A DNA stretch of 64,000 nucleotides, from the NCBI RefSeq assembly GCF_030159955.1, contig NZ_BSNK01000001.1:434001-498000 (forward strand). The letters run 5' to 3'. The position numbers and the translations under genes are program-made. The notes beneath the pieces were generated by a model that worked only from the letters and a program-made list of their open reading frames with translations, searched no databases and was not told the DNA's origin. Shown here piece after piece: positions 1 through 64,000 of the stretch (positions within the stretch are counted from its first letter, which is position 1; each line of letters begins with the position of its first letter). This stretch comes from Algimonas ampicilliniresistens (GTDB lineage Bacteria > Pseudomonadota > Alphaproteobacteria > Caulobacterales > Maricaulaceae).

Positions 1-1
1 G

Positions 2-2128
2 AAGGATGCTATCAGAAGTGCTGCTGCCGGTAATTTTGAGCGCTATGAGGTCAATGCGAAAAGCGGGCAGGGTGATCTTATCCCTATCGATTTCTCTCTG
101 AAACCCATCATGGACGCCGACGGTAACGTCATCAATCTGATCGCCGAAGGACGGGACATTTCTGAACGCCGTAAAGCGGAGCAGGCCTTGCGCCGGAATC
201 AGGCTGAGCTTGAACTCATCTTCAATGGCATCCCGATGTGGATTTTCTTCAAAGACGATAAAAACACTATTCTGCGGTTAAACCAATCCGCAGCAGATTC
301 ATTAGGTAAAACCGTTGAAGATGTGGAGGGGTTAAACACGTATGATCTCTACCCTGAATTCGCGAAGAAATATCACGATGACGATCTCGCCGTTATTCGT
401 TCAGGTCAGCCCAAATTAGGTATCGTAGAGGAGTATGTAACGGATGAGGGTCACCGTGGCTGGGTCCGGACGGACAAAGTCCCTTACATAGATCCGGAGA
501 CAGGGAACCGCTTTGTCTTTGTGGCCTCTTCGGACATCACCTCTGAAAAAGTCGCTGTAGAAGGGTTACGTGATAGCGAGACCCGATATCGGAATCTCTA
601 CAACGCAACGCCAACCATGCTTCATTCCGTTGATGGTGATGGCAAACTATTGAGCGTCAGCGATTATTGGTTGGAACGTCTCGGCTATGAGCGTGACGAG
701 GTAATCGGTCGAAAGTCGACGGACTTCCTGACGCCGGAGTCTGCGGCCCGCGCGATGAAGAATGTCATGCCCCAACAGTCCGAGACAGGAAACTGCAAAG
801 ATATCGAGCATCAAATGCAGACGAAATCTGGCGAGATCGTCGATGTCTTGCTGTCTGCCGTGGCGGAGCACGATCCAGATGGAAATCTAGTCAGTGCGAT
901 GGCGGTTTTGACCGATATAACAGATCGGAAAATCGTCGAACGCCAGTTCCTGCAGGCACAAAAGATGGAGTCTGTGGGCCAGCTGACCGGCGGTCTTGCC
1001 CACGATTTTAATAATTTGCTTGGCGTTGTATTGGGCAACCTTCAACTGATCGAGCGTTCGGTCGAGGACGAGAAATCACTGCGGCGCATTGCGGCGGCTT
1101 CTGCCGCTGTCGAAAAGGGTGCGGAGCTGACGCGCCGTCTGCTGGCCTTTTCACGCAAACAAAAACTTGAAGCGGAACTCGTCGATCCGACGCCGCTCGT
1201 TGCCGGTATGAGCGACATGCTCCACCGCGTGCTGGGCGAGAAAGTCTCTTTACAATGTACACTGGCTGATAATTTACCCAATATCCGGACAGATGCGGCA
1301 CAGTTAGAATCCGCACTGCTAAACCTCGCTGTCAACGCTCGTGACGCAATGCCAACCGGTGGGAAACTGACCTTAGAGACCGAATTCATTATTCTAGATG
1401 ATGACTATGTAGCGAATGTCGATGGATTGGCTGCAGGGGCCTATGTCATGATAGCCGTGACAGATACGGGCGAGGGGATTCCGGCAGACAAACTCGAAAA
1501 AGTATTCGAGCCGTTTTTCACAACCAAGGAGGTCGGTAGCGGCACTGGGCTGGGACTGAGTATGGTTTACGGATTCACGAAACAGACCGGCGGATACACG
1601 CGCATCTATAGCGAAGTCGGTCATGGCACGACTGTTCGGCTCTACTTACCAGTTGATGCCAATGTGGCAGAAAAGGCCGTCCATGATCGTCAGGCCATAT
1701 CGGCGTCCATAGCCGATGGTAACGGAGAGCTGATACTGGTTGTCGAAGATCAGGAAGACGTGCGCGACATGGCCGCGGCTCTGTTAGAGGATCTCGGCTA
1801 CCGTGTCGTTACGGCTAATTGTGGAAACACGGCGTTAAACCTTTTAGCCGAACGCACCGACATTGATCTCATGTTTACGGATATGGTGATGCCGGGGGGT
1901 ATGGACGGGTCCCAATTGGCCAGTCATGCGCGCCGTGTTTATCCCAACATGCCAACTGTTTTTACCACGGGTTATGCCGATGCGGCTGTGTTGCGAGACG
2001 GTCAAATCACGTCATCCAAAAACCTTGTCACGAAACCTTATCGGCGCTCTGACTTGGCGAGTAAAATTGGGGCTGCCTTACAAAAGACTGTGGCTCCCAT
2101 CCTTGAGACAGAGAGTTCGATTCTATGA
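2..2128 (+). CDS. PAS-domain hybrid sensor histidine kinase (5' end outside window)
   Basis: The frame is open back to the window edge, so the first ATG at 110 is internal and the gene starts upstream. Visible order: end of one PAS/PAC unit (ending [10 protein letters not shown]), two further PAS domains (about residues 50-180 and 185-310 of the visible part), a dimerisation/phosphoacceptor segment with LAHDFNN (His about 334), an HATPase domain with N box ([11 protein letters not shown]), G1 (DTGEGIP), F box (FEPFFTTK) and G2 (GSGTGLGL), and a C-terminal receiver domain with phospho-Asp about 627 (MFTDMVMPG) and conserved TKPY. No membrane segment is visible in this part, so a cytosolic sensor is likely. 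The signal is unknown. The stop overlaps the next gene by 4 bp, implying a coupled two-component unit. The family assignment is certain; the function is not. Confidence 0.95.
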
Positions 2129-2556
2129 CTGACGGCCCACTCAACACGGCGACAGATACATTGTTAATTGTTGATGATATTGCGCCTATCCGCGAACTTT
2201 ACCGCGATGTTGCAGAAGATTCTGGCTATGCGGTTTTAGAAGCCGAGTGTCCAAGCAGCATGTCCGCGGCGCTTGAGGGCTCCACGCCAACCCTCATTCT
2301 ACTTGATCTAACTCTGCCAGAAGCGGACGGGCTTGAACTCCTCCGAGACCTGGCTCGCGTCGAGTTTAGCGGCCCCATCATCTTAGCCAGCGGGCAAGAT
2401 CAGGAAATGATCGCTACAGCGCAGCGCTTTGGCTGCATGCTTGGTCTGGATTTGCCGCAAACATTGACGAAGCCAATTTCGGTCAAGACTATCGCGACTC
2501 TTCTAGATGATTTCCGCCAAGAAACAGACTCAGCGCAACAACAAAAAGCCCTTTAG
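2125..2556 (+). CDS. single-domain response regulator
   Basis: Stand-alone receiver (REC) domain of 143 aa. The acidic pocket is at LLIVDDIAP, the phospho-acceptor is Asp61 in ILLDLTLPEADGLELL, and the conserved Lys is in LTKPIS. No output domain follows, so it probably relays phosphate or acts by protein contact, fed by the hybrid kinase upstream. The ATG overlaps the kinase stop (ATGA), indicating translational coupling. The last codons and stop lie in sequence that also resembles the 3' part of the DUF2235 gene near 53.19 kb, so the natural C-terminus may have been altered by insertion of that fragment. Confidence 0.9.
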   Translation: MTDGPLNTATDTLLIVDDIAPIRELYRDVAEDSGYAVLEAECPSSMSAALEGSTPTLILLDLTLPEADGLELLRDLARVEFSGPIILASGQDQEMIATAQRFGCMLGLDLPQTLTKPISVKTIATLLDDFRQETDSAQQQKAL

Positions 2557-2592
2557 AGATTTGTGAAGTTTGGCGGTCGGATCGTCGACGGA
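2552..2592 (-). pseudogene. fragment of a DUF2235 hydrolase gene
   Basis: Read on the minus strand this stretch encodes DPTAKLHKSLK, identical to the peptide in the DUF2235 protein at 52985-54187 (there about 53187-53219). The nucleotide match is about 40 bp with few mismatches and begins inside the last codons of the response regulator. The reading frame around it (to 2745) shows no other resemblance to the DUF2235 protein. It is best read as a relic of a lost or recombined DUF2235 gene. Confidence 0.55.
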
Positions 2593-2825
2593 TAGTGGTG
2601 TTGGGTGGGTAGGTTCAGCCAGCCTCATATCCTGATGCGGCAATTGCCATGCTCTTTGCGAGAGCGGGACTCCTATGAGAGTAGCCTCAAACCCAAAGAG
2701 GTCGGCGTGATCTAGTAGTTCACCGAAGCTAACGGATTGCGTCACAGCAATACCAAGACACTTGTCCCTATGGGATACTTAATCCCACGCATCGTCGAGG
2801 ATATTCTTGCCGGACATCTGTCCGT

Positions 2826-2866
2826 CTTGTCCCATTTTCTTGAAATATAGGGGGTTTACAGGAAAA
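2826..2866. repeat. degenerate copy of the CCCTGAAATA/TTTACAGGG repeat
   Basis: The segment TTGAAATATAGGGGGTTTACAG followed by GAAAAATGCG is a diverged form of the element at 38.14 kb (CCTGAAATACAGGGAATTTACAGGG). It lies in the 550 bp gap between the response regulator and the RHS gene, which also holds the DUF2235 relic. No credible gene was seen there: the 60-aa frame over it resembles nothing and has no ribosome binding site. Repeat identity is by eye and moderate. Confidence 0.4.
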
Positions 2867-3106
2867 ATGCGCGACATCTTGGCTAATGCGGGTGTGCGGA
2901 TCAGCCTATGCATCTTGCATGAGAAACTTCTTACCATGAAATCTGATGACAATGAGATCAGAGGAATTCGCAATCTAAGGATTCATTAACGAAATTCACA
3001 ATTATGCCATGATTTCGACACATAGATGACACTAGAAGCCGATTATCGAGTTATTCATATTGCGCGGGGTGGGGCTCAAGCAGAACATTTAATTTGCGGT
3101 GGTGTC

Positions 3107-6100
3107 ATGAAATCCTTCTTCAATGTTCGAGTCCCTGCCGCCTTGTCGACGATATTGTCGATTTTCTGGCTCAGCATATCGCTTGGTCATGCGCAAACGC
3201 CTCCTCTCGAACCACAGCCTGCGCCTCAACCATCCCCTGAAGATGCGATCCCTGTCCCGGGTTTTGCCCCTTTGTCATCATTCAGTTCAGGCGGGACTGA
3301 AGTCGAACCCATTGTTGAGTGGGACAAGCGGTCGAACATTGCACAGGAACTCACAGCCCACGGTTTGGACATCATGGGCGACAATATCGACCCTCATACG
3401 GGGACGATCTCCTTTCAGCACACGGACATTGATATTCCGGGCAACTCAGCTTTGCCTGTGAGGCTGACGCGTAAACTAACTCAGGGCTACTACCATAAGT
3501 TCAGCGTGGACGCTGAATTTGGGGATTGGAGTTACGACGTTCCCCGACTTCATGTCGTGACCCATTCCGATTGGACAGGGGCACGATGCAGCAACCCGAC
3601 GTCTGTTTTCGGCGTCGAGTCATACCCTAATGCAGGCGGCTTATCGGGGCTTGCGTATCCGGTGGAGTATTCAAGCGGCTTAATGCTGGATGCCCCGGGA
3701 TCCGGATCGCAACAAGTTCTTCAGAAATCCACGTCCATTACGACGCCGTTTCCAGCGGCAGCAAAGCATGTCACCGCGGATAATTGGTATTTGACGTGCG
3801 GGTCAGCCAGCGACGGCGGAGAAGGCTTTATCGCGAAGGCTCCCAACGGGGATAGCTACCGCTTCGACAAATATATCAAATATGATCACATCAATCTTGG
3901 CGCGTTCGGTCCGGACGGCGCAAACTCAAGCGCGGTCATGCCGCTGTCTCGCGTCAAAGTCATGCTGATGGCGACAGAGGTCACGGACGTTCATGGCAAC
4001 TGGGTTCGGTATGCTTACGACTCTTCCAATCGCCTCACTCAAATCCACTCGAACGATGGTCGGTCCATCACATTAAGTTATTCTGGGTCGTCAAAAGTTA
4101 TTGCCAGTGCGGCCACAAACGGTCGGACGTGGACCTATAATTATACATCAACGAGCGTGTCAGACCCGTTTTTGGGAGATTTCAACGCGGCCAAAAAGAT
4201 TCTCACCAGCGTCACTCGGCCCGACAGCAAGTCCTGGTCGTTCAGTCTCGCCTACATGCACATGCGCCCCTATGCGGGAACAGCTTGCATCAACAATGGC
4301 GGCACCATGTCGCTGACCCATCCTAATGGTGCTGTAGGGACGTTTGACATTAGCGAGAAAAACCACCGCAATGGGTTTGCACATTGGCGGGTCGAGGCGT
4401 CTTTACGGTGCTCGGGTGGCTTTCCTGCGCCGTTTGGAACGCCGGACAATTATGACATCATCCACGAAACAATGGATACCATGTCCGTCACTCGGAAGAC
4501 GATTACAGGCAACGACATTCCAACGTCGGAGTGGCTTTATTCTTACGAGGAAGATTACCCGGTTTCGCGTTACCCAGTCGGGCATGCTATTGAAGGTCAT
4601 CCGATTGCTTCATCATCGACCGACCCGACAAACTGGACGAAAGTTGTCGGCCCAGATGGCGTTGAAAACACCTTCTATCATTATTGGAACATTATGTCGG
4701 GCGGCGGACCTCACCTGCATGCCGGGACAGCGTTTGGTGGTAAATTAGCGCGTATGGAAATCCGCAGCACGGCGGGCGGAACCATCGTCGAAACACGGCA
4801 GAATGATTATCTTCAAACCGGGACTTATGGGGGGAGTTATATCCCCAATAACTACTCGCTTCCGCCAATTTCGCGTATTCTGTCACCTCTGTCTGCTGGC
4901 ACGCCGGTCGAGATTGAAAAGACAGTGGTCGCCCGCGACGGCGATACGTTTACGAGCGAGTCTGATTACAATACTAACCAGTCATCAAGCGCCTATTCCT
5001 ACAGTCTGCCTATAGCGACGCGCACATTTTCGAACGTGTCTACGACGCCGAGACAACGCACAACGACTTACGAGCATAATGCGACAAAGTGGATTTTAGG
5101 GCTGCCCAAAACAATCTCGATCGCGGGCACTCAGGTCGCGGGCTACACCTATAACACCAACGGACAGAAGACGGCACAGACGAGTTATTCACTGCCTTGG
5201 GCGACATTTGGCTATAATGCTGACGGCACAATGAGTTGGTTCAGAGATGCGCTGAACCGCCAGACGCAAGCGCAGAACTGGAAGCGCGGCAAGCCGCAGC
5301 TCGTGGTCTATCCTGACGTGACAAGCATGTCCCAGGTCGTCGACAATAATGGCTGGGTGACCAGCCAGACGGACCCGAAATCCCAAACCACAGCCTACCA
5401 ATATGACGCGATGGGACGCCTGACATTGCTGAACCCGCCGGGCAGCTATTTCAGCAACACGTCCATTGCCTATAGTTTCCCAGCTTACGGCGCGGTTCAG
5501 ACCATCACGCAGGGTAATCGCCAGACCGTCATCACCCATGACAGTATGCTCCGGCCCATTCTAAATCACACGAGAGATATAACCACCACCAGTGGGCAAT
5601 CTTACGTCAAATCGACCTATGACGTGATGGCGCGGCCGCTCTTCACCTCGTTCCCCTCTGGCTCCTCGTCTCCCACAACGGGAACGACCATTAGCTATGA
5701 CGCGCTGGGACGCACAAAAACACAAGCGGAGAATGTCACCCCCTTTGCGACGACTTCATTCGCCTATCTGTCCTCACACCGAACGGCTGTGACTGACCCG
5801 GCGTCTCAAGTCACGACGACGTGGACCGATGGCTATGGTGGGCCGGGCGAGGGCGATGTGCTCAAGATTCAGCAGCCAGAGAGTGTGACGACGGACATGG
5901 TCCGCAACGCATTGGGCAACGTTACAAGCGTGACCCAGAGTGGCGGCGGAGCAACCACCACGCGGAACTATTATTACGATGCGCGCCAGCGTCTCTGCCG
6001 TTACGTCACGCCGGAAGCCGGACACACAGTCTATAAGCATGATAATGCGAACCAGCTGACACATTATGCGCGGGGCTACGCCGCTGGGACTGGATGCGTC

Positions 6101-8452
6101 ACCCCAACTGGCGTGGAACGAGTCCTGCTCACTTACTGGCCACGGGGCGGCTTGAGGGCGACCGCGTTTAGCGATGGTGTGACGCCAGATATTGAGCGCA
6201 CCTATGACGCCAATGGTAATCTCACGCAGGTCTATCGCGGCAGCAGTGGTGACGCGGTGAACTGGGATTACGAATATGACGTGATGAATAATCTGACGCG
6301 GGAGAAGCTGACGACGGACGGGCGTATCTACGACACGACCTATGTCTATAATCCGCTCAGCCATATCACGAAGAAGACGCTGCCCGGCGGATTTGATATT
6401 AACTCCGTCCCGGACGCACTCGGTCGCGACAAAACCGTGCAGATCGGCAGCTCCAATCTTGCCACCAATGCGGTCTACCATGCGGGCGGCTTCTTAAGCA
6501 CGATGAATTATGGCAATGGTCACGCCTATGTGCTGACCCCGGATGCGCGGCTGAAGCCGGCACGGATTAGAGCGTCCAAAACCGGCACGCTCGCCTTTGA
6601 TCAGCAATATGGCTACACGCCGCGCGGACAGATATCTGGCGTGACGGATCTGGCAGACTCCGGCAATACGCGCAGCTATGGCTATGATAATCTGGGCCGC
6701 CTGACTTCGGCGAGCGGGCCATGGGGCGCCGGGTCATTCACCTATGACGCGCTTGGCAATCTGAAAACCAAGGCACGCGGCACGCGCTCTGTCATCAATG
6801 TCTATGACGCACCGTCCAATCGGCTGATCCGCTCGCTCGACAATCTCGCGCTCGCGTCGGGCGGACAAGGGGATCGCTGGATTGCCTATGATGGTCGCGG
6901 CAACATGCAGCAATTTGGCCCGACATGGCTCGCCTATGACAAAAATTATCAAATGACCTCGTCAGCCGCGACAACCAGCGGCACGACGACCTCCTACAAA
7001 TATGACGGCAATCAGAAACGTGTGCGCCTCATTGCGGCCACCCCGTCAGCCGCCATGGCATCCGGTGGCGGCTCCAGCGAATCCGCCAGCGCATTCTCGG
7101 CAGACGTATCGCGGCTGACCTCAGCGGCCCGAACATCGGAGTCGCGCTCGAAATCCAGCCTGCCCCCATCGGAGGTGTCGGACATTCTGGCATCCATGCT
7201 GTCCACCGCAACGGAAGGGCGTTTTGATCGCCTATCCGACGGGACAGCGGAGGCGATGGCCGCGCGGGCCCGTCCGGTTTATGCGGACCGCGCCCGCGGC
7301 GGCTTTGACGCCTACAAAGAGGTCGAAGCCAAGCCTGAAAAGGGCGGCGCTGCGGACAGCCTCTCTCCGGCTTTGGGCGCGTCCACAGCGTCGGCGACGG
7401 CCTCACCCGGCTGTACCGGCCCGGTCGATAAAACCATTTTCAACGTCTATAATGCGGCGGGGCAGCTCGCGCTCGTGGACAAGGCGCATTTGTGTAAGAT
7501 GACGCTTTATGTGCGCGGCGCGGGGATGAGCCTCGCGCGGATCGAGGTCGATACGGTCGCGCTCACCTACACGCGGACCTATCTCCACCCGGATCAGCTC
7601 GGCTCGGCCACAGCCGGCACGAGCCAGAGCGGCGCGGTCCTGTGGCGGGAGCAATATGCCCCCTATGGCGACAAGCTCACCGCCCCCGCCGCCAATGATG
7701 ATCTCGGCAGCTTCACCGGCCACATCGACGATGACGCCACCACAGACATGAACCTGACCTACATGCAGGCCCGCTACTACGATCCGGGCGCTGGGCGGTT
7801 TACGAGCATCGATCCGGTGACGTTTTTGGACACGATGGAGCCCGGGATGGTGAATCGGTATGCTTATACGATGGGCGACCCGGTTAATCTTATCGATCCG
7901 TTAGGTGAGCAGGGCTGTAGTGTAGCTGATGACAATTGCACCGCGAGTGAAGTTTCAAACACTGTTGATGATTTGGCATCTCAATTGACCAAGGAGAATG
8001 TAGTAAACTTCTTTGATGGATTAATTACTGGTCTCGGAGAGGCATTAGAGAGTACGTTAAGTGTCAATCCGCATGTAGAAGTGCAAGTTGATACGTCCGA
8101 CTTCGTTTCTGACTCTGAGGTGAATGCGAATTCTCCCGCCCATATAGCCGGTTCTGCAACTGCAGCAATAGTAGGAGTGGCAGGGACAAGAGGGAGAAGA
8201 GTTGTCAATTCAAACCTAGCGCATGCAGCGAAAAGAGCTGTGGAAAGGGCGGGGTTTGGGACTACTAAGGAAGCCACCGTCGCACTAAGAGGGCTTTCTA
8301 AGAGTATAAGAAGGAATGGTTTACCGAACGGAACTTTACCCGATCCGTCAAAAGTAGATCGTTTGCGGGTTCCTTTTGGGACGGGATCTGCTGTTTTCCA
8401 AGAAACAAAATCAGGTGCACTTCGATTGAAGACTGTACTTCCAGGAGATTAG
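3107..8452 (+). CDS. secreted RHS/YD-repeat polymorphic toxin
   Basis: The ATG at 3107 gives a clean signal peptide (basic MKSFFNVR, hydrophobic stretch, cleavage after GHA), whereas the longer frame from 3026 does not start like an export signal. The body (to about 7900) has many YD-type repeats (for example TYDANGN, YDALGNLKT, YDNLGRLTS) that in this family build a closed cocoon around the toxin tip. An Ala/Ser-rich insert lies at about 7030-7430. The RHS core ends with ARYYDPGAGRF and DPVNLIDPLG. After that, base composition turns AT-rich and a variable tip of about 180 aa begins. Its end (AHAAKRAVERAGF ... FQETKSGALRLKTVL) resembles DUF4258/BECR-fold RNases, with His and Arg at the expected start. 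That assignment is inference, helped by the DUF2283-like gene 4 bp downstream. Proteins of this kind act in contact-dependent competition. Confidence 0.85.
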   Translation: MKSFFNVRVPAALSTILSIFWLSISLGHAQTPPLEPQPAPQPSPEDAIPVPGFAPLSSFSSGGTEVEPIVEWDKRSNIAQELTAHGLDIMGDNIDPHTGTISFQHTDIDIPGNSALPVRLTRKLTQGYYHKFSVDAEFGDWSYDVPRLHVVTHSDWTGARCSNPTSVFGVESYPNAGGLSGLAYPVEYSSGLMLDAPGSGSQQVLQKSTSITTPFPAAAKHVTADNWYLTCGSASDGGEGFIAKAPNGDSYRFDKYIKYDHINLGAFGPDGANSSAVMPLSRVKVMLMATEVTDVHGNWVRYAYDSSNRLTQIHSNDGRSITLSYSGSSKVIASAATNGRTWTYNYTSTSVSDPFLGDFNAAKKILTSVTRPDSKSWSFSLAYMHMRPYAGTACINNGGTMSLTHPNGAVGTFDISEKNHRNGFAHWRVEASLRCSGGFPAPFGTPDNYDIIHETMDTMSVTRKTITGNDIPTSEWLYSYEEDYPVSRYPVGHAIEGHPIASSSTDPTNWTKVVGPDGVENTFYHYWNIMSGGGPHLHAGTAFGGKLARMEIRSTAGGTIVETRQNDYLQTGTYGGSYIPNNYSLPPISRILSPLSAGTPVEIEKTVVARDGDTFTSESDYNTNQSSSAYSYSLPIATRTFSNVSTTPRQRTTTYEHNATKWILGLPKTISIAGTQVAGYTYNTNGQKTAQTSYSLPWATFGYNADGTMSWFRDALNRQTQAQNWKRGKPQLVVYPDVTSMSQVVDNNGWVTSQTDPKSQTTAYQYDAMGRLTLLNPPGSYFSNTSIAYSFPAYGAVQTITQGNRQTVITHDSMLRPILNHTRDITTTSGQSYVKSTYDVMARPLFTSFPSGSSSPTTGTTISYDALGRTKTQAENVTPFATTSFAYLSSHRTAVTDPASQVTTTWTDGYGGPGEGDVLKIQQPESVTTDMVRNALGNVTSVTQSGGGATTTRNYYYDARQRLCRYVTPEAGHTVYKHDNANQLTHYARGYAAGTGCVTPTGVERVLLTYWPRGGLRATAFSDGVTPDIERTYDANGNLTQVYRGSSGDAVNWDYEYDVMNNLTREKLTTDGRIYDTTYVYNPLSHITKKTLPGGFDINSVPDALGRDKTVQIGSSNLATNAVYHAGGFLSTMNYGNGHAYVLTPDARLKPARIRASKTGTLAFDQQYGYTPRGQISGVTDLADSGNTRSYGYDNLGRLTSASGPWGAGSFTYDALGNLKTKARGTRSVINVYDAPSNRLIRSLDNLALASGGQGDRWIAYDGRGNMQQFGPTWLAYDKNYQMTSSAATTSGTTTSYKYDGNQKRVRLIAATPSAAMASGGGSSESASAFSADVSRLTSAARTSESRSKSSLPPSEVSDILASMLSTATEGRFDRLSDGTAEAMAARARPVYADRARGGFDAYKEVEAKPEKGGAADSLSPALGASTASATASPGCTGPVDKTIFNVYNAAGQLALVDKAHLCKMTLYVRGAGMSLARIEVDTVALTYTRTYLHPDQLGSATAGTSQSGAVLWREQYAPYGDKLTAPAANDDLGSFTGHIDDDATTDMNLTYMQARYYDPGAGRFTSIDPVTFLDTMEPGMVNRYAYTMGDPVNLIDPLGEQGCSVADDNCTASEVSNTVDDLASQLTKENVVNFFDGLITGLGEALESTLSVNPHVEVQVDTSDFVSDSEVNANSPAHIAGSATAAIVGVAGTRGRRVVNSNLAHAAKRAVERAGFGTTKEATVALRGLSKSIRRNGLPNGTLPDPSKVDRLRVPFGTGSAVFQETKSGALRLKTVLPGD

Positions 8453-8456
8453 AAAT

Positions 8457-8654
8457 ATGACTCAAAAAAATCGGCGGTATATTTTTGAAGAAAATGGCGA
8501 AAACGCATATCTCTATCTTGCGGGTGAACCAAAAAAGGTTGCTAAAACTGTCGCAATAGATCTGCCGCTTGATACGGTTTCTGATGTAGAAGTGAACCTC
8601 GACTTCGATGAGAGAAATAAGTTGATTGGCATCGAGTTTATGAGAAACTCATAG
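8457..8654 (+). CDS. probable immunity protein, DUF2283-like
   Basis: Small acidic protein of 65 aa starting 4 bp after the RHS stop. Its second half (TVSDVEVNLDFDERNKLIGIEFM) follows the DUF2283 pattern of a hydrophobic strand, acidic turn and a final GIE-type strand. DUF2283 proteins are known partners of DUF4258-type toxins, which matches the proposed toxin tip. The gene is AT-rich like the tip and unlike the GC-rich RHS core, as expected for a toxin-immunity module exchanged as a unit. Immunity is inferred from position and family. Confidence 0.65.
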   Translation: MTQKNRRYIFEENGENAYLYLAGEPKKVAKTVAIDLPLDTVSDVEVNLDFDERNKLIGIEFMRNS

Positions 8655-8663
8655 CCTAGAGGC

Positions 8664-8908
8664 GGCGCATCTGTGCCAGATGACGCTTTACGTGCGCGGC
8701 GCGGGTATGGCCCTCGCGCGGATCGAGGTCGATACGGTCGCGCTCACCTACACGCGGACCTGTCTCCACCCGGATCAGCTCGGCTCGGCCACAGCCGGCA
8801 CGAGCCAGAGCGGCGCGGTCCTGTGGCGGGAGCAATATGCGCCCTATGGCGACAAGCTCACCGCCCCCACCACCAATGATGATCTTGGTAGCTTCACTGG
8901 CCACTATG
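8664..8908 (+). pseudogene. RHS core fragment, duplicate copy 2
   Basis: Nearly identical in DNA and protein to 7480-7725 of the RHS gene (MTLYVRGAGM ... WREQYAPYGDKLTAP ... SFTGHY). It has no start of its own and breaks off directly after the codons for FTGHY, after which the frame runs only to 8961. In a complete RHS protein this motif precedes the RHS end and the toxin tip. It marks a former junction left behind when a tip was displaced by recombination. Confidence 0.8.
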
Positions 8909-9208
8909 AAAAACACATATGTTGCGAGAGCGATCTGTTCGGTCAGAGCAGAAAACCCTGAATATGATCGTGGTATGCGCGGAGCCTACTTAGGTGTCTT
9001 ATGCCGAGCCCTATCTATATCTGACGCGGCAAGTCTTATTTCTAATGAGTTTGAGGCATTGGATTTAAATCTCGTTGGATTTGAATTGATAGTGGACCAT
9101 AGGTATCTAGATCGATCTTTGAGCGAATATGAAAAAGATTTGTTAGAGGAACTCGATATTTTCCCTATTCAATATCGGAACGTTCATTATTTCTCGCCTG
9201 ATTCTTAA
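8906..9208 (+). CDS. possible orphan immunity protein
   Basis: 100-aa frame whose ATG lies exactly where RHS fragment copy 2 stops. It is AT-rich, in contrast to the GC-rich fragment before it. The protein (MKNTYVARAICS ... FELIVDHRYLDRSLSEYEKD) is acidic, soluble and has no signal peptide. No family was recognised. Its place between a cut RHS core and a barnase-like cassette fits an immunity gene kept after its own toxin tip was lost. Alternatively it is a chance frame, because no strong ribosome binding site is visible before the ATG. Confidence 0.45.
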   Translation: MKNTYVARAICSVRAENPEYDRGMRGAYLGVLCRALSISDAASLISNEFEALDLNLVGFELIVDHRYLDRSLSEYEKDLLEELDIFPIQYRNVHYFSPDS

Positions 9209-9216
9209 CCTCTGTT

Positions 9217-9483
9217 TTGATCTACTTCCTCAGAAGTCCGGACTGTCTAAGCAAACCAATCCCCCTTTCAGACCAAACAATGCCCCCCGATGGATTTGTT
9301 GGAGGTAGGGCATTTAAGAACCGGGAGGGAAAATTGCCTGCAAACGGACAATACCGAGAATTTGATGTAGGCCCTAAAGTACCTGGCCAAAGTAGGAATT
9401 CTGAAAGAATTGTTGTTGATGACGCCAATGATCGCGCATACTTTACAGACGATCACTATGGAAGCTTCAGAGAAATCGAATGA
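9217..9483 (+). CDS. displaced barnase-like (RNase N1/T1 family) toxin tip
   Basis: The frame opens at a TTG and has an in-frame ATG at 9280. Neither has a convincing ribosome binding site, which suits a C-terminal tip detached from its carrier. From about residue 26 it follows barnase closely. Every catalytic element is present: Glu48 in YREFDV, Arg60 and Arg64 in SRNSERIVV, and His80 in FTDDHYGSF. These correspond to the general base, phosphate-binding arginines and general acid of microbial guanyl-preferring RNases. The stop overlaps the ATG of the barstar gene by 4 bp. The active site looks intact, so expression, if any, should need the barstar. Confidence 0.8.
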   Translation: MIYFLRSPDCLSKPIPLSDQTMPPDGFVGGRAFKNREGKLPANGQYREFDVGPKVPGQSRNSERIVVDDANDRAYFTDDHYGSFREIE

Positions 9484-9776
9484 AAATCCAATCAAACAAG
9501 AATATTTTTCACGTAAAAATTGGTAAAGATGTGTCTAATAAATCAGCCTTATTTGACGTGTTTTCCACTGCTTTACAATTCCCTAGCTATTTCCAAAATA
9601 ATTGGGACTCGTTCGAAGAATGCTTAAATGACTTGAGTTGGTTGGGTGATGGTATCGTTCTGCTTAGTCATGAGAGTTGGCGTGATAACGCTCTTTCGAA
9701 AGATAAAACTTATTCCAATATTTTATCAGATTTAGATGAAAATGCAGCAATGCCTATTGTAATCGAGGGTATATAA
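9480..9776 (+). CDS. barstar-family immunity protein
   Basis: 98 aa. The segment FPSYFQNNWDSFEECLNDLSWL is the barstar signature helix and loop that plugs the active site of barnase-type RNases. Further segments (a Lys-rich first strand, and PIVIEG at the end) also fit. It overlaps the barnase-like cassette as ATGA, so synthesis is coupled. It is strikingly AT-rich next to the RHS fragments on both sides. Its role would be to neutralise the neighbouring tip or the same toxin delivered by kin or competitors. Confidence 0.85.
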   Translation: MKIQSNKNIFHVKIGKDVSNKSALFDVFSTALQFPSYFQNNWDSFEECLNDLSWLGDGIVLLSHESWRDNALSKDKTYSNILSDLDENAAMPIVIEGI

Positions 9777-9829
9777 TCGCTGTTTAAGCGAGAGATCGGT
9801 GGGTGTTTTGTGCCCCATCTCTCGCTGGC

Positions 9830-10233
9830 TGCCGCCATGTCATCTGGGAGCGCCTCCAGCGCATTCTCAGCAGACTTATAGCGCTAACCTTAACGTCTAT
9901 AATGCGGCGGGGCAGCTCGCGCTCGTGGACAAGGCGCATCTGTGTAAGATGACGCTTTATGTGCGCGGCGCGGGGATGAGCCTCGCGCGGATCGAGGTCG
10001 ATCCGGTCGCGCTCACCTACACGCGGACCTATCTGCATCCAGATCAACTCGGCTCGGCCACAGCCGGCACGAGCCAGAGCGGCGCGGTCCTGTGGCGGGA
10101 GCAATATGCCCCCTATGGCGACAAGCTCACCGCCCCTGCCGCCAATGATGATCTCGGCAGCTTCACTGGTCACTATTATCAGATCAATCCTCGTTTATTC
10201 GCCTATTTCATGTCTTTAAGTCAGCTGGTTTGA
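9830..10233 (+). pseudogene. RHS core fragment, duplicate copy 3, with internal deletion
   Basis: The first about 65 bp match 7050-7118 of the RHS gene (Ala/Ser-rich insert). The sequence then jumps to match 7438-7725 (NVYNAAGQLALVDKAHLC ... FTGHY), so about 320 bp corresponding to 7119-7437 are missing. An in-frame TAG near the jump separates the two parts. After FTGHY the frame runs into unrelated sequence and stops at 10231-10233. It has no start and no export signal. Like copy 2 it breaks right after the FTGHY codons. Confidence 0.75.
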
Positions 10234-10766
10234 CCAAACCAATCCGCTCCCTCCCAACCCCACTTACTCTCACTGCGTTCGCTACAGACACGGGGAGGTG
10301 CATGGCCCTCGGCGTGGCGAGCAGGTGTGAGGGCTTGGATTTGCGTGCGGGGGACGTCCCGCGCCAGAGTGATCTGGCGGCGCTCGGTCAAACGGGAACC
10401 GCGCAAGACTAAGCGGGATGCGGGCGGGCTTATGCACCCGCACTGCGCCCTTTGATGTCTCGCCTCTGTGCGTTGTTGGTCGATGCGGACCCCGAGAGCC
10501 AAACATCCTGTTTCGCCACGTCTGGTGGATCAGGTTAGGCCGGGGACCCCGCAAAGATGGACCGCGCGCAGGGGCGGCGGGATCAGGCTGATCGCCTCGC
10601 GCGGGTGTCTTCCCGTCGTAAATAGGTGTGTCTTTTCCTCTATCCTTCGGCGGATAGAGACCCGCGCCCTGTGTCACTTTCCACAGAAAGTGCCGATCCG
10701 TCAGTTCCGCGATGGCTGACCGTACTTACGGGCCTGCCTGAGCGGCAGGGCTCCGCTCTCCACGCT
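10234..10766. other. GC-rich insert without a convincing gene
   Basis: About 530 bp between RHS fragment copy 3 and the truncated RHS/LysM gene. Several frames are open on both strands because of high GC, but none has a ribosome binding site or a recognisable product. Hairpins are visible: CTATCC-TTCGGC-GGATAG at 10640-10657, one around 10368-10386 (CGCCAGAGTGATCTGGCG), and one around 10420-10441 (GCGGGCGGGC...GCACCCGC). It might be a structured RNA, an old mobile element or intergenic sequence carried in with the neighbouring cassette. No known RNA family was recognised. Confidence 0.4.
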
Positions 10767-10818
10767 TCATCTCTCCAGCACTTCGACCACGACCGCCTAT
10801 GCTTGGTATGACGGCGCG

Positions 10819-13170
10819 GTGGCGTCTTCGGTGAGCTATGACAGCGACACGTCGGACGGCTCCAACGCGCTGCACACGACCACCTATACGCGCGATAGCT
10901 CGGGTGATCTGACCAGCAGTTACATCAATGATGGCCGTCCGCGCACGGTCACCTTCACGAATGATGTTTCGGGTCAGGTTATTGACCGGACGGAGGTCAG
11001 CCCGGCGGCCTATGAACCGCGCGAAATCCGCTACCGCTTTGGCGGGCGCGAGATGGGGATGACGGGCAATAATGGCGATGTCGCGCAGATGGATTATGCG
11101 CATGCGGCGGCGGACCGGACGATCACGCCGGACACGGGGGCGAATGGCGCGTTCCGGCACGGCTCGACGTCGGATGACCGGGTCGCTGACTTCAACAATA
11201 GTTTTGATCCGATCAATAGTTACGCGCAGGGCAGCCGGGCCGGGACCTATATGGCGCGCGGCGGGGAGACATTCTCGGCGCTGGCCGCGTCGCTCTATGG
11301 CGATAGTGCGCTGTGGTATAAGTTAGCGCAGGCGAACCCCGCTATCGCGTCCCCGGACGTCGCGCTGAGCGCGGGTCAGACCGTGCGCTTGCCCGCCAAT
11401 GTGATGCGCAGCAGCTTTAATGCGTCCATCTTTGCGCCTTATGATCCCGGCGAGGCGATCGGCGACCTCTCCCCCACCACGCCAGAGCAGCCCAAAGAGG
11501 GCGGACAGAACTGCGGCGTCGTGGGGCAGATCCTGCTGACGGTGGTCGCTGTCGCCGTGTCAGCGATTGTCGCGCCTTATCTGACGGCGGCACTAGGGAC
11601 TGTGGCGGGTGGAGCCGCAACCGGAGCTGTTGCCTCGACTGTCTCGCAGGGCGTCGGTGTCGCCACCGGTATCCAGGACAAGTTCAACTGGAAATCGGTC
11701 GGTCTGGCCGCGATCAGCGGAGGGCTCAGCCGAGGGGCCTCGGCGAAGTTCGGGGGCTCAACAAACTTTGGTCAGGATTTACTCCGGGGGAGCGGAGTTA
11801 ATGCGCTGACGCAGGGCCTCGGCGTGGCGACAGGTCTGCAAGAGAGCTTTAGCTGGTCTGGCGTCGCGGCGGCGGGCATTGGGTCTGGCGTCGGCGCGGC
11901 GGCTGGGCGTGAGCTTGGATCTGGATTCGGAAATGGGATCGGCCGCGATGTCGCGGTCGGCACCGCCTCCGCGCTGGCCAACGCGGCCACGCGCAGCGCG
12001 CTGGACGGCAGTAACTTCGGCGACAATATCGTCGCGGCGATACCAGATGTGATCGGCGGAGCTTTGGGTAATGCGGTGGGGAGTGCGGTCGGTAGCACCT
12101 TAGCGAGCCGAGCGGACAGGACTGCGGTGCTGGGATCGTCGGCGACAACAGCCCAATCCGGACTGGCCCAAAGCCATGCCCTGACGCAAGGCGTGACCTA
12201 TGCGCCGGACGAAGTGACGGTGACGGGCGTGCGGGTTTCCGGCGTGAGTCTGGAGCAGGCTCGAGCTTTCAATCTCGGTGCGCAGCGCGACGCTGAGGTC
12301 GCACAGATCGTTGCGGGCCGTCATGACGCCTTCTGGGCTAACCATCTCGGGGCCAATCGGCTGGCATCAGTTGCCGCCGTGAACCGGCATGCGGACTTTA
12401 ACGTGGCGTATGACTCATTGATCGGGGCGACGGCGGCGTCACGCTTTGGCGCGATTGGCTCCGCCGAAGTCGCGATCGGCCGCCACGCCAGAGCCATTGC
12501 GGAACCGCGACTGGCCCGGCTTGCCTATGAAGAAGTCGTTCGAGCCACACAAGACATCAACCGTCAGATAATGGTGGAGAATTATCATGGCTTGGCAACG
12601 CATATGGCGCAGGCTCAGCGTCCAATCGCGGAGGGCCTAAGCTACATTCCCGTCGTGGGAGGCGGGGCCGCCGCTGCCATGGCCTATCAAGATTATAAAA
12701 ATGGTGACAAAATTAGCGCTATTGCCAATGTAGCTGGAGTTATTCCGGGTGTAAAATTGGTTGGCCTTGGGAGCAAGTTCGGTGCGCGTAGTACGAGATT
12801 GGTCGCCAATACAGTCGAGAACCGCTCGGCGCTCCGATCGATTCATGCGCAGGCCAATACTGTGCTCACAGCTGCTAAGTCGGGGCACAAACGTTTTGGG
12901 GATCACGTTCATCACGTGCTACCGATCAAAGGCGTCGGGTCTCGCATCGATAAGCTGCGTGTGAGAGTGGCACAGAGAGTTTTGATCAAGAACGGTATCA
13001 ATCCTGGCGTTGATATTGACAATCTCGTATTTGCGGCGCGAGGACGAGGTGTGCACGGGAAAGTTCCTCAGAGGGAACTGACGGAAGAAATCTTTAAAGC
13101 GCGAGATCGCGGTGCTGGCAAGCTTCGAGAGATTCTCAGAGACCATAGAATAATTGCGAGAGAAAAGTGA
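10819..13170 (+). CDS. 5'-truncated RHS/LysM protein with HNH/AHH-like nuclease tip
   Basis: The listed start is a GTG, but the same frame is open from 10720 and reads RHS-like sequence (LSSTSTTTAYAWYDGA) upstream of it, so the true 5' end is missing. Order: remains of YD repeats (to about residue 60), YRFGGREMG core motif, a LysM-like module (TYMARGGETFSALAASLYGD ... LSAGQTVRLP, about 140-190), a Gly/Ala-rich region of about 230 aa that could insert into or lie against a membrane, and a tip. The tip (DHVHHVLPIKG ... INPGVDIDNLVFA ... GVHG) matches HNH/AHH-type nuclease toxins with paired His and the NLV strand. There is no signal peptide, so delivery by this copy is doubtful. The stop overlaps the ankyrin gene as GTGA. 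Confidence 0.7.
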   Translation: MASSVSYDSDTSDGSNALHTTTYTRDSSGDLTSSYINDGRPRTVTFTNDVSGQVIDRTEVSPAAYEPREIRYRFGGREMGMTGNNGDVAQMDYAHAAADRTITPDTGANGAFRHGSTSDDRVADFNNSFDPINSYAQGSRAGTYMARGGETFSALAASLYGDSALWYKLAQANPAIASPDVALSAGQTVRLPANVMRSSFNASIFAPYDPGEAIGDLSPTTPEQPKEGGQNCGVVGQILLTVVAVAVSAIVAPYLTAALGTVAGGAATGAVASTVSQGVGVATGIQDKFNWKSVGLAAISGGLSRGASAKFGGSTNFGQDLLRGSGVNALTQGLGVATGLQESFSWSGVAAAGIGSGVGAAAGRELGSGFGNGIGRDVAVGTASALANAATRSALDGSNFGDNIVAAIPDVIGGALGNAVGSAVGSTLASRADRTAVLGSSATTAQSGLAQSHALTQGVTYAPDEVTVTGVRVSGVSLEQARAFNLGAQRDAEVAQIVAGRHDAFWANHLGANRLASVAAVNRHADFNVAYDSLIGATAASRFGAIGSAEVAIGRHARAIAEPRLARLAYEEVVRATQDINRQIMVENYHGLATHMAQAQRPIAEGLSYIPVVGGGAAAAMAYQDYKNGDKISAIANVAGVIPGVKLVGLGSKFGARSTRLVANTVENRSALRSIHAQANTVLTAAKSGHKRFGDHVHHVLPIKGVGSRIDKLRVRVAQRVLIKNGINPGVDIDNLVFAARGRGVHGKVPQRELTEEIFKARDRGAGKLREILRDHRIIAREK

Positions 13171-13802
13171 CTGTCATATTGCGTTCTAAAATAAAGCGGC
13201 GTTTTAGCGAGGCTATCGAGGACTGTAACGTTGCAGTAGTGTCGCAACTTCTTAAAGAATATCCTTGGCTGCAATCAACAAAGCATTCTTTAGGTGGTGA
13301 CGCCTTATACTACGCTGTTCTCAGAAATAAGGGGCAACCATTAGATTTGATTGTGTCTTTGCTCGAAAATTATGGGTTTGACGTAAATACTCCTACCAAA
13401 GTTTACGGTGATGCGGCCATCGCAGCCGCAGCACGTGAAGGTGATGCTCGGATTGTCCGCTATCTTCTCTCGAAGGGCGCAAAACTTGACACGTCAGCCT
13501 CGATTCGAAACCCAATGTTCGCGGCAATCAATGGGAAAGCACAAGATGTTATGCAGATCTTAATCGACGCTGGTATCGACCTTTCAGTTAAATATTATAC
13601 GGATACGATGAACGGTTTGGATGCGGCAGCATTTGCAGCCTGGAATATGGACGAGGCGGGTCTCGACCTTTTGGCCAAACATCTCGGCAAAGGCGATCCA
13701 ATCGCAGTTCAGGCCATCAAGGTTAAGGCGCATGCTGACGCAGCGTCGCAAATCTTGCTCGCCGGACCTTCTGATGACGAGCTAGATGAGTTTGAGGGTT
13801 AA
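13167..13802 (+). CDS. ankyrin-repeat protein, probable immunity protein
   Basis: 211 aa starting with GTG that overlaps the preceding stop, so it is translationally coupled to the nuclease-tip gene. Three to four ankyrin-like repeats are visible (GDAAIAAAAREGDARIVRYLLSKGAKL; NPMFAAINGKAQDVMQILIDAGIDL). It has no signal peptide. Ankyrin proteins are a known immunity class in polymorphic-toxin loci, and the location fits exactly. The direct partner would be the HNH/AHH-like tip. The function is inferred. Confidence 0.7.
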   Translation: MTVILRSKIKRRFSEAIEDCNVAVVSQLLKEYPWLQSTKHSLGGDALYYAVLRNKGQPLDLIVSLLENYGFDVNTPTKVYGDAAIAAAAREGDARIVRYLLSKGAKLDTSASIRNPMFAAINGKAQDVMQILIDAGIDLSVKYYTDTMNGLDAAAFAAWNMDEAGLDLLAKHLGKGDPIAVQAIKVKAHADAASQILLAGPSDDELDEFEG

Positions 13803-13869
13803 CATCGGACTGACAACACGCGCAAAGTAACGAGAAAAACCATCTGATCTATTACAGGTTGGCTTCTAA

Positions 13870-13903
13870 CGCAGGGCAGTCGGGCGGGGACCTATATGGC
13901 GCT
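13870..13903 (+). repeat. 34-bp relic of the LysM-region coding sequence
   Basis: CGCAGGGCAGTCGGGCGGGG and the following ACCTATATGGCGC match 11225-11258 of the truncated RHS/LysM gene with very few changes (there encoding QGSRAGTYMARG). Here it lies in a non-coding stretch, out of any gene. It suggests that another copy of the RHS/LysM gene once ended, or recombined, downstream of the ankyrin gene. Confidence 0.6.
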
Positions 13904-14071
13904 TGGCCGCATTTCAGCCCATGCGCCATATGGTTGGAAGTTTTGTCTGGCACCATCCATTTTTCTGTCTGGCCCTACTGCAACCTCGTTCCAGACCATA
14001 GGCTCCAACTAGGATGTTAGTCTGCGCGATTGATCAATCGTCAGGCTACGGTTCTTTATAGGGAGTTTGCG

Positions 14072-16615
14072 ATGAGATTGTTATTTAAATTAATAGCAGG
14101 GTTGATTGTTTCGGGCGGCACGGCCGCACAGGCCTATGCGGATACGATCTTCTCCGATGATTTCGAAACCGGGACGGTAAGCGCCTGGACGACGACCGGG
14201 ACTGTCGGGGCATCAACAAGCAAGGCGATCGGAACTTACTCCATGCGTTTGCGCGGCACCGCGTCAGGGACCATAAATCTTTCGAGTGTGGGGTATTCGA
14301 ACGTCTCCATTTCCATGAGCCTTGCGGCGACATCACTTGAGAATAATGATGACTGTTATGCCGAATTTTCAACCGATGGCGGCAGTAATTGGTCGATCGT
14401 GACGCAAGTCAGCAATGGTCAGGATAATGGCACATTTTATTCTGGATCGGCGTCTCCGGCGAGTGCGGAGGATAATGCAAATCTGGTCGCACGGTTCCGA
14501 GGAACCGGCGGTACGACCGGCGACTATTGTTATGGGGACAATGTGCTGCTGAGTGGAGATTTGGGCGGGATCAATCCCGCGCCGGAGATTGATGCGCCCG
14601 TTAGTCTGGCGTTTGGTAATGTACAAACCGGGACGACCGATAATTCCGTCCTGACAGTCAGCAATAGCGGTGACGCCAACCTCTCGATCGGGTCGATTTC
14701 CGGACTGGCTACGCCGTTCACGATCACGAGTGATAGCTGTTCGAACCAGACTGTTTCGCCATTGGCGAGCTGCGCTATTGGCGTGTCCTTCTCTCCGACC
14801 TCTGAAATTTTCTATTCGGATAGCCTATCTATCCTGTCGAATGATGCGGACGAAAATCCCTTGGTGGTGAATGTCTCGGGAACAGGATCTTCAACTGGTG
14901 GCGGCCCCGTCGATAATTACGATCCGCTGTCGGGCAGCGGCAATGTGGCTCGATCCGAACTGGGATATTCAGTCCTCATGAATGGCACTGATCCCGGGCA
15001 GCTCGTCAACATGTCCGCCTTCGCGCTTCCCGTTGAGGCCGCCCAGCCGTCCCATAATTTCGAAGGCCGGCTTGTTTTGCAGGGCGAAGCCACAGGCGGA
15101 GGATTTGACGAGCAAAAGGATACATTCCGATATACTGGAAATTCGGACACGACCCGCAAGCATTTGCCGGAATTCGATTTCGATTTCGTCCAGACCGGAA
15201 CGCATATTTTTCCCGTCGAACGCGGAGCGATTGCTTCGTCGCACCCTGAGTGGGAATATATTTTCTCCCCCGGTCGGGTCTGGCAGGAAAACAATGACTT
15301 CGGATATAGCCGCGTTTCAATTCCCTTTGCCCTGATGCAGAAAAACGCAAATTGCGTGCATAATGGCGCGATGAGCTTTCTCTTCAAGGATGATGGCTCC
15401 GTCTCCAAAGTGTCTTACCAGATAAGCGCCGAGACTTGTCTCTACTTCAAGGTGGATATGTGGGGGTTGCTTGATGCGACTTACACACCAGCATCCGTAT
15501 CGAACGCGACCGCTCTGAAAGCCGACTATCAGGCCGAGGTTGCCAATCGGATGCCTCGCAAGCCGTTCAGTGATCTGGCCAGCGATTACCCTGGTGTCGA
15601 TCTGTCCGCTTTCTCAGCGCCCAACAGCACGGATCCCACTCATGTGACACTATATGGGTTTGTCATAAATGGGACGCATTACTCTGGCGGTTGCGAGACT
15701 CGGAATGGCCCCTATCCGTTCTGCGAGGCGATGGTTGTTCCATCATATTCTGCAGCGAAAAGCACTTTTGGGGGCGTCGCGTCCATGCGCTTGGAGCAGA
15801 AATATCCCGGCACATTCAGTACGGTGATCAGTAATTATGTGCCGGCTTGTGCCGCAGACGGAAACTGGAGTGACGTGACCGTTCATAACGCCCTCGACAT
15901 GGCGACTGGCAATTACGGCTCCGGTCTGTACCTGTCGGACGAGGGCCGGTCACATACGAATGGCCTGTTCCTCTCGGAAGATCATGCCAGCAAGATCAAC
16001 TATAGCTGCACGCAATATTCGCGAAAATCAGCTCCCGGAACGAAATGGGTTTATCATACGTCTGACACCTATATTTTGGGGCGGACACTGAACGAATATC
16101 TGAAAGCTACGGAAGGTTCTACCAAGGACATATTTGCCGACACAATCGTCGAAGAGCTTTGGAAGCCGATCAATTTGAGCCCGACGGCGCAATTTACACG
16201 GCGGACCTATGACTCAGTGGCGCAGCCTTTCACGGGCTGGGGACTGATGTGGATGGCGGATGATGTCGCCAAGATCACGAATTTCCTAAATGTCGATGAT
16301 GGCCAGATTGGAGGTCAGGCGATGCTTGATCCGACACAACTCAGCGCCGCCATGCAGAAGGATATCAATGATCGAGGCTTGGACATTCCGATTGCTGATC
16401 CGTTCAAATATAATAACGGCATGTGGGCCCATGAAGTGAGTTCATCACTGGGTTGTGCGAACAATACCTGGATTCCTTTCATGTCGGGCTATGGTGGGAT
16501 CACAATCGTCATGATGCCGAATGACACGACCTATTATATGTTCAGTGATGACGACACTTACTTCTGGCTGGACGCTGCCATAGAGTCGAATTCCATATCG
16601 AATGCGTGTCAGTAA
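14072..16615 (+). CDS. secreted serine hydrolase (beta-lactamase fold) with HYDIN-like domain
   Basis: The ATG at 14072 follows a good ribosome binding site (AGGGAG) and starts a signal peptide (MRLLFKLIAGLIVSGG ... AYA); the TTG at 14030 is less likely. Residues about 25-165 form a beta-rich module, and about 170-275 a HYDIN/ASPM-type 'choice-of-anchor D' Ig-like domain (ISFGNVQ-like start, SCSNQTVSPLASCAIGVSF). The C-terminal about 560 aa look like a beta-lactamase-type serine hydrolase: SxxK as Ser560-Ala-Ala-Lys563, a Tyr-containing second motif near KWVYHTSDTYILGRTL, and a late SGYGGI in place of HxGG. The substrate is unknown; an extracellular amide or ester is likely. It stands alone and ends at a strong hairpin. 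Confidence 0.65.
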   Translation: MRLLFKLIAGLIVSGGTAAQAYADTIFSDDFETGTVSAWTTTGTVGASTSKAIGTYSMRLRGTASGTINLSSVGYSNVSISMSLAATSLENNDDCYAEFSTDGGSNWSIVTQVSNGQDNGTFYSGSASPASAEDNANLVARFRGTGGTTGDYCYGDNVLLSGDLGGINPAPEIDAPVSLAFGNVQTGTTDNSVLTVSNSGDANLSIGSISGLATPFTITSDSCSNQTVSPLASCAIGVSFSPTSEIFYSDSLSILSNDADENPLVVNVSGTGSSTGGGPVDNYDPLSGSGNVARSELGYSVLMNGTDPGQLVNMSAFALPVEAAQPSHNFEGRLVLQGEATGGGFDEQKDTFRYTGNSDTTRKHLPEFDFDFVQTGTHIFPVERGAIASSHPEWEYIFSPGRVWQENNDFGYSRVSIPFALMQKNANCVHNGAMSFLFKDDGSVSKVSYQISAETCLYFKVDMWGLLDATYTPASVSNATALKADYQAEVANRMPRKPFSDLASDYPGVDLSAFSAPNSTDPTHVTLYGFVINGTHYSGGCETRNGPYPFCEAMVVPSYSAAKSTFGGVASMRLEQKYPGTFSTVISNYVPACAADGNWSDVTVHNALDMATGNYGSGLYLSDEGRSHTNGLFLSEDHASKINYSCTQYSRKSAPGTKWVYHTSDTYILGRTLNEYLKATEGSTKDIFADTIVEELWKPINLSPTAQFTRRTYDSVAQPFTGWGLMWMADDVAKITNFLNVDDGQIGGQAMLDPTQLSAAMQKDINDRGLDIPIADPFKYNNGMWAHEVSSSLGCANNTWIPFMSGYGGITIVMMPNDTTYYMFSDDDTYFWLDAAIESNSISNACQ

Positions 16616-16622
16616 TGGGCGA

Positions 16623-16654
16623 GGGTCTCCTGACGCGGCATTGTCAGGGGACCC
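16623..16654 (+). terminator. hairpin after the serine hydrolase
   Basis: GGGTCTCCTGAC, an 8-base loop, then GTCAGGGGACCC forms a 12-bp stem with one mismatch 7 bp past the stop, followed by TTCGTTT. Its right arm overlaps the IS6-like end described next, so it may be a by-product of that insertion, but it should still end transcription. Confidence 0.55.
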
Positions 16655-16704
16655 TTCGTTTGAAGCGATGTAATAGGGTCAGTACATGACCAATTTTCCG
16701 CTCT
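16637..16704 (+). mobile_element. IS6-like left-end remnant A
   Basis: GGCATTGTCAGG followed by TTTGAAGCGATGTAATAGGG, then TCAGTAC and ATGACC, matches the sequence at 48637-48690, where it leads into an IS6-type transposase start. Here the ATG at 16686 reads MTNFPLCYSERS and soon stops. About 50 bp are shared between the two sites. No other end was found. Confidence 0.45.
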
Positions 16705-17490
16705 GCTACTCAGAGCGGAGCGCCTATCTCGGCTTCCAATAGCGTATCACGCCTGCCAACCAAGCGGGCTTGGAGCTATGCTAGAGATGGGACTCGATAT
16801 CTTGCGAGAGTAGGGCGAAGCTCGCGTCTCTCGTGAACTTGGACTGGTCTCATATTTCTCTAACCTGCGAAACTTCGCGTTATTAAGAGAGATGTGGGGC
16901 CCGCTGTAAGCCTGAGAGAGGGCTGGTCATGTTCGCGCGTCCGTCCCGCTCGTTGAGGGGCCCGGTGACGCCCAGTTCTACGAGGCTCTGAAGCGACGTC
17001 TTGCACTACATGATCGTTCGGGTGACATGGACCCGTTATTCCCGTTGGAAGTAAGACGAGTTACTGCCCATGGGTTAAGCTGATCAGGTCATTTGTTATC
17101 GACCGGTCTGAGCCTCCGATGAGTTTCCTAGTTATAGCCGACGGTGATGACTCCAGCGACGTGAGTTAGGTTCTAAGCGAGGAGTTGGGTTCGGTTTGGC
17201 TGCTGTGCGTCCCGAGATAGTGAGGGCGGCAACTTGCTGGAGTAACATGCGTTCGACACAGGAAAGGCACCGCGAACGTGCCAGGGCTCGGCGCAAGGCA
17301 ATGCCATGCTTGCGACCAACTGGTGACTGCATCGATTGTTCTTTACCCTGACTTGGTAAAAAATCTTGCGTCGTCCGATTAAGCTGACAACGCCTCATTT
17401 TTCGACTGCACTAAGACCGTGATTTCCTGTGGTAGCTCCCACCGAGGGCTTCATCCGAAACTTCCGTTCCTACAGTAATGTAGCCAAATC
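16705..17490. other. non-coding gap, no gene recognised
   Basis: About 790 bp between the IS6-like end and the regulatory region of the first TonB receptor. Short frames exist on both strands (for example 17132-17398 minus), but none has a ribosome binding site, sensible composition or recognisable motifs. Composition is mixed and looks like decayed sequence. Confidence 0.5.
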
Positions 17491-17496
17491 ATCAAA

Positions 17497-17511
17497 ATTG
17501 GTATTACCAAT
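17497..17511. promoter_or_regulatory. FadR/PdhR-type operator upstream of TonB receptor 1
   Basis: Perfect palindrome ATTGGT-ATT-ACCAAT, 90 bp before the receptor ATG. This is the canonical ATTGGT-N3-ACCAAT site of the FadR subfamily of GntR regulators. Two such regulators are encoded in this locus (20997 and 27735). Binding of one or both is inferred; the inducer may be an alginate breakdown product. Confidence 0.75.
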
Positions 17512-17600
17512 AATTCCACAGTGGTTCAAAAATTGACTTGACTACTTTTGTCATTTCGGTTCTGTCTGTTGGTAACAAAAAGTATCAAAGGGGAAATCTG

Positions 17601-20600
17601 ATGCCGTCCTACGCCATCGCTGTATCGAAAAATGTTGATTGCGGCCGCATGGCCCGTCGTTGTGCTTTAATGGTCGGTGTTTCGACGATGGTACTCAGTT
17701 TCGCTCCGAGTGTGTGGGCGCAGGATGCCTCGTCGGATGAAGTTGTCGCAACGGGTACGCGCCAAGTCATTCAAGATTCAATTGCGCTTAAGCGTCAGAA
17801 TACGCAGATTGTTGATGGTTTATCGGCGGATGAGATTGGTGACATTCCGGCCTTGTCGATCGGTGAGGCTCTGGAAAATGTGACGGGTGTCGCCTCCCAC
17901 CGTGAGAATGGCGGGGCAACTGAAGTCTCCATTCGGGGCCTTGGCCCCTATCTGTCATCTACTGTCGTGAACGGTCGAGCGGCCACGAACGGATCAGGGG
18001 ATAGGTCCGTGAACTTTTCGCAGTTCCCATCGGAAATGGTCAATAAGCTCGCGGTCTTTAAAACGCAGGATGCCAGTCAGATTGAAGGCGGTGTAGCCGG
18101 TCAAATTCAACTGGAAACGCTTAAGCCGTTAGACTTCGGTAAGCGTCGCGTACAATTTGATATCAAAGGAAACGTCAACCCGGATCAATTGGATCAAAGT
18201 AACACTGAGGCAGGCGACCTGGGCTATCGCCTAACAGGTAGCTATTCGGATCAATTCGAAGTTGGGACGGGTGATATCGGTATTTCCATAGGTGTTCAGC
18301 GGAGTGATATTTCTCAGCCAGAGGCAGAAAGTCGTCAAACTGGACCGACTAGTAATTCACGTCCGGCCTGTTTGATTACCAACGGATTGGCTGGCTACAC
18401 AGATCCAGATAATGGCGGAACATTTACGGGGTTTTCTAACAACCCTGAAACAAGAGACCGGGGGGATGATGATTGTGATGATTTCAATGATCGTCGCAAT
18501 CCAAACAATCTTGATGTTCGGGGGTCGGACACAGAAGGATATGACACTGCAATTGACCCCGCAACAGGCCTGGCCATTGATGCGGGTACGGCCATTGCTT
18601 TCGCTCCTTCACAGCGTCATTTTCGTCAAAATGATACTCGCGACCAACGGGATGCTATCTTTGGCGCAGTTCAATGGCAGCCGAATGATCGGCTTGACAT
18701 CAACTTAGATGCACAATGGTCGGAGCGTATTCAGTCAGAGCAACGCAATGATCTGACATTCAATGGTGGGCGTCGTAATGATACATCATTGAACATCGGT
18801 CCCGGCGGCACAACGACAACGTTTGATAGCTTGGTCACGACGCCCAATGGCGGAATTTTGCGTGCGATTACGGATAATTCGATTGAAGTTCAGGGCGGTG
18901 ATTTTGCTCGAAAGGAAACATATTTCGGGGGTGGCTTGAATGTGGAATACGAACTTTCCGATCGTCTGACTGTCTCAGCTGATATTGCGCACTCCAATAC
19001 TGAGCGGACAGAGCGCGCTCTTGAATTTAGGATTCAGTCGAACATTTCGCCTGTGATCGAGTTTGACAGGACGCAGGGAAACGTGCCTGTTTACACGCTC
19101 TATGATGAAGTGTTCGACGTCAATGATCACGACAACTATGTTGATCGACTACGCGTCCGCATCGACAATGATGTGTTGCGAGACAATACGATCAATTCTG
19201 CGCGTTTCGATGTCGACTACGACCTTGGCGGCAGTTTTTTCAAGAATGTTCAGGCTGGTGTGCGCTTGGCTGAACAGGATTATCTTGAATTGCCAGGCGG
19301 GGCTGACTCGGGTGATCCATTCAACATCACATCCGGTCGCTTTTCGTTTGAGATCGAGGATAATACGGACCTGAACATCAATAACCGCCAGGTCGTCGAT
19401 GGATCCGGATCCGCCGCTACAGGTTTGGCATCAAGCTGGGTCGATATTATTGCATCGACTAACCAGGCGTGCCGAACACAGTTCCCAGAGGGCAATTCCT
19501 TCCTTAGCAGTCAGCGGAGTGGCGATCTCGTCACGAATATCGCTGATGACGGTACTGTCCTGAGTTCGACGAATTCTTGGGCCACCTTTGATGCTCGCTG
19601 TGTTGCAGAAACAGCTGTCTCTTCACTCAACTCAATCTTGGATCAGATCAATCTTGCGATTGCAGACCGGGGCGACGTAGACGATCCGCTCTCAGCGCTC
19701 AGTGCGGGAATCCCGGGCCTGATTGAACAGAATAGCCGAACAATCGACGTCAAAGAGACCACGACGGCGTTCTATGTGATGTCGAACTACGAAACGGCTT
19801 TCAATGGCTTGCCGGTTTCAGGGAATGTCGGGGCTCGGATCATTCAGACGGATGTCGAGGCAACAGGTTATCGTCCTCAATTGACGGTCACGGATACGAA
19901 CGGCGTCTTTACGATTGCTGAAGGGTCTCTTGAGGCAGTCACCGAGGAGTTCGACTATATAGAAATCTTACCGAGCGCGAATGCGATCATCGAACTCTCG
20001 GATGATAAAGTCTTCCGTCTTGGGGTCTTCCGCGCCCTGTCCCGCCCTGATCCTGCGGATATGGGCTTTGGCCGGAGCATTAACGTCATTGGTGACGATG
20101 AAGATGCAACATCACTCGAAGGGCTGATCCAGAATATCTCCGCAAACGGTAATCCATCTCTCGGACCTTTGACGTCTTGGAATTTCGACGCGGGTTACGA
20201 ATGGTACCCTAACGAAGATTCAATCCTTGCTATTGGAGCCTATTACAAGATCTTCCAAGGCGGGTTCGAGAATGTCATCCAGAACGAAACTTATCAGTTA
20301 AACGGGCAGGACGTTACATTCCCAGTTTCGGTCCAACAGGTCGGTGAAGAGAAGAGTAACCTGTTTGGGATTGAGGTCACAGGATCACATCGCTTTAGCT
20401 ATCTACCGGGTGCGCTGAGCGGTCTGGGTGCGAAGGTTAGCTATAACTATGTCGACTCAAACTTTGAGTTTGAAGACAGCCGATATGGGGATGCTTTCAC
20501 GCGTCAATTGGACGGTACAAGAGTTCAGACAAACCAAGGTGTTATTGCCCCGGGCGGACTACCGGGACTGTCTAAGCACACATTATCTGCGCAAGTTTAC

Positions 20601-20879
20601 TACCAGATCGGCGAGCTCGACCTTCAAGTGAACTACAAGTACCGGGATGATTATTTCCAGCCATTCGTATCTGACGGAACACGTTTGCGGTTTGTGGGTG
20701 ATGTCGGTGTCTGGGAAGCCAGAGCGTCATACAATCTGACGGATAACTTCCGCCTGACAGCAGAAGCGATCAACATTTTCAGCGCACCGAAAGAGCAGTT
20801 CGCTTTTGTTCGAGACGATCTATATGAAGTCAATGATTATGGTCCTCGTATCTTCTTCGGATTGCGAGGCCGATTCTAG
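17601..20879 (+). CDS. TonB-dependent receptor 1 (alginate oligosaccharide uptake)
   Basis: The ATG at 17601 follows AGGGGAAA and gives a signal peptide ending at VWAQ; the upstream TTG at 17538 is less likely. Mature N-terminus: a plug domain with DEVVATGTRQ (TonB-box-like region) and IGDIPALSIGEALENVTGV, then SIRGLGPYLSSTVVNGR. A beta barrel of about 900 aa follows, ending in an aromatic-terminated strand (IFFGLRGRF) needed for outer-membrane insertion. Length of 1092 aa is typical for the TonB-dependent carbohydrate receptors of marine bacteria. Location next to PL6 lyases implies oligo-alginate as ligand. A FadR-type operator precedes it. Confidence 0.9.
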   Translation: MPSYAIAVSKNVDCGRMARRCALMVGVSTMVLSFAPSVWAQDASSDEVVATGTRQVIQDSIALKRQNTQIVDGLSADEIGDIPALSIGEALENVTGVASHRENGGATEVSIRGLGPYLSSTVVNGRAATNGSGDRSVNFSQFPSEMVNKLAVFKTQDASQIEGGVAGQIQLETLKPLDFGKRRVQFDIKGNVNPDQLDQSNTEAGDLGYRLTGSYSDQFEVGTGDIGISIGVQRSDISQPEAESRQTGPTSNSRPACLITNGLAGYTDPDNGGTFTGFSNNPETRDRGDDDCDDFNDRRNPNNLDVRGSDTEGYDTAIDPATGLAIDAGTAIAFAPSQRHFRQNDTRDQRDAIFGAVQWQPNDRLDINLDAQWSERIQSEQRNDLTFNGGRRNDTSLNIGPGGTTTTFDSLVTTPNGGILRAITDNSIEVQGGDFARKETYFGGGLNVEYELSDRLTVSADIAHSNTERTERALEFRIQSNISPVIEFDRTQGNVPVYTLYDEVFDVNDHDNYVDRLRVRIDNDVLRDNTINSARFDVDYDLGGSFFKNVQAGVRLAEQDYLELPGGADSGDPFNITSGRFSFEIEDNTDLNINNRQVVDGSGSAATGLASSWVDIIASTNQACRTQFPEGNSFLSSQRSGDLVTNIADDGTVLSSTNSWATFDARCVAETAVSSLNSILDQINLAIADRGDVDDPLSALSAGIPGLIEQNSRTIDVKETTTAFYVMSNYETAFNGLPVSGNVGARIIQTDVEATGYRPQLTVTDTNGVFTIAEGSLEAVTEEFDYIEILPSANAIIELSDDKVFRLGVFRALSRPDPADMGFGRSINVIGDDEDATSLEGLIQNISANGNPSLGPLTSWNFDAGYEWYPNEDSILAIGAYYKIFQGGFENVIQNETYQLNGQDVTFPVSVQQVGEEKSNLFGIEVTGSHRFSYLPGALSGLGAKVSYNYVDSNFEFEDSRYGDAFTRQLDGTRVQTNQGVIAPGGLPGLSKHTLSAQVYYQIGELDLQVNYKYRDDYFQPFVSDGTRLRFVGDVGVWEARASYNLTDNFRLTAEAINIFSAPKEQFAFVRDDLYEVNDYGPRIFFGLRGRF

Positions 20880-20921
20880 TTCGCCGTTTTCATTGAACAG
20901 ATTACTTTGAATGAGGTAAGC

Positions 20922-20956
20922 TTCTGCCCGGGCTTCGGTTGCAAGCTCAGGCAGAA
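20922..20956 (+). terminator. hairpin between receptor 1 and its regulator gene
   Basis: TTCTGCCCGGGCTT, a 7-base loop, then AAGCTCAGGCAGAA forms a 14-bp stem with one mismatch and one G-T pair. No run of T follows, so it may attenuate transcription or protect the 3' end of the receptor mRNA instead of stopping transcription completely. Confidence 0.45.
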
Positions 20957-20996
20957 ACGCCTTAAGCAAGTCGGAATCCGTTGAGTGGGAATTGGA

Positions 20997-21746
20997 ATGA
21001 CCGATAAACGTCTATACCATCAGGTTGCGGAGCAGATAATTGATCTGATCGAATCCGGTGAGTACCCTCCGGGGAGTCGTTTGCCGGGGGAGCGTGACCT
21101 TGCCGAGAAGTTTGGCGTCAGTCGGGTGTCCGTCCGTGAGGCTGAGATATCTCTTCAAGCTGTTGGCCGATTAAGCATCAAGGTCGGTTCCGGTGCTTAC
21201 GTAATGGATCCTTCCGAAGGTCACCCGGGTGTTTTACCTGCCGTTAGCGCGTTTGAGTTGACGGAAGCGCGAGCCTTGTTCGAAGCCGAGTCGGCCGCCA
21301 TTGCGGCTCCGATCATTTCCGATGCAGACCTGGATCGCCTGGAGAGCCTCATTCAAATTATGGCATCTGACACAGATGATGGAGAGCTAAATGCCGAAAA
21401 AGCGGATGAAGAATTCCACCGTGTGATTGCCAAGGCATCCAATAATGATGCCATTGTTTTTACGATCGAGAACCTTTGGCGTATGCGCTCAGAGGCCGTT
21501 CAAGTGCAGAGCATCTACAACTCAGTTTGTAAGCAAGACGCGAAGTCTCGAGAGTTGGAGCATAGAGCGATACTTGATGCGTTGAAGGCACGCGATAGCT
21601 CCGCGGCGCGCAATGCTATGCGCGCGCACTTCACGCGGATGATCGAGGCGCTCCTCGTCGCCTCTGAGGCCGAAGCCTATCGCCAAGTTAAGCAACAAGC
21701 GTCAGAAAGCCGGTCACGGTTTCTAATGGCATCACGACTTGGATAA
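20997..21746 (+). CDS. FadR-family GntR transcriptional regulator 1
   Basis: 249 aa from the ATG at 20997 (a GTG 12 bp earlier is possible). The N-terminal winged helix shows the GntR pattern LIESGEYPPGSRLPGERDLAEKFGVSRVSVREA. The C-terminal helical FCD domain (about 80-230) keeps the metal-binding pattern of this class: an acidic residue in the EARALFEAESAAIAAP region, His in DEEFHRVIAKAS, and His residues in ELEHRAIL and MRAHFTRM. It is 60-70% similar by eye to regulator 2 at 27735. It probably binds the ATTGGT-N3-ACCAAT sites in this locus and represses alginate genes until a sugar-acid ligand appears. Confidence 0.88.
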   Translation: MTDKRLYHQVAEQIIDLIESGEYPPGSRLPGERDLAEKFGVSRVSVREAEISLQAVGRLSIKVGSGAYVMDPSEGHPGVLPAVSAFELTEARALFEAESAAIAAPIISDADLDRLESLIQIMASDTDDGELNAEKADEEFHRVIAKASNNDAIVFTIENLWRMRSEAVQVQSIYNSVCKQDAKSRELEHRAILDALKARDSSAARNAMRAHFTRMIEALLVASEAEAYRQVKQQASESRSRFLMASRLG

Positions 21747-21758
21747 CCATTTTGGCGG

Positions 21759-21779
21759 ACCAATATATCAATAATTGGT
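21759..21779. promoter_or_regulatory. everted FadR-type half sites upstream of PL6 lyase 1
   Basis: ACCAAT and ATTGGT half sites face outward with 9 bp between them, directly after regulator 1. The right half site continues as ATTGGTATTGAT, resembling a degenerate ATTGGT-N3-ACCAAT operator. It is weaker than the perfect sites before the receptors but in a sensible place, about 80-100 bp before the lyase start. Confidence 0.45.
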
Positions 21780-21856
21780 ATTGATGATGGTTGATCTTTA
21801 ACGATAGGCGGTTTTAAGTCTCCATGGGTGGCAGGAATATGTCGCAGGGGACTAAC

Positions 21857-24157
21857 ATGAATTTTTCGAACTCGCAGGATGATGAAGATCTCTCACTTCG
21901 TCGTGTGTTCATGCCAGTGCGTGCAGTGACGTTATGCTTCACCATCGCAAGTTTGTGCTTCTGTCCGGCTCTCGCTCATGCTGCCGATAGGCTCGTCAGA
22001 ACTCAATCCGAATATAAGGATGCGCTGAAGGCGTTGGGTCCCGGTGATCGGGTCATTCTAGCAAACGGGACGTGGGAAGACTTTGAGATTGTTTTCACAG
22101 GGGAGGGAGAGGTCGATAAACCAATCACTCTGACGGCTGAGACCAAAGGAGAGGTTTTCATCACCGGTCAATCCAATCTTCGCATGGCGGGCAATTATTT
22201 GGAAGTGTCAGGGTTGGTGTTCAAGGACGGCTATACGCCGACTCGGGACGTCATTGCCTTCCGCCGGACAAAACAGCACCTCGCAAATAACTCAAGAGTC
22301 ACAGAAGTCGTCATCGACAATTTCAATCAGCCTGAACGCCATAAAGTTGATTTCTGGGTGATGATGTATGGCAAGAATAATCGGTTTGATCACAATCATC
22401 TGGTTGGGAAACGTAATAAGGGCGTGACGATGGCTGTGCGTCTCGACGCAGAAGAAAGCCGAGAAAACCGTCATCGTATCGACCATAATTACTTTGGCCC
22501 GCGCCCGATTTTGGGGTCGAATGGTGGCGAGACATTGAGGATTGGAACCAGCAAATATTCTCTCTCAGACTCTCTGACGGTCGTAGAAAACAACTATTTT
22601 GATCGATGCGACGGAGAGGTTGAAATCATCTCCAACAAGTCTGGTCGAAACACGTTCCGAAACAACACATTTGAACGATCGCGCGGGACACTGACGCTTC
22701 GTCACGGCAATCATAATTTGGTGGAAGGAAATGTCTTCTTTGGTCACGGCGTTGATCATACGGGCGGCATCCGCGTCATCAATGCGAGCCAGACAATCCG
22801 TAACAATTATATGGAAGACCTAACGGGTACTCGGTTTGGCGGCGGCTTGACCGTCATGAACGGTGTCCCGAACTCACCGATTAATCGCTACCATCAGGTC
22901 AAAGATGCGAAGATTGAAAACAATACGCTCATCAATGTCGATAATGTTCAATTGGGTGCGGGCAGTGATGAAGAACGGTCGGCGGTACCTGTCGACAGCG
23001 CAGTTTCTAACAACCTCTTTGCGCATAGTGAGGGGCAAGATATATTCACTGTTTACGATGATGTATCCGGCATTGTGTTCCGTCAGAACATTGTATCAGG
23101 TTTGAATGTCCCCCAGTTTTCTCATGGTTTTCAGCGGAAAGACGTTCCACTTGAGCGCGCGGATAACGGACTTCTTTACCCGATTGGTTTGGAGGGTGTC
23201 GGCATTCGGCGGAAACTAGATGTTACGACAAAAGATATGACGGGGGTGTCCTGGTTTCCCAAAGCCGAGCCAAATGTTCCGTTCGGATCTGGGAAAACCA
23301 TAAAAGTTGATGATGATAAGGCGTTGTTTAAAGCTGTCCAATCAGGGCAGGCGGGTGACACGATTCAGTTGAAGCCTGGCGAATATACGGTTTCCACATT
23401 TCTCCCTATTGGCAAGCCGATCTCTATCAAAGCGAATGGAGACGCGAATATCGTATTTGAAGGCCGGACTCTATTCGAAATTCAAGATGGCGGTAGTTTG
23501 CAACTTGACGGATTGAAGATTTCAGGGGCTGAGTCTCCCGATGATGTCGGCAATAGCGTGATACGGACGAGTCCGGATTCCATGCTGAATAACTACCGTC
23601 TGGAGATTTTCGAGAGTGAGTTCACCCAACTAGACAGCAATCGAGATTTCCACATCATCAAGGCTACGAAAGGGACATTTGCCGACCATATTATCATCCG
23701 TAATTCGACCTTCTCAAATGTCAGTGGGTCCATCGTTCGATTGACTGACGAAGTTGAAGATAACGGAATCTACGGTGCTGAGTATGTGACTGTGGATGGA
23801 TCTAGCTTCAGCAATATTGGCGGTCCTGTTCTCGATATTTATCGAGGCGGAACGGATGAGAGTACATTTGGTCCTCATGTGGAACTGGTTGGCTCGACTC
23901 TCGTCAAGGCGGGCCATAGCAATCGAAACATATCTGGTGCATCAATTCGCCTTCACGGCGTCCAGGTCACGAGCATTAAAGACACTCATTTTGCGAAGTC
24001 GCAACCTGTCTTGATCAAGCACACGGTCGGCGAGCCTCAGACCCGTATTATCGGCAATCGGTTCGATCGTCATGATGGTGTCGAGGTTATAGAACTGAAT
24101 AGCGGTATGCCTCCATCCGTTACCTTCCAAGATAATGACATGACTGGCAGCCAATGA
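21857..24157 (+). CDS. PL6 alginate lyase 1 (chondroitinase-B-like, two-domain)
   Basis: The ATG at 21857 follows AGGGGA; starts at 21824 and 21839 are alternatives in the same frame. The N-terminus carries a hydrophobic export segment ending near ALAHAADR. About residues 45-420 form the PL6 right-handed beta-helix with family signatures (VILANGTW, TGQSNLRMAG, SNGGETLRIGTS). The catalytic pair is Lys261 in SNKSGRN and Arg282 in LTLRHGN, 21 residues apart as in characterised PL6 alginate lyases. A second parallel beta-helix domain (about 450-760) follows. It would split polymannuronate-containing alginate by beta-elimination in the periplasm or at the surface. It shares a regulator and receptor in front; a second PL6 lies at 28585. 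Confidence 0.9.
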   Translation: MNFSNSQDDEDLSLRRVFMPVRAVTLCFTIASLCFCPALAHAADRLVRTQSEYKDALKALGPGDRVILANGTWEDFEIVFTGEGEVDKPITLTAETKGEVFITGQSNLRMAGNYLEVSGLVFKDGYTPTRDVIAFRRTKQHLANNSRVTEVVIDNFNQPERHKVDFWVMMYGKNNRFDHNHLVGKRNKGVTMAVRLDAEESRENRHRIDHNYFGPRPILGSNGGETLRIGTSKYSLSDSLTVVENNYFDRCDGEVEIISNKSGRNTFRNNTFERSRGTLTLRHGNHNLVEGNVFFGHGVDHTGGIRVINASQTIRNNYMEDLTGTRFGGGLTVMNGVPNSPINRYHQVKDAKIENNTLINVDNVQLGAGSDEERSAVPVDSAVSNNLFAHSEGQDIFTVYDDVSGIVFRQNIVSGLNVPQFSHGFQRKDVPLERADNGLLYPIGLEGVGIRRKLDVTTKDMTGVSWFPKAEPNVPFGSGKTIKVDDDKALFKAVQSGQAGDTIQLKPGEYTVSTFLPIGKPISIKANGDANIVFEGRTLFEIQDGGSLQLDGLKISGAESPDDVGNSVIRTSPDSMLNNYRLEIFESEFTQLDSNRDFHIIKATKGTFADHIIIRNSTFSNVSGSIVRLTDEVEDNGIYGAEYVTVDGSSFSNIGGPVLDIYRGGTDESTFGPHVELVGSTLVKAGHSNRNISGASIRLHGVQVTSIKDTHFAKSQPVLIKHTVGEPQTRIIGNRFDRHDGVEVIELNSGMPPSVTFQDNDMTGSQ

Positions 24158-24305
24158 GGCGAGGTTGATGCAGTAACGCGTCGTACTCAGCGGAACATTG
24201 TCTAAAATTACTCCGCGATGTTCGTGAAATAGCGCGAGCTCATATTAAGGCTAAAGCGATGAACATCAGAATAATCTGGTCGCGTCAGCTTTCCCAGATA
24301 GCCCC

Positions 24306-24333
24306 TTCAGATCAGCCAACATCTTGATCTGAA
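24306..24333. terminator. hairpin downstream of PL6 lyase 1
   Basis: TTCAGATCA, a 10-base loop, then TGATCTGAA forms a perfect 9-bp stem, 150 bp past the lyase stop and 50 bp before the next operator. No T run follows, so it could equally be a binding site. The rest of the 330-bp gap (24158-24489) holds the operator below and no gene. Confidence 0.35.
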
Positions 24334-24383
24334 AGTCTGACTTGAGTTGCGTGGTATATCGGCAACACATTCCAGAAATCGTT

Positions 24384-24398
24384 ATTGGTCCTACCAAT
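24384..24398. promoter_or_regulatory. FadR/PdhR-type operator upstream of TonB receptor 2
   Basis: Perfect palindrome ATTGGT-CCT-ACCAAT, with the same arms and 3-bp spacer as the site at 17497 but a different spacer sequence. It lies 92 bp before the receptor ATG, almost the same distance as at receptor 1. This shared layout strongly suggests co-regulation by the FadR-type regulators of the locus. Confidence 0.75.
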
Positions 24399-24489
24399 AT
24401 TTCCCTTATCGGTAATATATAATGGTTGACATATTTTCACTATCTGGTCCACACCGCCGCAAAAGACATTTAGATCTTGGGGAATTGTT

Positions 24490-27400
24490 ATGATGAATCG
24501 CAAATCGCTTGTGAAAACCGCCTTGGCTTCAGCGTCGCTTCTTGCGCTGGCTACATCTGTCTACGCGCAGGACTCTAGCGAAGTCGGAGATGAGGTTATT
24601 GCGACCGGCATTCGTCAAGCGCTTGAAAATGCGTTGGTAGAGCAACGGAATGCACCGAGCCTGACGGAAGTCATTCTCGCAGAAGATATTGGTAAACTGC
24701 CAGATCAGAACTTGGCGGAGGTTTTGGAGAATTTGACGGGTGTCCAGATCACACGCCAGGCAGGCGTTGGTACGGGCGTTCAAATTCGAGGCACCGATGA
24801 CAACCGTATCGAAGTCAATGGTGTTGCAACCGTTGGTGCGGGTAATGCGCGCGGTGGTATTAGTTTTGAGGACATCAGCGCATCGATCATCGCTGGAGTT
24901 GAGGTCATTAAGGCCCCGGAAGCTAAAACGACTGAAGGGTCTGTCGGTGGGACAATTAATCTGCGCACGATACGACCTCTCCAGCTGAAAGACACTTTGG
25001 CCTCTATCACCCTTGAGGGCGAAAGCAGTAGCCTAACGACTGACGGGACAACACCACGCGTTTCGGGTGCTCTTGGTAAAAAATGGGACACTAAAACCGG
25101 AGAGTTTGGTGCGGTCCTCAGCGGTAGTTACACGCGGTCGGATGTAAGCGCTTTCCGTCCTCGTCTTGATCGCGACAACCCGACTGATTGTTCTAATGGA
25201 TCGACGACTTGTCCCGCTGGCGCGTCCCATTTTCTTGGTGTGCAATTCTTGAATCAGGTCCAGATCAATCAGGAGTATGAAACGCTGAACTTGGCCGGAT
25301 CACTAGAGTTTGCGCCGAACGACAATTTGAAGTTCTATTTGGACGGCATCTATAATGATCAAGAGCGTCGACAAGAAAGCTCTCGAGTTCAGGTGTCCAA
25401 TATCAGTCGGCTCAATGGACGCTCCGATGGTGCGGATGGTTTATTCTCGAATTTTGAAACCTTTGATACCTTCGATCTAGGTGTGGTGCAGGGAGCAAAC
25501 GGTCCTCAAGATCTCGGCAGTATTTTGGCTGTCACGTCAGGCACGTTCAGGCCTCAGCAGTTAAGCGATGCCACCGTCGACCGCGGGGCTCCATTCCTAC
25601 GGGGGTCCATGGATTCAGGATCGCGTTTGACCGATAGTTCGATCATTCGATTTGGAGGGGAATATGATAAAGGCCCGCTTTCACTGAATGCGGAATTCTC
25701 CAGAGTAAAATCCGATACAGTCAATCCGAATTTGTCGCTCACACTTAATTTTATCAATCCGAATTCGGATAGATTTGGTTCGCGAGATGAAAACGGTACC
25801 CCGATCAGGTTTGACCTACGTGACGGGATTGCTTTCGGGATCGATTCTGCCAGTCCTTTTGCTCCAAGTGTCCAAGACCTGCTTAATCCGGCAAACTATG
25901 TGATGGATAACGGTGGTACTTACAGTGCAAACGTCCGAGAGAATTCGGAGAACACATTCCGTATCGACGCAAGCTATGATTTTGACACGTCCTTTATAAG
26001 CTCGGTAGATTTTGGTCTTCGCCATAATAATCGTACCAGTCTTAGGGATGATCGGTCAGCGAGTGCTGGCGGTACGAGCAATTTCTTCAACAGCCTGAAT
26101 GGGGCTGCCGTCGCGGGTCTTCTGACGCCAATCCCTGACAACTTTGGGGATGGGACCGGAAACAGCTTGTTTATCCGGGATGTATTGCATTTTAATCCAG
26201 AACTTGCGGCTGACCCAGAGGCGTTCGTGGCAACAATTAATGCGGCAATTGCCTCTGAGGGTGTTTCGCAAAATCCGATCAGTACGACATTAGTGTCATC
26301 AGAGCTCGCCTTCTTCGACATTGAGGAGAAGACAACGGCCTTGTATGCCCAAGCGAATTTTGAACGCGGTATCTTCCGCGGTAATGCAGGTCTGCGCTAC
26401 GTTAAAACTGACTTTAACTCGATTAGTAATGAGAGAGTTTTTGATGCCGTTGGGGCCCCGTCTACAAATCAAGTAAACGGAAACAGCTCGTATGATTTCT
26501 TGTTACCCCGTGTGAACTTGGCGGTAGACGTTAACGAAGACATTGTCCTGCGCGGCGCCTATTCCAAAGACATAAATCGTCCTGACTTTCAGTTCCTAAC
26601 GGCTGCGCGAACATTCCCGGGTAGGGGCGGCGTGAACGATGTCTCCAGAGTCGGTAATCCTGATTTGAAGCCGGAAGAAGTCGAATCCTTTGACGTGTCG
26701 GCGTCGTGGTATTTCGCCCCAGCAAGTCTCGTGAGTGTGGGCTACTTTCATAAAACGCGTAGCTCTCTATTCGGTGATCTTATTGATCAGCCAGGATCAC
26801 TCGCCAATGGAGATCGTGAACAAGTCGATATTTTCGGAAGAAATGGCGGGCAAGTGAATAGTGCCAATAATGGTGCTCCCTGTGCGCTTGGCGGTGTCTT
26901 TAGCGAGAATACGGACGCGGGCATCTTTGGTTCAGGTCGAGGCGTTTGTGTTGGAGATTCGACCAGGTTCAACGCTGGAGGGTCGACCACTCAATCAGGT
27001 ATTGAGATGGCCTTCCAATATAACCTTGGAGAATTTGAAGATAGGCTCGGTTGGGCATCTGGTTTTGGTGTGATCGCTAATTACACGCATCAGATAGAAG
27101 ACACGAACACTGGCTTTATCAACATCGGTGAGACACGGGCTCAGAACATCTTCGCGTTGCAGGGATTTGACCCTGTTACGAATCCTGTGAGCCGTGAAGC
27201 TGCAACTTTATTGAACCTGTCCAAGGACGCTTACAATCTCACGGCGTTCTATGAGAAATATGGCTTGTCCGCGAGGGTGCGTTATACATGGCGTAGTGCT
27301 TACAGAACGAATGACTTGCCTGGGACGAGCAACGTATTTGATCCGCTCGGTTTCCGGGGTGTTGCAGAAGCGAGAGGGCAGCTAAATGCCAGCGCTAGCT

Positions 27401-27552
27401 ATGATGTGAACGACAAATTGTCTGTTAGCGTAGATGCCGTCAATCTCACCAAATCGGATGCGCCGATATCTTGTGTCAACGAAGGGGCCTTGTTGTGCTA
27501 CCAAGGCATCACTGATCGACGTGTAATCTTCGGCGTAACTTACGATTTCTAG
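24490..27552 (+). CDS. TonB-dependent receptor 2 (alginate oligosaccharide uptake)
   Basis: 1020 aa, with ATGs at 24490 and 24493 after GGGGAA. The signal peptide ends at VYAQD. The plug shows DEVIATGIRQALENAL and IGKLPDQNLAEVLENLTGVQITR, a common form in proteobacterial carbohydrate receptors, then VQIRGTDDNRIEVNGV. A barrel of more than 800 aa ends with RVIFGVTYDF, the aromatic C-terminal strand. It differs clearly from receptor 1 in the loops, so the two may take different oligosaccharides (for example M-rich versus G-rich or different chain lengths). Confidence 0.9.
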   Translation: MMNRKSLVKTALASASLLALATSVYAQDSSEVGDEVIATGIRQALENALVEQRNAPSLTEVILAEDIGKLPDQNLAEVLENLTGVQITRQAGVGTGVQIRGTDDNRIEVNGVATVGAGNARGGISFEDISASIIAGVEVIKAPEAKTTEGSVGGTINLRTIRPLQLKDTLASITLEGESSSLTTDGTTPRVSGALGKKWDTKTGEFGAVLSGSYTRSDVSAFRPRLDRDNPTDCSNGSTTCPAGASHFLGVQFLNQVQINQEYETLNLAGSLEFAPNDNLKFYLDGIYNDQERRQESSRVQVSNISRLNGRSDGADGLFSNFETFDTFDLGVVQGANGPQDLGSILAVTSGTFRPQQLSDATVDRGAPFLRGSMDSGSRLTDSSIIRFGGEYDKGPLSLNAEFSRVKSDTVNPNLSLTLNFINPNSDRFGSRDENGTPIRFDLRDGIAFGIDSASPFAPSVQDLLNPANYVMDNGGTYSANVRENSENTFRIDASYDFDTSFISSVDFGLRHNNRTSLRDDRSASAGGTSNFFNSLNGAAVAGLLTPIPDNFGDGTGNSLFIRDVLHFNPELAADPEAFVATINAAIASEGVSQNPISTTLVSSELAFFDIEEKTTALYAQANFERGIFRGNAGLRYVKTDFNSISNERVFDAVGAPSTNQVNGNSSYDFLLPRVNLAVDVNEDIVLRGAYSKDINRPDFQFLTAARTFPGRGGVNDVSRVGNPDLKPEEVESFDVSASWYFAPASLVSVGYFHKTRSSLFGDLIDQPGSLANGDREQVDIFGRNGGQVNSANNGAPCALGGVFSENTDAGIFGSGRGVCVGDSTRFNAGGSTTQSGIEMAFQYNLGEFEDRLGWASGFGVIANYTHQIEDTNTGFINIGETRAQNIFALQGFDPVTNPVSREAATLLNLSKDAYNLTAFYEKYGLSARVRYTWRSAYRTNDLPGTSNVFDPLGFRGVAEARGQLNASASYDVNDKLSVSVDAVNLTKSDAPISCVNEGALLCYQGITDRRVIFGVTYDF

Positions 27553-27596
27553 TCCGATAACGCCTGTGTTGATCTGTTCATCTCACAGTATAAAAT

Positions 27597-27623
27597 AGAT
27601 CGTCACGCCTGCCGTGACGATCT
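27597..27623 (+). terminator. hairpin downstream of TonB receptor 2
   Basis: AGATCGTCACG-CCTGC-CGTGACGATCT is a perfect 11-bp stem 45 bp past the receptor stop. An A-rich run precedes it and no T run follows, so it would work better as a terminator for leftward transcription or as an mRNA-stabilising element for the receptor transcript. Confidence 0.5.
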
Positions 27624-27687
27624 GAATGCCGCCTTACCTTGCGCAGCTTCCTGTCCTTTGGAAGTTGCGCTTTTCTTTTGCCGCAAA

Positions 27688-27725
27688 ATTGGTAAGGGTG
27701 ATTTTGTATATTGGTCAAGATTGGT
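27688..27725. promoter_or_regulatory. three ATTGGT half sites before regulator 2
   Basis: ATTGGT occurs at 27688, 27710 and 27720 in the same orientation, just before the start of the second GntR gene. No full palindrome is present. They could form weak autoregulatory sites, with the two last ones overlapping the leader of the mRNA. Confidence 0.4.
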
Positions 27726-27734
27726 ATAAGGATT

Positions 27735-28484
27735 ATGGTAGAGAAGCGGTTGTATCATACGGTTGCGAACAAGATCCTGGAGCTGATCGATTCCGGCGTT
27801 TTCCCACCTGGTAGCCGCTTGCCGGGCGAGCGTGACCTAGCGACGAAATTCGAGGTGAGCCGTGTCGCGGTCCGCGAAGCAGAAATCGCTTTGCAGGCGC
27901 AGGGTCGAATCGAAATTAAGGTCGGGTCAGGTGCTTATGTGCTCGATAGTGGTAATCTTGCACTCAATGGTTTGCCCAAAGTTGGTCCTTTCGAATTAAC
28001 CGAGGCTCGAGCACTATTTGAGGCGGAGTCAGCGGCTCTGGCCGCGCCTATTATTAGCGATGATGCAATTGCCGAACTTGAAAATTACATCGAGATTATG
28101 TCTGGTCGTGTTGTTGGGGAAATGACCCCAGATGAGGCGGATTCTGCATTTCACAACGCAATCGCCCGGGCGACGAACAATCACGCGATCATGTTCGTAA
28201 TAGAAAGTATGTGGAAAATGCGGACCGAAGCCGCGCAATTGCAAACCGTTTATAAGTCAGTTTGCGATCGTGACTCCAGCCACCGCGAGGACGAACATCA
28301 GGCTATTGTCGAAGCGTTAAAGCGCCGAAATTCTTCCGACGCCCGTTCTGCTATGCGTGCACATTTCACACGTATGATCGATGCGCTTTTGGAAGCATCG
28401 GAAGAGCAGGCCTATGCTGAGGTCAAGCGTCAAGCTGCGGAAAGTCGATCACGTTATATGCTTACCAAACAGCTCGACCGCTAA
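27735..28484 (+). CDS. FadR-family GntR transcriptional regulator 2
   Basis: 249 aa from the ATG at 27735, preceded by AAGGA. It has the same architecture as regulator 1: winged helix with LIDSGVFPPGSRLPGERDLATKFEVSRVAVREA, then FCD domain with EARALFEAESAALAAP, AFHNAIARAT, DEHQAIVEAL and MRAHFTRM (candidate metal-binding His/Asp). The high similarity along the full length shows the pair arose by duplication. Both probably read the same ATTGGT-N3-ACCAAT operators, but small differences in the ligand pocket could allow distinct inducers. Confidence 0.88.
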   Translation: MVEKRLYHTVANKILELIDSGVFPPGSRLPGERDLATKFEVSRVAVREAEIALQAQGRIEIKVGSGAYVLDSGNLALNGLPKVGPFELTEARALFEAESAALAAPIISDDAIAELENYIEIMSGRVVGEMTPDEADSAFHNAIARATNNHAIMFVIESMWKMRTEAAQLQTVYKSVCDRDSSHREDEHQAIVEALKRRNSSDARSAMRAHFTRMIDALLEASEEQAYAEVKRQAAESRSRYMLTKQLDR

Positions 28485-28489
28485 GCATA

Positions 28490-28509
28490 CCAATTAATAT
28501 AAATTGGTT
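28490..28509. promoter_or_regulatory. palindrome with everted ATTGGT arms before PL6 lyase 2
   Basis: ACCAATT-AATATA-AATTGGT has perfect 7-bp arms and lies 75 bp before the second lyase. It uses the half sites of the FadR-type operator in outward orientation, as at 21759. Its position matches that of the site before lyase 1, suggesting a conserved regulatory layout in both sets. Confidence 0.5.
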
Positions 28510-28584
28510 CGTTTAATCGGTTGACTTTCAAGGGGGCATGCTAAAAGACTATTCCCAGATGCGGGCGAAGCCGCACATAAGGGG

Positions 28585-30921
28585 ATGCGAGTGAAGCGCA
28601 GGGTTTACGGTTATAGATCTATACCGAACGGCAAGTTTCGCCGCTCATGCGCGTCTGCGATGACACTTGCGGTCTACGGACTGGCCTTGGCGGCCTGTCA
28701 GCCTTCAGAGGGGGCGCTAAGTCCGCAACAAACCCTCACATCTGCACCTCAGCTAAGTGTCATTGTCGAAGATATGGTCGCCCTCACGTCGGCTATCGAA
28801 ACGGCTAAGCCGGGCGATGCGATTGTCCTCGCGAATGGTGTATGGACTGATGCCGAAATCCTTTTCACGGGAAGCGGAACTGCGGATTCTCCTATTACGC
28901 TTCGCGCGGAAACACCCGGTCAGGTCATTTTGTCAGGACAATCCAATCTGCGCTTGGCAGGTGATTATCTCATAGTTGATGGTCTGGTCTTTCGGGATGG
29001 TTTCACGCCGACAAGCAGCGTCATTGAATTCCGTCGTTCTTATACGGAGCTCGCCAACAACTCGGTCGTCCGTAACACAGTTATCGATGGCTTCTCCAAC
29101 CCGGAGCGATTTGAAACCGATAGCTGGGTCATGATGTATGGCCGTAACAATCGGTTCGAGAATAATCACCTTGCCGGAAAAGGTAATCAGGGCGTGACAA
29201 TGGCGGTTCGTCTGAACTCGGAAGCGAGCCAGAAAAATGGCCATGTCATCGCCAATAACTATTTTGGTCCGCGTCCCAATCTTGGATCTAATGGCGGCGA
29301 AACTCTCCGTATCGGGACCAGCCATCATTCGCTCTCGGACTCCCTAACGGTTGTAGAGAATAATGTATTCGACCGGACGAATGGCGAATTAGAAGTCATT
29401 TCCGTCAAATCGGGCCGAAACGAATTACGTGGCAATACGTTCCTTGCTGCGCGCGGTACACTGACCATGCGGCATGGAAACAATAACGTTATCGAACGCA
29501 ATGTTTTCCTTGGTGATGGGGCGGATCATACAGGTGGTATTCGGGTTATTAATGCGGGCCAACAGGTCCGCGATAACTACATGGAGGCGCTAACGGGCAC
29601 ACGGTTTGGCGGGGCATTCACGATCATGAACGGCGTTCCGGACAGTCCGATCAATCGGTATCACCAAGTCCGCGATGCGGTTGTCGAGAATAACTCTATT
29701 ATTGGATCAGATAGGATTCAGCTAGGCGCGGGTAGCGATACAGAGCGATCAGCGGCGCCGCAGGATAGCGTGTTTCAAAACAATTTGATCGCCCGTGAGG
29801 CCGAAGGGGCAGTCTTTCAGGTCTATGACGACATGTCTGGGATCACATTTACGAGTAACGTCGTTGCCGGACCTGGTGACCCAGTGTTCGATGAGGGATT
29901 CACGCGTAAGCCATTTAATCTCTCGCGTGAGGCTAATGGTTTGCTCTATCCGCCTTCTGATGTTTCGGCGGGTGCCCCGCGCGATTTGGTCGTGACCACC
30001 TTGAGCGATGTTGGGGTAGACTGGTATCCTAAAGCGCCCGCCACTGTCGCGTTCGGATCAGGCAAAATTCTATACGTGCCGGCCGAGGAAGGCGCCATTC
30101 TGGCCGCCCTCAACTCTGCAGAGCCGGGTGATGTTCTCTCCCTAGCCGCTGGTCGTCATCAGGTCCGAAAGACATTGAAACTCGATGTTCCGATCACTGT
30201 GAGTGGCAATGATGCCGCGACAATTTCGTTTGAACGCTCAGCTTTGTTTCAGATTGAAAATGGTGGAAGTCTGCGCCTTGAAGGTCTCAAAATTACGGGT
30301 GAAGATGCTCCGGATATGGTTGGTAACGCCCTGATCCGTACTAGCCCGTATGCGATGACCATGAACTACCGCCTCGAGATCGTGGACAGTGTGGTTGAGG
30401 CCCTTGATGTAAACCGCTTCTTCGATGTTGTGCGCGGGGCTAAGGGCACGATGGCGGACTATATACGCGTCGAGGGTTCGGCGTTTCGCGACATATCCGG
30501 TTCCGTCTTCAAGCTGGATGCGGAGCGCGATGATTTCGGGCGTTACAATGCCGAATATGTCACGGTCAGGAACTCCTCATTTGAGGGCGTGCAGGGTCCT
30601 CTCGCCGCTCTCTATCGGGGTGGACGTGATGAGAGCACATTTGGGCCCCATTTTTCTTTGTCCAACTCGGAACTCACTGACGTTGGCAATGGCGGACGCA
30701 ATGCGCTCGGCACCTCTCTTTGGCTCCACGGTGTGCAGGATACGGACATAAGCGGAAACACGTTTGCCAATAGTCCAGCCTTCAAGATCGATCATACTGT
30801 CGGCGAACCGCAAACGGATATCACGAAGAACCGTTTTGAGGCTGTGCCGGCTCCAGAGGTGATGGAAATCACGAGCGGACTGCCGCCCCAAGCGCGCATA
30901 GGCGAGAACGAGGGTCTGTAG
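28585..30921 (+). CDS. PL6 alginate lyase 2, lipoprotein
   Basis: 778 aa with the same two beta-helix domains as lyase 1 and strong similarity along the whole length (SGQSNLRLAGDYL, SNGGETLRIGTS). Catalytic Lys275 in VKSGRN and Arg296 in LTMRHGN keep the 21-residue spacing. Unlike lyase 1, it has a lipobox (GLALAAC), so it should be anchored in a membrane, likely the outer one. The ATG at 28585 follows AGGGG; a GTG at 28591 is possible. One base separates its stop from the PL17 gene, so surface depolymerisation and oligosaccharide breakdown are made together. Confidence 0.9.
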   Translation: MRVKRRVYGYRSIPNGKFRRSCASAMTLAVYGLALAACQPSEGALSPQQTLTSAPQLSVIVEDMVALTSAIETAKPGDAIVLANGVWTDAEILFTGSGTADSPITLRAETPGQVILSGQSNLRLAGDYLIVDGLVFRDGFTPTSSVIEFRRSYTELANNSVVRNTVIDGFSNPERFETDSWVMMYGRNNRFENNHLAGKGNQGVTMAVRLNSEASQKNGHVIANNYFGPRPNLGSNGGETLRIGTSHHSLSDSLTVVENNVFDRTNGELEVISVKSGRNELRGNTFLAARGTLTMRHGNNNVIERNVFLGDGADHTGGIRVINAGQQVRDNYMEALTGTRFGGAFTIMNGVPDSPINRYHQVRDAVVENNSIIGSDRIQLGAGSDTERSAAPQDSVFQNNLIAREAEGAVFQVYDDMSGITFTSNVVAGPGDPVFDEGFTRKPFNLSREANGLLYPPSDVSAGAPRDLVVTTLSDVGVDWYPKAPATVAFGSGKILYVPAEEGAILAALNSAEPGDVLSLAAGRHQVRKTLKLDVPITVSGNDAATISFERSALFQIENGGSLRLEGLKITGEDAPDMVGNALIRTSPYAMTMNYRLEIVDSVVEALDVNRFFDVVRGAKGTMADYIRVEGSAFRDISGSVFKLDAERDDFGRYNAEYVTVRNSSFEGVQGPLAALYRGGRDESTFGPHFSLSNSELTDVGNGGRNALGTSLWLHGVQDTDISGNTFANSPAFKIDHTVGEPQTDITKNRFEAVPAPEVMEITSGLPPQARIGENEGL

Positions 30922-30922
30922 G

Positions 30923-33085
30923 ATGCGAACTCATCTTCTCATAGCCACAGCTGTGTTCGCCGTTTCGTCTTGCATTGCCCCTCAGACGGTCTCGTCCCCA
31001 ACGTCTGAGGCGACCAACTCGGCGTCCAACCTTTACGACAAAGTTCTATCGGAAACGCGCGCGCGACTCGACTCCGCCATCGGAAATCCGATCGATGTGC
31101 CAGTGCCTCTAGATGCAGGCGGCGGTTACACGCACGAACAGCACAAACGTAACGCGAAAGCTATATATCAGGCAGGCCTGCTTTATGAAGCTACGGGCGA
31201 ACGTAAATACCTCGATCATGCTGTTCGTTTGCTCGATTCCTATGTGGAACTGTACCCAACGCTCGGTCTGCACCCAAAGCAGAAGGAACAAACCCCGGGT
31301 CGCTTGTTTTGGCAGAGCCTGAACGAAGCTTGGTGGTTGGTCTACACGATACAGGGCTACGAGATCATCCGTGACGATCTTGCCGATGATAAGCGCGGAG
31401 AGATCGAGAGCGAATTGATCCGTCCCATGGCGGAGTTTCTATCCGAGGGTCAGCCGCAAACCTTTGACAAGGTTCATAATCATGGCACTTGGGCGACCGC
31501 AGCTGTGGGCATGACAGGATATGTGCTCGGCGATCAGAGCTACGTCGAAAAGGCGTTGCTGGGTCTCGATCGGTCCGGGACGGGCGGCTTCCTGCGGCAG
31601 TTGGACGAACTGTTCTCACCGGACGGCTATTATAACGAAGGGCCTTACTATCAACGTTTCGCGTTGATGCCTTTCGTTTTGTTCGGTCAGGCCATCCAAG
31701 CAAACGAACCAGAGCGCGGCATTTTCGAGCGGCGTGACGGTATCCTCGAAAAAGCGATCCTGTCCACTATACACCAGAACTATGCTGGGCTGTTCTTCCC
31801 GATCAACGATGCCATCAAGGACAAAGGGATCGCGACGCAGGAACTGCTCTACGGTGTTGCTGTCGCCTATGAGTTGAGTGGCGATCCGGCTTTGCTCTCA
31901 GTGGTGGCGGAACAAGGCCGTGTTGTGCCGACTGAAGGCGGCCGCCAATTGGCGACCGATCTTTCTGCAGGAAAAGCTGAGCCATTTCCCTATCAGTCCA
32001 TGCGCCTTCGCGACGGCGCGAATGGCGATCAAGGCGCGCTCGATGTGCTGCGCGCATCTGACGATCCAAACGGCTTTACGGCTGTTGTGAAGAATACAAG
32101 CCAAGGCTTGGGCCACGGTCATTTTGACAAGATGGGTTTGCTCGTATTCGACCGCGGATCAGAGATTCTACGCGATTACGGCGCTGCGCGCTTTCTCAAC
32201 ATCGAAGCCAAATATGGCGGCCACTATCTACGTGAGAACGACGCCTACGCCAAACAAACCATTGCGCATAATGCGCTAGTTGTTGACCGCACGTCGCATT
32301 TTGGTGGCGTGACCGAGGAGGGCAACAAACACAGGCCAGACATTGGCGACTTCGTGATCGGCGAACGGATCAGCGCGACGTCGGCCTCAATTGATAAGGC
32401 TTATCCAGCCGTCACTCTCACGCGTACCGTCGCGCTCGTGAATGATCCTGCACTCGAGGCGCCTGTGCTGATTGATCTTGTAAGAGGCGCCGGTGAAGGT
32501 CTGCACGACTTCGACTTGCCCTGGCATTATAACGGCCAGCTCGTGGAAACGAATTACACGATCGATGCCGATACGATCGCGCGCGCACCGCTGGGTGATC
32601 AAGCCGGATATCAATATCTCTGGAAAGTCGGTGAGGCAGAATTGCCAAACGCTCAAGCTCAGACAACCCTCTTGCTCGACAACCGTTTCTATAGCCTGAC
32701 GAGTGCCGTGCCCGAGGGCACACATGTTCTACTGGCAGAGCTCGGAGCGAATGACCCGGACTTTAATTTGCGCCGTGAACCTGCGCTGATCCTGCGTACG
32801 CCTCTTAGCCGTTCGGCCAGTTTCGCGACCGTGATTGAACCGCATGGAGAGTATAACGGAATCGACGAATTCACGCTCGCCTCACACAGCCAGATCGAGC
32901 GCGTTGAACATGTCGAGGGCGACGGCATGGATGTAGTGCAGCTTCACCTAAAATCGGGCGAGACGGTCAGCGTTGGGCTGGCGGGCAAGTCGGGATCATC
33001 CGAACAACACATAATGCAGACCGACAGTGGCGCAGTGAGCTGGACCGGACCTTACGAGGTCATCGGTTCAGACCAAGGGGAATAG
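30923..33085 (+). CDS. PL17 oligoalginate lyase, lipoprotein
   Basis: 720 aa. The signal peptide has lipobox VSSC. The N-terminal alpha/alpha toroid (about 25-380) and C-terminal heparinase II/III beta-sandwich (about 400-690) are typical of PL17. Catalytic residues line up with the known enzyme Alg17c: Asn186-His187 (VHNHGTW) and Tyr243 (EGPYYQRF), with the same 56-residue His-to-Tyr spacing. PL17 enzymes act exolytically on alginate oligomers and release unsaturated uronate, which rearranges to DEH. This feeds the cytosolic enzymes encoded downstream, although the monomer must first cross the inner membrane through the MFS carrier. Confidence 0.92.
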   Translation: MRTHLLIATAVFAVSSCIAPQTVSSPTSEATNSASNLYDKVLSETRARLDSAIGNPIDVPVPLDAGGGYTHEQHKRNAKAIYQAGLLYEATGERKYLDHAVRLLDSYVELYPTLGLHPKQKEQTPGRLFWQSLNEAWWLVYTIQGYEIIRDDLADDKRGEIESELIRPMAEFLSEGQPQTFDKVHNHGTWATAAVGMTGYVLGDQSYVEKALLGLDRSGTGGFLRQLDELFSPDGYYNEGPYYQRFALMPFVLFGQAIQANEPERGIFERRDGILEKAILSTIHQNYAGLFFPINDAIKDKGIATQELLYGVAVAYELSGDPALLSVVAEQGRVVPTEGGRQLATDLSAGKAEPFPYQSMRLRDGANGDQGALDVLRASDDPNGFTAVVKNTSQGLGHGHFDKMGLLVFDRGSEILRDYGAARFLNIEAKYGGHYLRENDAYAKQTIAHNALVVDRTSHFGGVTEEGNKHRPDIGDFVIGERISATSASIDKAYPAVTLTRTVALVNDPALEAPVLIDLVRGAGEGLHDFDLPWHYNGQLVETNYTIDADTIARAPLGDQAGYQYLWKVGEAELPNAQAQTTLLLDNRFYSLTSAVPEGTHVLLAELGANDPDFNLRREPALILRTPLSRSASFATVIEPHGEYNGIDEFTLASHSQIERVEHVEGDGMDVVQLHLKSGETVSVGLAGKSGSSEQHIMQTDSGAVSWTGPYEVIGSDQGE

Positions 33086-33087
33086 AT

Positions 33088-34431
33088 ATGGCAGAGACTG
33101 AGGTAAAGAAGACTGCGGGTGGAGTTGATCCTGCGCCCCGCCGTGCGGGTGGAAACTTGCGCTGGGCTGTTGTTGGTCTTGTCGCTTTGGCGACTGTCAT
33201 CAATTATATTGATCGCGGCGCGCTGGGCGTGTTGTGGCCAGAAATCAAGGCGGAATTTGGGTTCTCGAACCAAGACTACGCCAATATTTTCACGGTCTTC
33301 GTGCTTGCCTATGCGTTTGGCCAGACAATCTTTGGTAAGATTTTTGATTGGCTCGGAACGCGCATAGGTTTTGTGCTGTCGATCGGAGCTTGGTCTATTG
33401 CAACAGCGTTGCATGCTTTCGCCAGTAGCGTGCTCACATTCGGATTGTTCCGAGGTATTCTCGGGGTTTCCGAAGCAGGCAATTGGCCCGGTGCTGCAAA
33501 AGCCAACGCCGAATGGTTCCCGGTCAATGAGCGTGCTTTCGCCCAGGGCATTTTCAACTCGGGCGCGGCCATTGGTGGTATCGTTTCGCCGCCGCTCTTG
33601 GCTCTGCTGGCCGCGTTTCTCGGCTGGAAGGCGATCTTCATCTGTATTGGTCTTGTTGGCCTGTTGTGGCTTATCCCCTGGCTAATCGTGTACAAATCCA
33701 AGCCTGAGAGCCACCCATGGCTGAGCGAGTCGGAACGCGAATATATTCTGTCCGGACAGCTCACGATGTCGGATACAGGTGAAGATCTAGGTTATAGTCC
33801 GACAACTGGAGAGATGCTGGGTCGCCGTCAGACTTGGGGCGCGATCCTATCGGCCATGTTCATCGACCCGATCTGGTGGTTGTTCGTCGCGTGGATTCCG
33901 ATCTACCTCATCGACACTTTCGGTTTCAATGTGAAGGAAATCGGCCTCTATGCTTGGGTGCCCTATGTAGGCGCGATGTTTGGTGCGTGGTTTGGTGGCC
34001 TTCTAGCCCAAAACCGATTGAACTCGGGTTGGTCAGTTGACCGAACACGCAAGACGGTCATCACATTAGGTGGTGCGATCATGCTTCCAGCGTTGCTTGG
34101 CATGTCGGTCGCATCCACACCGATCCTCGCCGTGTTGATCATGGCCGTTATCCTGTTCGGTTTCCAAACAGCGATCGGCAATATTCAGACATTACCAAGC
34201 GATCTCTATAGCCAGAAGTCCGTTGGATCGCTCGCAGGATATGCCGGGACAGCTGCCAAGCTTGCCGCAGCAGGTCTTGTCTGGCTCGTGCCGCGCTTGA
34301 CGGAAACGAGCTACATGCCAGCCTTTATAATCGGAGCGATCCTAGCCGTGTCAGCAGTCGCTAGCGTCTGGATCTTCATCCCTAAAATCGAACCCCTGCA
34401 GCCGCGTCACGGCTCCGACAAAACTTCGTAA
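33088..34431 (+). CDS. MFS transporter, hexuronate (ExuT/ACS) type
   Basis: 447 aa with about 12 membrane segments. The first helix region INYIDRGALGVLWPEI and the loop GKIFDWLGTRIGF fit the anion:cation symporter branch of the MFS that carries hexuronates. It starts 2 bp after the PL17 stop, so it is in the same operon. The expected cargo is the unsaturated monouronate or DEH made by PL17, moved into the cytosol with H+ or Na+. The substrate is inferred from context. Confidence 0.85.
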   Translation: MAETEVKKTAGGVDPAPRRAGGNLRWAVVGLVALATVINYIDRGALGVLWPEIKAEFGFSNQDYANIFTVFVLAYAFGQTIFGKIFDWLGTRIGFVLSIGAWSIATALHAFASSVLTFGLFRGILGVSEAGNWPGAAKANAEWFPVNERAFAQGIFNSGAAIGGIVSPPLLALLAAFLGWKAIFICIGLVGLLWLIPWLIVYKSKPESHPWLSESEREYILSGQLTMSDTGEDLGYSPTTGEMLGRRQTWGAILSAMFIDPIWWLFVAWIPIYLIDTFGFNVKEIGLYAWVPYVGAMFGAWFGGLLAQNRLNSGWSVDRTRKTVITLGGAIMLPALLGMSVASTPILAVLIMAVILFGFQTAIGNIQTLPSDLYSQKSVGSLAGYAGTAAKLAAAGLVWLVPRLTETSYMPAFIIGAILAVSAVASVWIFIPKIEPLQPRHGSDKTS

Positions 34432-34442
34432 AGGAACACGAT

Positions 34443-35327
34443 ATGTCCAAACCTGTCATTGGCTTTATTGGCCTCGGCCTCATGGGCGGCAATATGGTCG
34501 AGAACCTACAAAAACGAGGTTTTGAAGTTGTCGTCATGGACCTCAACAAGGACGCCGTCGCTAAGGTTCTCGAGCGCGGAAACGCACGAGAGGCAAGCTC
34601 GCCAAAAGAACTGGCAGAGGCTTGCGATATCGTCGAGCTTTGCCTCACCACGTCCGCGGTCGTCGAAAAGATTGTCTATGGCGAAAACGGGCTGCTCGCA
34701 GGGTTCAAATCCGGCTCGGTTCTTATCGACTTCGGCACGTCCATTCCGGCGTCGACAAAGAAAATCGGCGCAGACCTCGCTAAAAAGGGCGTTGGGATGC
34801 TCGACGCGCCTCTGGGCCGTACGCCCGCCCATGCCAAGGATGGCCTGCTGAACATCATGGCGGCTGGCGATAAGGATACGTTTGAGAAGTTTGAGCCGAT
34901 ACTCAAGGAGCAGGGCGAGAACGTCTTCTATCTGGGTGATCTCGGCGCAGGCCACACGACCAAGTTGATCAATAATTTCATGGGGATGACAACAGTCTGC
35001 GCCATGTCTCAAGCATTCGCGGTCGCCAAGCTCGCTGGGGTCGATCGCCAACAACTCTACGACATCATGTCAGCCGGTCCGTCTAACTCGCCCTTCATGC
35101 GGTTCTGTAAGAATTATGCGGTCGATGATGTCAGCGACCTCGGCTTCTCTATCAACAACGCCAACAAAGATCTGGGCTACTTCGTACAGATGGTTTCTGA
35201 CCTAAACTCGCAGACATCCATAGGGGAGGCCACGTCGGCCAACCTGAAGGCGGCTGTGGAAGCCGGCATGGGCGATGGAAATGTGCCGGAGATCTTCGAT
35301 TATTTCGTTGGCCTAAAGGACAGCTAG
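34443..35327 (+). CDS. beta-hydroxyacid dehydrogenase family, probable DEH reductase
   Basis: 294 aa with the N-terminal dinucleotide fold IGFIGLGLMGGNM. The substrate loop DAPLGRTPAHAKDGLLNIM and the catalytic helix GAGHTTKLINNFMGM contain the conserved Lys of the 3-hydroxyisobutyrate/6-phosphogluconate dehydrogenase superfamily. Dehydrogenases of this family are known to reduce DEH to KDG in marine alginate degraders, and KDG kinase follows two genes later. Cofactor choice (NADH or NADPH) cannot be read safely: the residue after the Gly-rich loop strand is VVMDLNKD, with Asp favouring NAD(H). Confidence 0.82.
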   Translation: MSKPVIGFIGLGLMGGNMVENLQKRGFEVVVMDLNKDAVAKVLERGNAREASSPKELAEACDIVELCLTTSAVVEKIVYGENGLLAGFKSGSVLIDFGTSIPASTKKIGADLAKKGVGMLDAPLGRTPAHAKDGLLNIMAAGDKDTFEKFEPILKEQGENVFYLGDLGAGHTTKLINNFMGMTTVCAMSQAFAVAKLAGVDRQQLYDIMSAGPSNSPFMRFCKNYAVDDVSDLGFSINNANKDLGYFVQMVSDLNSQTSIGEATSANLKAAVEAGMGDGNVPEIFDYFVGLKDS

Positions 35328-35357
35328 TCGCGTGGGCCGTAGACTGAGACCGCAGCC

Positions 35358-36179
35358 ATGAGCCTCACAGAAATGCAGTCAGGCAAGCTGTCAACCGCGC
35401 TCGTGGCAGCGCGAGCGGGGCAGAAAGCGACTGACAGTTTTCCTGGCGACGTACCCGCAACGCCTAAAGCCGCCTATGCCGTTCAGCATGCCGGAATTCG
35501 TGAACGCGGCCACGGACTGGCGGGGTTCAAAGTCGGCGGCGTGCCCCCCGAATTTGCAGATGCTTTTCCTGGCGGATGGCTCGCGGGGCCCGTCTCAGAT
35601 AGGCAGGTTTACCGAGTAGAGGACGGCGGCACGGTTGATGTGCCCGCGTTCGATGGCGGCATGGCGGCTTATGAGGCAGAGTTCATATTGACATTATCGG
35701 GTCTCGAAGCGCTCGATGGCCCCGTGGAGACACTGGAATCTGCGCGAGACTTTATCTCGGCAATAAACATAGGGGCTGAGATCGCAGGCTCCCCCTTTCG
35801 CGGCACGAATGCGCTCGGCCCCGGCGCGATCATTGCCGATTTCGGTGTGCAAGGCGGGGTGATCGTTGGCCCGAAAGTCGAGCTATCCGAGATGGGGAGA
35901 TTGGATGCGTCTAAAGTCGTCGTTACGATCGACGCGGATGCGTCTTTCACGGCTTATCCGCGCCTTGACGCTCAGGGTCCGTTCGGCGCGCTTCGCTTCC
36001 TATTAAACCACATCCAAACCCTACCGGATAACATTCAAGTGCCGGACAGCCTGCTTCTCTCCTCGGGTGCGATCACAGGCGTGCATCAGTCACGCACGGA
36101 CACGTCTGCGACGTTCGACTTTGGCCGGTACGGCCGTTTCACTGTTCGTCTCTTCCCTCACACCCAATCCACAGATTGA
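35358..36179 (+). CDS. 2-keto-4-pentenoate hydratase / MhpD-like protein
   Basis: 273 aa resembling the hydratase/decarboxylase branch of the fumarylacetoacetate hydrolase superfamily. Visible patterns are FKVGGVPPEF near the N-terminus, the metal-site region MAAYEAEFILTL (Glu residues), INIGAEIAGSPFRGTNALGPGAIIADFG, and SSGAITGVHQ late in the chain. It sits inside the alginate operon between DEH reductase and KDG kinase. No KdgF-type cupin, which speeds ring opening of the unsaturated uronate, is present in this window, so a role in linearising or otherwise processing that intermediate is possible. That is speculation; only the family is supported. Confidence 0.7.
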   Translation: MSLTEMQSGKLSTALVAARAGQKATDSFPGDVPATPKAAYAVQHAGIRERGHGLAGFKVGGVPPEFADAFPGGWLAGPVSDRQVYRVEDGGTVDVPAFDGGMAAYEAEFILTLSGLEALDGPVETLESARDFISAINIGAEIAGSPFRGTNALGPGAIIADFGVQGGVIVGPKVELSEMGRLDASKVVVTIDADASFTAYPRLDAQGPFGALRFLLNHIQTLPDNIQVPDSLLLSSGAITGVHQSRTDTSATFDFGRYGRFTVRLFPHTQSTD

Positions 36180-36188
36180 GCTAAAAAA

Positions 36189-37226
36189 ATGACCGACTTT
36201 CTTTCCTTCGGCGAAATCATGCTACGCTTGCGCTCGCCCGGTTATGAGCGCTTTTTCCAATCACCTTCCCTTGAGGCGACCTTTGGAGGCGGCGAGGCGA
36301 ATGTTGCCGTGTCGCTCTGCAATTATGGACTCGATGCGGGGTTTATCTCCGCTCTACCAGACAATGATATTGGACAGGCCGCGATCAACCAGCTCCGTGG
36401 ACTTGGCGTGGACACGTCCAATGTGTTGCGTCAGGGCGACCGTGTCGGGATTTACTTTCTCGAGACAGGTGCGAACCAACGCGCGTCCAAGGTTATTTAC
36501 GACCGCGCGCATAGCTCGATCGGTCAGTGCAAGCCCGGTGACTTTGATTGGCCCGCAATTTTCAAGGGTGCGAAGTGGCTGCACATTACGGGCATCACCC
36601 CGGCACTGACGCAGGACTCTGCCGATCTGTCTATGGAGTGTGTGAAGGCGGCCCAAGCCGCAGGTCTTACAGTCTCCTGTGACTTCAATTTTCGTGGTAA
36701 GCTTTGGAAATACGGCAAGACCGCGCCGGATGTGATGCGCGACTTAGTGAAATATGTCGATGTCGGCATTGCCAATGAAGAGGATTGCCAGAAGTCGCTG
36801 GGCATTAGCGTTGATGTTGATGTGGAGAGCGGGTCTGGTCATCTCGACACATCCAAATACGAAGAGCTGACGTCAAAAGTGCTCGATATCTATCCCAACA
36901 TGAAGACGATCGCGATCACACTGCGCGCAGCTGTGAACGCCAATGTGAATGGCTGGCAGGCCTGCATGCGTAACCGGGGGGGAGATTTCTTGCTCTCGAA
37001 AAAATACCAGCTCACCGATATCGTGGATCGCGTCGGTGGAGGCGATAGTTTCGCGTCGGCTTTCATCGCTGGGCTGACACTGCATGAAGAGCCACAGGAT
37101 TCGCTCGATTTCGCGGTTGCGGGTTCCGCGCTCAAACACTCAGTGTTAGGGGACTTTAACCGCGTGTCCCGCGCCGAAGTTGAGGCTCTCATGGGCGGCG
37201 ATGGCTCGGGTCGCGTGCAGCGCTAA
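36189..37226 (+). CDS. kdgK: 2-keto-3-deoxygluconate (KDG) kinase, PfkB family
   Basis: 345 aa. PfkB signatures: an N-terminal Gly-rich [12 protein letters not shown] and the C-terminal [17 protein letters not shown] with catalytic Asp in GGGDS. It would phosphorylate KDG from the DEH reductase to KDPG. The gene follows the hydratase-like gene by 9 bp and precedes KDPG aldolase by 25 bp, giving a complete DEH-to-central-metabolism order. Family and context agree well. Confidence 0.88.
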
Positions 37227-37251
37227 TTCTGTGGACCTGAAGGACCTCGCC

Positions 37252-37881
37252 ATGACGGATATGATTGCCTCCCTCGAAGCTAAGCGCGTCGTCCCGCTCG
37301 TCCAATCGGACGATCCAGCGACGGCCCTTAAAATATCGGAAGCCCTCCTTGAGGGTGGTCTTGACGTGCTGGAAGTTGTGTTGCGCACGGACGCTGCACT
37401 CGATTGCCTAGAGGCTATCGCGAAGGAGTTTCCGCAGGCCCATGTTGGGGCGGGAACGGTGCTAAGCGCTGACCAATCCGAGGAGGTTATTCGCCGCGGT
37501 GCAACCTTCATCGTGTCGCCCGGCCTCGATCCAGCGTCTGTGAAAGTGGCGAAGGATGCAGGTGTGCCGATATTGCCTGGTGTCTCCACCGCGACTGAGC
37601 TTCAGCAAGCGTGGAACCTCGGCTTGCGGACCGTAAAGCTATTTCCCGCAAGTCTTGTTGGCGGTCCAAAGATGGCTAAGGCGCTGTCTTCGGTTTTTCG
37701 TGATGTTCGCTTCATGCCAACGGGCGGGGTTAGCCCCGCCAACCTCAAGGATTATCTCGCCGTACCGGCCGTTTTGGCGTGTGGCGGTTCTTGGCTAACC
37801 CCCAAGGACGCGATAACACGCGGCGACTTTGCCGCCATCACAAGCCTCGCTAAGGAGGCGGTCGCGATTGCGCAGTCCTGA
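37252..37881 (+). CDS. eda: KDPG aldolase (2-keto-3-deoxy-6-phosphogluconate aldolase)
   Basis: 209 aa from the ATG at 37252 (GAAGGA upstream); a longer frame from 37180 overlaps the kinase and is not needed. Active-site features: Glu in LEVVLRTD, HVGAGTVLSADQ, SPGLDP, the Schiff-base Lys129 in TVKLFPAS, and the phosphate loop PTGGVSPAN. It splits KDPG into pyruvate and glyceraldehyde 3-phosphate, completing alginate breakdown. Last gene of the operon; no clear terminator follows. Confidence 0.92.
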   Translation: MTDMIASLEAKRVVPLVQSDDPATALKISEALLEGGLDVLEVVLRTDAALDCLEAIAKEFPQAHVGAGTVLSADQSEEVIRRGATFIVSPGLDPASVKVAKDAGVPILPGVSTATELQQAWNLGLRTVKLFPASLVGGPKMAKALSSVFRDVRFMPTGGVSPANLKDYLAVPAVLACGGSWLTPKDAITRGDFAAITSLAKEAVAIAQS

Positions 37882-38110
37882 AGGGAAGTCAGCGGAACTG
37901 CGACGCTCACATCGATCTCTAGCCACTTTCAACGAAGGGTAACTTGCGTCCGGCGCTGAGATTGGAGGCGGGAAAGTCGTGAATCTCGTCTGAAACGTAA
38001 CTCTCTTAGACCTGTAACAGCCTCATACCCTGCGAACCTACGCAAACTAAAGGGTTATATCACAAGAGGTAGAATTCCGCTGTTCGCAAAAGAAAGGACT
38101 GGTGGTGGGT

Positions 38111-38273
38111 GCAGTCACTTGCGAACCAGTCTCGCACCAAATTCCCTGAAATACAGGGAATTTACAGGGAAAATACGTGATCTATAGGTTTTCGGATGAG
38201 ACTGAGCGTCGAAACCGCCGGTAAATATAGGTTCTAGGGACAATTTCCCTGAAATGTGGATCAGGGAATTCGG
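38111..38273. repeat. CCCTGAAATA/TTTACAGGG repeat element
   Basis: TTCCCTGAAATACAGGGAA at 38142-38160 is an imperfect palindrome followed by TTTACAGGGAAAATACG. A second part at 38243-38271 repeats TTTCCCTGAAATG and TCAGGGAATT. The element lies in a 456-bp gene-free gap between KDPG aldolase and the esterase. A diverged copy is at 2826. Similar palindromic sequence occurs widely in alphaproteobacterial genomes as leftovers around integrated DNA (recalled, not checked here). No gene was seen in the rest of the gap. Confidence 0.6.
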
Positions 38274-38338
38274 CGTATGGAAGAGGGTAAAAATTTCACG
38301 ACGTCAAAATTCTAATTCCATTTGTCTCGGTCAAGCGT

Positions 38339-39265
38339 CTACCGATTTACGTACGACTCTATCAATTTTGCCTGAACTTCGAACGCCTCGGTTCCGGGCG
38401 AGATGAGCTCGACATGGCCAGCGTTCCTGATTTCAATATAGTTGGCCTGTCCGCCAGCGGCGCGCACTGCCTTTGTAAAGCTTCTGCCAAGCTCTGGCGG
38501 CGCAATGCGATCCTTATCCCCGTTTACACTGATCAGTATGGCATCGACGGGCAACAGTTCAGTCGGTGACGTATCCGAAAATACCCTCAGCCGTCCTTCA
38601 TCCGGTGATCCAGTAAGATCATCTATGATAGACCCAAGACAGCTTTCTAGCGTAACGGGTTCGGAAGCTTCCAGATCGGCCAGTCCGCCCGATATTATCA
38701 CAGCCGCGAGCGGTGCGGTATGCCCGCTGCTGACGTCGCTATCAGATCGAAGGTTTGGCTGGGCTGCGAGCCAAGCTGCAAGGTGCCCGCCAGCAGAATG
38801 ACCGATTGCAACAATCTGCTCGACAGCGAGTCCAAGTTTAGGACCTTTCTCAACCAGCATGTTGGTAGCCATGCTGACGTCCAGAAACGTGCCTGGATAA
38901 CCGCCGCCAATTTCGTCCACACCGCGATATTCGATATTCCAGACGGCCAGCCCCCGCTGACGCAAATCTTCAGCTGCGTAGTTCATCAATGTTCGGTCAG
39001 CGATCGCTTTCTGCCAACAGCCACCGTGCACCATCAGTACGGCCGGATGGGGGCTAGGCCCGTCTGGTAGCCATAGGTCCGCGATCTGGGCAGGATTATC
39101 GCCGTAAGCATGTGTTGACGTCGGCTGAGGTAGGTCTCGGCTCGTCAAGTCACTCCACGTCATAAGCCGTACAGGAGACACTGAATCGACCGTTTCAGGC
39201 GCGTTTGCGCAGGCTGACATGAATATTGCCATTGTCATCAACGACACAGTAATGCGTATAGTCAA
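38339..39265 (-). CDS. alpha/beta hydrolase lipoprotein, possible kynurenine formamidase
   Basis: 308 aa with a lipobox (FMSAC), so membrane-anchored. The alpha/beta hydrolase core shows the oxyanion motif HGGCW, nucleophile GHSAGGHLAAW, a late Asp (SVNGDKDRIAPP) and His (NAGHVELI). HGGxW plus GxSxG is the pattern of the kynurenine-formamidase and hormone-sensitive-lipase-like group. It is divergent from a kynureninase gene 75 bp away, which supports formylkynurenine hydrolysis, but the lipoprotein signal is unusual for that cytosolic step. Arylesterase activity on another ester is the alternative. Confidence 0.7.
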   Translation of the reverse strand: MTIRITVSLMTMAIFMSACANAPETVDSVSPVRLMTWSDLTSRDLPQPTSTHAYGDNPAQIADLWLPDGPSPHPAVLMVHGGCWQKAIADRTLMNYAAEDLRQRGLAVWNIEYRGVDEIGGGYPGTFLDVSMATNMLVEKGPKLGLAVEQIVAIGHSAGGHLAAWLAAQPNLRSDSDVSSGHTAPLAAVIISGGLADLEASEPVTLESCLGSIIDDLTGSPDEGRLRVFSDTSPTELLPVDAILISVNGDKDRIAPPELGRSFTKAVRAAGGQANYIEIRNAGHVELISPGTEAFEVQAKLIESYVNR

Positions 39266-39339
39266 AACATCCTCCCATAGATCCCGTCTGTAAGTCTTAA
39301 GCTCCGGATGATTGTCTGCACAAGAATGGATTGATCATC

Positions 39340-40572
39340 ATGCACGGTGTCGAGTTTCCGAAATCTCTGGCAGACGCTATTACGTTCGACGCAGAAGACC
39401 CGCTGGCGCCAACGCGATCTGAATTCGACTTGGATGAGGATATTACGTATCTAGTCGGCCATTCACTCGGCCCTCCCACACGGCGCGCACTGGACTGCCT
39501 TCGTAAAGCCGGAGAGGTGGAGTGGGCGTCAGGTCTTGTGGGGTCATGGAACACAGCAGGCTGGATTGATCTCCCCCCCACTGTCGGCGCACGCATTGCC
39601 CGGCTCATCGGCGTTGATGCTAGCGACGTCATCGTCTGCGACAGTGTTTCAATCAACCTATTCAAACTTGTCGGCGCTTTGATTGATCGCGAGGGCATGA
39701 CCGGACGCATCATTGTTGAAGCCGGTGAGTTTCCAACCGATCAGTATATTCTACAACGTCTTGCACAATTTTCTGGCGTTGACTTTGTCCGTACTGAGCC
39801 TGGGGCCGGACCTGACAGTTTCGAAAGCGGCAGCGTTCTTGTGCGCAGCTTCGTCGATTATCGGACTGCCGCAATTTCAGATGTCGATGCCATTGAAAAC
39901 TTGGCCCGCAAACATGGCAGCGCCGTCGTCTGGGACCTGAGTCATGCCACCGGAGTATTAGATCTGAAACTTGCCGACTGGGGCGTGAAATATGCTGTAG
40001 GATGTACGTATAAATACCTCAATGGCGGTCCCGGTGCGCCGGCTTTTATCTATGTTGATCGCGATCAAGTGGTTGATCTTGAAACACCTCTGGCTGGCTG
40101 GCTTGGCCATGCGCGTCCATTTGCCTTCGAAAAAATTTACGAACCGGGCGACGGCATAAAGCGATTTGTAGCGGGTACACCGCCTATCCTGTCAATGTCC
40201 GCTCTGAATGGCGCTCTCGACGTGTTCGATAGGGTCGCGCTTGGCGACGTTGAGAAAAAGGCGCAAAGGCTCGGTAACATGTGCCTCGCGGCTTTTTCAC
40301 GACTTGGCCTGCCGTCATCCTCTCCGGCAATAGGAACAAACCGTGGGGGACATGTCAGTCTTAGTCATCCAGAGGGGTATGCTGTATCCCGAGCACTGGC
40401 AGAGCGAGGCTACAAAACCGATTTTAGACCCCCGACGACAATTAGATTTGGTCTGTCGCCCCTATTTCTTGGATATGAAGATGTCTGGAAAACGCTAGAA
40501 GCTCTGGAGGATGTTTTGAAAACGGAAGCCTATCGCGCATCACGATTTTCAATTCGCTCAAAAGTCACCTAA
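39340..40572 (+). CDS. kynU: kynureninase
   Basis: 410 aa from the ATG at 39340 (TTG at 39331 is possible). Kynureninase signatures are clear: LVGHSLGPPTRRA at the N-terminus, GSWNTAGWIDLPPTVG, DLSHATGVLDLKLADWGV, and the PLP-binding Lys225 in GCTYKYLNGGPGAPAF. It hydrolyses kynurenine to anthranilate and alanine (or 3-hydroxykynurenine to 3-hydroxyanthranilate). The divergent neighbour could provide kynurenine. No tryptophan dioxygenase lies in the window. Confidence 0.92.
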   Translation: MHGVEFPKSLADAITFDAEDPLAPTRSEFDLDEDITYLVGHSLGPPTRRALDCLRKAGEVEWASGLVGSWNTAGWIDLPPTVGARIARLIGVDASDVIVCDSVSINLFKLVGALIDREGMTGRIIVEAGEFPTDQYILQRLAQFSGVDFVRTEPGAGPDSFESGSVLVRSFVDYRTAAISDVDAIENLARKHGSAVVWDLSHATGVLDLKLADWGVKYAVGCTYKYLNGGPGAPAFIYVDRDQVVDLETPLAGWLGHARPFAFEKIYEPGDGIKRFVAGTPPILSMSALNGALDVFDRVALGDVEKKAQRLGNMCLAAFSRLGLPSSSPAIGTNRGGHVSLSHPEGYAVSRALAERGYKTDFRPPTTIRFGLSPLFLGYEDVWKTLEALEDVLKTEAYRASRFSIRSKVT

Positions 40573-40731
40573 AATCATTTTCCCGGATGACATTGTCAGG
40601 AAGAAGTTTGCCCGAACAATGATCTTGAAGGTCGTAACCTGAGCAGGTTCCGGACTTCTCTTGCACCAAATCTGAGCCCTAAAGCGTAGCTGTAATTGTA
40701 AATCTACAGCTTTCGGAAAAGGGCAAGCCCA

Positions 40732-42258
40732 ATGCGTCAATCAGGTATCTACACAATTTCTACCCTAGCGCTGGGGTTCTCGCTCTCGATGGCAACGTCT
40801 GCCTTTGCCGACGGCACAGCCGACTGTAATTTAGGCGATCAAGCGACTGCTCTGGAATGTGGTGTGAATGCTGATGCAAACGGCAACGATGCGCTTGCCG
40901 TCGGGACAGACAGTATCTCTAACGGTACATCTTCGACCGCTGTGGGCGGCGAGGCGAGTGCTAACGGTATTGCGGCCACCGCTTTTGGGTGGAGATCCAA
41001 CGCTGTCGGCGAACGGGCCCACGCAATCGGGCATCTGGCTAGCGCGAATGGTGTCCGGACATTGGCTGTTGGTGAAGCTGCTTCCGCTACGGGTGAGCAA
41101 GCCGTTGCCATCGGCAATGTCGCATCCGCGACCGGCGTTGATGCGGTCGCCATCGGCACAGAAAGTATTGCGAATGGCAATTCGACAACGGCGGTTGGTG
41201 GTGAGGCCGTCGCAGACGGTCTTGCTGCTACGGCGTTCGGGTGGCGTTCCAATGCAAGCGCCGAACGGGCGCATGCCTTTGGTCATCTAGCGAGCGCATC
41301 CGGTGTCCGCTCCCTCGCCGTTGGCGAAGCCGCTAATGCTCAAGGCGAGCAATCTATCGCGATGGGTAATCAGGCCGCCGCAAACGGAACTGACGCGATG
41401 GCCATCGGCACAATGGCGAGCGCGACTGGCCCATCCACGACAGTCGTCGGTGGTGAGGCTGTGGCGATGGGTCCAGGTTCAACGGCGATCGGTTGGCGGT
41501 CTATGGCCACGGCTGAGCGCGCTCAAGCGTTTGGCCATCTAGCAGCCGCGTCGGGCGTTCGCTCTCTCGCCGTCGGTGAAGCCGCCGTCGCAAATGCAGA
41601 CACAGCTACAGCGATTGGTAATCAGGCGACGGCCGGGTTTGTCAACTCAACCGCGATTGGCAATGGTGCGACGACAACTCGCACTAATCAGGTTGCGATT
41701 GGGACATCCGGAAACACTTATACGCTGGCTGGCCTGACATCGACCGCGAGCACAGCTGCACAAACAGGCGATATTGGCTTGGTCACAACCGACCGTAATG
41801 GCAATATCGCGGCCGATTTCACCTTGTCTCAGGGCCAGAATGCGAATGGTGCGGCGATTGCGAACAACTCAGGCGCAATCATGTTGAACGCGGCAGCGAT
41901 CTCCACGAATATGGGCGCAATCCAGCGCAACTCGGACGGGCTGGCCTCTGCCAGTGCTGCGATCGCGTTGAACTCCGCGTCAATCGGCTCCAACTCGGCG
42001 CAGATTTCGCGAAATATCGATGCCATTCTCGACAACAGAGCAGGTGTTGCAGCCGCTCTTGCGCTGGATACAGCCTATGTGCCCCTCGGTCACAGTTTCG
42101 CGGTTTCTGGTGGCGTTGGGTATTATGACGACGAGAGTGCTTTTGCAGGATCTGTCGCATATCGCCTGAATAATAACTTCCAGTTCAATGGCGCCGTTAC
42201 AACGGGTGTCGATAACGGCAGCACAGGTGCACGAGCTGGGTTTAACGCCAGCTGGTAA
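40732..42258 (+). CDS. trimeric autotransporter adhesin (YadA-like)
   Basis: 508 aa with a signal peptide ending at AFA. Residues about 35-330 are rows of YadA head repeats (AVGTDSISNGTSSTAVGG, AIGHLASANGVRTLAVGEAA) that build a beta-roll in trimers. The repeats have a longer period of about 85-90 residues, seen also as direct DNA repeats (for example near 40930, 41180 and 41430). A stalk with NSGAIMLNAAAIS and similar heptad-like units follows, then the about 70-residue membrane anchor (ALDTAYVPLGHSFAVSGGVGYY ... GFNASW). It should sit in the outer membrane and mediate adhesion, possibly to algal surfaces. It ends in a strong terminator. Confidence 0.9.
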   Translation: MRQSGIYTISTLALGFSLSMATSAFADGTADCNLGDQATALECGVNADANGNDALAVGTDSISNGTSSTAVGGEASANGIAATAFGWRSNAVGERAHAIGHLASANGVRTLAVGEAASATGEQAVAIGNVASATGVDAVAIGTESIANGNSTTAVGGEAVADGLAATAFGWRSNASAERAHAFGHLASASGVRSLAVGEAANAQGEQSIAMGNQAAANGTDAMAIGTMASATGPSTTVVGGEAVAMGPGSTAIGWRSMATAERAQAFGHLAAASGVRSLAVGEAAVANADTATAIGNQATAGFVNSTAIGNGATTTRTNQVAIGTSGNTYTLAGLTSTASTAAQTGDIGLVTTDRNGNIAADFTLSQGQNANGAAIANNSGAIMLNAAAISTNMGAIQRNSDGLASASAAIALNSASIGSNSAQISRNIDAILDNRAGVAAALALDTAYVPLGHSFAVSGGVGYYDDESAFAGSVAYRLNNNFQFNGAVTTGVDNGSTGARAGFNASW

Positions 42259-42310
42259 CAACCCCTACAGTTTCGCTGCATGCTTGCACAAATAGTCTGT
42301 AACACACATC

Positions 42311-42348
42311 AAAAGGCCCCGATCTCGTTTCAAGGTCGGGGCCTTTTT
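42311..42348 (+). terminator. intrinsic terminator after the adhesin gene
   Basis: AAAAGGCCCCGATC, a short loop, then GGTCGGGGCCTTTTT: a GC-rich stem followed by a T run, with a complementary A run before it, so it can work in both directions. It lies 52 bp past the adhesin stop and 22 bp before the next start. Confidence 0.85.
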
Positions 42349-42369
42349 CTCCTCAAATGGGAACCGACG

Positions 42370-42861
42370 ATGAAACCGACACTTTTGATTTCAGCGATAT
42401 TGGCCTTCACGCTTCCATCTTTGAGTTTCGTCGACAGCGCCGCAGCACAGGTCAGACAAGTGCCTCAGGTCGAGCGCGTCAGAGTTCCCGATGACAATAC
42501 GCTGGCGCGCCTAGTCTGGTCGACCCTTGTTGCGCTCGATAATGCCAATCGGACAGGGAATTACGAAGTGCTGCACGGTCTAGGGGCGGACGGGTTTCAA
42601 AAACAGAATAGTGTTCTGAGATTGTCGCAGTCTTTTGCTGATCTTCGTAATAATCGCGTGGACGTTGGTCGCACGATCCTGTCCAGTCCGACCTACTATC
42701 AGTCACCGGAAATCCTGGCGGACGGCTCTCTGCGTTTGCGAGGAGGGTTTGATTTCCGACCGAAGTCCATCCGGTTCGATCTTATCTATACAAATATTGG
42801 GAGTGGTTGGCACATTAGCGCAATCTCTGTCGTTGAGATGGATTTTGACAAGCCTCGCTAG
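42370..42861 (+). CDS. small secreted protein of unknown function
   Basis: 163 aa from the ATG at 42370; the frame extends upstream across the terminator, so the longer start is unlikely. It has a signal peptide ending near SAAAQ. The mature part (ARLVWSTLVALDNANRTGNYEVLHGLGADGFQ ... FTYTN-like strands, GWHISAISVVEM) has the pattern of a small cone-shaped NTF2/DUF4864-like alpha-plus-beta fold, but no family can be named with certainty. Flanked by terminators on both sides, so it is a single-gene transcript. Confidence 0.7.
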   Translation: MKPTLLISAILAFTLPSLSFVDSAAAQVRQVPQVERVRVPDDNTLARLVWSTLVALDNANRTGNYEVLHGLGADGFQKQNSVLRLSQSFADLRNNRVDVGRTILSSPTYYQSPEILADGSLRLRGGFDFRPKSIRFDLIYTNIGSGWHISAISVVEMDFDKPR

Positions 42862-42880
42862 GGCTTAAATCTAAAGATCG

Positions 42881-42914
42881 AAAAGGCCGCACCGGTTTCC
42901 CAGTGCGGCCTTTT
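42881..42914. terminator. bidirectional terminator
   Basis: AAAAGGCCGCAC, an 10-base loop, then GTGCGGCCTTTT: a perfect 12-bp arm with T runs in both directions. It separates the convergent small secreted protein gene and the lipoprotein gene and serves both. Confidence 0.85.
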
Positions 42915-42940
42915 CTGTTCGCCCACTCGAACTCCCAAAA

Positions 42941-43246
42941 TCAGGGGTTAGCGATATCTGTCGGCTCAGCCATTTTATCGAGCGCAATAATATCACCCAT
43001 AATTGGGTTTCTGGGCTCATCGAACTGATTAGCATTAAACGCAGTTGCGAAACCTGCGCCAGCAGCGGCCTGTGGTGTACTATCTGGAGTTGGCGGCGGG
43101 GTTGGAGGTGTCGGCGGAGGCGGCACAGGCGGAATAACAACTGTGCCCGTAGGTGGCGGTGTGAAATTATTGTCACCACCGCCACCACAGGCGGATAAAA
43201 ACAAGGCTGGAATGGCCACGATAAGAAAAAGGTGTTTCGTGTTCAT
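42941..43246 (-). CDS. Pro-rich small lipoprotein
   Basis: 101 aa from the ATG at 43246; the longer frame overlaps the upstream gene. A lipobox (FLSAC) is followed by Gly and by a Pro/Thr-rich linker (PPVPPPPTPPTPPPTP), then about 45 residues (FATAFNANQFDEPRNPIMGDIIALDKMAEPTD). The linker would hold the C-terminal segment away from the membrane. It is 13 bp downstream of the DUF4331 gene, so it is probably co-transcribed and works with that protein. No family recognised. Confidence 0.75.
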   Translation of the reverse strand: MNTKHLFLIVAIPALFLSACGGGGDNNFTPPPTGTVVIPPVPPPPTPPTPPPTPDSTPQAAAGAGFATAFNANQFDEPRNPIMGDIIALDKMAEPTDIANP

Positions 43247-43259
43247 GTTATGATCCACC

Positions 43260-44798
43260 CTATTCCGCACCCGGCAGCGGCGTGTTCAGGTAGGGAAAGA
43301 CATTCTGAACATCCGTTGCCGAGATTGGTGCCCCGTCCGTGAAAGGTTGATCGCCAACAGGGGCATCTGATGGGGTACAGAAGCCTAGATTAGTCGGAAC
43401 ACCATTTACTGGAATATCGTGGCACAAGGCTCCCATTGCGACTCTAAGTTCGATATCTACGACATCGTCACCGGGTCGTCGGCCGTTGGGGAATCCGGCC
43501 AAATCATTCCCCGCCACACCCAAATTGGACTGACTGGCTCGAGGTGTCGCGGCGATCGCCGTATTCAAACGCATCATTTCTGAGGGCGTTACAGTTGCTT
43601 GCTGATTGACACCTTCAATACCGGTCAGGAAGGCCGCAACAAGGTCCGTTCGGGGAAGGTTAGACGGCGCAATATTGCTCGTTGCTCCCAAAGCATCCCT
43701 GAACAAAACATCGATTAGGGCTGGGAAAGTTGGGTTAGTGACATAATCGGCCAATGCCCCATCAATTGTTGGCTCAGCCGCGTTGAATAAATCTTTGTCC
43801 GGTAGACCAATGACGATTTCATTGACGAGCGGTGCGGAAAGGCGAGAGACTTGTACGTAAGCCCCACCGTGTAATTCCGTTTGCTCGTATGTTGGCAGCG
43901 GATCGCGCAAGGATGCTTGCGGTAAGCTCGCCGTTGTCCATGCTCCGATGACACCGTTGCCATTGCCGGTGACACATTCGATCGGCGCTTCTACAGCGAT
44001 AGAGGTCACATTAGCTTTCCCGACTAGCTCATCATTATCCCGCGATTGCGTGATCGATCCTTCGAGCGGGACAAGATTGACGAGGTCAAAGACTTGACCA
44101 AGATTGACTGCAAAAGCTTCCGCACGTTGTCCGACGAAAATTCGAGCGGGTGCGCTACAATTTGGTAGGCTGACGTCGTAAATATATTGATTAGCGTAGG
44201 CCGCATAGTCCGGTAGTGTTTTCGGGCCGACATTATCGAGAGGCTTAATATAGTCGGACCCAATTACTGTCCGCGCGCCAGACCGGCGGTCACCCTGGAC
44301 CACTGTCAGGCTGTAATTTTCGGTTTCGCCGAGCTTGCTGGAGTCACCTGCTGTGACGGAGCCAGCATATCTGAGTGGAATAGCAAGTGTTTTACCTCCA
44401 ATATCCAAGGTCACGCCTGTCCCGTTGACAAGGTTATTGTCGAAGTCGAACTGAAACGTCAGATCTTCGACTGCGTCGCCGTCACTATCTATATGTATTT
44501 CATATAAAGCGTCGGGATCCATCGTGAAGTAGTTTGGACCGCCATAAGGTGCTTGGATCGGCTGATAGTTTGCGATGAAGGTGACGTAGCCTGACCGACC
44601 CGGTTCGTAACTGCGGAACATGTAGAAATCCGTGCCGTCAACCTTCGGCGTTTCTGTAATGCCCGGAGCTTCTCTGTGGCTTGACGCGTTAGCTGTAACA
44701 GAAAACATTGTAGCGGCGCTGAGAGATGTTGCGGCAAGAAGCGCAGCCATACGCTTTGAGGCGCTATTTGCGCGAGGTGATCGGGAAAAGAAATTCAT
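43260..44798 (-). CDS. DUF4331 secreted protein
   Basis: 512 aa with a signal peptide (SLSAATMFSVTANA). The mature protein begins SSHREAPGITETPKVDGTDFYMFRSYEPG, the hallmark start of DUF4331 proteins, and keeps YVTFIANYQPIQAPYGGPNYF and the acidic DSDGDAVEDLTFQFDF strand. Late in the chain are GRRPGDDVVDIELRVAMG and DVQNVFPYLNTPLPG. The biochemical role of the family is unknown; such genes are often found with ECF sigma and RskA-type anti-sigma genes, as here. It heads a two-gene operon with the lipoprotein. Confidence 0.88.
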   Translation of the reverse strand: MNFFSRSPRANSASKRMAALLAATSLSAATMFSVTANASSHREAPGITETPKVDGTDFYMFRSYEPGRSGYVTFIANYQPIQAPYGGPNYFTMDPDALYEIHIDSDGDAVEDLTFQFDFDNNLVNGTGVTLDIGGKTLAIPLRYAGSVTAGDSSKLGETENYSLTVVQGDRRSGARTVIGSDYIKPLDNVGPKTLPDYAAYANQYIYDVSLPNCSAPARIFVGQRAEAFAVNLGQVFDLVNLVPLEGSITQSRDNDELVGKANVTSIAVEAPIECVTGNGNGVIGAWTTASLPQASLRDPLPTYEQTELHGGAYVQVSRLSAPLVNEIVIGLPDKDLFNAAEPTIDGALADYVTNPTFPALIDVLFRDALGATSNIAPSNLPRTDLVAAFLTGIEGVNQQATVTPSEMMRLNTAIAATPRASQSNLGVAGNDLAGFPNGRRPGDDVVDIELRVAMGALCHDIPVNGVPTNLGFCTPSDAPVGDQPFTDGAPISATDVQNVFPYLNTPLPGAE

Positions 44799-45031
44799 CG
44801 GATTGGTCCTGTTATCGACTGCGTTCGAGTGGTAGACGGGACTCCTCGTCTCCGGTTCTGTCTCGATTGTGCACAGCAGTTACGCCGCAGACGGAACAAA
44901 CGGTGCGATCATCCGTAACTTAATTACTGATTAGTTCGGTCTAAATATTCTTCTGGATTCCAATCTGAATCCCATCCAAGAGTTAGGAAAGCTGAGGCTA
45001 GTTGCTTTTAACTCATGACTGATGAGGTTCG

Positions 45032-45652
45032 ATGACACGCCGCACGGAACGGAACGATAAGTACACTGCATTGAATGCGGAGTTGGCGGCGCACTTGTCT
45101 GATTGTGCGGCGGGAAATCGAAATGCTTTTGCCGAAATCTACCGACTGACATCTGGCAAGTTCACAGCAATATTGATGGGTATGATCCATGATGAGGCCA
45201 CTTGCGCCGACATCATGCAAAAAGCCTATGTCTCGATCTGGACGAACGCATATCGATACGATCCTGTTAAAGGGAAGGCCTTTACGTGGATGCTGGTCAT
45301 CATGCGCAACCGCGCACTGGATGCACTTCGGGCGCGGTCCCGATACCGGGAAACGGTAACACTTTCAGGCCCGATCATTGAGCGGTTGGAAGATGATGGC
45401 CCTAGTCCTGCGGAAAGCACGAAAGCTTGGATGATTAGTCGCTTATTGGCACCCCATCTAGCTCAACTGGCTCCAGATGTCGCCGAAGCGGTCAAACTCT
45501 CGACTGTAGACGGCATGAGTGCGAGGGAAATTGGCGAATCCCTGGGCGTTCCAACCAACACGGCCAAGAGTTGGGTTCGGCGCGGCCTTCAGCGCATGCG
45601 CAAAGACATTGAACGATCTGGCGACGCAAAGGCTCTAAACGAACTGGTCTGA
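45032..45652 (+). CDS. ECF-type RNA polymerase sigma factor
   Basis: 206 aa. Region 2 (about 15-90) reads FAEIYRLTSGKFTAILMGMIHDEATCADIMQKAYVSIW and TWMLVIMRNRALDALRARSR. Region 4 (about 140-195) reads LAPDVAEAVKLSTVDGMSAREIGESLGVPTNTAKSWVRRGLQRMR. This is the group regulated by RskA-type anti-sigma factors. It is divergent from the DUF4331 gene and convergent with the anti-sigma gene (13-bp gap). The most likely target genes are its neighbours DUF4331 and DUF4198. Confidence 0.9.
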   Translation: MTRRTERNDKYTALNAELAAHLSDCAAGNRNAFAEIYRLTSGKFTAILMGMIHDEATCADIMQKAYVSIWTNAYRYDPVKGKAFTWMLVIMRNRALDALRARSRYRETVTLSGPIIERLEDDGPSPAESTKAWMISRLLAPHLAQLAPDVAEAVKLSTVDGMSAREIGESLGVPTNTAKSWVRRGLQRMRKDIERSGDAKALNELV

Positions 45653-45665
45653 ATACGGAACGTCT

Positions 45666-46397
45666 TTAGTCGAGCGCTGATACGGTTCCTGTATAGAGAA
45701 CAGGCCCTTCTGGTCCAGAGGACCGCGACCCACCTTTAGCTTCCAAACTGAGCGCAAGCGTATCTGTCTGTGCCTTAAGATCTTCCGGTATAACGAGTTC
45801 CACCCGGCCTTGATCTGTGCGGTCAAGAAGACCTAGTGAAACAGGGGCCGGAGCGCCTTCTCGGATCAACCAAAGCTGAAGGTCTCCATCATCGGGAACG
45901 TCGACATTGGACAGGCGGGCTACAACCTGTCCCGTTCTGGGATCATAGACGATAGCGACCAGAGGTGAAGGTGTATCGCCGGATAACAGAGCCATATAGC
46001 GCTGCTGTTCATCCACTTGCACAGGATTGGTACGAATGAACCAATGCGATCCAAGTGAAAGAACGGCCACGGCAGACGCGGCAATCGCCAGACGCTTCCA
46101 AAACTGGACATGCCCTGTGTCGTTGGCGGGGATCGGCAGAGGCATTGATTGCGCGGGTGCTCCTGTTTCTTGGTCGTGAATGTCTGACATGATCGATTCA
46201 AGCAGACCTTCTGGCGGCGTCACGTCTTCAACATCACGGTTGAGCGGCGCTAACCAAGATTCCAATCTTTCGACTTGATTGCGGAAATCAGAGTCGACGC
46301 CAATGCGGGCTTTAAACTGAACGATTTCGGCCTCGCTGGCCTGACCTGTCAGATAGGCGATGATAAGCGCATCATTATTTTTTGGGGGCGCGCTCAT
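45666..46397 (-). CDS. RskA-type anti-sigma factor
   Basis: 243 aa. The N-terminal cytosolic segment (about 1-85; YLTGQASEAEIVQFKARI) is the sigma-binding anti-sigma domain but without the zinc-site His/Cys. One membrane helix (FWKRLAIAASAVAVLSLGSHWF, about 95-115) follows. The periplasmic RskA domain contains PLVAIVYDPRTGQVVARLSNVDVPDDGDLQLWLI and late VELVIPEDLKAQTDTLALSLEAKGGS. It would hold an ECF factor at the membrane until signalled. It overlaps the sigma-like gene upstream by 4 bp, so its direct partner may be that protein, the ECF factor at 45032, or both. Confidence 0.85.
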   Translation of the reverse strand: MSAPPKNNDALIIAYLTGQASEAEIVQFKARIGVDSDFRNQVERLESWLAPLNRDVEDVTPPEGLLESIMSDIHDQETGAPAQSMPLPIPANDTGHVQFWKRLAIAASAVAVLSLGSHWFIRTNPVQVDEQQRYMALLSGDTPSPLVAIVYDPRTGQVVARLSNVDVPDDGDLQLWLIREGAPAPVSLGLLDRTDQGRVELVIPEDLKAQTDTLALSLEAKGGSRSSGPEGPVLYTGTVSALD

Positions 46398-46810
46398 GAT
46401 TTGGTTCCGTTCGGAATGAGGTCAACCAAGCGGGCCTGAAGGGCCTGTGATGTTAAAGGTTCTCGTGAGTGCTGATCGTCATTGGCTATGGAGGCTGAAT
46501 AAATTTGACTCAATAAGTCCAGCTCCGACGCTGAAAGGTCGGATGGGTCGAGTGACCTTTCTCGTGATGAGTCATTCTTTGGCGCATCTGCTCTCGTGAT
46601 GCATTCGCCTGCCAGCTTGTAATCCAGCGCAAAGCGCTGTGCGAGCGCAACAAGGTCATTCATCGTTGGTTTGACCGAAAATTCATATCGGGTTTTCCAA
46701 ATATGGCGATACACCTCTGAAAGCACATGCGAAGATTTTTCGTCGTCAGTCATGACGCGGTGGATAATGCCATAAAGTTTCGGTGCGGTGAGCGTGTACA
46801 AGTCGGGCAT
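46394..46810 (-). CDS. sigma-factor-like protein lacking region 4
   Basis: 138 aa. The first half (LYTLTAPKLYGIIHRVMTDDEKSSHVLSEVYRHIWKTRYEF ... LVALAQRFALDYK) follows the ECF region 2 helices, compare the adjacent ECF factor. The second half (SLDPSDLSASELDLLSQIYSAS ... LTSQALQARLVDLIP) does not contain a normal region 4 helix-turn-helix. The ATG at 46810 follows AAGGAGG, but the same frame upstream reads DEDVAQRFDRIYKEGASA, like the start of region 2, with no usable start codon, so the N-terminus may be trimmed. ATGA overlap with the RskA gene. It is either a decayed ECF factor or a decoy that binds the anti-sigma factor. Confidence 0.65.
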   Translation of the reverse strand: MPDLYTLTAPKLYGIIHRVMTDDEKSSHVLSEVYRHIWKTRYEFSVKPTMNDLVALAQRFALDYKLAGECITRADAPKNDSSRERSLDPSDLSASELDLLSQIYSASIANDDQHSREPLTSQALQARLVDLIPNGTKS

Positions 46811-47076
46811 CGCAGAGGCACCCTCCTTGTAAATGCGGTCGAAACGCTGGGCGACGTCTTCATCCTTGATGCGAATAGAAATTCCCTTCCGACATTACGC
46901 ACCGGTCAGATCGACATTGGAACGGCATGGCTCTGATCCTTTAATCGAGCTGTATACAACAGTTACGTCGAAGAACCTAGCTTCGGTGCGTCCCTAATTC
47001 ATACCAAAACGCTGCACCTTTTTGGTCTCGCTGAGCGTAGCTAAAACAACTTCTCCTCAAATCTGAAGATACACGT

Positions 47077-47904
47077 ATGACTCTAAGCCGTACCTTTGCT
47101 GTGACCTGTCTTGCCGCTACAACAGTTTTGTTCCCAATAGCATCTTCGGCCCATGATTTTTGGTTGGCGCCAAGTACCTATCGATTAACGGCCCCCTCTG
47201 AGGTGCCCGTCTCAGTTTTAATTGGTCACCCGAAAGATCGCCTAACGTGGCCCGTTGATCCGCAGCGCATCGTCGCGCTCCGTACCGTTGGTCCTGATGG
47301 CGTTCGTGATCAGCAATCAGGCCTTGCAGACTATGACCAAGACGAGGTTTTACCAATTGGTCTGGATGCGCCTGGGCTACATATACTGACGATTGAAACA
47401 ACGAACGCATTCTCTGAGTTGCCCGCTACTCAGTTTGAGGACTATCTGGCCGAGGAAGGCCTGACACTCATTCAACTGGACCGTATTCATCGCGGAGCAA
47501 CGGATACGCCTGGAACAGAGCTCTATTCGCGCCGTGGCAAAGCTCTGCTTCAAGTTGGGCCTGTTTTACCGACGGACATATCGAGATTGCGTCGCCCCGT
47601 GGGTTTAACGCTCGAAATCATCGCGTTGGATCATCCGCAGACATGGGTTGAAGGCGAGATTCTAAATGCAAAGGTGATGTTTCGAGGTCAACCTATGAGT
47701 GGCATTACTGTCGGGCTCGTCAGTACTGAACCTGAGATCGATACAGCAACCCATGTAAGGACCGATAAGGATGGGACTGTTTCGTTTGCCTACCCCGGAT
47801 CAGGGACATGGATGCTGCATGCTGTGTGGAGTGACCGGCAGCGGATTTCTGATCGCGCTGATTATAATACGATTTTTTCAAGTCTGAGTTTTGAGGTCTG
47901 GTGA
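47077..47904 (+). CDS. DUF4198 periplasmic protein
   Basis: 275 aa with signal peptide (cleavage after SSA). The mature start HDFWLAPSTYRLTAP is the DUF4198 signature, in which the N-terminal His can bind metal. The C-terminal half has an Ig-like domain (VEGEILNAKVMFRGQPMSGITVGLVST ... VRTDKDGTVSFAYPGSGTWMLHAVW) as in NikM/CbiK-type metal-uptake accessory proteins. A role in periplasmic metal binding is possible. It is divergent from the sigma-like/anti-sigma operon, with a 266-bp gap containing no other gene. Confidence 0.8.
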   Translation: MTLSRTFAVTCLAATTVLFPIASSAHDFWLAPSTYRLTAPSEVPVSVLIGHPKDRLTWPVDPQRIVALRTVGPDGVRDQQSGLADYDQDEVLPIGLDAPGLHILTIETTNAFSELPATQFEDYLAEEGLTLIQLDRIHRGATDTPGTELYSRRGKALLQVGPVLPTDISRLRRPVGLTLEIIALDHPQTWVEGEILNAKVMFRGQPMSGITVGLVSTEPEIDTATHVRTDKDGTVSFAYPGSGTWMLHAVWSDRQRISDRADYNTIFSSLSFEVW

Positions 47905-47906
47905 AG

Positions 47907-48217
47907 ATAGACATTAAGGATGCCTTGACGATTGGACCAGCGTTTCCCGCCTCCAGCATTTTCAGGCGCCGTGCCTGATCGACCTTAAGGCCGCCATACT
48001 CGCGTCGCCATCGATAATAAGTCTGTTCGGCAATGCCGAGTGATCGGCAGATGGCCTTCGTCTTCTCGCCAGAAGTAAGCCTGACATCGGCCTCTCATAG
48101 CTTCGCTATAATCTGTTCAGGTGTGTAGCATTTTCTCGCCATAATGTGCTCATTCAAGCGCAAAATAGTCAAAAACTCTAACTCTCAAAATGGACCACCT
48201 CGTGGGGTCAGGCCAGA
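47907..48217 (-). pseudogene. IS3-family transposase OrfA remnant
   Basis: Read on the minus strand from the ATG at 48142: MARKCYTPEQIIAKL, a TGA stop, EADVRLTSGEKTKAICRSLG, then IAEQTYYRWRREYGGLKVDQ and ARRLKMLE. This is the well-known HTH protein OrfA of IS3-family elements, broken by a nonsense codon (CGA to TGA) at codon 16 and losing similarity after KMLE, where the sequence runs into the end of the DUF4198 gene. OrfB is absent. The stretch TGGCCTGACCCC ending near 48217 on this strand resembles an IS3-type terminal repeat. Inactive relic. Confidence 0.85.
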
Positions 48218-48470
48218 CGGTACACGGCGCAGGTGGAAATCTATCGGATAAGCCACGCCGCGCTATGTCGTTCAGATACTGTGGAGACGAGGTCCGCTAC
48301 CATGAGCGTCTCGGCGCCCTTTCAGAAATTGCGAATGGGCGCACATTACGAGATGGCGACCCTCTATTCAGCCACGATTATCCAATGGCGTGGCCTCCGC
48401 ACCTTCGAAACGTAGCCCCATCGGACCTACTCGAAGCAACAAGAACTTTGTCTACCGATGGGAGCAGGTA

Positions 48471-48662
48471 ATGGGTGAAAAAAATTCAAACGGGGCTAGG
48501 GCAATCGTTCATGAATTGAGTGAAGGTCTGGGAATACCCCTCGAGGAAGCCGCCGCCGTTTTGCTTTATGAAATGGCCGATGATGGCATCTTGGGACAAT
48601 TCACGGACAAAAGAACACAGAGCAATACGCCAATGGGCGTTGTCAGGAGAAAGTGCCTTTGA
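48471..48662 (+). CDS. small protein of unknown function, 3' end replaced by IS6-like end
   Basis: 63 aa from the ATG at 48471 (GCAGGT upstream). Residues 1-45 (ARAIVHELSEGLGIPLEEAAAVLLYEMADDG) predict two soluble helices. The last 8 or so codons lie inside the IS6-like left end (from 48637), so the original C-terminus has been cut and replaced. No family recognised. The region before it (48218-48470) holds no convincing gene. Confidence 0.4.
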   Translation: MGEKNSNGARAIVHELSEGLGIPLEEAAAVLLYEMADDGILGQFTDKRTQSNTPMGVVRRKCL

Positions 48663-48768
48663 AGCGATGTGTTAGGGTCGGTCCATGACCTCAAACCCGT
48701 TCCGATATTTCAAAACATCATGTGAAGTAATCCAACTGGCCGTCATGATGCATGTCTTGTTCCCGAAA
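48637..48768 (+). mobile_element. IS6-family element remnant B (left end and transposase start)
   Basis: The end sequence GGCGTTGTCAGG leads to TTTGAAGCGATGTGTTAGGG, then an ATG at 48685 reading MTSNPFRYFKTS, CEVIQLAVMMHVLFP. This is the typical N-terminus of IS6-family transposases of this class. Similarity stops after about 27 codons, where the protein should continue with the zinc-finger and DDE domains. A second copy of the end is at 16637. Inactive relic at the left border of the terminase cassette. Confidence 0.7.
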
Positions 48769-48817
48769 ACGGATAAGGTCCCTTATGAGAAATCGAGCTA
48801 TTGTCAGAGCTTAAGGG

Positions 48818-49564
48818 ATGATGATGATGACAGATAAACACGACCCGGCAGATGAGCCCGACATATCGTTTTCTGAGGCTCAACCGGATCTTGTTGCAGC
48901 TGGGCAGGAGCTAATGGCCATAGCCGACCCTGAGGCTATTGAGTTGCTCATCACGTCCATGAACGAAGCTCATAATGAGTATTCGACTGAACTACTTTTT
49001 CGGCGGGTTTCGAAACCTGCTAAGGAACAAAAACAACACCTTCGGAAACTTCAAACTGCTTTGAAGAAAGCATTCTTAGCATGGCACGAACTTAGTGCGG
49101 AGTATGCCGTGGCTATCATAGACTGTTCAGGACAGGCCATCCCCGGCGACCCGATCGACATAGTACAATTTCCGGACGACATAGAGCGACTATTTTTTGG
49201 CATCTCAGATTTTCTCGAAAGGTTTGAGCCTCCAAAGGGGCCACCGACTAACTGGGCTCTCGAGAAGGCCGTGAGAATACTCTTACCTGTCTTAGAGAGT
49301 ATTAGCGGTGAGCCCGCGACGGTTCGTGAAAACAAACCGACGGACGATCAGCCAGAGCCAAGTTCGCCTCCAGCGGAGTTTCTCGTAATGATACTCAGAC
49401 GATTTGAGCAGGCTCCATCTATGAATTCGATTTTGAGCATGATCCAGAAGGTCAAAGAGCAGGTGGTTCCCAAGTTAGATCCGTTGTCCGCTGTAATTGC
49501 GGCTCATCTTGGCGACCACGATTATTCTGTGGTCCATCGATCTGAGTCTGATCGGCAGGACTAA
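48818..49564 (+). CDS. hypothetical protein upstream of the terminase cassette
   Basis: 248 aa, with a run of four ATG codons at the start (48818-48827). Soluble, acidic, mostly helical. The central part (HNEYSTELLFRRVSKPAKEQKQHLRKLQTALKKAF) is charged and may be a coiled coil. The C-terminus is EQVVPKLDPLSAVIAAHLGDHDY. No membrane segment or known motif. It lies 87 bp before the ParB/methylase gene in the same direction and may belong to the same mobile cassette. Confidence 0.6.
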   Translation: MMMMTDKHDPADEPDISFSEAQPDLVAAGQELMAIADPEAIELLITSMNEAHNEYSTELLFRRVSKPAKEQKQHLRKLQTALKKAFLAWHELSAEYAVAIIDCSGQAIPGDPIDIVQFPDDIERLFFGISDFLERFEPPKGPPTNWALEKAVRILLPVLESISGEPATVRENKPTDDQPEPSSPPAEFLVMILRRFEQAPSMNSILSMIQKVKEQVVPKLDPLSAVIAAHLGDHDYSVVHRSESDRQD

Positions 49565-49650
49565 TGGGACAGAAAATAATCCTTTAAGGGTTTTCCAATC
49601 CAACGAGTTTGCGGACACATGAACAGCTCCATTCATAAGTGAGCTGACTC

Positions 49651-50973
49651 ATGTCAAATTTACCTCATCCCAAAATTGAGATGGTCCCAACCGACTCTCT
49701 CATCCCAAACCCGCGCAATGCGCGGCGTCACCCTGATCACCAGATTTCCAAACTCGCATTGACGATCGCCACGGTCGGATGGCTCGTCCCCATCATTATC
49801 GACGACAATAATGTGATTGTTGCGGGTCACGGCCGCCTACTGGTCGCGTTGAAGCTTGGTCACCGCGAAGTGCCTTGTATTCGGGCCAAGTTTGTCACGG
49901 AGGCCGACAAGCGAGCCTTTGCGCTGGCAGAAAACCGAATTCCGGAGCTCTCAACCACCGACAAAAGCATTTTAAACGACGAACTACTCTTTGTGTTCGA
50001 AGACAAGCAAGCGTTCGAGAGCACGGGTTATTCGGTTGGGGATATCGATTTTTCCGTGACTGTGCCGTCGCAGGCGCCTGAGGCCGAAGAGGTGTCATTG
50101 CCCGATCCGAACACCTATGCGGTGAGCCGCGTCGGCGATCTCTGGCAGATCGGCCCACACCGCATCTATTGCGGTGATGCCCGCAGCGTAGACAGCTGGG
50201 AACGACTTCTAGGCGATGACCGCGCGGACATCGTCTTTGCGGATCCGCCCTACAACGTCCCAATCGATGGTCACGTTTCCGGAAACGGTAAAAACAAGCA
50301 CCGTGAGTTTGTCATGGGCGCGGGCGAAATGAATCAAGCAGAGTTCACCTCGTTCCTTCGAATTATTGCCCGAAATTGTGTTCGCTTCAGCAAGAACGGT
50401 TCGATCCATTACATTGCTATGGATTGGCGGCATTGCCGTGAGTTGCTTGATGCGGCGGACGGCGTCTACACAGAGCATAAGCAAATTGTGGTCTGGGTTA
50501 AGACGAATGGCGGGCAGGGAGCCTTCTATCGCAGCCAGCATGAATTTATCTTCGTGTTCAAGTCTGGAAAAGCCAAGCACATCAACAATTTCAAACTCGG
50601 CGAAACTGGGCGCTACCGCACGAACGTTGTCGAATATGCTGGCGCCAACACGTTTCGTAAGGGACGCGATGAAGACCTCGCTGCCCATAGTACTGTGAAG
50701 CCAACCGCGCTGGTCATGGACTTCCTGCTGGATTGCTCCCACGCTGGTGGTCTGGTTGTGGACCCCTGTCTCGGGTCGGGTACCACGCTGCTGGCCGCCC
50801 TCCATACGGGCCGCCGGGGCGCGGGCATGGAACTTGACCCGCTCTATTGCGATACGGCGCTCCAGCGCCTGTCCGTAGCCAACGGGCTCACCCCCATTTT
50901 GGACGGCGATGGCCGTTCCTTCGAAGAAATTAAGACCGAGCGACTTGGCATGGAGGCAACCCATGCCGGATAA
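49651..50973 (+). CDS. ParB-N / DNA methyltransferase fusion protein
   Basis: 440 aa. Residues about 5-110 form a ParB/sulfiredoxin-like N-terminal domain (IPNPRNARRHPDHQISKLA, VAGHGRLLVALKLG). Residues about 170-420 form an N4/N6 amino-methyltransferase with motif IV DPPYNV placed before motif I DPCLGSGTTLLAA, i.e. a beta-class order. It would methylate adenine (N6) or cytosine (N4) in DNA using AdoMet; the target is unknown and no restriction partner is adjacent. Proteins of this type commonly stand next to DUF5681 and large terminase in alphaproteobacterial phage-like cassettes, as here. The stop overlaps the next gene by 11 bp. Confidence 0.88.
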   Translation: MSNLPHPKIEMVPTDSLIPNPRNARRHPDHQISKLALTIATVGWLVPIIIDDNNVIVAGHGRLLVALKLGHREVPCIRAKFVTEADKRAFALAENRIPELSTTDKSILNDELLFVFEDKQAFESTGYSVGDIDFSVTVPSQAPEAEEVSLPDPNTYAVSRVGDLWQIGPHRIYCGDARSVDSWERLLGDDRADIVFADPPYNVPIDGHVSGNGKNKHREFVMGAGEMNQAEFTSFLRIIARNCVRFSKNGSIHYIAMDWRHCRELLDAADGVYTEHKQIVVWVKTNGGQGAFYRSQHEFIFVFKSGKAKHINNFKLGETGRYRTNVVEYAGANTFRKGRDEDLAAHSTVKPTALVMDFLLDCSHAGGLVVDPCLGSGTTLLAALHTGRRGAGMELDPLYCDTALQRLSVANGLTPILDGDGRSFEEIKTERLGMEATHAG

Positions 50974-51451
50974 ACCTGATCCAGACTATAAGGTAGGCTA
51001 CGGGAAGCCTCCGTCACACACGCGCTTCAAACCGGGCCGGTCTGGCAATCCGAAGGGCCGTCCCAAGAACGCGCGGGGCCTGAAAACAGACCTACGTGCC
51101 GAACTCGTCAGTAAGATGAAAATCCGCATGAACGGCGAGGATGTCAGCGGGACGAAGCAACAACTGATGCTGCGCACGCTCACGACACGCGCTGCGTCCG
51201 GCGATGTCAGCGCGACGCGCATTCTCATTGACCTGGTGATGCAAGTGTTCGGTCCTGAAGACCACACAACTGGGCCTAAGCGGCTCTCTCAGATCGATCA
51301 GCAGATCTTAGATCAATTGCTCAGTCGCCAATCGCCAGCGGCCAGCGAGCCGCCTGTGCCCGACAATTCGCCGGTCGCTAATCTTGATGCTCGCGAACCC
51401 GGCTCCAATCCCACCCAATCAAATTCGAAAGATGATACCAACCATGACTAA
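50963..51451 (+). CDS. DUF5681 protein (terminase-associated)
   Basis: 162 aa from the ATG at 50963; a longer frame from 50909 lies inside the methylase gene and is not needed. The N-terminus has the DUF5681 signature HTRFKPGRSGNPKGRPKNAR, then a helical part (KQQLMLRTLTTRAASGDVSATRILIDLV). The C-terminal 40 residues are disordered. It overlaps both neighbours (11 bp before, 8 bp after), so it belongs to a tightly coupled unit. It may act like a small terminase or adaptor that brings DNA to the large subunit; this is not proven for the family. Confidence 0.82.
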   Translation: MPDKPDPDYKVGYGKPPSHTRFKPGRSGNPKGRPKNARGLKTDLRAELVSKMKIRMNGEDVSGTKQQLMLRTLTTRAASGDVSATRILIDLVMQVFGPEDHTTGPKRLSQIDQQILDQLLSRQSPAASEPPVPDNSPVANLDAREPGSNPTQSNSKDDTNHD

Positions 51452-52946
51452 TTCCTTCTTAGACGATCCACAGAGCCTTCTCATTGAACTTTGCCGACAG
51501 GACTTTACCGCATTTCTGCGCAAGGCCTGGCCTTGGGTCAGCGGCGGCGATCTGTTGGATTGGAACTGGCACTTCGATGCTATGGCTCATAAGCTTGAGC
51601 AGATCGCTGACGGCGAGCTACAGCGCTCCATCATCAATATCCCGCCGCGTAACGGTAAATCCAAGACGATATCGGTGATTTGGGTGGCTTTTATGCTCGG
51701 ACTTGATCCAACCAAGAACTTCGTCTGTGTCAGCTATTCCAGCGAACTCTCCAATAAGTTTGCACGCGATTGCCGTTCAATCATTGAGTCCCAGTGGTAT
51801 CGGCAGCTCTTTCCAGGGACGATCCTCTCGAAGGCTCGTTCTGCCGCCTATGACTTCGAGACAACACGCGGCGGGGGACGTCTGGCCACATCGATTGGCG
51901 GCACGCTGACCGGACGTGGCGGGGATATCATTATCCTAGACGATGTCATCAAGCCAAGCGACGCGCACTCTGAGACCGTTCGAACGAACGTCAATGAATG
52001 GTTCTCGTCCACTTTGTCCTCACGGCTAGATAATAAGAAGACCGGCTCGATGATCTGCGTCATGCAACGTCTGCATGAGCACGATCTATGCGGAATGCTG
52101 CTAGAGCAGGGTGGGTGGGACTGTCTGTCCATCCCTTCCATCGCGATCGAAGATGAATCCATTATGTTGGCCCGCGGGGGCGTTTACCATCGGCGTGAAG
52201 GCGAACTTCTGCACGCAGCCCGTGAACCCATCGAGGTGCTTGACGACCTTAAGCGATCCATGGGGTCTTATGCGTTCGAGGCACAGTACCAGCAGCAGCC
52301 GATGCCGTCAGACGGCAATCTTTACAAAGCAGCCTGGTTGCTGACGAGTGGGTCTGATGCGTTGGACAAGGGGCAGATCGTGCAATCCTGGGATACGGCG
52401 ATCAAGACTGGGAGCATGAATGATTACTCTGTCTGCATTACGGCCCGTATCTGGCGTAACGAGGTCCATATTCTGCATGTGTGGCGCGGTCGGGTGGAGT
52501 TTCCTGACCTACTCAAGAAAGCGAAATCGCTGGCACAGGAATTCGGGGCACGAACCTTACTCGTTGAGGATAAAGCGTCAGGGCAGCAACTAATCCAGTC
52601 GTTGCGGGCCGATAATACCCCGGGTGTACCTAATCCCATCGCCATCAAACCTGAGGGCGATAAATTTACCCGTGCTGCGGGTGTTAGTTCGATGGTGGAG
52701 GCAGGACAACTATTCTTGCCACAGGATGGGCATTGGCTAACCGCGTTCAAAAAGGAACTGCTCGCCTTTCCAAGTTCAAAGCACGACGATCAAGTCGATG
52801 CTCTGTCTCAGCTGCTCGAATGGTCGCGGAAGCATTCGCATCGACATTCCCGACGCCTATCGACACCAATCCTTGTCAGATGTGATGACTTCGAATTTCC
52901 CGACGATGACCTGCGTGATGGTGGCTTATTCTATCCGTTTTCTTGA
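51444..52946 (+). CDS. phage-type terminase large subunit
   Basis: 500 aa from the ATG at 51444, which overlaps the previous stop. The ATPase domain has a Walker-A-like IPPRNGKSKT and Walker B DIIILDDVIKP. The C-terminal RNase H-like nuclease has QSWDTAIKTG, LVEDKASGQQLIQ and HDDQVDALSQ with the expected acidic residues. All main catalytic motifs are present, so the protein may be active. No portal, protease or capsid gene follows, and the next gene is on the other strand, so this is an isolated cassette, not a prophage. Confidence 0.9.
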   Translation: MTNSFLDDPQSLLIELCRQDFTAFLRKAWPWVSGGDLLDWNWHFDAMAHKLEQIADGELQRSIINIPPRNGKSKTISVIWVAFMLGLDPTKNFVCVSYSSELSNKFARDCRSIIESQWYRQLFPGTILSKARSAAYDFETTRGGGRLATSIGGTLTGRGGDIIILDDVIKPSDAHSETVRTNVNEWFSSTLSSRLDNKKTGSMICVMQRLHEHDLCGMLLEQGGWDCLSIPSIAIEDESIMLARGGVYHRREGELLHAAREPIEVLDDLKRSMGSYAFEAQYQQQPMPSDGNLYKAAWLLTSGSDALDKGQIVQSWDTAIKTGSMNDYSVCITARIWRNEVHILHVWRGRVEFPDLLKKAKSLAQEFGARTLLVEDKASGQQLIQSLRADNTPGVPNPIAIKPEGDKFTRAAGVSSMVEAGQLFLPQDGHWLTAFKKELLAFPSSKHDDQVDALSQLLEWSRKHSHRHSRRLSTPILVRCDDFEFPDDDLRDGGLFYPFS

Positions 52947-52984
52947 ACGGAGATTTTCGCCATGGAAACCAACTGGGGCGCCGT

Positions 52985-54187
52985 CTAGTCTGGACGGTCG
53001 CTCAAGTTGGGCGGTCTGTAGTCTTGAATACTCTCCAGTCTCTTGGTCACGCTCGAGTGAATATTTGCATTGGCCGGTATCTTACGTCGCCGACCGACAG
53101 GAAAATGTGGCCACCATTTAGACTTAGGTGTGGCTTTCACTTTCGGCCCTGTGGTCGGTATGAATTCAGATAGCCACCAAAGCCATTTTAGAGATTTGTG
53201 AAGCTTGGCGGTCGGGTCCGCCGAGGGGTATAAGTGTTCTGTCTTACGAGTGTAGGGTTTAACCCCGGTGACATAGTCTTTCATGCGGTTGAAGATGTCC
53301 AATGATGCGGTCTCTGCATGCTCTAACATCCAAATCAACGGTATCTGAGAAAGCCCACTGTCCGGCCTTGGATTTCCGCCGCCGATGTCGCCATGCCCAC
53401 CCGCAAACCACATCTCGTCCAAGAGTTGAGGGGCAGGCTCGGACGTTGAGAACCGGTTGGGGCGAAACACTTGGCCTTGTGGCCAAAGACTGGCTGGAAA
53501 CATCTGCCGACGTTCATCGATGGACACCGCATGCACAACTTGACGTACACTGGGGTTGAAGAAGGTGTGAGGGTATGGGTCGCTGGTGAAAAACCAATGA
53601 GGTTTTTTCCCAAAATTCGGTACGAATATTGATCCGACAGTATCGAAAAGACCTAGGAAATGTACCGGGCAGTTCCGCGGCTGAGTAATCCGTCTGAACG
53701 TTGAAGCCCGGCTTTCTTTTTCGCTAACATCGTCCTTGTCTTCATCGGTGACTTGGGTGGTCGTCTGTCCGCGCGGTTCGGAAAGATAGGCGGCGTATGC
53801 GGCGCCTGAGAGGTTCTCTTGATCAGGTTTTAATATGCCGACCGAATGGAGCATGCCGGCTAGAACGCGCGCCGTGTACGCACCCCGACTATAGCCGAAG
53901 ATGAAGACACGATCTCCGTCATCAAAGTGGCGGATAAGGAAACGGTACGCATCCTGCACCTTTGCATCCATTCCGTAGCCAAATGTCTTTCCTAAAAAGC
54001 TGTCGAAGAACCACTGCTGGGCACGGGCCCAGAGCCTGACTTCCGCGAGCGTTCCAACGCCTTGAGCATAGTAGACGGGTTGATCATCTGATCGTTCAAC
54101 CACACGATATATCTTCAGGACATTGGAGATGTTTTCTTCGATCTCGTTGCCCGTGCCGTCCAGACAGATCACAATGTTCTTGGTCAT
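52985..54187 (-). CDS. DUF2235 alpha/beta hydrolase
   Basis: 400 aa. Starts with NIVICLDGTGNEIEE, a DUF2235 hallmark, has the nucleophile elbow FGYSRGAYTARVLAGM, and an Asp/His-containing C-terminal half (GLFDTVGSIFVP; WFAGGHGDIGGG). This family includes phospholipase effectors of type VI secretion (Tle1-like) and others of unknown role. No export signal is visible and no T6SS gene or obvious immunity gene is adjacent. The C-terminus (LYPSADPTAKLHKSLKWLWWLS) is partly duplicated as a relic at 2552. A phospholipase or effector role is only a possibility. Confidence 0.82.
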   Translation of the reverse strand: MTKNIVICLDGTGNEIEENISNVLKIYRVVERSDDQPVYYAQGVGTLAEVRLWARAQQWFFDSFLGKTFGYGMDAKVQDAYRFLIRHFDDGDRVFIFGYSRGAYTARVLAGMLHSVGILKPDQENLSGAAYAAYLSEPRGQTTTQVTDEDKDDVSEKESRASTFRRITQPRNCPVHFLGLFDTVGSIFVPNFGKKPHWFFTSDPYPHTFFNPSVRQVVHAVSIDERRQMFPASLWPQGQVFRPNRFSTSEPAPQLLDEMWFAGGHGDIGGGNPRPDSGLSQIPLIWMLEHAETASLDIFNRMKDYVTGVKPYTRKTEHLYPSADPTAKLHKSLKWLWWLSEFIPTTGPKVKATPKSKWWPHFPVGRRRKIPANANIHSSVTKRLESIQDYRPPNLSDRPD

Positions 54188-54287
54188 AGCTTGTCCCGTC
54201 AGAAGCGAAGTTCAACCTAACATATCACGACGAATGGACGAAGAGCGCGCTCTTCTGTACGCTTCCCTAGCAAGGAGCTGAACGGAC

Positions 54288-55493
54288 ATGGCGCTATATT
54301 GGAAACTTCAGACGATTGAGAATCCGGCGCACCGGGCCCACGTGACGGACCGGTTGCGGGCGTTGCGCGCGCAGCTAAGCGAAGATGTGACCTCCAAGAC
54401 GGGAGAGAACGACCTTCGTCTCGCGACATGGAACTTGATGCATTTTGGCAATGGCGGTGGATACTGGCGCAAGACTGACGCCCTTCTCTATATCGCCGAA
54501 GTCGTCGATCACTTTGACTTGGTCGCGATACAGGAAGTGAACCAGAACCTTACTCAGCTTAGAGAGCTGGTGAAGGATTTCCTTGGCCCTGAATGGGACT
54601 ACATCGTCACAGACACATCTGAAGGGAAAGCTGGGAATAAGGAACGCATGGCGTTCCTCTACCGCAAAGGAAAAGTTGAGTTCATGCGTCTCGCCGGAGA
54701 AGTCGTCTTGCCCGATGGGCAAACGATTGCCGGGTCTGCTGGGTTAGAAAACAAGTGGCCCTTTGATGTCCACCATCAGTTTGCCCGATCCCCCTTTGTT
54801 GTTGGTTTTCGCTGTGGTTGGTTCACGTTCAAACTTGGGACGGTCCATATCTACTTTGGCGATGACCCTAAGCGGCCCTCATGGATGAGCGACGAGCAGT
54901 ATGATGACGTGAAGGGCCAATATATGAATGTCCGCAAAGCGGAGATCCGTGAGGTCGCTAAGTTCTTCGCTGACCGGCAGAAGAAGGAACGGCGCGCCGA
55001 GCTTAAAGAGCTCAAGCGAAAGAACTGGGATACGCGCCAAAGCGAAGCGAACTACATCTTACTCGGTGATTTCAATATCGTGTCGCCTGAGCATGAGACG
55101 ATGAAAGCTCTGACAGGCGAGGGCTTCACAGCTCCAGATGGCATGGAGGAACTTCCTACCACGCTCGGAAAAACAGTCGGTTTTTACGATCAAATCGTCC
55201 ATCGCATCGCAGATCCTCGCATTAAGCATGGAGTCAGCGGGGCCGTAGATTTTCGTCGGTCCGTATTTCGCGTTGAAGACGCTGACCACTATATCGATGT
55301 CGTCAGTGATCCGTTTGTGACGGATCCTAAGAGACGCGCGCGGGGCAGGGACGCCATGCGGACCTATTTTAACCGTTACCGTTTCAAGCATCAAATGTCT
55401 GATCACCAGCTGCTTTGGTCGTCCTTCAAAGTTGACCTTGCAGATCAACATTTAGAGCGGATCGGGGATGAGGCTCGAAAATCGATCTCCTAA
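54288..55493 (+). CDS. endonuclease/exonuclease/phosphatase (EEP) family protein
   Basis: 401 aa. EEP signatures: LRLATWNLMHFG (about 45), IAIQEV-type motif VAIQEVNQN with catalytic Glu, ERMAFLYRKGKVEFMR, LLGDFNIVSPEH with Asp/Asn, and the final SDHQLLWSSFKV with the Asp-His pair. The family hydrolyses phosphodiesters in DNA, lipids or small molecules with Mg2+. It is divergent from the DUF2235 gene (100-bp gap) in an island rich in defence genes, so a DNA-damaging or anti-phage role is conceivable. Cytosolic by lack of signal peptide. Confidence 0.85.
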   Translation: MALYWKLQTIENPAHRAHVTDRLRALRAQLSEDVTSKTGENDLRLATWNLMHFGNGGGYWRKTDALLYIAEVVDHFDLVAIQEVNQNLTQLRELVKDFLGPEWDYIVTDTSEGKAGNKERMAFLYRKGKVEFMRLAGEVVLPDGQTIAGSAGLENKWPFDVHHQFARSPFVVGFRCGWFTFKLGTVHIYFGDDPKRPSWMSDEQYDDVKGQYMNVRKAEIREVAKFFADRQKKERRAELKELKRKNWDTRQSEANYILLGDFNIVSPEHETMKALTGEGFTAPDGMEELPTTLGKTVGFYDQIVHRIADPRIKHGVSGAVDFRRSVFRVEDADHYIDVVSDPFVTDPKRRARGRDAMRTYFNRYRFKHQMSDHQLLWSSFKVDLADQHLERIGDEARKSIS

Positions 55494-55513
55494 GCCTAGC
55501 CGGTTAGCTGATT

Positions 55514-55747
55514 TTATGTCTTGGTGGCTGATAGAAACTCGGTTGGGCAAAACTCCAAAACTTCAGCGAGCTTTTCAAATTCGATAACATCGATCCGTCT
55601 CTGTCCGCTTTCAAGACGTGCGACCCATGACTGATACTCGCCAATCTTATCGGCAAGGTCCGTTTGCGTCAGGCCAGCGGCCTCACGCTTCTCAATAAGA
55701 AACGCAACAAGCCGCTGATGACGCTTAGTTCCGAGGGTTTTCTCCAA
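55514..55747 (-). CDS. small XRE-family transcriptional regulator
   Basis: 77 aa consisting of one helix-turn-helix domain (LTQTDLADKIGEYQSWVARLESGQRRIDVIEFEKLAEVL). Divergent from the secreted-protein gene at 55828. A palindrome lies between them, so this regulator probably controls itself and that neighbour. Confidence 0.85.
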   Translation of the reverse strand: MEKTLGTKRHQRLVAFLIEKREAAGLTQTDLADKIGEYQSWVARLESGQRRIDVIEFEKLAEVLEFCPTEFLSATKT

Positions 55748-55780
55748 GACAGCTCCGATTACGCAAGAAAGCGCTGGAGC

Positions 55781-55814
55781 TAATCTGGTTTTCAGATTAT
55801 CTTAAAATCAGATA
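55781..55814. promoter_or_regulatory. candidate operator of the XRE regulator
   Basis: TAATCTG-GTTTT-CAGATTA has perfect 7-bp arms, and a further CAGAT copy follows at 55809. It lies between the divergent XRE and secreted-protein genes, where an autoregulatory site is expected. A related CAGATTATG sequence appears again at 56785, after the secreted-protein gene. Confidence 0.6.
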
Positions 55815-55827
55815 GATGGAGATACTC

Positions 55828-56742
55828 ATGAAGTTCTACGCAGCCTTGTTATCGGCAATTCTGATAGCGTCACCCTCTCTTCAGGCCTGTGAGCCTCTAT
55901 CCGCTCACGAGAAGGAAATGCGTCGTCTCGATAAGGAACTTGCCAAAGCTCAAAAGAAGCTCGCACGAGCCAAGGCCCGCAATCCTGAACTATTTATCAA
56001 GGATGGGCGAAGTGAACGATCGGACATCCAGATGTTTGTCAGGGAGCATGAATTTGAGAGTGCGACTTCGACATATGAACGTCTCATGGAAATGGATGTC
56101 GACAATGGGACGTTTGTTGACGAGATAGAGCAGTCGGCGCTCGATATCGTTGGAAGGTTTTCTGACAAAGCCATTCTTAAAAAGATCCAAGCCTATCAAT
56201 TTCTGGCTGTCGTTAAGCCTGACAATGCCACATATTTGGAGCGCGTTGAGGCCTTACGCGAGAGTGTCCTAAAGCGCGCACAGACGGCGAAAACTGGCTT
56301 GAGAGCTGAATATGACAAGGTCGAAGGGATCACTTGGTATTATCCGAAGATCAAAACGACAGACCCAACGGCATACTTCTACATCGGCACGAAAGAGGGG
56401 CGAGGTCCTTGGTTGAGACTCCGAGTAGACTGGGATTCTCAATATGGGTGGCTCTTCGTGAACCAGGTTTCGGCTTGGCATGATGGAGAAAAGGAAACGC
56501 TCGTTGCTGGTGACTTTGAACGGCGCAGCACATCCCATGTTTGGGAATGGAAGGACGTCACGCCTTCGGAGCGGCAGATCGCCATTATGCGAAACTTAGC
56601 TGCCAGCGATGAGGCGATCTTAAGGTTTACGGGTGCGCAGCGTCATGAGGATCACACGCTTTCACGGGCGGACAAGAAGGCTGTGACAACGGTGCTGGAC
56701 GCCTATGGCGTGTTGACGGTCGCAAGTGAACTTGATGAATAG
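55828..56742 (+). CDS. secreted or lipoprotein with N-terminal coiled coil, unknown function
   Basis: 304 aa from the ATG at 55828, 9 bp after GGAG; an ATG at 55816 is less well placed. The export segment ends LQAC, which may be a lipobox. Residues about 25-55 (KEMRRLDKELAKAQKKLARAKAR) form a strong coiled coil, followed by a helical region (to about 150), then a globular beta-rich domain with Trp-rich strands (GITWYYPKIKT, YFYIGTKEGRGPWLRLRVDW, GWLFVNQVSAWHDGE). No family recognised. Transcription probably depends on the XRE regulator divergent to it. Confidence 0.7.
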   Translation: MKFYAALLSAILIASPSLQACEPLSAHEKEMRRLDKELAKAQKKLARAKARNPELFIKDGRSERSDIQMFVREHEFESATSTYERLMEMDVDNGTFVDEIEQSALDIVGRFSDKAILKKIQAYQFLAVVKPDNATYLERVEALRESVLKRAQTAKTGLRAEYDKVEGITWYYPKIKTTDPTAYFYIGTKEGRGPWLRLRVDWDSQYGWLFVNQVSAWHDGEKETLVAGDFERRSTSHVWEWKDVTPSERQIAIMRNLAASDEAILRFTGAQRHEDHTLSRADKKAVTTVLDAYGVLTVASELDE

Positions 56743-56859
56743 GTGAGGCTGTTGGATACGAAATTTGCTCTGGTGATCTGATTACCATAATTCAGATTAT
56801 GCGCTTAAAGACTATTTTAAACGCATCATATTCGGGTCATTCTGGAAGTTTGGAATGAG

Positions 56860-57874
56860 CTAAAGAGCGTTGATCTCAGCCTCTAGCGCTCCCAAGGAGT
56901 CGATGATCTGCTCCCAACTTGGGCCGTCATCAAAAAGCATCTCGCGCATCTCGCTATAGTCTCGCCGAAGACGCTCGTTCAAATCCGGATTGGGAAGAAG
57001 TCGAAGGTAGGGAGGCCGCGCCGTCTCATAGCTCGCCCACGCCGCTCGAAAGAGACGACTTATGCCGAGCAACGGCTTTTAGAAGATCGAGGTCATCAAG
57101 CGCTTCCGCTTTGATTGGCGTACCCGCCAATGTCGCAAGGTCATAATAATGACGAGACATAGCGCGACCGAGAGCCTTGTTCGGTTTCTGATAGAAAAGC
57201 ATGTGTAAGATCGTGGCCTTTTCCCAGAAGGTTCGCGCGGCACTGAGAACCTTCACCTCGACATCAGGCTCTTCGAAGAGGGCAGGAAGCTGCTCTGCCG
57301 CATAAGGTTTCACCAACCGTGTTTCTGGGGGCAAATGATCAGAGCGCGCCCCGAACTCCAATTTCACTTTGTCCGCTAGGTAATTGCCCGCATGCGTCGT
57401 CAGGCTCGTCGGGTAGTTTAAGATCAGGGTTTGCGGGTCTTCTTCTGAAACTGTGAGATCAATCTTGGAGGAGGGGAGGGCATCAGCCATAGCGCCCGCG
57501 AGCTTGGCCAAGAGACCACCTTGAATCTAGTGCTCAGCGCGCTTGGAGAGCTCTTCAAGCAAGGCCTTACGTCGATAGTTAGACAGCCCATCTCTTGCTG
57601 GATCGCGGTCACCGTCAAAGCCAAGATCGCGGCGGTCCAGACTTAGGTCGATGTCCTCTGAAAAGCGACGAATGACGCCGTAGGCTTTGGACAAAGATGT
57701 ACCGCCCTTGAAGATAAGGCCGGTCTCCATGTCCTGAAGACTGAAGACACGCTTGAGTGTCCAGCAAACCCAAAAGTCCTTCTCAACAATGATTGGGGCC
57801 ACACCCATCCTTGCAGCGGCTCCTAAAAAGAGCTCGGACCGATCCTCAGCGGGTAATTGGGCGATTTCGTCCAT
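56860..57874 (-). pseudogene. AbiEii nucleotidyltransferase toxin, disrupted
   Basis: Three minus-strand pieces together make a full-length AbiEii/AbiGii protein of about 338 codons. Piece 1 (57874-57527) holds the nucleotidyltransferase core FKGGTSLSKAYG and FSEDIDLSL. It ends in an amber stop (57527-57529) with the same frame continuing as IQGGLLAKLAGAMAD. Piece 2 runs to about 57050, where a frameshift occurs (after AVARHKS). Piece 3 (FRAAWASYETARPPYLRLLP) resumes the expected C-terminus and stops at 56860. Length is consistent with a 1-base insertion. In intact AbiE systems this toxin is held by the adjacent AbiEi-like antitoxin; here it is inactive unless readthrough occurs. Confidence 0.85.
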
Positions 57875-57877
57875 ATC

Positions 57878-58473
57878 TTACACAGCTTCAGCGATGCGCT
57901 TAGCGACCGGTTGCATCCAAGCGGGCGCCTTCGTGCTTTGCTTGACGAGATCCTTGGCATCAGACGGGCTGATCTGCTTAGCAACGCGGTGCACAATCTG
58001 ATCATTGAGCCCGTCGCGCCCACATAGCGAAGCGCCTGAAAGACAGTCCCCGCCGTGGTCCCAGCCGCGACGAGGTTCTTAGGCGCTGCCTGCTTTAGCG
58101 TGATGGATGTCTGGCCCACCTGTCGGGTACGGGTCCGTCCATTCGTCAGATAGACAGAGTTCGCCAGGACCTGATTTGTGAGACCCAAAAGGTTAGCGGC
58201 GCGGGACGGGGGGATCTGGAGCTTATGCCCATCCTTTCTGACAATGGCATCTGCGACGTCATCAAGGTTCGGGGAGAGGGGGCCGAAACGAGGGCTGATC
58301 TTCGGGTAATCGTAGACCCCCTGGGAGAGCCGGCGAATTAAGCCGTCCTGGGCAAGCCGCGATAGCGCCTTATCAATGGACGTGCGAGACCCCACCGCCA
58401 GAAAATCTGACGGTGTGAAGACCGAACCACGGTCTTTGCGCTGAATGCGGGATCTGATTGTCGATATCGTCAT
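57878..58473 (-). pseudogene. AbiEi-like (DUF6088) antitoxin, frameshifted
   Basis: The N-terminal part (SVFTPSDFLAVGSRTSIDKALSRLAQDGLIRRLSQGVYDYPK) is the winged helix of DUF6088/AbiEi antitoxins, followed by the antitoxin domain (HKLQIPPSRAANLLGL). After FQALRYVG the frame is lost. One missing base near 58013-58022 (GG in place of GGG) restores RDGLNDQIVHRVAKQ, ending in KRIAEAV with a stop 3 bp before the AbiEii ATG. The open frame as it stands runs wrongly to 57823. DNA binding may survive, toxin neutralisation probably does not. An inverted repeat stands before the gene. Confidence 0.8.
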
Positions 58474-58485
58474 TACTCTCTACCC

Positions 58486-58517
58486 ACGTCAGAAAATAGT
58501 ATATATTTTTCGGACGT
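58486..58517. promoter_or_regulatory. inverted repeat before the AbiE pair, candidate autoregulatory operator
   Basis: ACGTC and GACGT close a 32-bp imperfect palindrome whose inner arms are GAAAATA and TATTTTTC around GTATA. It lies 13 bp upstream of the antitoxin start and covers the likely -10 region (TATACT on the minus strand). AbiEi antitoxins are known to bind inverted repeats in their own promoter, which fits. Confidence 0.6.
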
Positions 58518-58603
58518 GCAAGATCCACAGGCTTTGTGACCTTTTACAAGGTAAGCTTTGAAAATGGATCAAAAAGAACCTTGTTCTACTTTCGCGTCCG
58601 CAA

Positions 58604-58628
58604 CACAATAAAACTACCATCTATTGTG
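58604..58628. promoter_or_regulatory. inverted repeat upstream of the sigma / ImmA-helicase operon
   Basis: CACAATA, an 11-base spacer, then TATTGTG: perfect 7-bp arms 84 bp before the operon start. The spacing (about two thirds of a turn plus one) and symmetry suit a dimeric repressor or activator. The 238-bp gap between the AbiE relic and this operon contains no gene. The binding protein is unknown. Confidence 0.45.
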
Positions 58629-58711
58629 CCCACAGAATGAGCCAGGCCTCTCCTGTGCTTACTGATAATATGTGCTAGCTAATATGATAGCGGTCAGATC
58701 GAGAGCGATGA

Positions 58712-59512
58712 ATGGAACTCGAGCCTTTACGAATGCGAAATGGGCAAGGTGTCCTTTATACACGTCGTGCGCCTGTTGTTGCGGCAATTAAACGGGGACT
58801 CAATGACTCGTTCGAAACCCTGCTTGAGCGGGCCAAAATCCGGAACAGACAAGATCCTGATTACGTCCCCTCGGAAGCCTTAGTCTATCATATTCGGCGA
58901 ACGAAGAGCGACAACAGCGAGGCGCGTTTCATCGCACTTCTGGACATAATCAATAAGCGTGTTGCTGACTCCTGTCGTCGGCCAGGTCGTCAGGTCGGAA
59001 ACCAACTCTATGAAGACGCGGAGCTCGCAGAGCTGCGTGAGGCAACTGTCAATCTTGTGATGGAGCTGATCCTTAAGGACCAAGACGGGTATGAGAAGAA
59101 GCTGGATGTCTATGAGTTTGCCTTCGATAAGGCCGTCCGCGCTCGCCGTATTGATCACAAAAGAATGCGCGGCCGACGACCGACGGCGAACGCGCCTATT
59201 CTGGACGAAATCAGCGGAGAGGTTCGTCAGGATGTTGAGGACGCCTTAGCCCGGCTCTCCTCAGGCCAAACCCCTATCGAGAGTAGTCTGGATTGCCGGA
59301 TCGCCTTACGACGTGCGATTGATACATTACCGAGTGATCAACGCGAGGTCGTCGAGCTTTGGATGTCGGGAGTGCAAATTGAGTCGAAAAAGGACGAAGA
59401 ACCCTCCATCGCGACAACGCTGGGATGTTCGATAAGAACTGTCCAAAACAGGCGCAATCGCGCTTTTGCCGCAATGAGAGTGGCGCTGGGGCTGGAGAAT
59501 GATGATGAGTAA
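58712..59512 (+). CDS. sigma-70-like protein (region 4 with divergent region 2)
   Basis: 266 aa. The C-terminal about 75 residues form a sigma region 4: IALRRAIDTLPSDQREVVELW, an unusual insertion (MSGVQIESKKDEEPS), then IATTLGCSIRTVQNRRNRAFAAMRVAL. The central part (ALLDIINKRVADSC ... YEFAFDKAVRARRIDHKRMRGRR) resembles a diverged region 2. It could direct RNA polymerase to defence genes or act as a DNA-binding regulator. First gene of a tightly packed operon: it overlaps the next ORF by 14 bp. Confidence 0.72.
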   Translation: MELEPLRMRNGQGVLYTRRAPVVAAIKRGLNDSFETLLERAKIRNRQDPDYVPSEALVYHIRRTKSDNSEARFIALLDIINKRVADSCRRPGRQVGNQLYEDAELAELREATVNLVMELILKDQDGYEKKLDVYEFAFDKAVRARRIDHKRMRGRRPTANAPILDEISGEVRQDVEDALARLSSGQTPIESSLDCRIALRRAIDTLPSDQREVVELWMSGVQIESKKDEEPSIATTLGCSIRTVQNRRNRAFAAMRVALGLENDDE

Positions 59513-60053
59513 GCGGGACGATGTAATCGATGACTTCTGTGTGGAAACAGACCTGTCACCGGCTGTGCTGCAAACCTTTATCGCGCGGCACCCTGAATAC
59601 ATAGAGGAGCTTCTTGAGCTGTACCATGAATTCGCTATTCTAGAGCTCGACCTGATGGATGCCCATGACGCATCAGAGACCAGTCAAGCCGTCCTCGAAA
59701 CGCAAATGACCCAGAAGGCCTATAACGCCTTGTTTGGCGCGGAAGTCAGAACATTTTCAAAAGATATTCGCTTACCTAGAGGCTTTCTGACGGGATTGAA
59801 TAGCAGCGTCATTGAGTTGCGATCCGTACCGCTGAACTTCCTCAAAGCAATGGCGGCCCGGCTTGATGTGGGCCTTGCTGATCTCTGGTCGGCTATGGTT
59901 CAGGGTAACCGTCAGGCCATCGCCATGAAATCCGATGACAAACCCGGGGGAGCGAAACCGATCAGCTTCGACGAATATATAAACCGGGCGACACTGACCT
60001 CTGAGCAAGAGAAGGTTCTTTCGCACATGATGAGTGATGATGGACCGAATTGA
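59499..60053 (+). CDS. small acidic protein coupled to the sigma-like gene
   Basis: 184 aa; ATG at 59499, 59502 or 59505, all overlapping the sigma-like gene. Acidic N-terminal half ([30 protein letters not shown]) and a segment [43 protein letters not shown] that looks like a small helical regulator domain. No membrane helix. By place (between a sigma-like protein and an ImmA-type peptidase) it is a candidate anti-sigma factor or repressor cleaved by the peptidase, as in ImmA-ImmR pairs. This is inference; no family recognised. It overlaps the peptidase-helicase gene by 20 bp. Confidence 0.65.
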
Positions 60054-63000
60054 GGCCATTCGCCAACGGGCGGCAGCTTTACACGCCGCCGCATGCGAGG
60101 CCGGTGACGAGCCGACTAATCCTTATCTTTTTGTTCTCAAGGAAGCGGACCGCCGCGACATTGAAGTCTCAGCGCGTTCCACTGGCGACCCTCAACTCAA
60201 TGGCGGTCGCGCGACTTTTCAAGCGGATGCAGGTGTCATCCTACACGAGCAAACCGGATCAAGCTTCCTTGATGCCTTTCTGGTCGCCCATGAGATTGGG
60301 CATGATGAGTTTGGGAGTGGAATCGAGCGTCCTCCACTCATGGATATCGATCCGGCTCGCTCAAGCGATCCTGCGCCTGTTGGGGCGGACCGTGTCGTGG
60401 ATTATAGCAGTCAGGCCCGGCAAGAAATTCAAATGGACCTCTTCGCGAGGGAATTTCTTTTCCCTCGCACCCTTGCCTGGACCTGGCATGTCGAAGACGG
60501 CCTCGACGCGGACGAAATCGCGAGGCGGCTTGGAGCCCCTTACGATATGGTTGCGGCGCAGCTGTTTGACGCGCTTTGGCTCCCGCACGTACCCACGAAG
60601 TCAGAAATAAGTACTGGCCCCACGAAACCGCTAAACCCGGAGCAGAGGGCGGCTGCGGAACACCAGGGCGGCGCTTTACTCCTGAAAGCGGGTCCCGGTA
60701 CGGGAAAGACCCAAACTCTTGTGGGTCGGCTCGCCGTTCTGCGTGAGCGAGAGGTTGATCCGGAAGATCTGCTCCTATTGACCTTTTCCAACAAGGCGGC
60801 GGCAGAGATGACGGACCGAGCGATCAAGATCTGGCCGGAGTCCGCTGGGGCAGCCTGGATTGGTACATTTCACTCTTTCGGGCTTGATATTGTGCGCCGG
60901 TTTCATGACCGACTTAACCTGCCCAATCGACCAAAGCTCATCGACACAAGCGAAGCGATCGCCATGCTTGAGGAGGAATTTCCGCGACTGGGTCTGAATT
61001 ACTTCAACGACCTCTGGGATCCGACACATATTCTGAAAGACATTCTGGCCGCCATCTCTCGGGCGAAAGACGAGGTCGTTGATCATAAGGCGTACAGGAA
61101 ATACGCGTTAGCTATGGCGGAAGCCGCTGAATCGACTGAGACGATTGAGGAGGCCGAACGCTGTCTGGAGATTGCGGACGTCTATGACCTCTATGAGACC
61201 CTGAAAAAGGACGCCGGAGCTGTCGACTTTGGCGATCTCGTCGCACTGCCGACGGCGCTTGTTGAAACGGATGCAGAGGTGCGGGCCAGCCTTCAATCCC
61301 GTTACGGACATATTCTTGTCGACGAATATCAGGATGTGAACCGTGCCAGCGTCCGCCTCCTCAAAGCGCTCAAACCTGATGGTGAGAACCTGTGGGTTGT
61401 GGGTGATGCCAAACAATCAATCTACAGGTTTCGGGGCGCGTCACCAGACAGTGTCGCCGCCTTCGCCACGACCGCGTTTCCGGGTGGAACCATCTCGGAG
61501 CTGCGAACGAATTATCGCTCCACTCAATCTATCTGTGACGTGTTCAAGGCCTTTGCGAGAGTTCGGATGGCATCTGCCACAGACTTTGACGTAAATGCCG
61601 CGTCCGAAGAGGTCGGACCGCGTCCACGCTACATTGAACTGAGCTCCAAGGATCACGAGTTGGAGGAATTGGCGGCCCGGATTGAGAAAATTTGCGAGGA
61701 GGGTGCATCCTTCCGCGACCAGGCTGTTCTCTGCAAGGGGAATGACCGTCTTGCAGAGATTGCAGCCGGGCTGGAACAACGCGGCATCCCCGTACTTTTC
61801 TTAGGTCCTCTATTTGATCGTCAGGAGATCAAAGAAGCCCTTTCACTCCTGTCCATGATCATCGATCCACGGGCCATGGGTTTGTCGAGTGTCGCTTCGC
61901 TATCACCCTTTCGGATCAGCATAGATGATCTGGCAAAGATGGTTGATGCGATCCGCCGCGCTAGTCCGGAATCCCCGCTGGACTGGACCCAGGCCGTATC
62001 AGAAACCCGGGACTTCTCAGACGCTTCCCAAGAGGGTGTCGCGAGGCTCCTATCCTGTTTCGAAGGCTTTGAACCGCATGTTCCGCCCTGGCGGGCGCTA
62101 GCGACACTCTATCTCGACAGGACCCGACTTGGCGCACAGCTCGGATTGGCAGCGCGTGAGGGTGAAGCGAACCCAGCGATTGCGATGTGGCAATTGCAAA
62201 ATTTCTTTCGCAATGATTTTGCACGCGGGGAGGGGTATCCAATCCATGAGCTGCTCACGCGCATCCGAAAGCTTGTCATGCTCTCAGATGAGCGCGAGCT
62301 CAGACACCTGCCAGAGGCAGCGCAAACGCTTGATGCGGTCCGATTGCTCACCGTTCATGGCAGCAAGGGACTTGAGTTTCCGGTTCTGCACCTACCTTCG
62401 CTGACGCGCGGCTCTTTAAACCGCTCAGCCAATCAGAGCCGGGGCCTCCCACCACCCGATGGTCTCATCGCTGGGCCTGTCTTTCGAGGTCGAGATGCCT
62501 CGCATGCGGGGCATGAAGATGAGCAACACTGTCTCTTTTTCGTTGGCTTATCACGCGCAGAAGACCAGCTTTACCTCTATTCGCCCCATACAAGCCGTAG
62601 CAAACCGTCTCCATTTCTCGACGATATTGCGGCAACCGTTACATGTGAAACCCCGCTTTCGGAGCCTCCAATACTGGCGGAGCAGGAAGAAGCGTTTGAA
62701 CTCAGTCTCGACGGCAGGCCGCGCCTCTCCCCCTCACAGCTCGCACTTTATCAAAAATGTCCCCGGCGGTTTCTATTCGCCTATGTGCTTGGTATTGGCG
62801 GCCGACGGATGGAAACCCCTCCCATGCAAATGCACCGGGCTGTCCAGGTCGTCATCGATCAGTTGCTCGCCCACCTGAACGACGTACTGAGCCCCGCGGA
62901 ATTGACCGATATTGTCGATCAAGCCTGGGAAGAGCATGGGCCGGTCGAGCATGGCTATGCGTCGAAATATCGGACCATCGCCGACACTCTGATCGCCTTC

Positions 63001-63447
63001 TTGCACTCAATCCGCACGGGGGAAACGCGCAGGCCCCCTCAGACACGCGAAGTGTCACTCGAACATGCCGACATTGTCGTGACAGCCCACGAAGAAATTG
63101 ACGGCGGTGCGCACACAATCTTCCGCCGCATTAAAACCGGACGCAGGACCAGTCAGGCCCTCGAAGGTCTCGATGCGGCAGCCTTTCAGATGGCCGTCGC
63201 TGATCATGGTCATGTCGAATTTGTCTACCTCACCGGAGAAACACGGGAGATGGTGGCCCTGTCGAAACAAAAAATCTCCAACAGGGGAAAGAAAATCGAG
63301 GCGGCGACCAAAGCCTTATCGCTTGGGCAATTCCCCCCAGATCGGGGGCGTCAATGTGCCAGTTGCCCATTCTTTTTCAACTGTACACCCCCGCCAAGTG
63401 GGCACCTTCGAAAAAAAATCGGCGAGCGCTTACCGGTTTCCTCCTAG
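60034..63447 (+). CDS. ImmA/IrrE-type peptidase fused to UvrD-like helicase and degenerate PD-(D/E)XK domain
   Basis: 1137 aa, start at one of three ATGs (60034-60040). Domain order: (1) about 1-190 zinc peptidase with His86-Glu87-Ile-Gly-His90 (VAHEIGH) and [11 protein letters not shown], as in ImmA/IrrE proteins; (2) about 205-850 UvrD/REP helicase with Walker A GPGTGKT (220-226), [13 protein letters not shown], Walker B DEYQD (about 430), [25 protein letters not shown] and [14 protein letters not shown]; (3) about 890-1137 AddB/Cas4-like nuclease fold starting [16 protein letters not shown] and ending with [10 protein letters not shown] (Cys1108, 1111, 1117), which with the first Cys could bind an iron-sulfur cluster. 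The nuclease acidic residues seem lost (RRIKTGR in place of a DxK motif), so it may only bind DNA. Likely an anti-phage sensor/effector. Confidence 0.85.
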
Positions 63448-63514
63448 GCTGACGATTGTCCTTGTGAACACGCTGGCAATGGGCCGGCGACACAGACCTA
63501 GAAGGACAAAAATC

Positions 63515-64000
63515 ATGACGGCAACCGCCCAAACATCCCAATTCAAAGTCAGGATCGCTGATACGACGCTCAAATTTCGATCCTATACCATTGACGACCC
63601 GAAGCCGCTTGGACGGCAGCTGATCGAAGCCGTTGGAGGCCATCCTGTCGAGGAACATGTGGCCTTTGCCATTCTTCCCAATGGCGATTTCGAAGACATT
63701 CGGCTCGACGAGGGCTTTGACCTCAGAGGTCGCGGGGTCGAGAAGGTCCTCGTGGCCCGCTCGGACCGGAGTTTCCGGCTGAAAGTCGATGACGCCGACG
63801 TCGAGTGGCCCCATGCCTGTATTAGTGGGTTCGTCCTGCGCAAGCTTGCCAAGCTGGCGGAAAACTACTCCCTTTGGCAGGAACGCCCAGGCCAGCATGA
63901 CCGAAAGATTGAGAATGACGATATCATCAACCTGGATGAACCGGGCGTTGAACGGTTCATTTCTCTGATCGATCAGACCACGGAGGGCGACGCTCTACCC
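63515..64000 (+). CDS. multi-ubiquitin domain protein (3' end outside window)
   Basis: An ATG at 63515, 67 bp after the helicase-gene stop and preceded by AGAAGGA, opens 162 codons without a stop up to the window edge. The translation shows two ubiquitin-like repeats. The first runs from FKVRIADTTLKFRSYTI to FDLRGRGVEKVLV (about 10-85), the second from SFRLKVDDADVEWP to NLDEPGVERFISL (about 86-150). The ending GVERFISL and the IDG-like first strand match the bacterial multi-ubiquitin family, whose genes are normally followed by E1-like ThiF, E2-like and JAB-peptidase genes of anti-phage conjugation operons. These partners are not in view. Function is inferred from family and position. Confidence 0.72.
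   Translation, partial: MTATAQTSQFKVRIADTTLKFRSYTIDDPKPLGRQLIEAVGGHPVEEHVAFAILPNGDFEDIRLDEGFDLRGRGVEKVLVARSDRSFRLKVDDADVEWPHACISGFVLRKLAKLAENYSLWQERPGQHDRKIENDDIINLDEPGVERFISLIDQTTEGDALP

What the first reader, a model, noticed from the sequence alone, without database searches (positions are those of the whole stretch)
58712..64000. Probable ubiquitin-like defence operon starting at the right edge, coupled to sigma-like and ImmA-helicase genes
A tightly packed row (overlaps of 14 and 20 bp, then a 67-bp gap) of a sigma-like protein, a small acidic protein, an ImmA-UvrD fusion and a protein with two ubiquitin-like repeats lies in an island with other defence genes. Bacterial multi-ubiquitin proteins normally belong to E1/E2/JAB conjugation operons. 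The combination with a sigma-like regulator and a peptidase-helicase suggests a regulated system where a peptidase senses a signal, the sigma-like factor turns on genes, and a ubiquitin-like tag is attached to a target.
Basis: partly seen in the sequence, partly recalled or inferred. Interest (0 to 1): 0.88.

Follow-up and report, generated by a model that had tools for sequence, protein, structure and literature searches.

The report
Sigma-switched bacterial ubiquitin-like conjugation operon
Next to a bacterial operon that resembles the ubiquitin-tagging machinery of our own cells sits a three-gene control unit (a transcription starter, a small partner protein and a peptidase-helicase) together with what looks like its own dedicated promoter, suggesting a DNA-damage or phage-triggered switch for protein tagging that can be tested directly.

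Summary
The frame at 63515 matches Multi_ubiq twice and ends in Prok-E2_E; beyond 64000 follow a JAB-E1 fusion and DUF6527, closest among solved structures to Citrobacter Bub proteins.

The sigma - small protein - ImmA/UvrD trio is a real module. It, or part of it, lies with 48 of 80 loci fetched by the Ubl-E2 protein. In 23 plasmid regions found from the helicase alone, Ubl genes are directly downstream in 21, divergent in 1, beyond an insertion in 1. Partner operons differ in type.

New: a two-box element, TWCCGGWT-N13/14-CGATT, precedes Ubl in 53 of 66 module loci (dinucleotide shuffles mean 2.2, maximum 7); under one stricter rule, 51 of 70 with and 0 of 32 without the module. Box two reads TTCGCT in one sigma clade. 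The helicase's nuclease-like domain has lost D/E-x-K.

Best model: the peptidase-helicase senses DNA and relieves the small protein's hold on an ECF-like sigma, which transcribes the Ubl operon. Sensing, cleavage and defence are inferred.

The parts
58712..59512 (+). ECF-like sigma factor, 266 aa
59499..60053 (+). small acidic partner protein, 184 aa; conserved N-terminal helical part, possible HTH in the middle, conserved tail; proposed anti-sigma or repressor and proposed peptidase substrate
60037..63447 (+). ImmA/IrrE (M78) peptidase - UvrD helicase - PD-(D/E)xK-like domain with four cysteines, D/E-x-K lost (GTG start at 60034 also possible)
   Evidence: Pfam; HExxH, acidic ligand region, Walker A and B kept; RRIKTG at the nuclease motif
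63431..63458 (+). promoter-like two-box element TACCGGTTTCCTCCTAGGCTGACGATTG, spacer 14; spans the helicase stop codon 63445-63447; second box ends 56 bp before the Ubl ATG
   Evidence: one of two matches of the strict pattern in the whole genome
63515..64000 (+). two Multi_ubiq domains of the Ubl-E2 fusion (BubA+BubB-like); the gene runs on to 64369 outside the window with Prok-E2_E; then JAB-E1 64375-65757 (BubCD-like) and DUF6527 65759-66130

Best explanation
This is a Bub-type bacterial ubiquitin-like conjugation operon (Ubl-E2 fusion, JAB-E1 fusion, DUF6527) under its own three-gene switch. The first gene is an ECF-like sigma factor that reads a dedicated promoter (TWCCGGWT-N13/14-CGATT) just before the Ubl gene. 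In the resting cell the small acidic protein keeps the sigma inactive, or blocks the promoter. The third protein joins an M78 peptidase to a UvrD motor and a catalytically dead nuclease-like domain with four cysteines. It most likely recognises single-stranded or broken DNA made during phage growth or DNA damage, and then cleaves the small protein. Freed sigma transcribes the Ubl operon, which tags target proteins; JAB and DUF6527 process or remove tags. Shown by sequence: anatomy, conserved linkage, conservation of the element, change of the element with the sigma clade, loss of D/E-x-K. Inferred: sigma-promoter recognition, anti-sigma role, DNA signal, cleavage, tagging, defence.
For: Gene content and similarity to BubCD E 2.4e-25, BubB E 7.7e-15 with shared QRWSRH and multi-ubiquitin proteins. 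Module linkage: 48 of 80 Ubl-selected loci hold the module or part of it. Among hits not selected for Ubl, Ubl genes stand with the helicase in 23 of 23 plasmid regions (21 directly downstream, 1 divergent, 1 beyond an insertion) and with 4 of 4 new strong small-protein hits in sampled genomes (G266, G340, G373, G778). Element: 53 of 66 module loci; mononucleotide shuffles mean 0.79, maximum 4; dinucleotide shuffles mean 2.2, maximum 7; 51 of 70 with against 0 of 32 without the module. It is kept before Ubl where the helicase lies elsewhere (L029) or is absent (L037). Second box TTCGCT in 7 of 8 sigmas of one clade. Sigma-like fold. D/E-x-K lost in the 40 aligned rows that reach it; a control protein keeps DYKTG. 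Precedent: the M78 peptidases PprI and CapP are activated by ssDNA to cleave regulators (passages of PMC10904395, and PMC13373217).
Confidence: 0.66

Rival explanations
1. CapH/CapP-like variant: the small protein is a DNA-binding repressor at the Ubl promoter rather than an anti-sigma; the M78 domain cleaves it on ssDNA, and the sigma only sets promoter specificity.
For: Possible HTH in residues 67-134; known association of CapH+CapP with Bub operons (passage of PMC13373217) and ssDNA-activated CapP and PprI.
Against: No conserved inverted repeat found upstream of sigma (best arms 5.5 bp on average, shuffles 5.4); the region before Ubl was not searched for one. CapH-type systems have no sigma gene (recalled). 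HTH evidence weak.
Confidence: 0.25
2. ImmA-UvrD is an effector or a Ubl target, not a sensor: the tag or the helicase acts on phage DNA and the sigma module merely co-expresses it.
For: Intact helicase motifs; the helicase core matches PADLOC GajB and RTasHel models, families of defence systems (role recalled).
Against: Nuclease D/E-x-K lost in the 40 aligned rows that reach it; the element lies after the helicase gene in most loci, so the helicase is not among the switched genes; L037 keeps sigma, small protein, element and Ubl operon without the helicase.
Confidence: 0.15
3. The two-box element is not a promoter but a conserved RNA or protein-binding site of the Ubl operon.
For: No transcript mapped; no RNA-family search was run on it.
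Against: Absent from 32 of 32 Ubl operons without the module under the rule; second box follows the sigma clade; spacing 13 or 14 in 50 of 53.
Confidence: 0.08
4. Ordinary defence-island hitch-hiking without functional link.
For: The neighbourhood holds an AbiEi-like gene and a serine recombinase.
Against: Linkage across several Ubl operon types, across Alpha-, Beta- and Gammaproteobacteria and a cyanobacterial plasmid; orientation variants keep the pair together (L029, L132).
Confidence: 0.01

Closest known systems
Bub (bacterial ubiquitination-like) operons; Citrobacter BubB and BubCD structures 9eae, 9ea4
   Same: Multi-ubiquitin Ubl, Prok-E2_E with QRWSRH, JAB-E1 fusion.
   Different: Ubl and E2 are fused here; [quoted passage not shown]
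Bil operons (BilABCD)
   Same: Relatives L111, L112 and many plasmid loci carry the same three-gene module before four genes in the Ubl, DUF7665 (E2-like by my reading), JAB, E1 order that a review describes for Bil. One multi-ubiquitin match of the window Ubl is deposited as 'Ubl-BilA' (8u38_A, E 4.7e-27).
   Different: The window's own operon has a Prok-E2_E domain without a conserved cysteine and a JAB-E1 fusion. The E1 of L111 stays below the ThiF cut-off (16.1 of 28.1 bits).
CapH+CapP and DdrO-PprI peptidase-repressor pairs
   Same: M78 peptidase next to a small regulator; ssDNA activation known for PprI and CapP.
   Different: Here the peptidase is fused to a UvrD helicase and a dead nuclease domain, and a sigma factor is added.
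ECF sigma factors with anti-sigma partners
   Same: Predicted region 4 fold and a helical part that aligns to region 2; two-box promoter-like element; neighbouring small protein.
   Different: No hit above the NCBIfam sigma cut-offs for the window copy; extra N-terminal helices; a peptidase-helicase as third partner.

Membership tests
Bub-type Ubl conjugation operon | Multi-ubiquitin Ubl protein | tested here: met
   PF14452 twice, 51.7 and 44.9 bits, cut-off 24.5
Bub-type Ubl conjugation operon | E2 of the BubB kind | tested here: met
   Prok-E2_E E 2.4e-45; 9eae_C E 7.7e-15 with QRWSRH shared; WQRWSRHN invariant in 81 of 82 rows, the remaining row gapped there
Bub-type Ubl conjugation operon | JAB-E1 fusion of the BubCD kind | tested here: met
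   Prok-JAB and ThiF above cut-off; 9ea4_A E 2.4e-25; E25, H96, H98, S106, D109 conserved in at least 96% of 78 rows
Bub-type Ubl conjugation operon | Conjugation of the Ubl to targets | not testable with these tools
   Needs biochemistry; the defining papers were not held
Bil (BilABCD) | E2 with catalytic cysteine in a CEHH motif (review passage) | tested here: not met
   No conserved cysteine in the 82 aligned E2 rows of the window's family
ECF-like sigma factor | Region 4 HTH | tested here: met
   Sigma70_r4_2 above cut-off; 2h27_A rmsd 1.9 over 67 residues
ECF-like sigma factor | Region 2 | tested here: inconclusive
   Structural alignments span residues 52-261 (1or7_A, 145 residues, rmsd 12.6); no Pfam region 2 match in the window copy; relative L112 passes the Sigma70_ECF cut-off (22.8, cut-off 21.1); relative L111 covers 4-164 of 165 positions of TIGR02937 at 37.0 bits, cut-off 42.9
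CapH+CapP | M78 peptidase activated by ssDNA that cleaves an adjacent HTH regulator | not testable with these tools
   M78 domain and active-site motif present; activation and cleavage need experiments
Active PD-(D/E)xK nuclease | D/E-x-K catalytic motif | tested here: not met
   R/Q/K-R/K-I/V/L-R/K-T/S-G at that place in 40 of 41 aligned rows, one row gapped there; a neighbour protein in L130 has DYKTG. A looser word search over 71 pieces gave one D/E-x-K-T/S-G, which lies elsewhere in that protein

The most novel reading that the evidence does not exclude
A new class of immune controller: a helicase-coupled metallopeptidase that reads DNA damage through a dead AddB/Cas4-like nuclease domain and releases a dedicated ECF-like sigma factor whose only job is one promoter, that of a ubiquitin-like conjugation operon; the same controller has been joined to several different arrangements of Ubl operons (Bub-like and Bil-like), making it a general switch for bacterial ubiquitin-like tagging.
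Probability: 0.5. Interest if true: 0.87.

Novelty: new variant of a known kind. Interest (0 to 1): 0.78.

Why it matters
Bacterial ubiquitin-like systems are relatives of eukaryotic ubiquitination. For what turns Bub operons on, the one paper I could search names three controllers, all acting through repressors (passages of PMC13373217). A sigma-driven switch with a named promoter, a candidate inhibitor and a candidate DNA-sensing protease would make the question 'what triggers bacterial tagging' testable with a reporter plasmid. It also shows one control module shared by different kinds of Ubl operon, and an unusual protein fusion (peptidase - helicase - dead nuclease) that looks built as a sensor.

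Tried and rejected

Literature: ten searches (listings only, and one search was useless because its terms were too general) gave no paper that describes this module. The papers that define Bub and Bil (PMC12145246, PMC12885553, PMC11476048) were not held, so a description there is possible. Passages only were seen of PMC13373217, PMC1779556, PMC11354881, PMC10904395 and PMC10097602.

Weak points of the counts: the consensus was chosen after looking at the sequences, and the box variants and TTCGCT likewise; one search is the only test on loci fetched later, and one of its six (L153) is nearly the same as L144. The region is set by the opening of the frame and can miss the true upstream region (it misses the window's own element, and for L026 it lies far from the Ubl part). 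Loci are related, so the counts are not independent events.
Full report
OBSERVATION. Pfam finds sigma region 4 in the first, nothing above cut-off in the second, and M78 peptidase, UvrD and PDDEXK_1 in the third. The window is G000:C1:434001-498000 and the genome continues. The frame at 63515 holds two Multi_ubiq domains (51.7 and 44.9 bits, cut-off 24.5) and ends at 64369 with a Prok-E2_E domain. Next are a Prok-JAB + ThiF fusion (64375-65757) and DUF6527 (65759-66130), then two small genes without a family above cut-off, DUF2924 and a serine recombinase.

WHAT THE UBL OPERON IS. The JAB-E1 protein matches Citrobacter BubCD (9ea4_A, E 2.4e-25), the E2 part matches BubB (9eae_C, E 7.7e-15), and the Ubl part matches multi-ubiquitin proteins (9d59_A, E 1.1e-29; also 8u38_A, deposited as 'Ubl-BilA', E 4.7e-27). 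In 82 aligned E2 rows no cysteine is conserved, but WQRWSRHN is invariant in 81, the last row being gapped there; the BubB alignment keeps QRWSRH. E25, H96, H98, S106 and D109 of the JAB part and four cysteines (342, 345, 438, 441) of the E1 part are conserved in at least 96% of 78 rows. I recall, without having read it here, that Bub pathways use an oxyester step; an invariant serine without a conserved cysteine would fit. The Ubl-E2 protein is absent from the 60 relatives sampled, 18 of them of the same genus, apart from one weak partial hit in another family (E 1.3e-4; 54 of the 61 genomes searched are at least 90% complete). This fits horizontal arrival.

THE THREE-GENE MODULE IS REAL. The Ubl-E2 protein brought 80 loci from one scan (141 candidates confirmed, best 80 kept). 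With iterated profiles, 47 of 80 hold the ImmA-UvrD family and one more (L037) holds sigma and small protein without it; 32 of 80 hold none. By my count of the table, 38 of the 47 have sigma, small protein, helicase, Ubl, JAB-E1 and DUF6527 in that order on one strand (in L032 the helicase is in two frames); 7 have a contig end within 3 kb on the left and show no sigma or small protein (L008, L011, L018, L033, L036, L041, L049); L056 ends before DUF6527; L029 has the module convergent behind the operon. L023 and L024 are near-identical.

TESTS NOT SELECTED FOR UBL. The small-protein profile hits 7 of 385 Alphaproteobacteria sampled, five strongly (G000, G065, G266, G340, G373), and 6 of 369 genomes of the class of G441, two strongly (G441, G778). 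The four that are new (G266, G340, G373, G778) all have a Ubl operon directly after the helicase. The helicase protein hits 166 plasmid records, 84 of them over at least 80% of its length; a relative's helicase hits 216, 79 over at least 80%. I fetched 23 regions, chosen for diversity and not at random: Ubl genes follow directly in 21, lie divergently in L132, and in L134 a Ubl gene lies about 6 kb on, beyond an IS66-marked insertion. L153 is nearly the same as L144. Among 60 rows spread down the ranking, matches below about 31% identity cover only the helicase core; two at 33% and one at 32% cover 77-88%; two short, more similar pieces (40% and 57%) cover a third or less. Not all of these were looked at.

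DIFFERENT UBL OPERONS, SAME MODULE. Arrangements seen, by similarity to the named examples: Ubl-E2 / JAB-E1 / DUF6527 (window, L129, L149, L150); Multi_ubiq / DUF6791-ThiF / DUF6527 (L110 by Pfam; L127, L130, L133, L144, L148, L153); small Ubl / DUF7665 / JAB / E1 (L111 by Pfam; L112, L131, L135, L137-L142, L151, L152); Multi_ubiq / unassigned gene or annotated E2 / ThiF (L136, L143); Multi_ubiq / JAB-like / unassigned gene (L145). The third arrangement has the gene order that a review describes for BilABCD (passage of PMC11354881). Its DUF7665 protein in L111 shows C-x5-E-x-H, as in the CEHH motif described there, but conservation was not tested; its E1 lies below the ThiF cut-off and its Ubl has no Pfam match.

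THE ELEMENT. Between helicase and Ubl gene lies TWCCGGWT-N13/14-CGATT(G/A). With box 1 TTCCGGTT (up to 2 mismatches), box 2 CGATTG (up to 1) and spacer 10-17 it is found in 53 of 66 loci; spacer 14 in 32, 13 in 18, 15 in 2, 12 in 1. Of 100 mononucleotide shuffles the mean is 0.79 and the maximum 4; of 200 dinucleotide shuffles 2.2 and 7. With one uniform rule (400 bp around the opening of the Ubl frame, at most 2 mismatches in all, spacer 13-15) it is in 51 of 70 operons with the module or part of it and 0 of 32 without; at 1 mismatch 29 and 0; at 3 mismatches 59 and 2. Under the looser rule, 3 of those 32 have a poor match with other spacers. L029 and L037 keep the element directly before Ubl although no helicase lies upstream, and L134 keeps it in front of the insertion. 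L132 has neither element nor a detectable sigma. Of six loci fetched after the motif was defined, four have it within 2 mismatches and two only at 3; one of the four (L153) is nearly L144, so 3 of 5 are new. In the window it is 63431-63458 and spans the helicase stop codon. The strict pattern occurs twice in the genome; the second place was not examined, and the reversed control pattern occurs once.

THE ELEMENT FOLLOWS THE SIGMA. In a tree of 61 sigma proteins one well-supported clade of eight (L030, L047, L053, L055, L056, L111, L112, L135) has TTCGCT at the second box in seven, always with spacer 13, and no element in L135. Of the other 53, 51 have CGATT(G/A) with at most 2 mismatches in all; L032 and L139 have nothing better than 3 mismatches. 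The program, given also those two weak labels, needs 3 changes on the tree, shuffled labels 8.7, as low in 0 of 200; it warns that several rows have long branches, L139 and L135 among them. The seven include both Ubl-E2 operons and Bil-like operons. The TTCGCT variant was noticed by eye before it was counted.

THE PROTEINS. Sigma: model mean pLDDT 79; the 50 listed structural matches come, by title, from sigma factors or RNA polymerase/transcription complexes, region 4 at rmsd 1.7-4.1 over about 60-70 residues, wider alignments over about 52-261 with large rmsd. Foldseek by itself ranks SigW first at E 0.018. Small protein: model pLDDT 75, long N-terminal helices, weak HTH-like middle. ImmA-UvrD: in the rows that reach them HExxH, the acidic ligand region and the Walker motifs are kept; at the nuclease motif 40 of 41 aligned rows read R/Q/K-R/K-I/V/L-R/K-T/S-G and the last is gapped, while a neighbouring nuclease-family protein in L130 has DYKTG; the four cysteines are kept in nearly all rows.

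HOW IT MOST LIKELY WORKS. The sigma is made with its small partner and the peptidase-helicase from one overlapping gene set. At rest the partner holds the sigma. Damaged or phage DNA engages the UvrD motor and the dead nuclease domain; the M78 domain then cleaves the partner, by analogy with PprI and CapP, which ssDNA activates (passages of PMC10904395, and PMC13373217). Free sigma starts transcription at the element and the Ubl enzymes are made. The gene overlap and the element are read from sequence; the rest is inference.

COMPARISON AND NOVELTY. PMC13373217 reports 544 Bub operons, 219 with CapW or CapH+CapP and 59 with CapK+CapS, and says Bub has not been shown to protect against phage (passages); ImmA and helicase do not occur in its main text. 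The 2006 survey PMC1779556 has no occurrence of helicase, sigma factor or UvrD. Ten literature searches found no description of the module, but three defining papers were not held. I file the operon as a Bub-type system (new member) with a new kind of controller, overall a new variant of a known kind.

Noticed in passing
window 57026-58473, minus strand: AbiEi-like gene (PADLOC E 1.1e-53) next to pieces that look like AbiEii in two frames (by eye only), which look broken; annotated AbiEii/DUF6088 pairs also stand directly upstream of the sigma gene in L129 and L130.
   Followed up: partly
L002 11698-13896 (window 67698-69896, outside the window); also L007, L010, L111: DUF2924 gene plus large serine recombinase close to the Ubl operon; relatives of the pair lie near the module in these other loci, so it may be the carrier element.
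   Followed up: partly
L131, L136, L140, L141, L142, L145: A DNA repair exonuclease (SbcD-type) with an AAA/SMC/YhaN-type ATPase is annotated near the module and Ubl operon in these plasmids.
   Followed up: no
L145 2354-4726 minus strand: A second Ubl operon of another type (multiubiquitin, ThiF, DUF6527) lies divergently upstream of the module; no good element was found before it.
   Followed up: partly
L138, L140, L141 upstream of sigma: Good copies of the two-box element also before the sigma gene, suggesting autoactivation in this subgroup only.
   Followed up: no
L150, L142, L134: Interrupted modules: in-frame stop in the helicase, IS256 in the sigma gene, IS66-marked insertion between helicase and Ubl gene.
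   Followed up: no
L002 10149-11051 (window 66149-67051, outside the window): Two small genes after DUF6527 without any family above cut-off and without relatives in the 80 compared loci.
   Followed up: no
L140 4128-5295 and L141 4157-5210: A WYL-domain and a WGR-domain protein are annotated upstream of the sigma gene; CapW, a WYL protein, is another known Bub controller.
   Followed up: no
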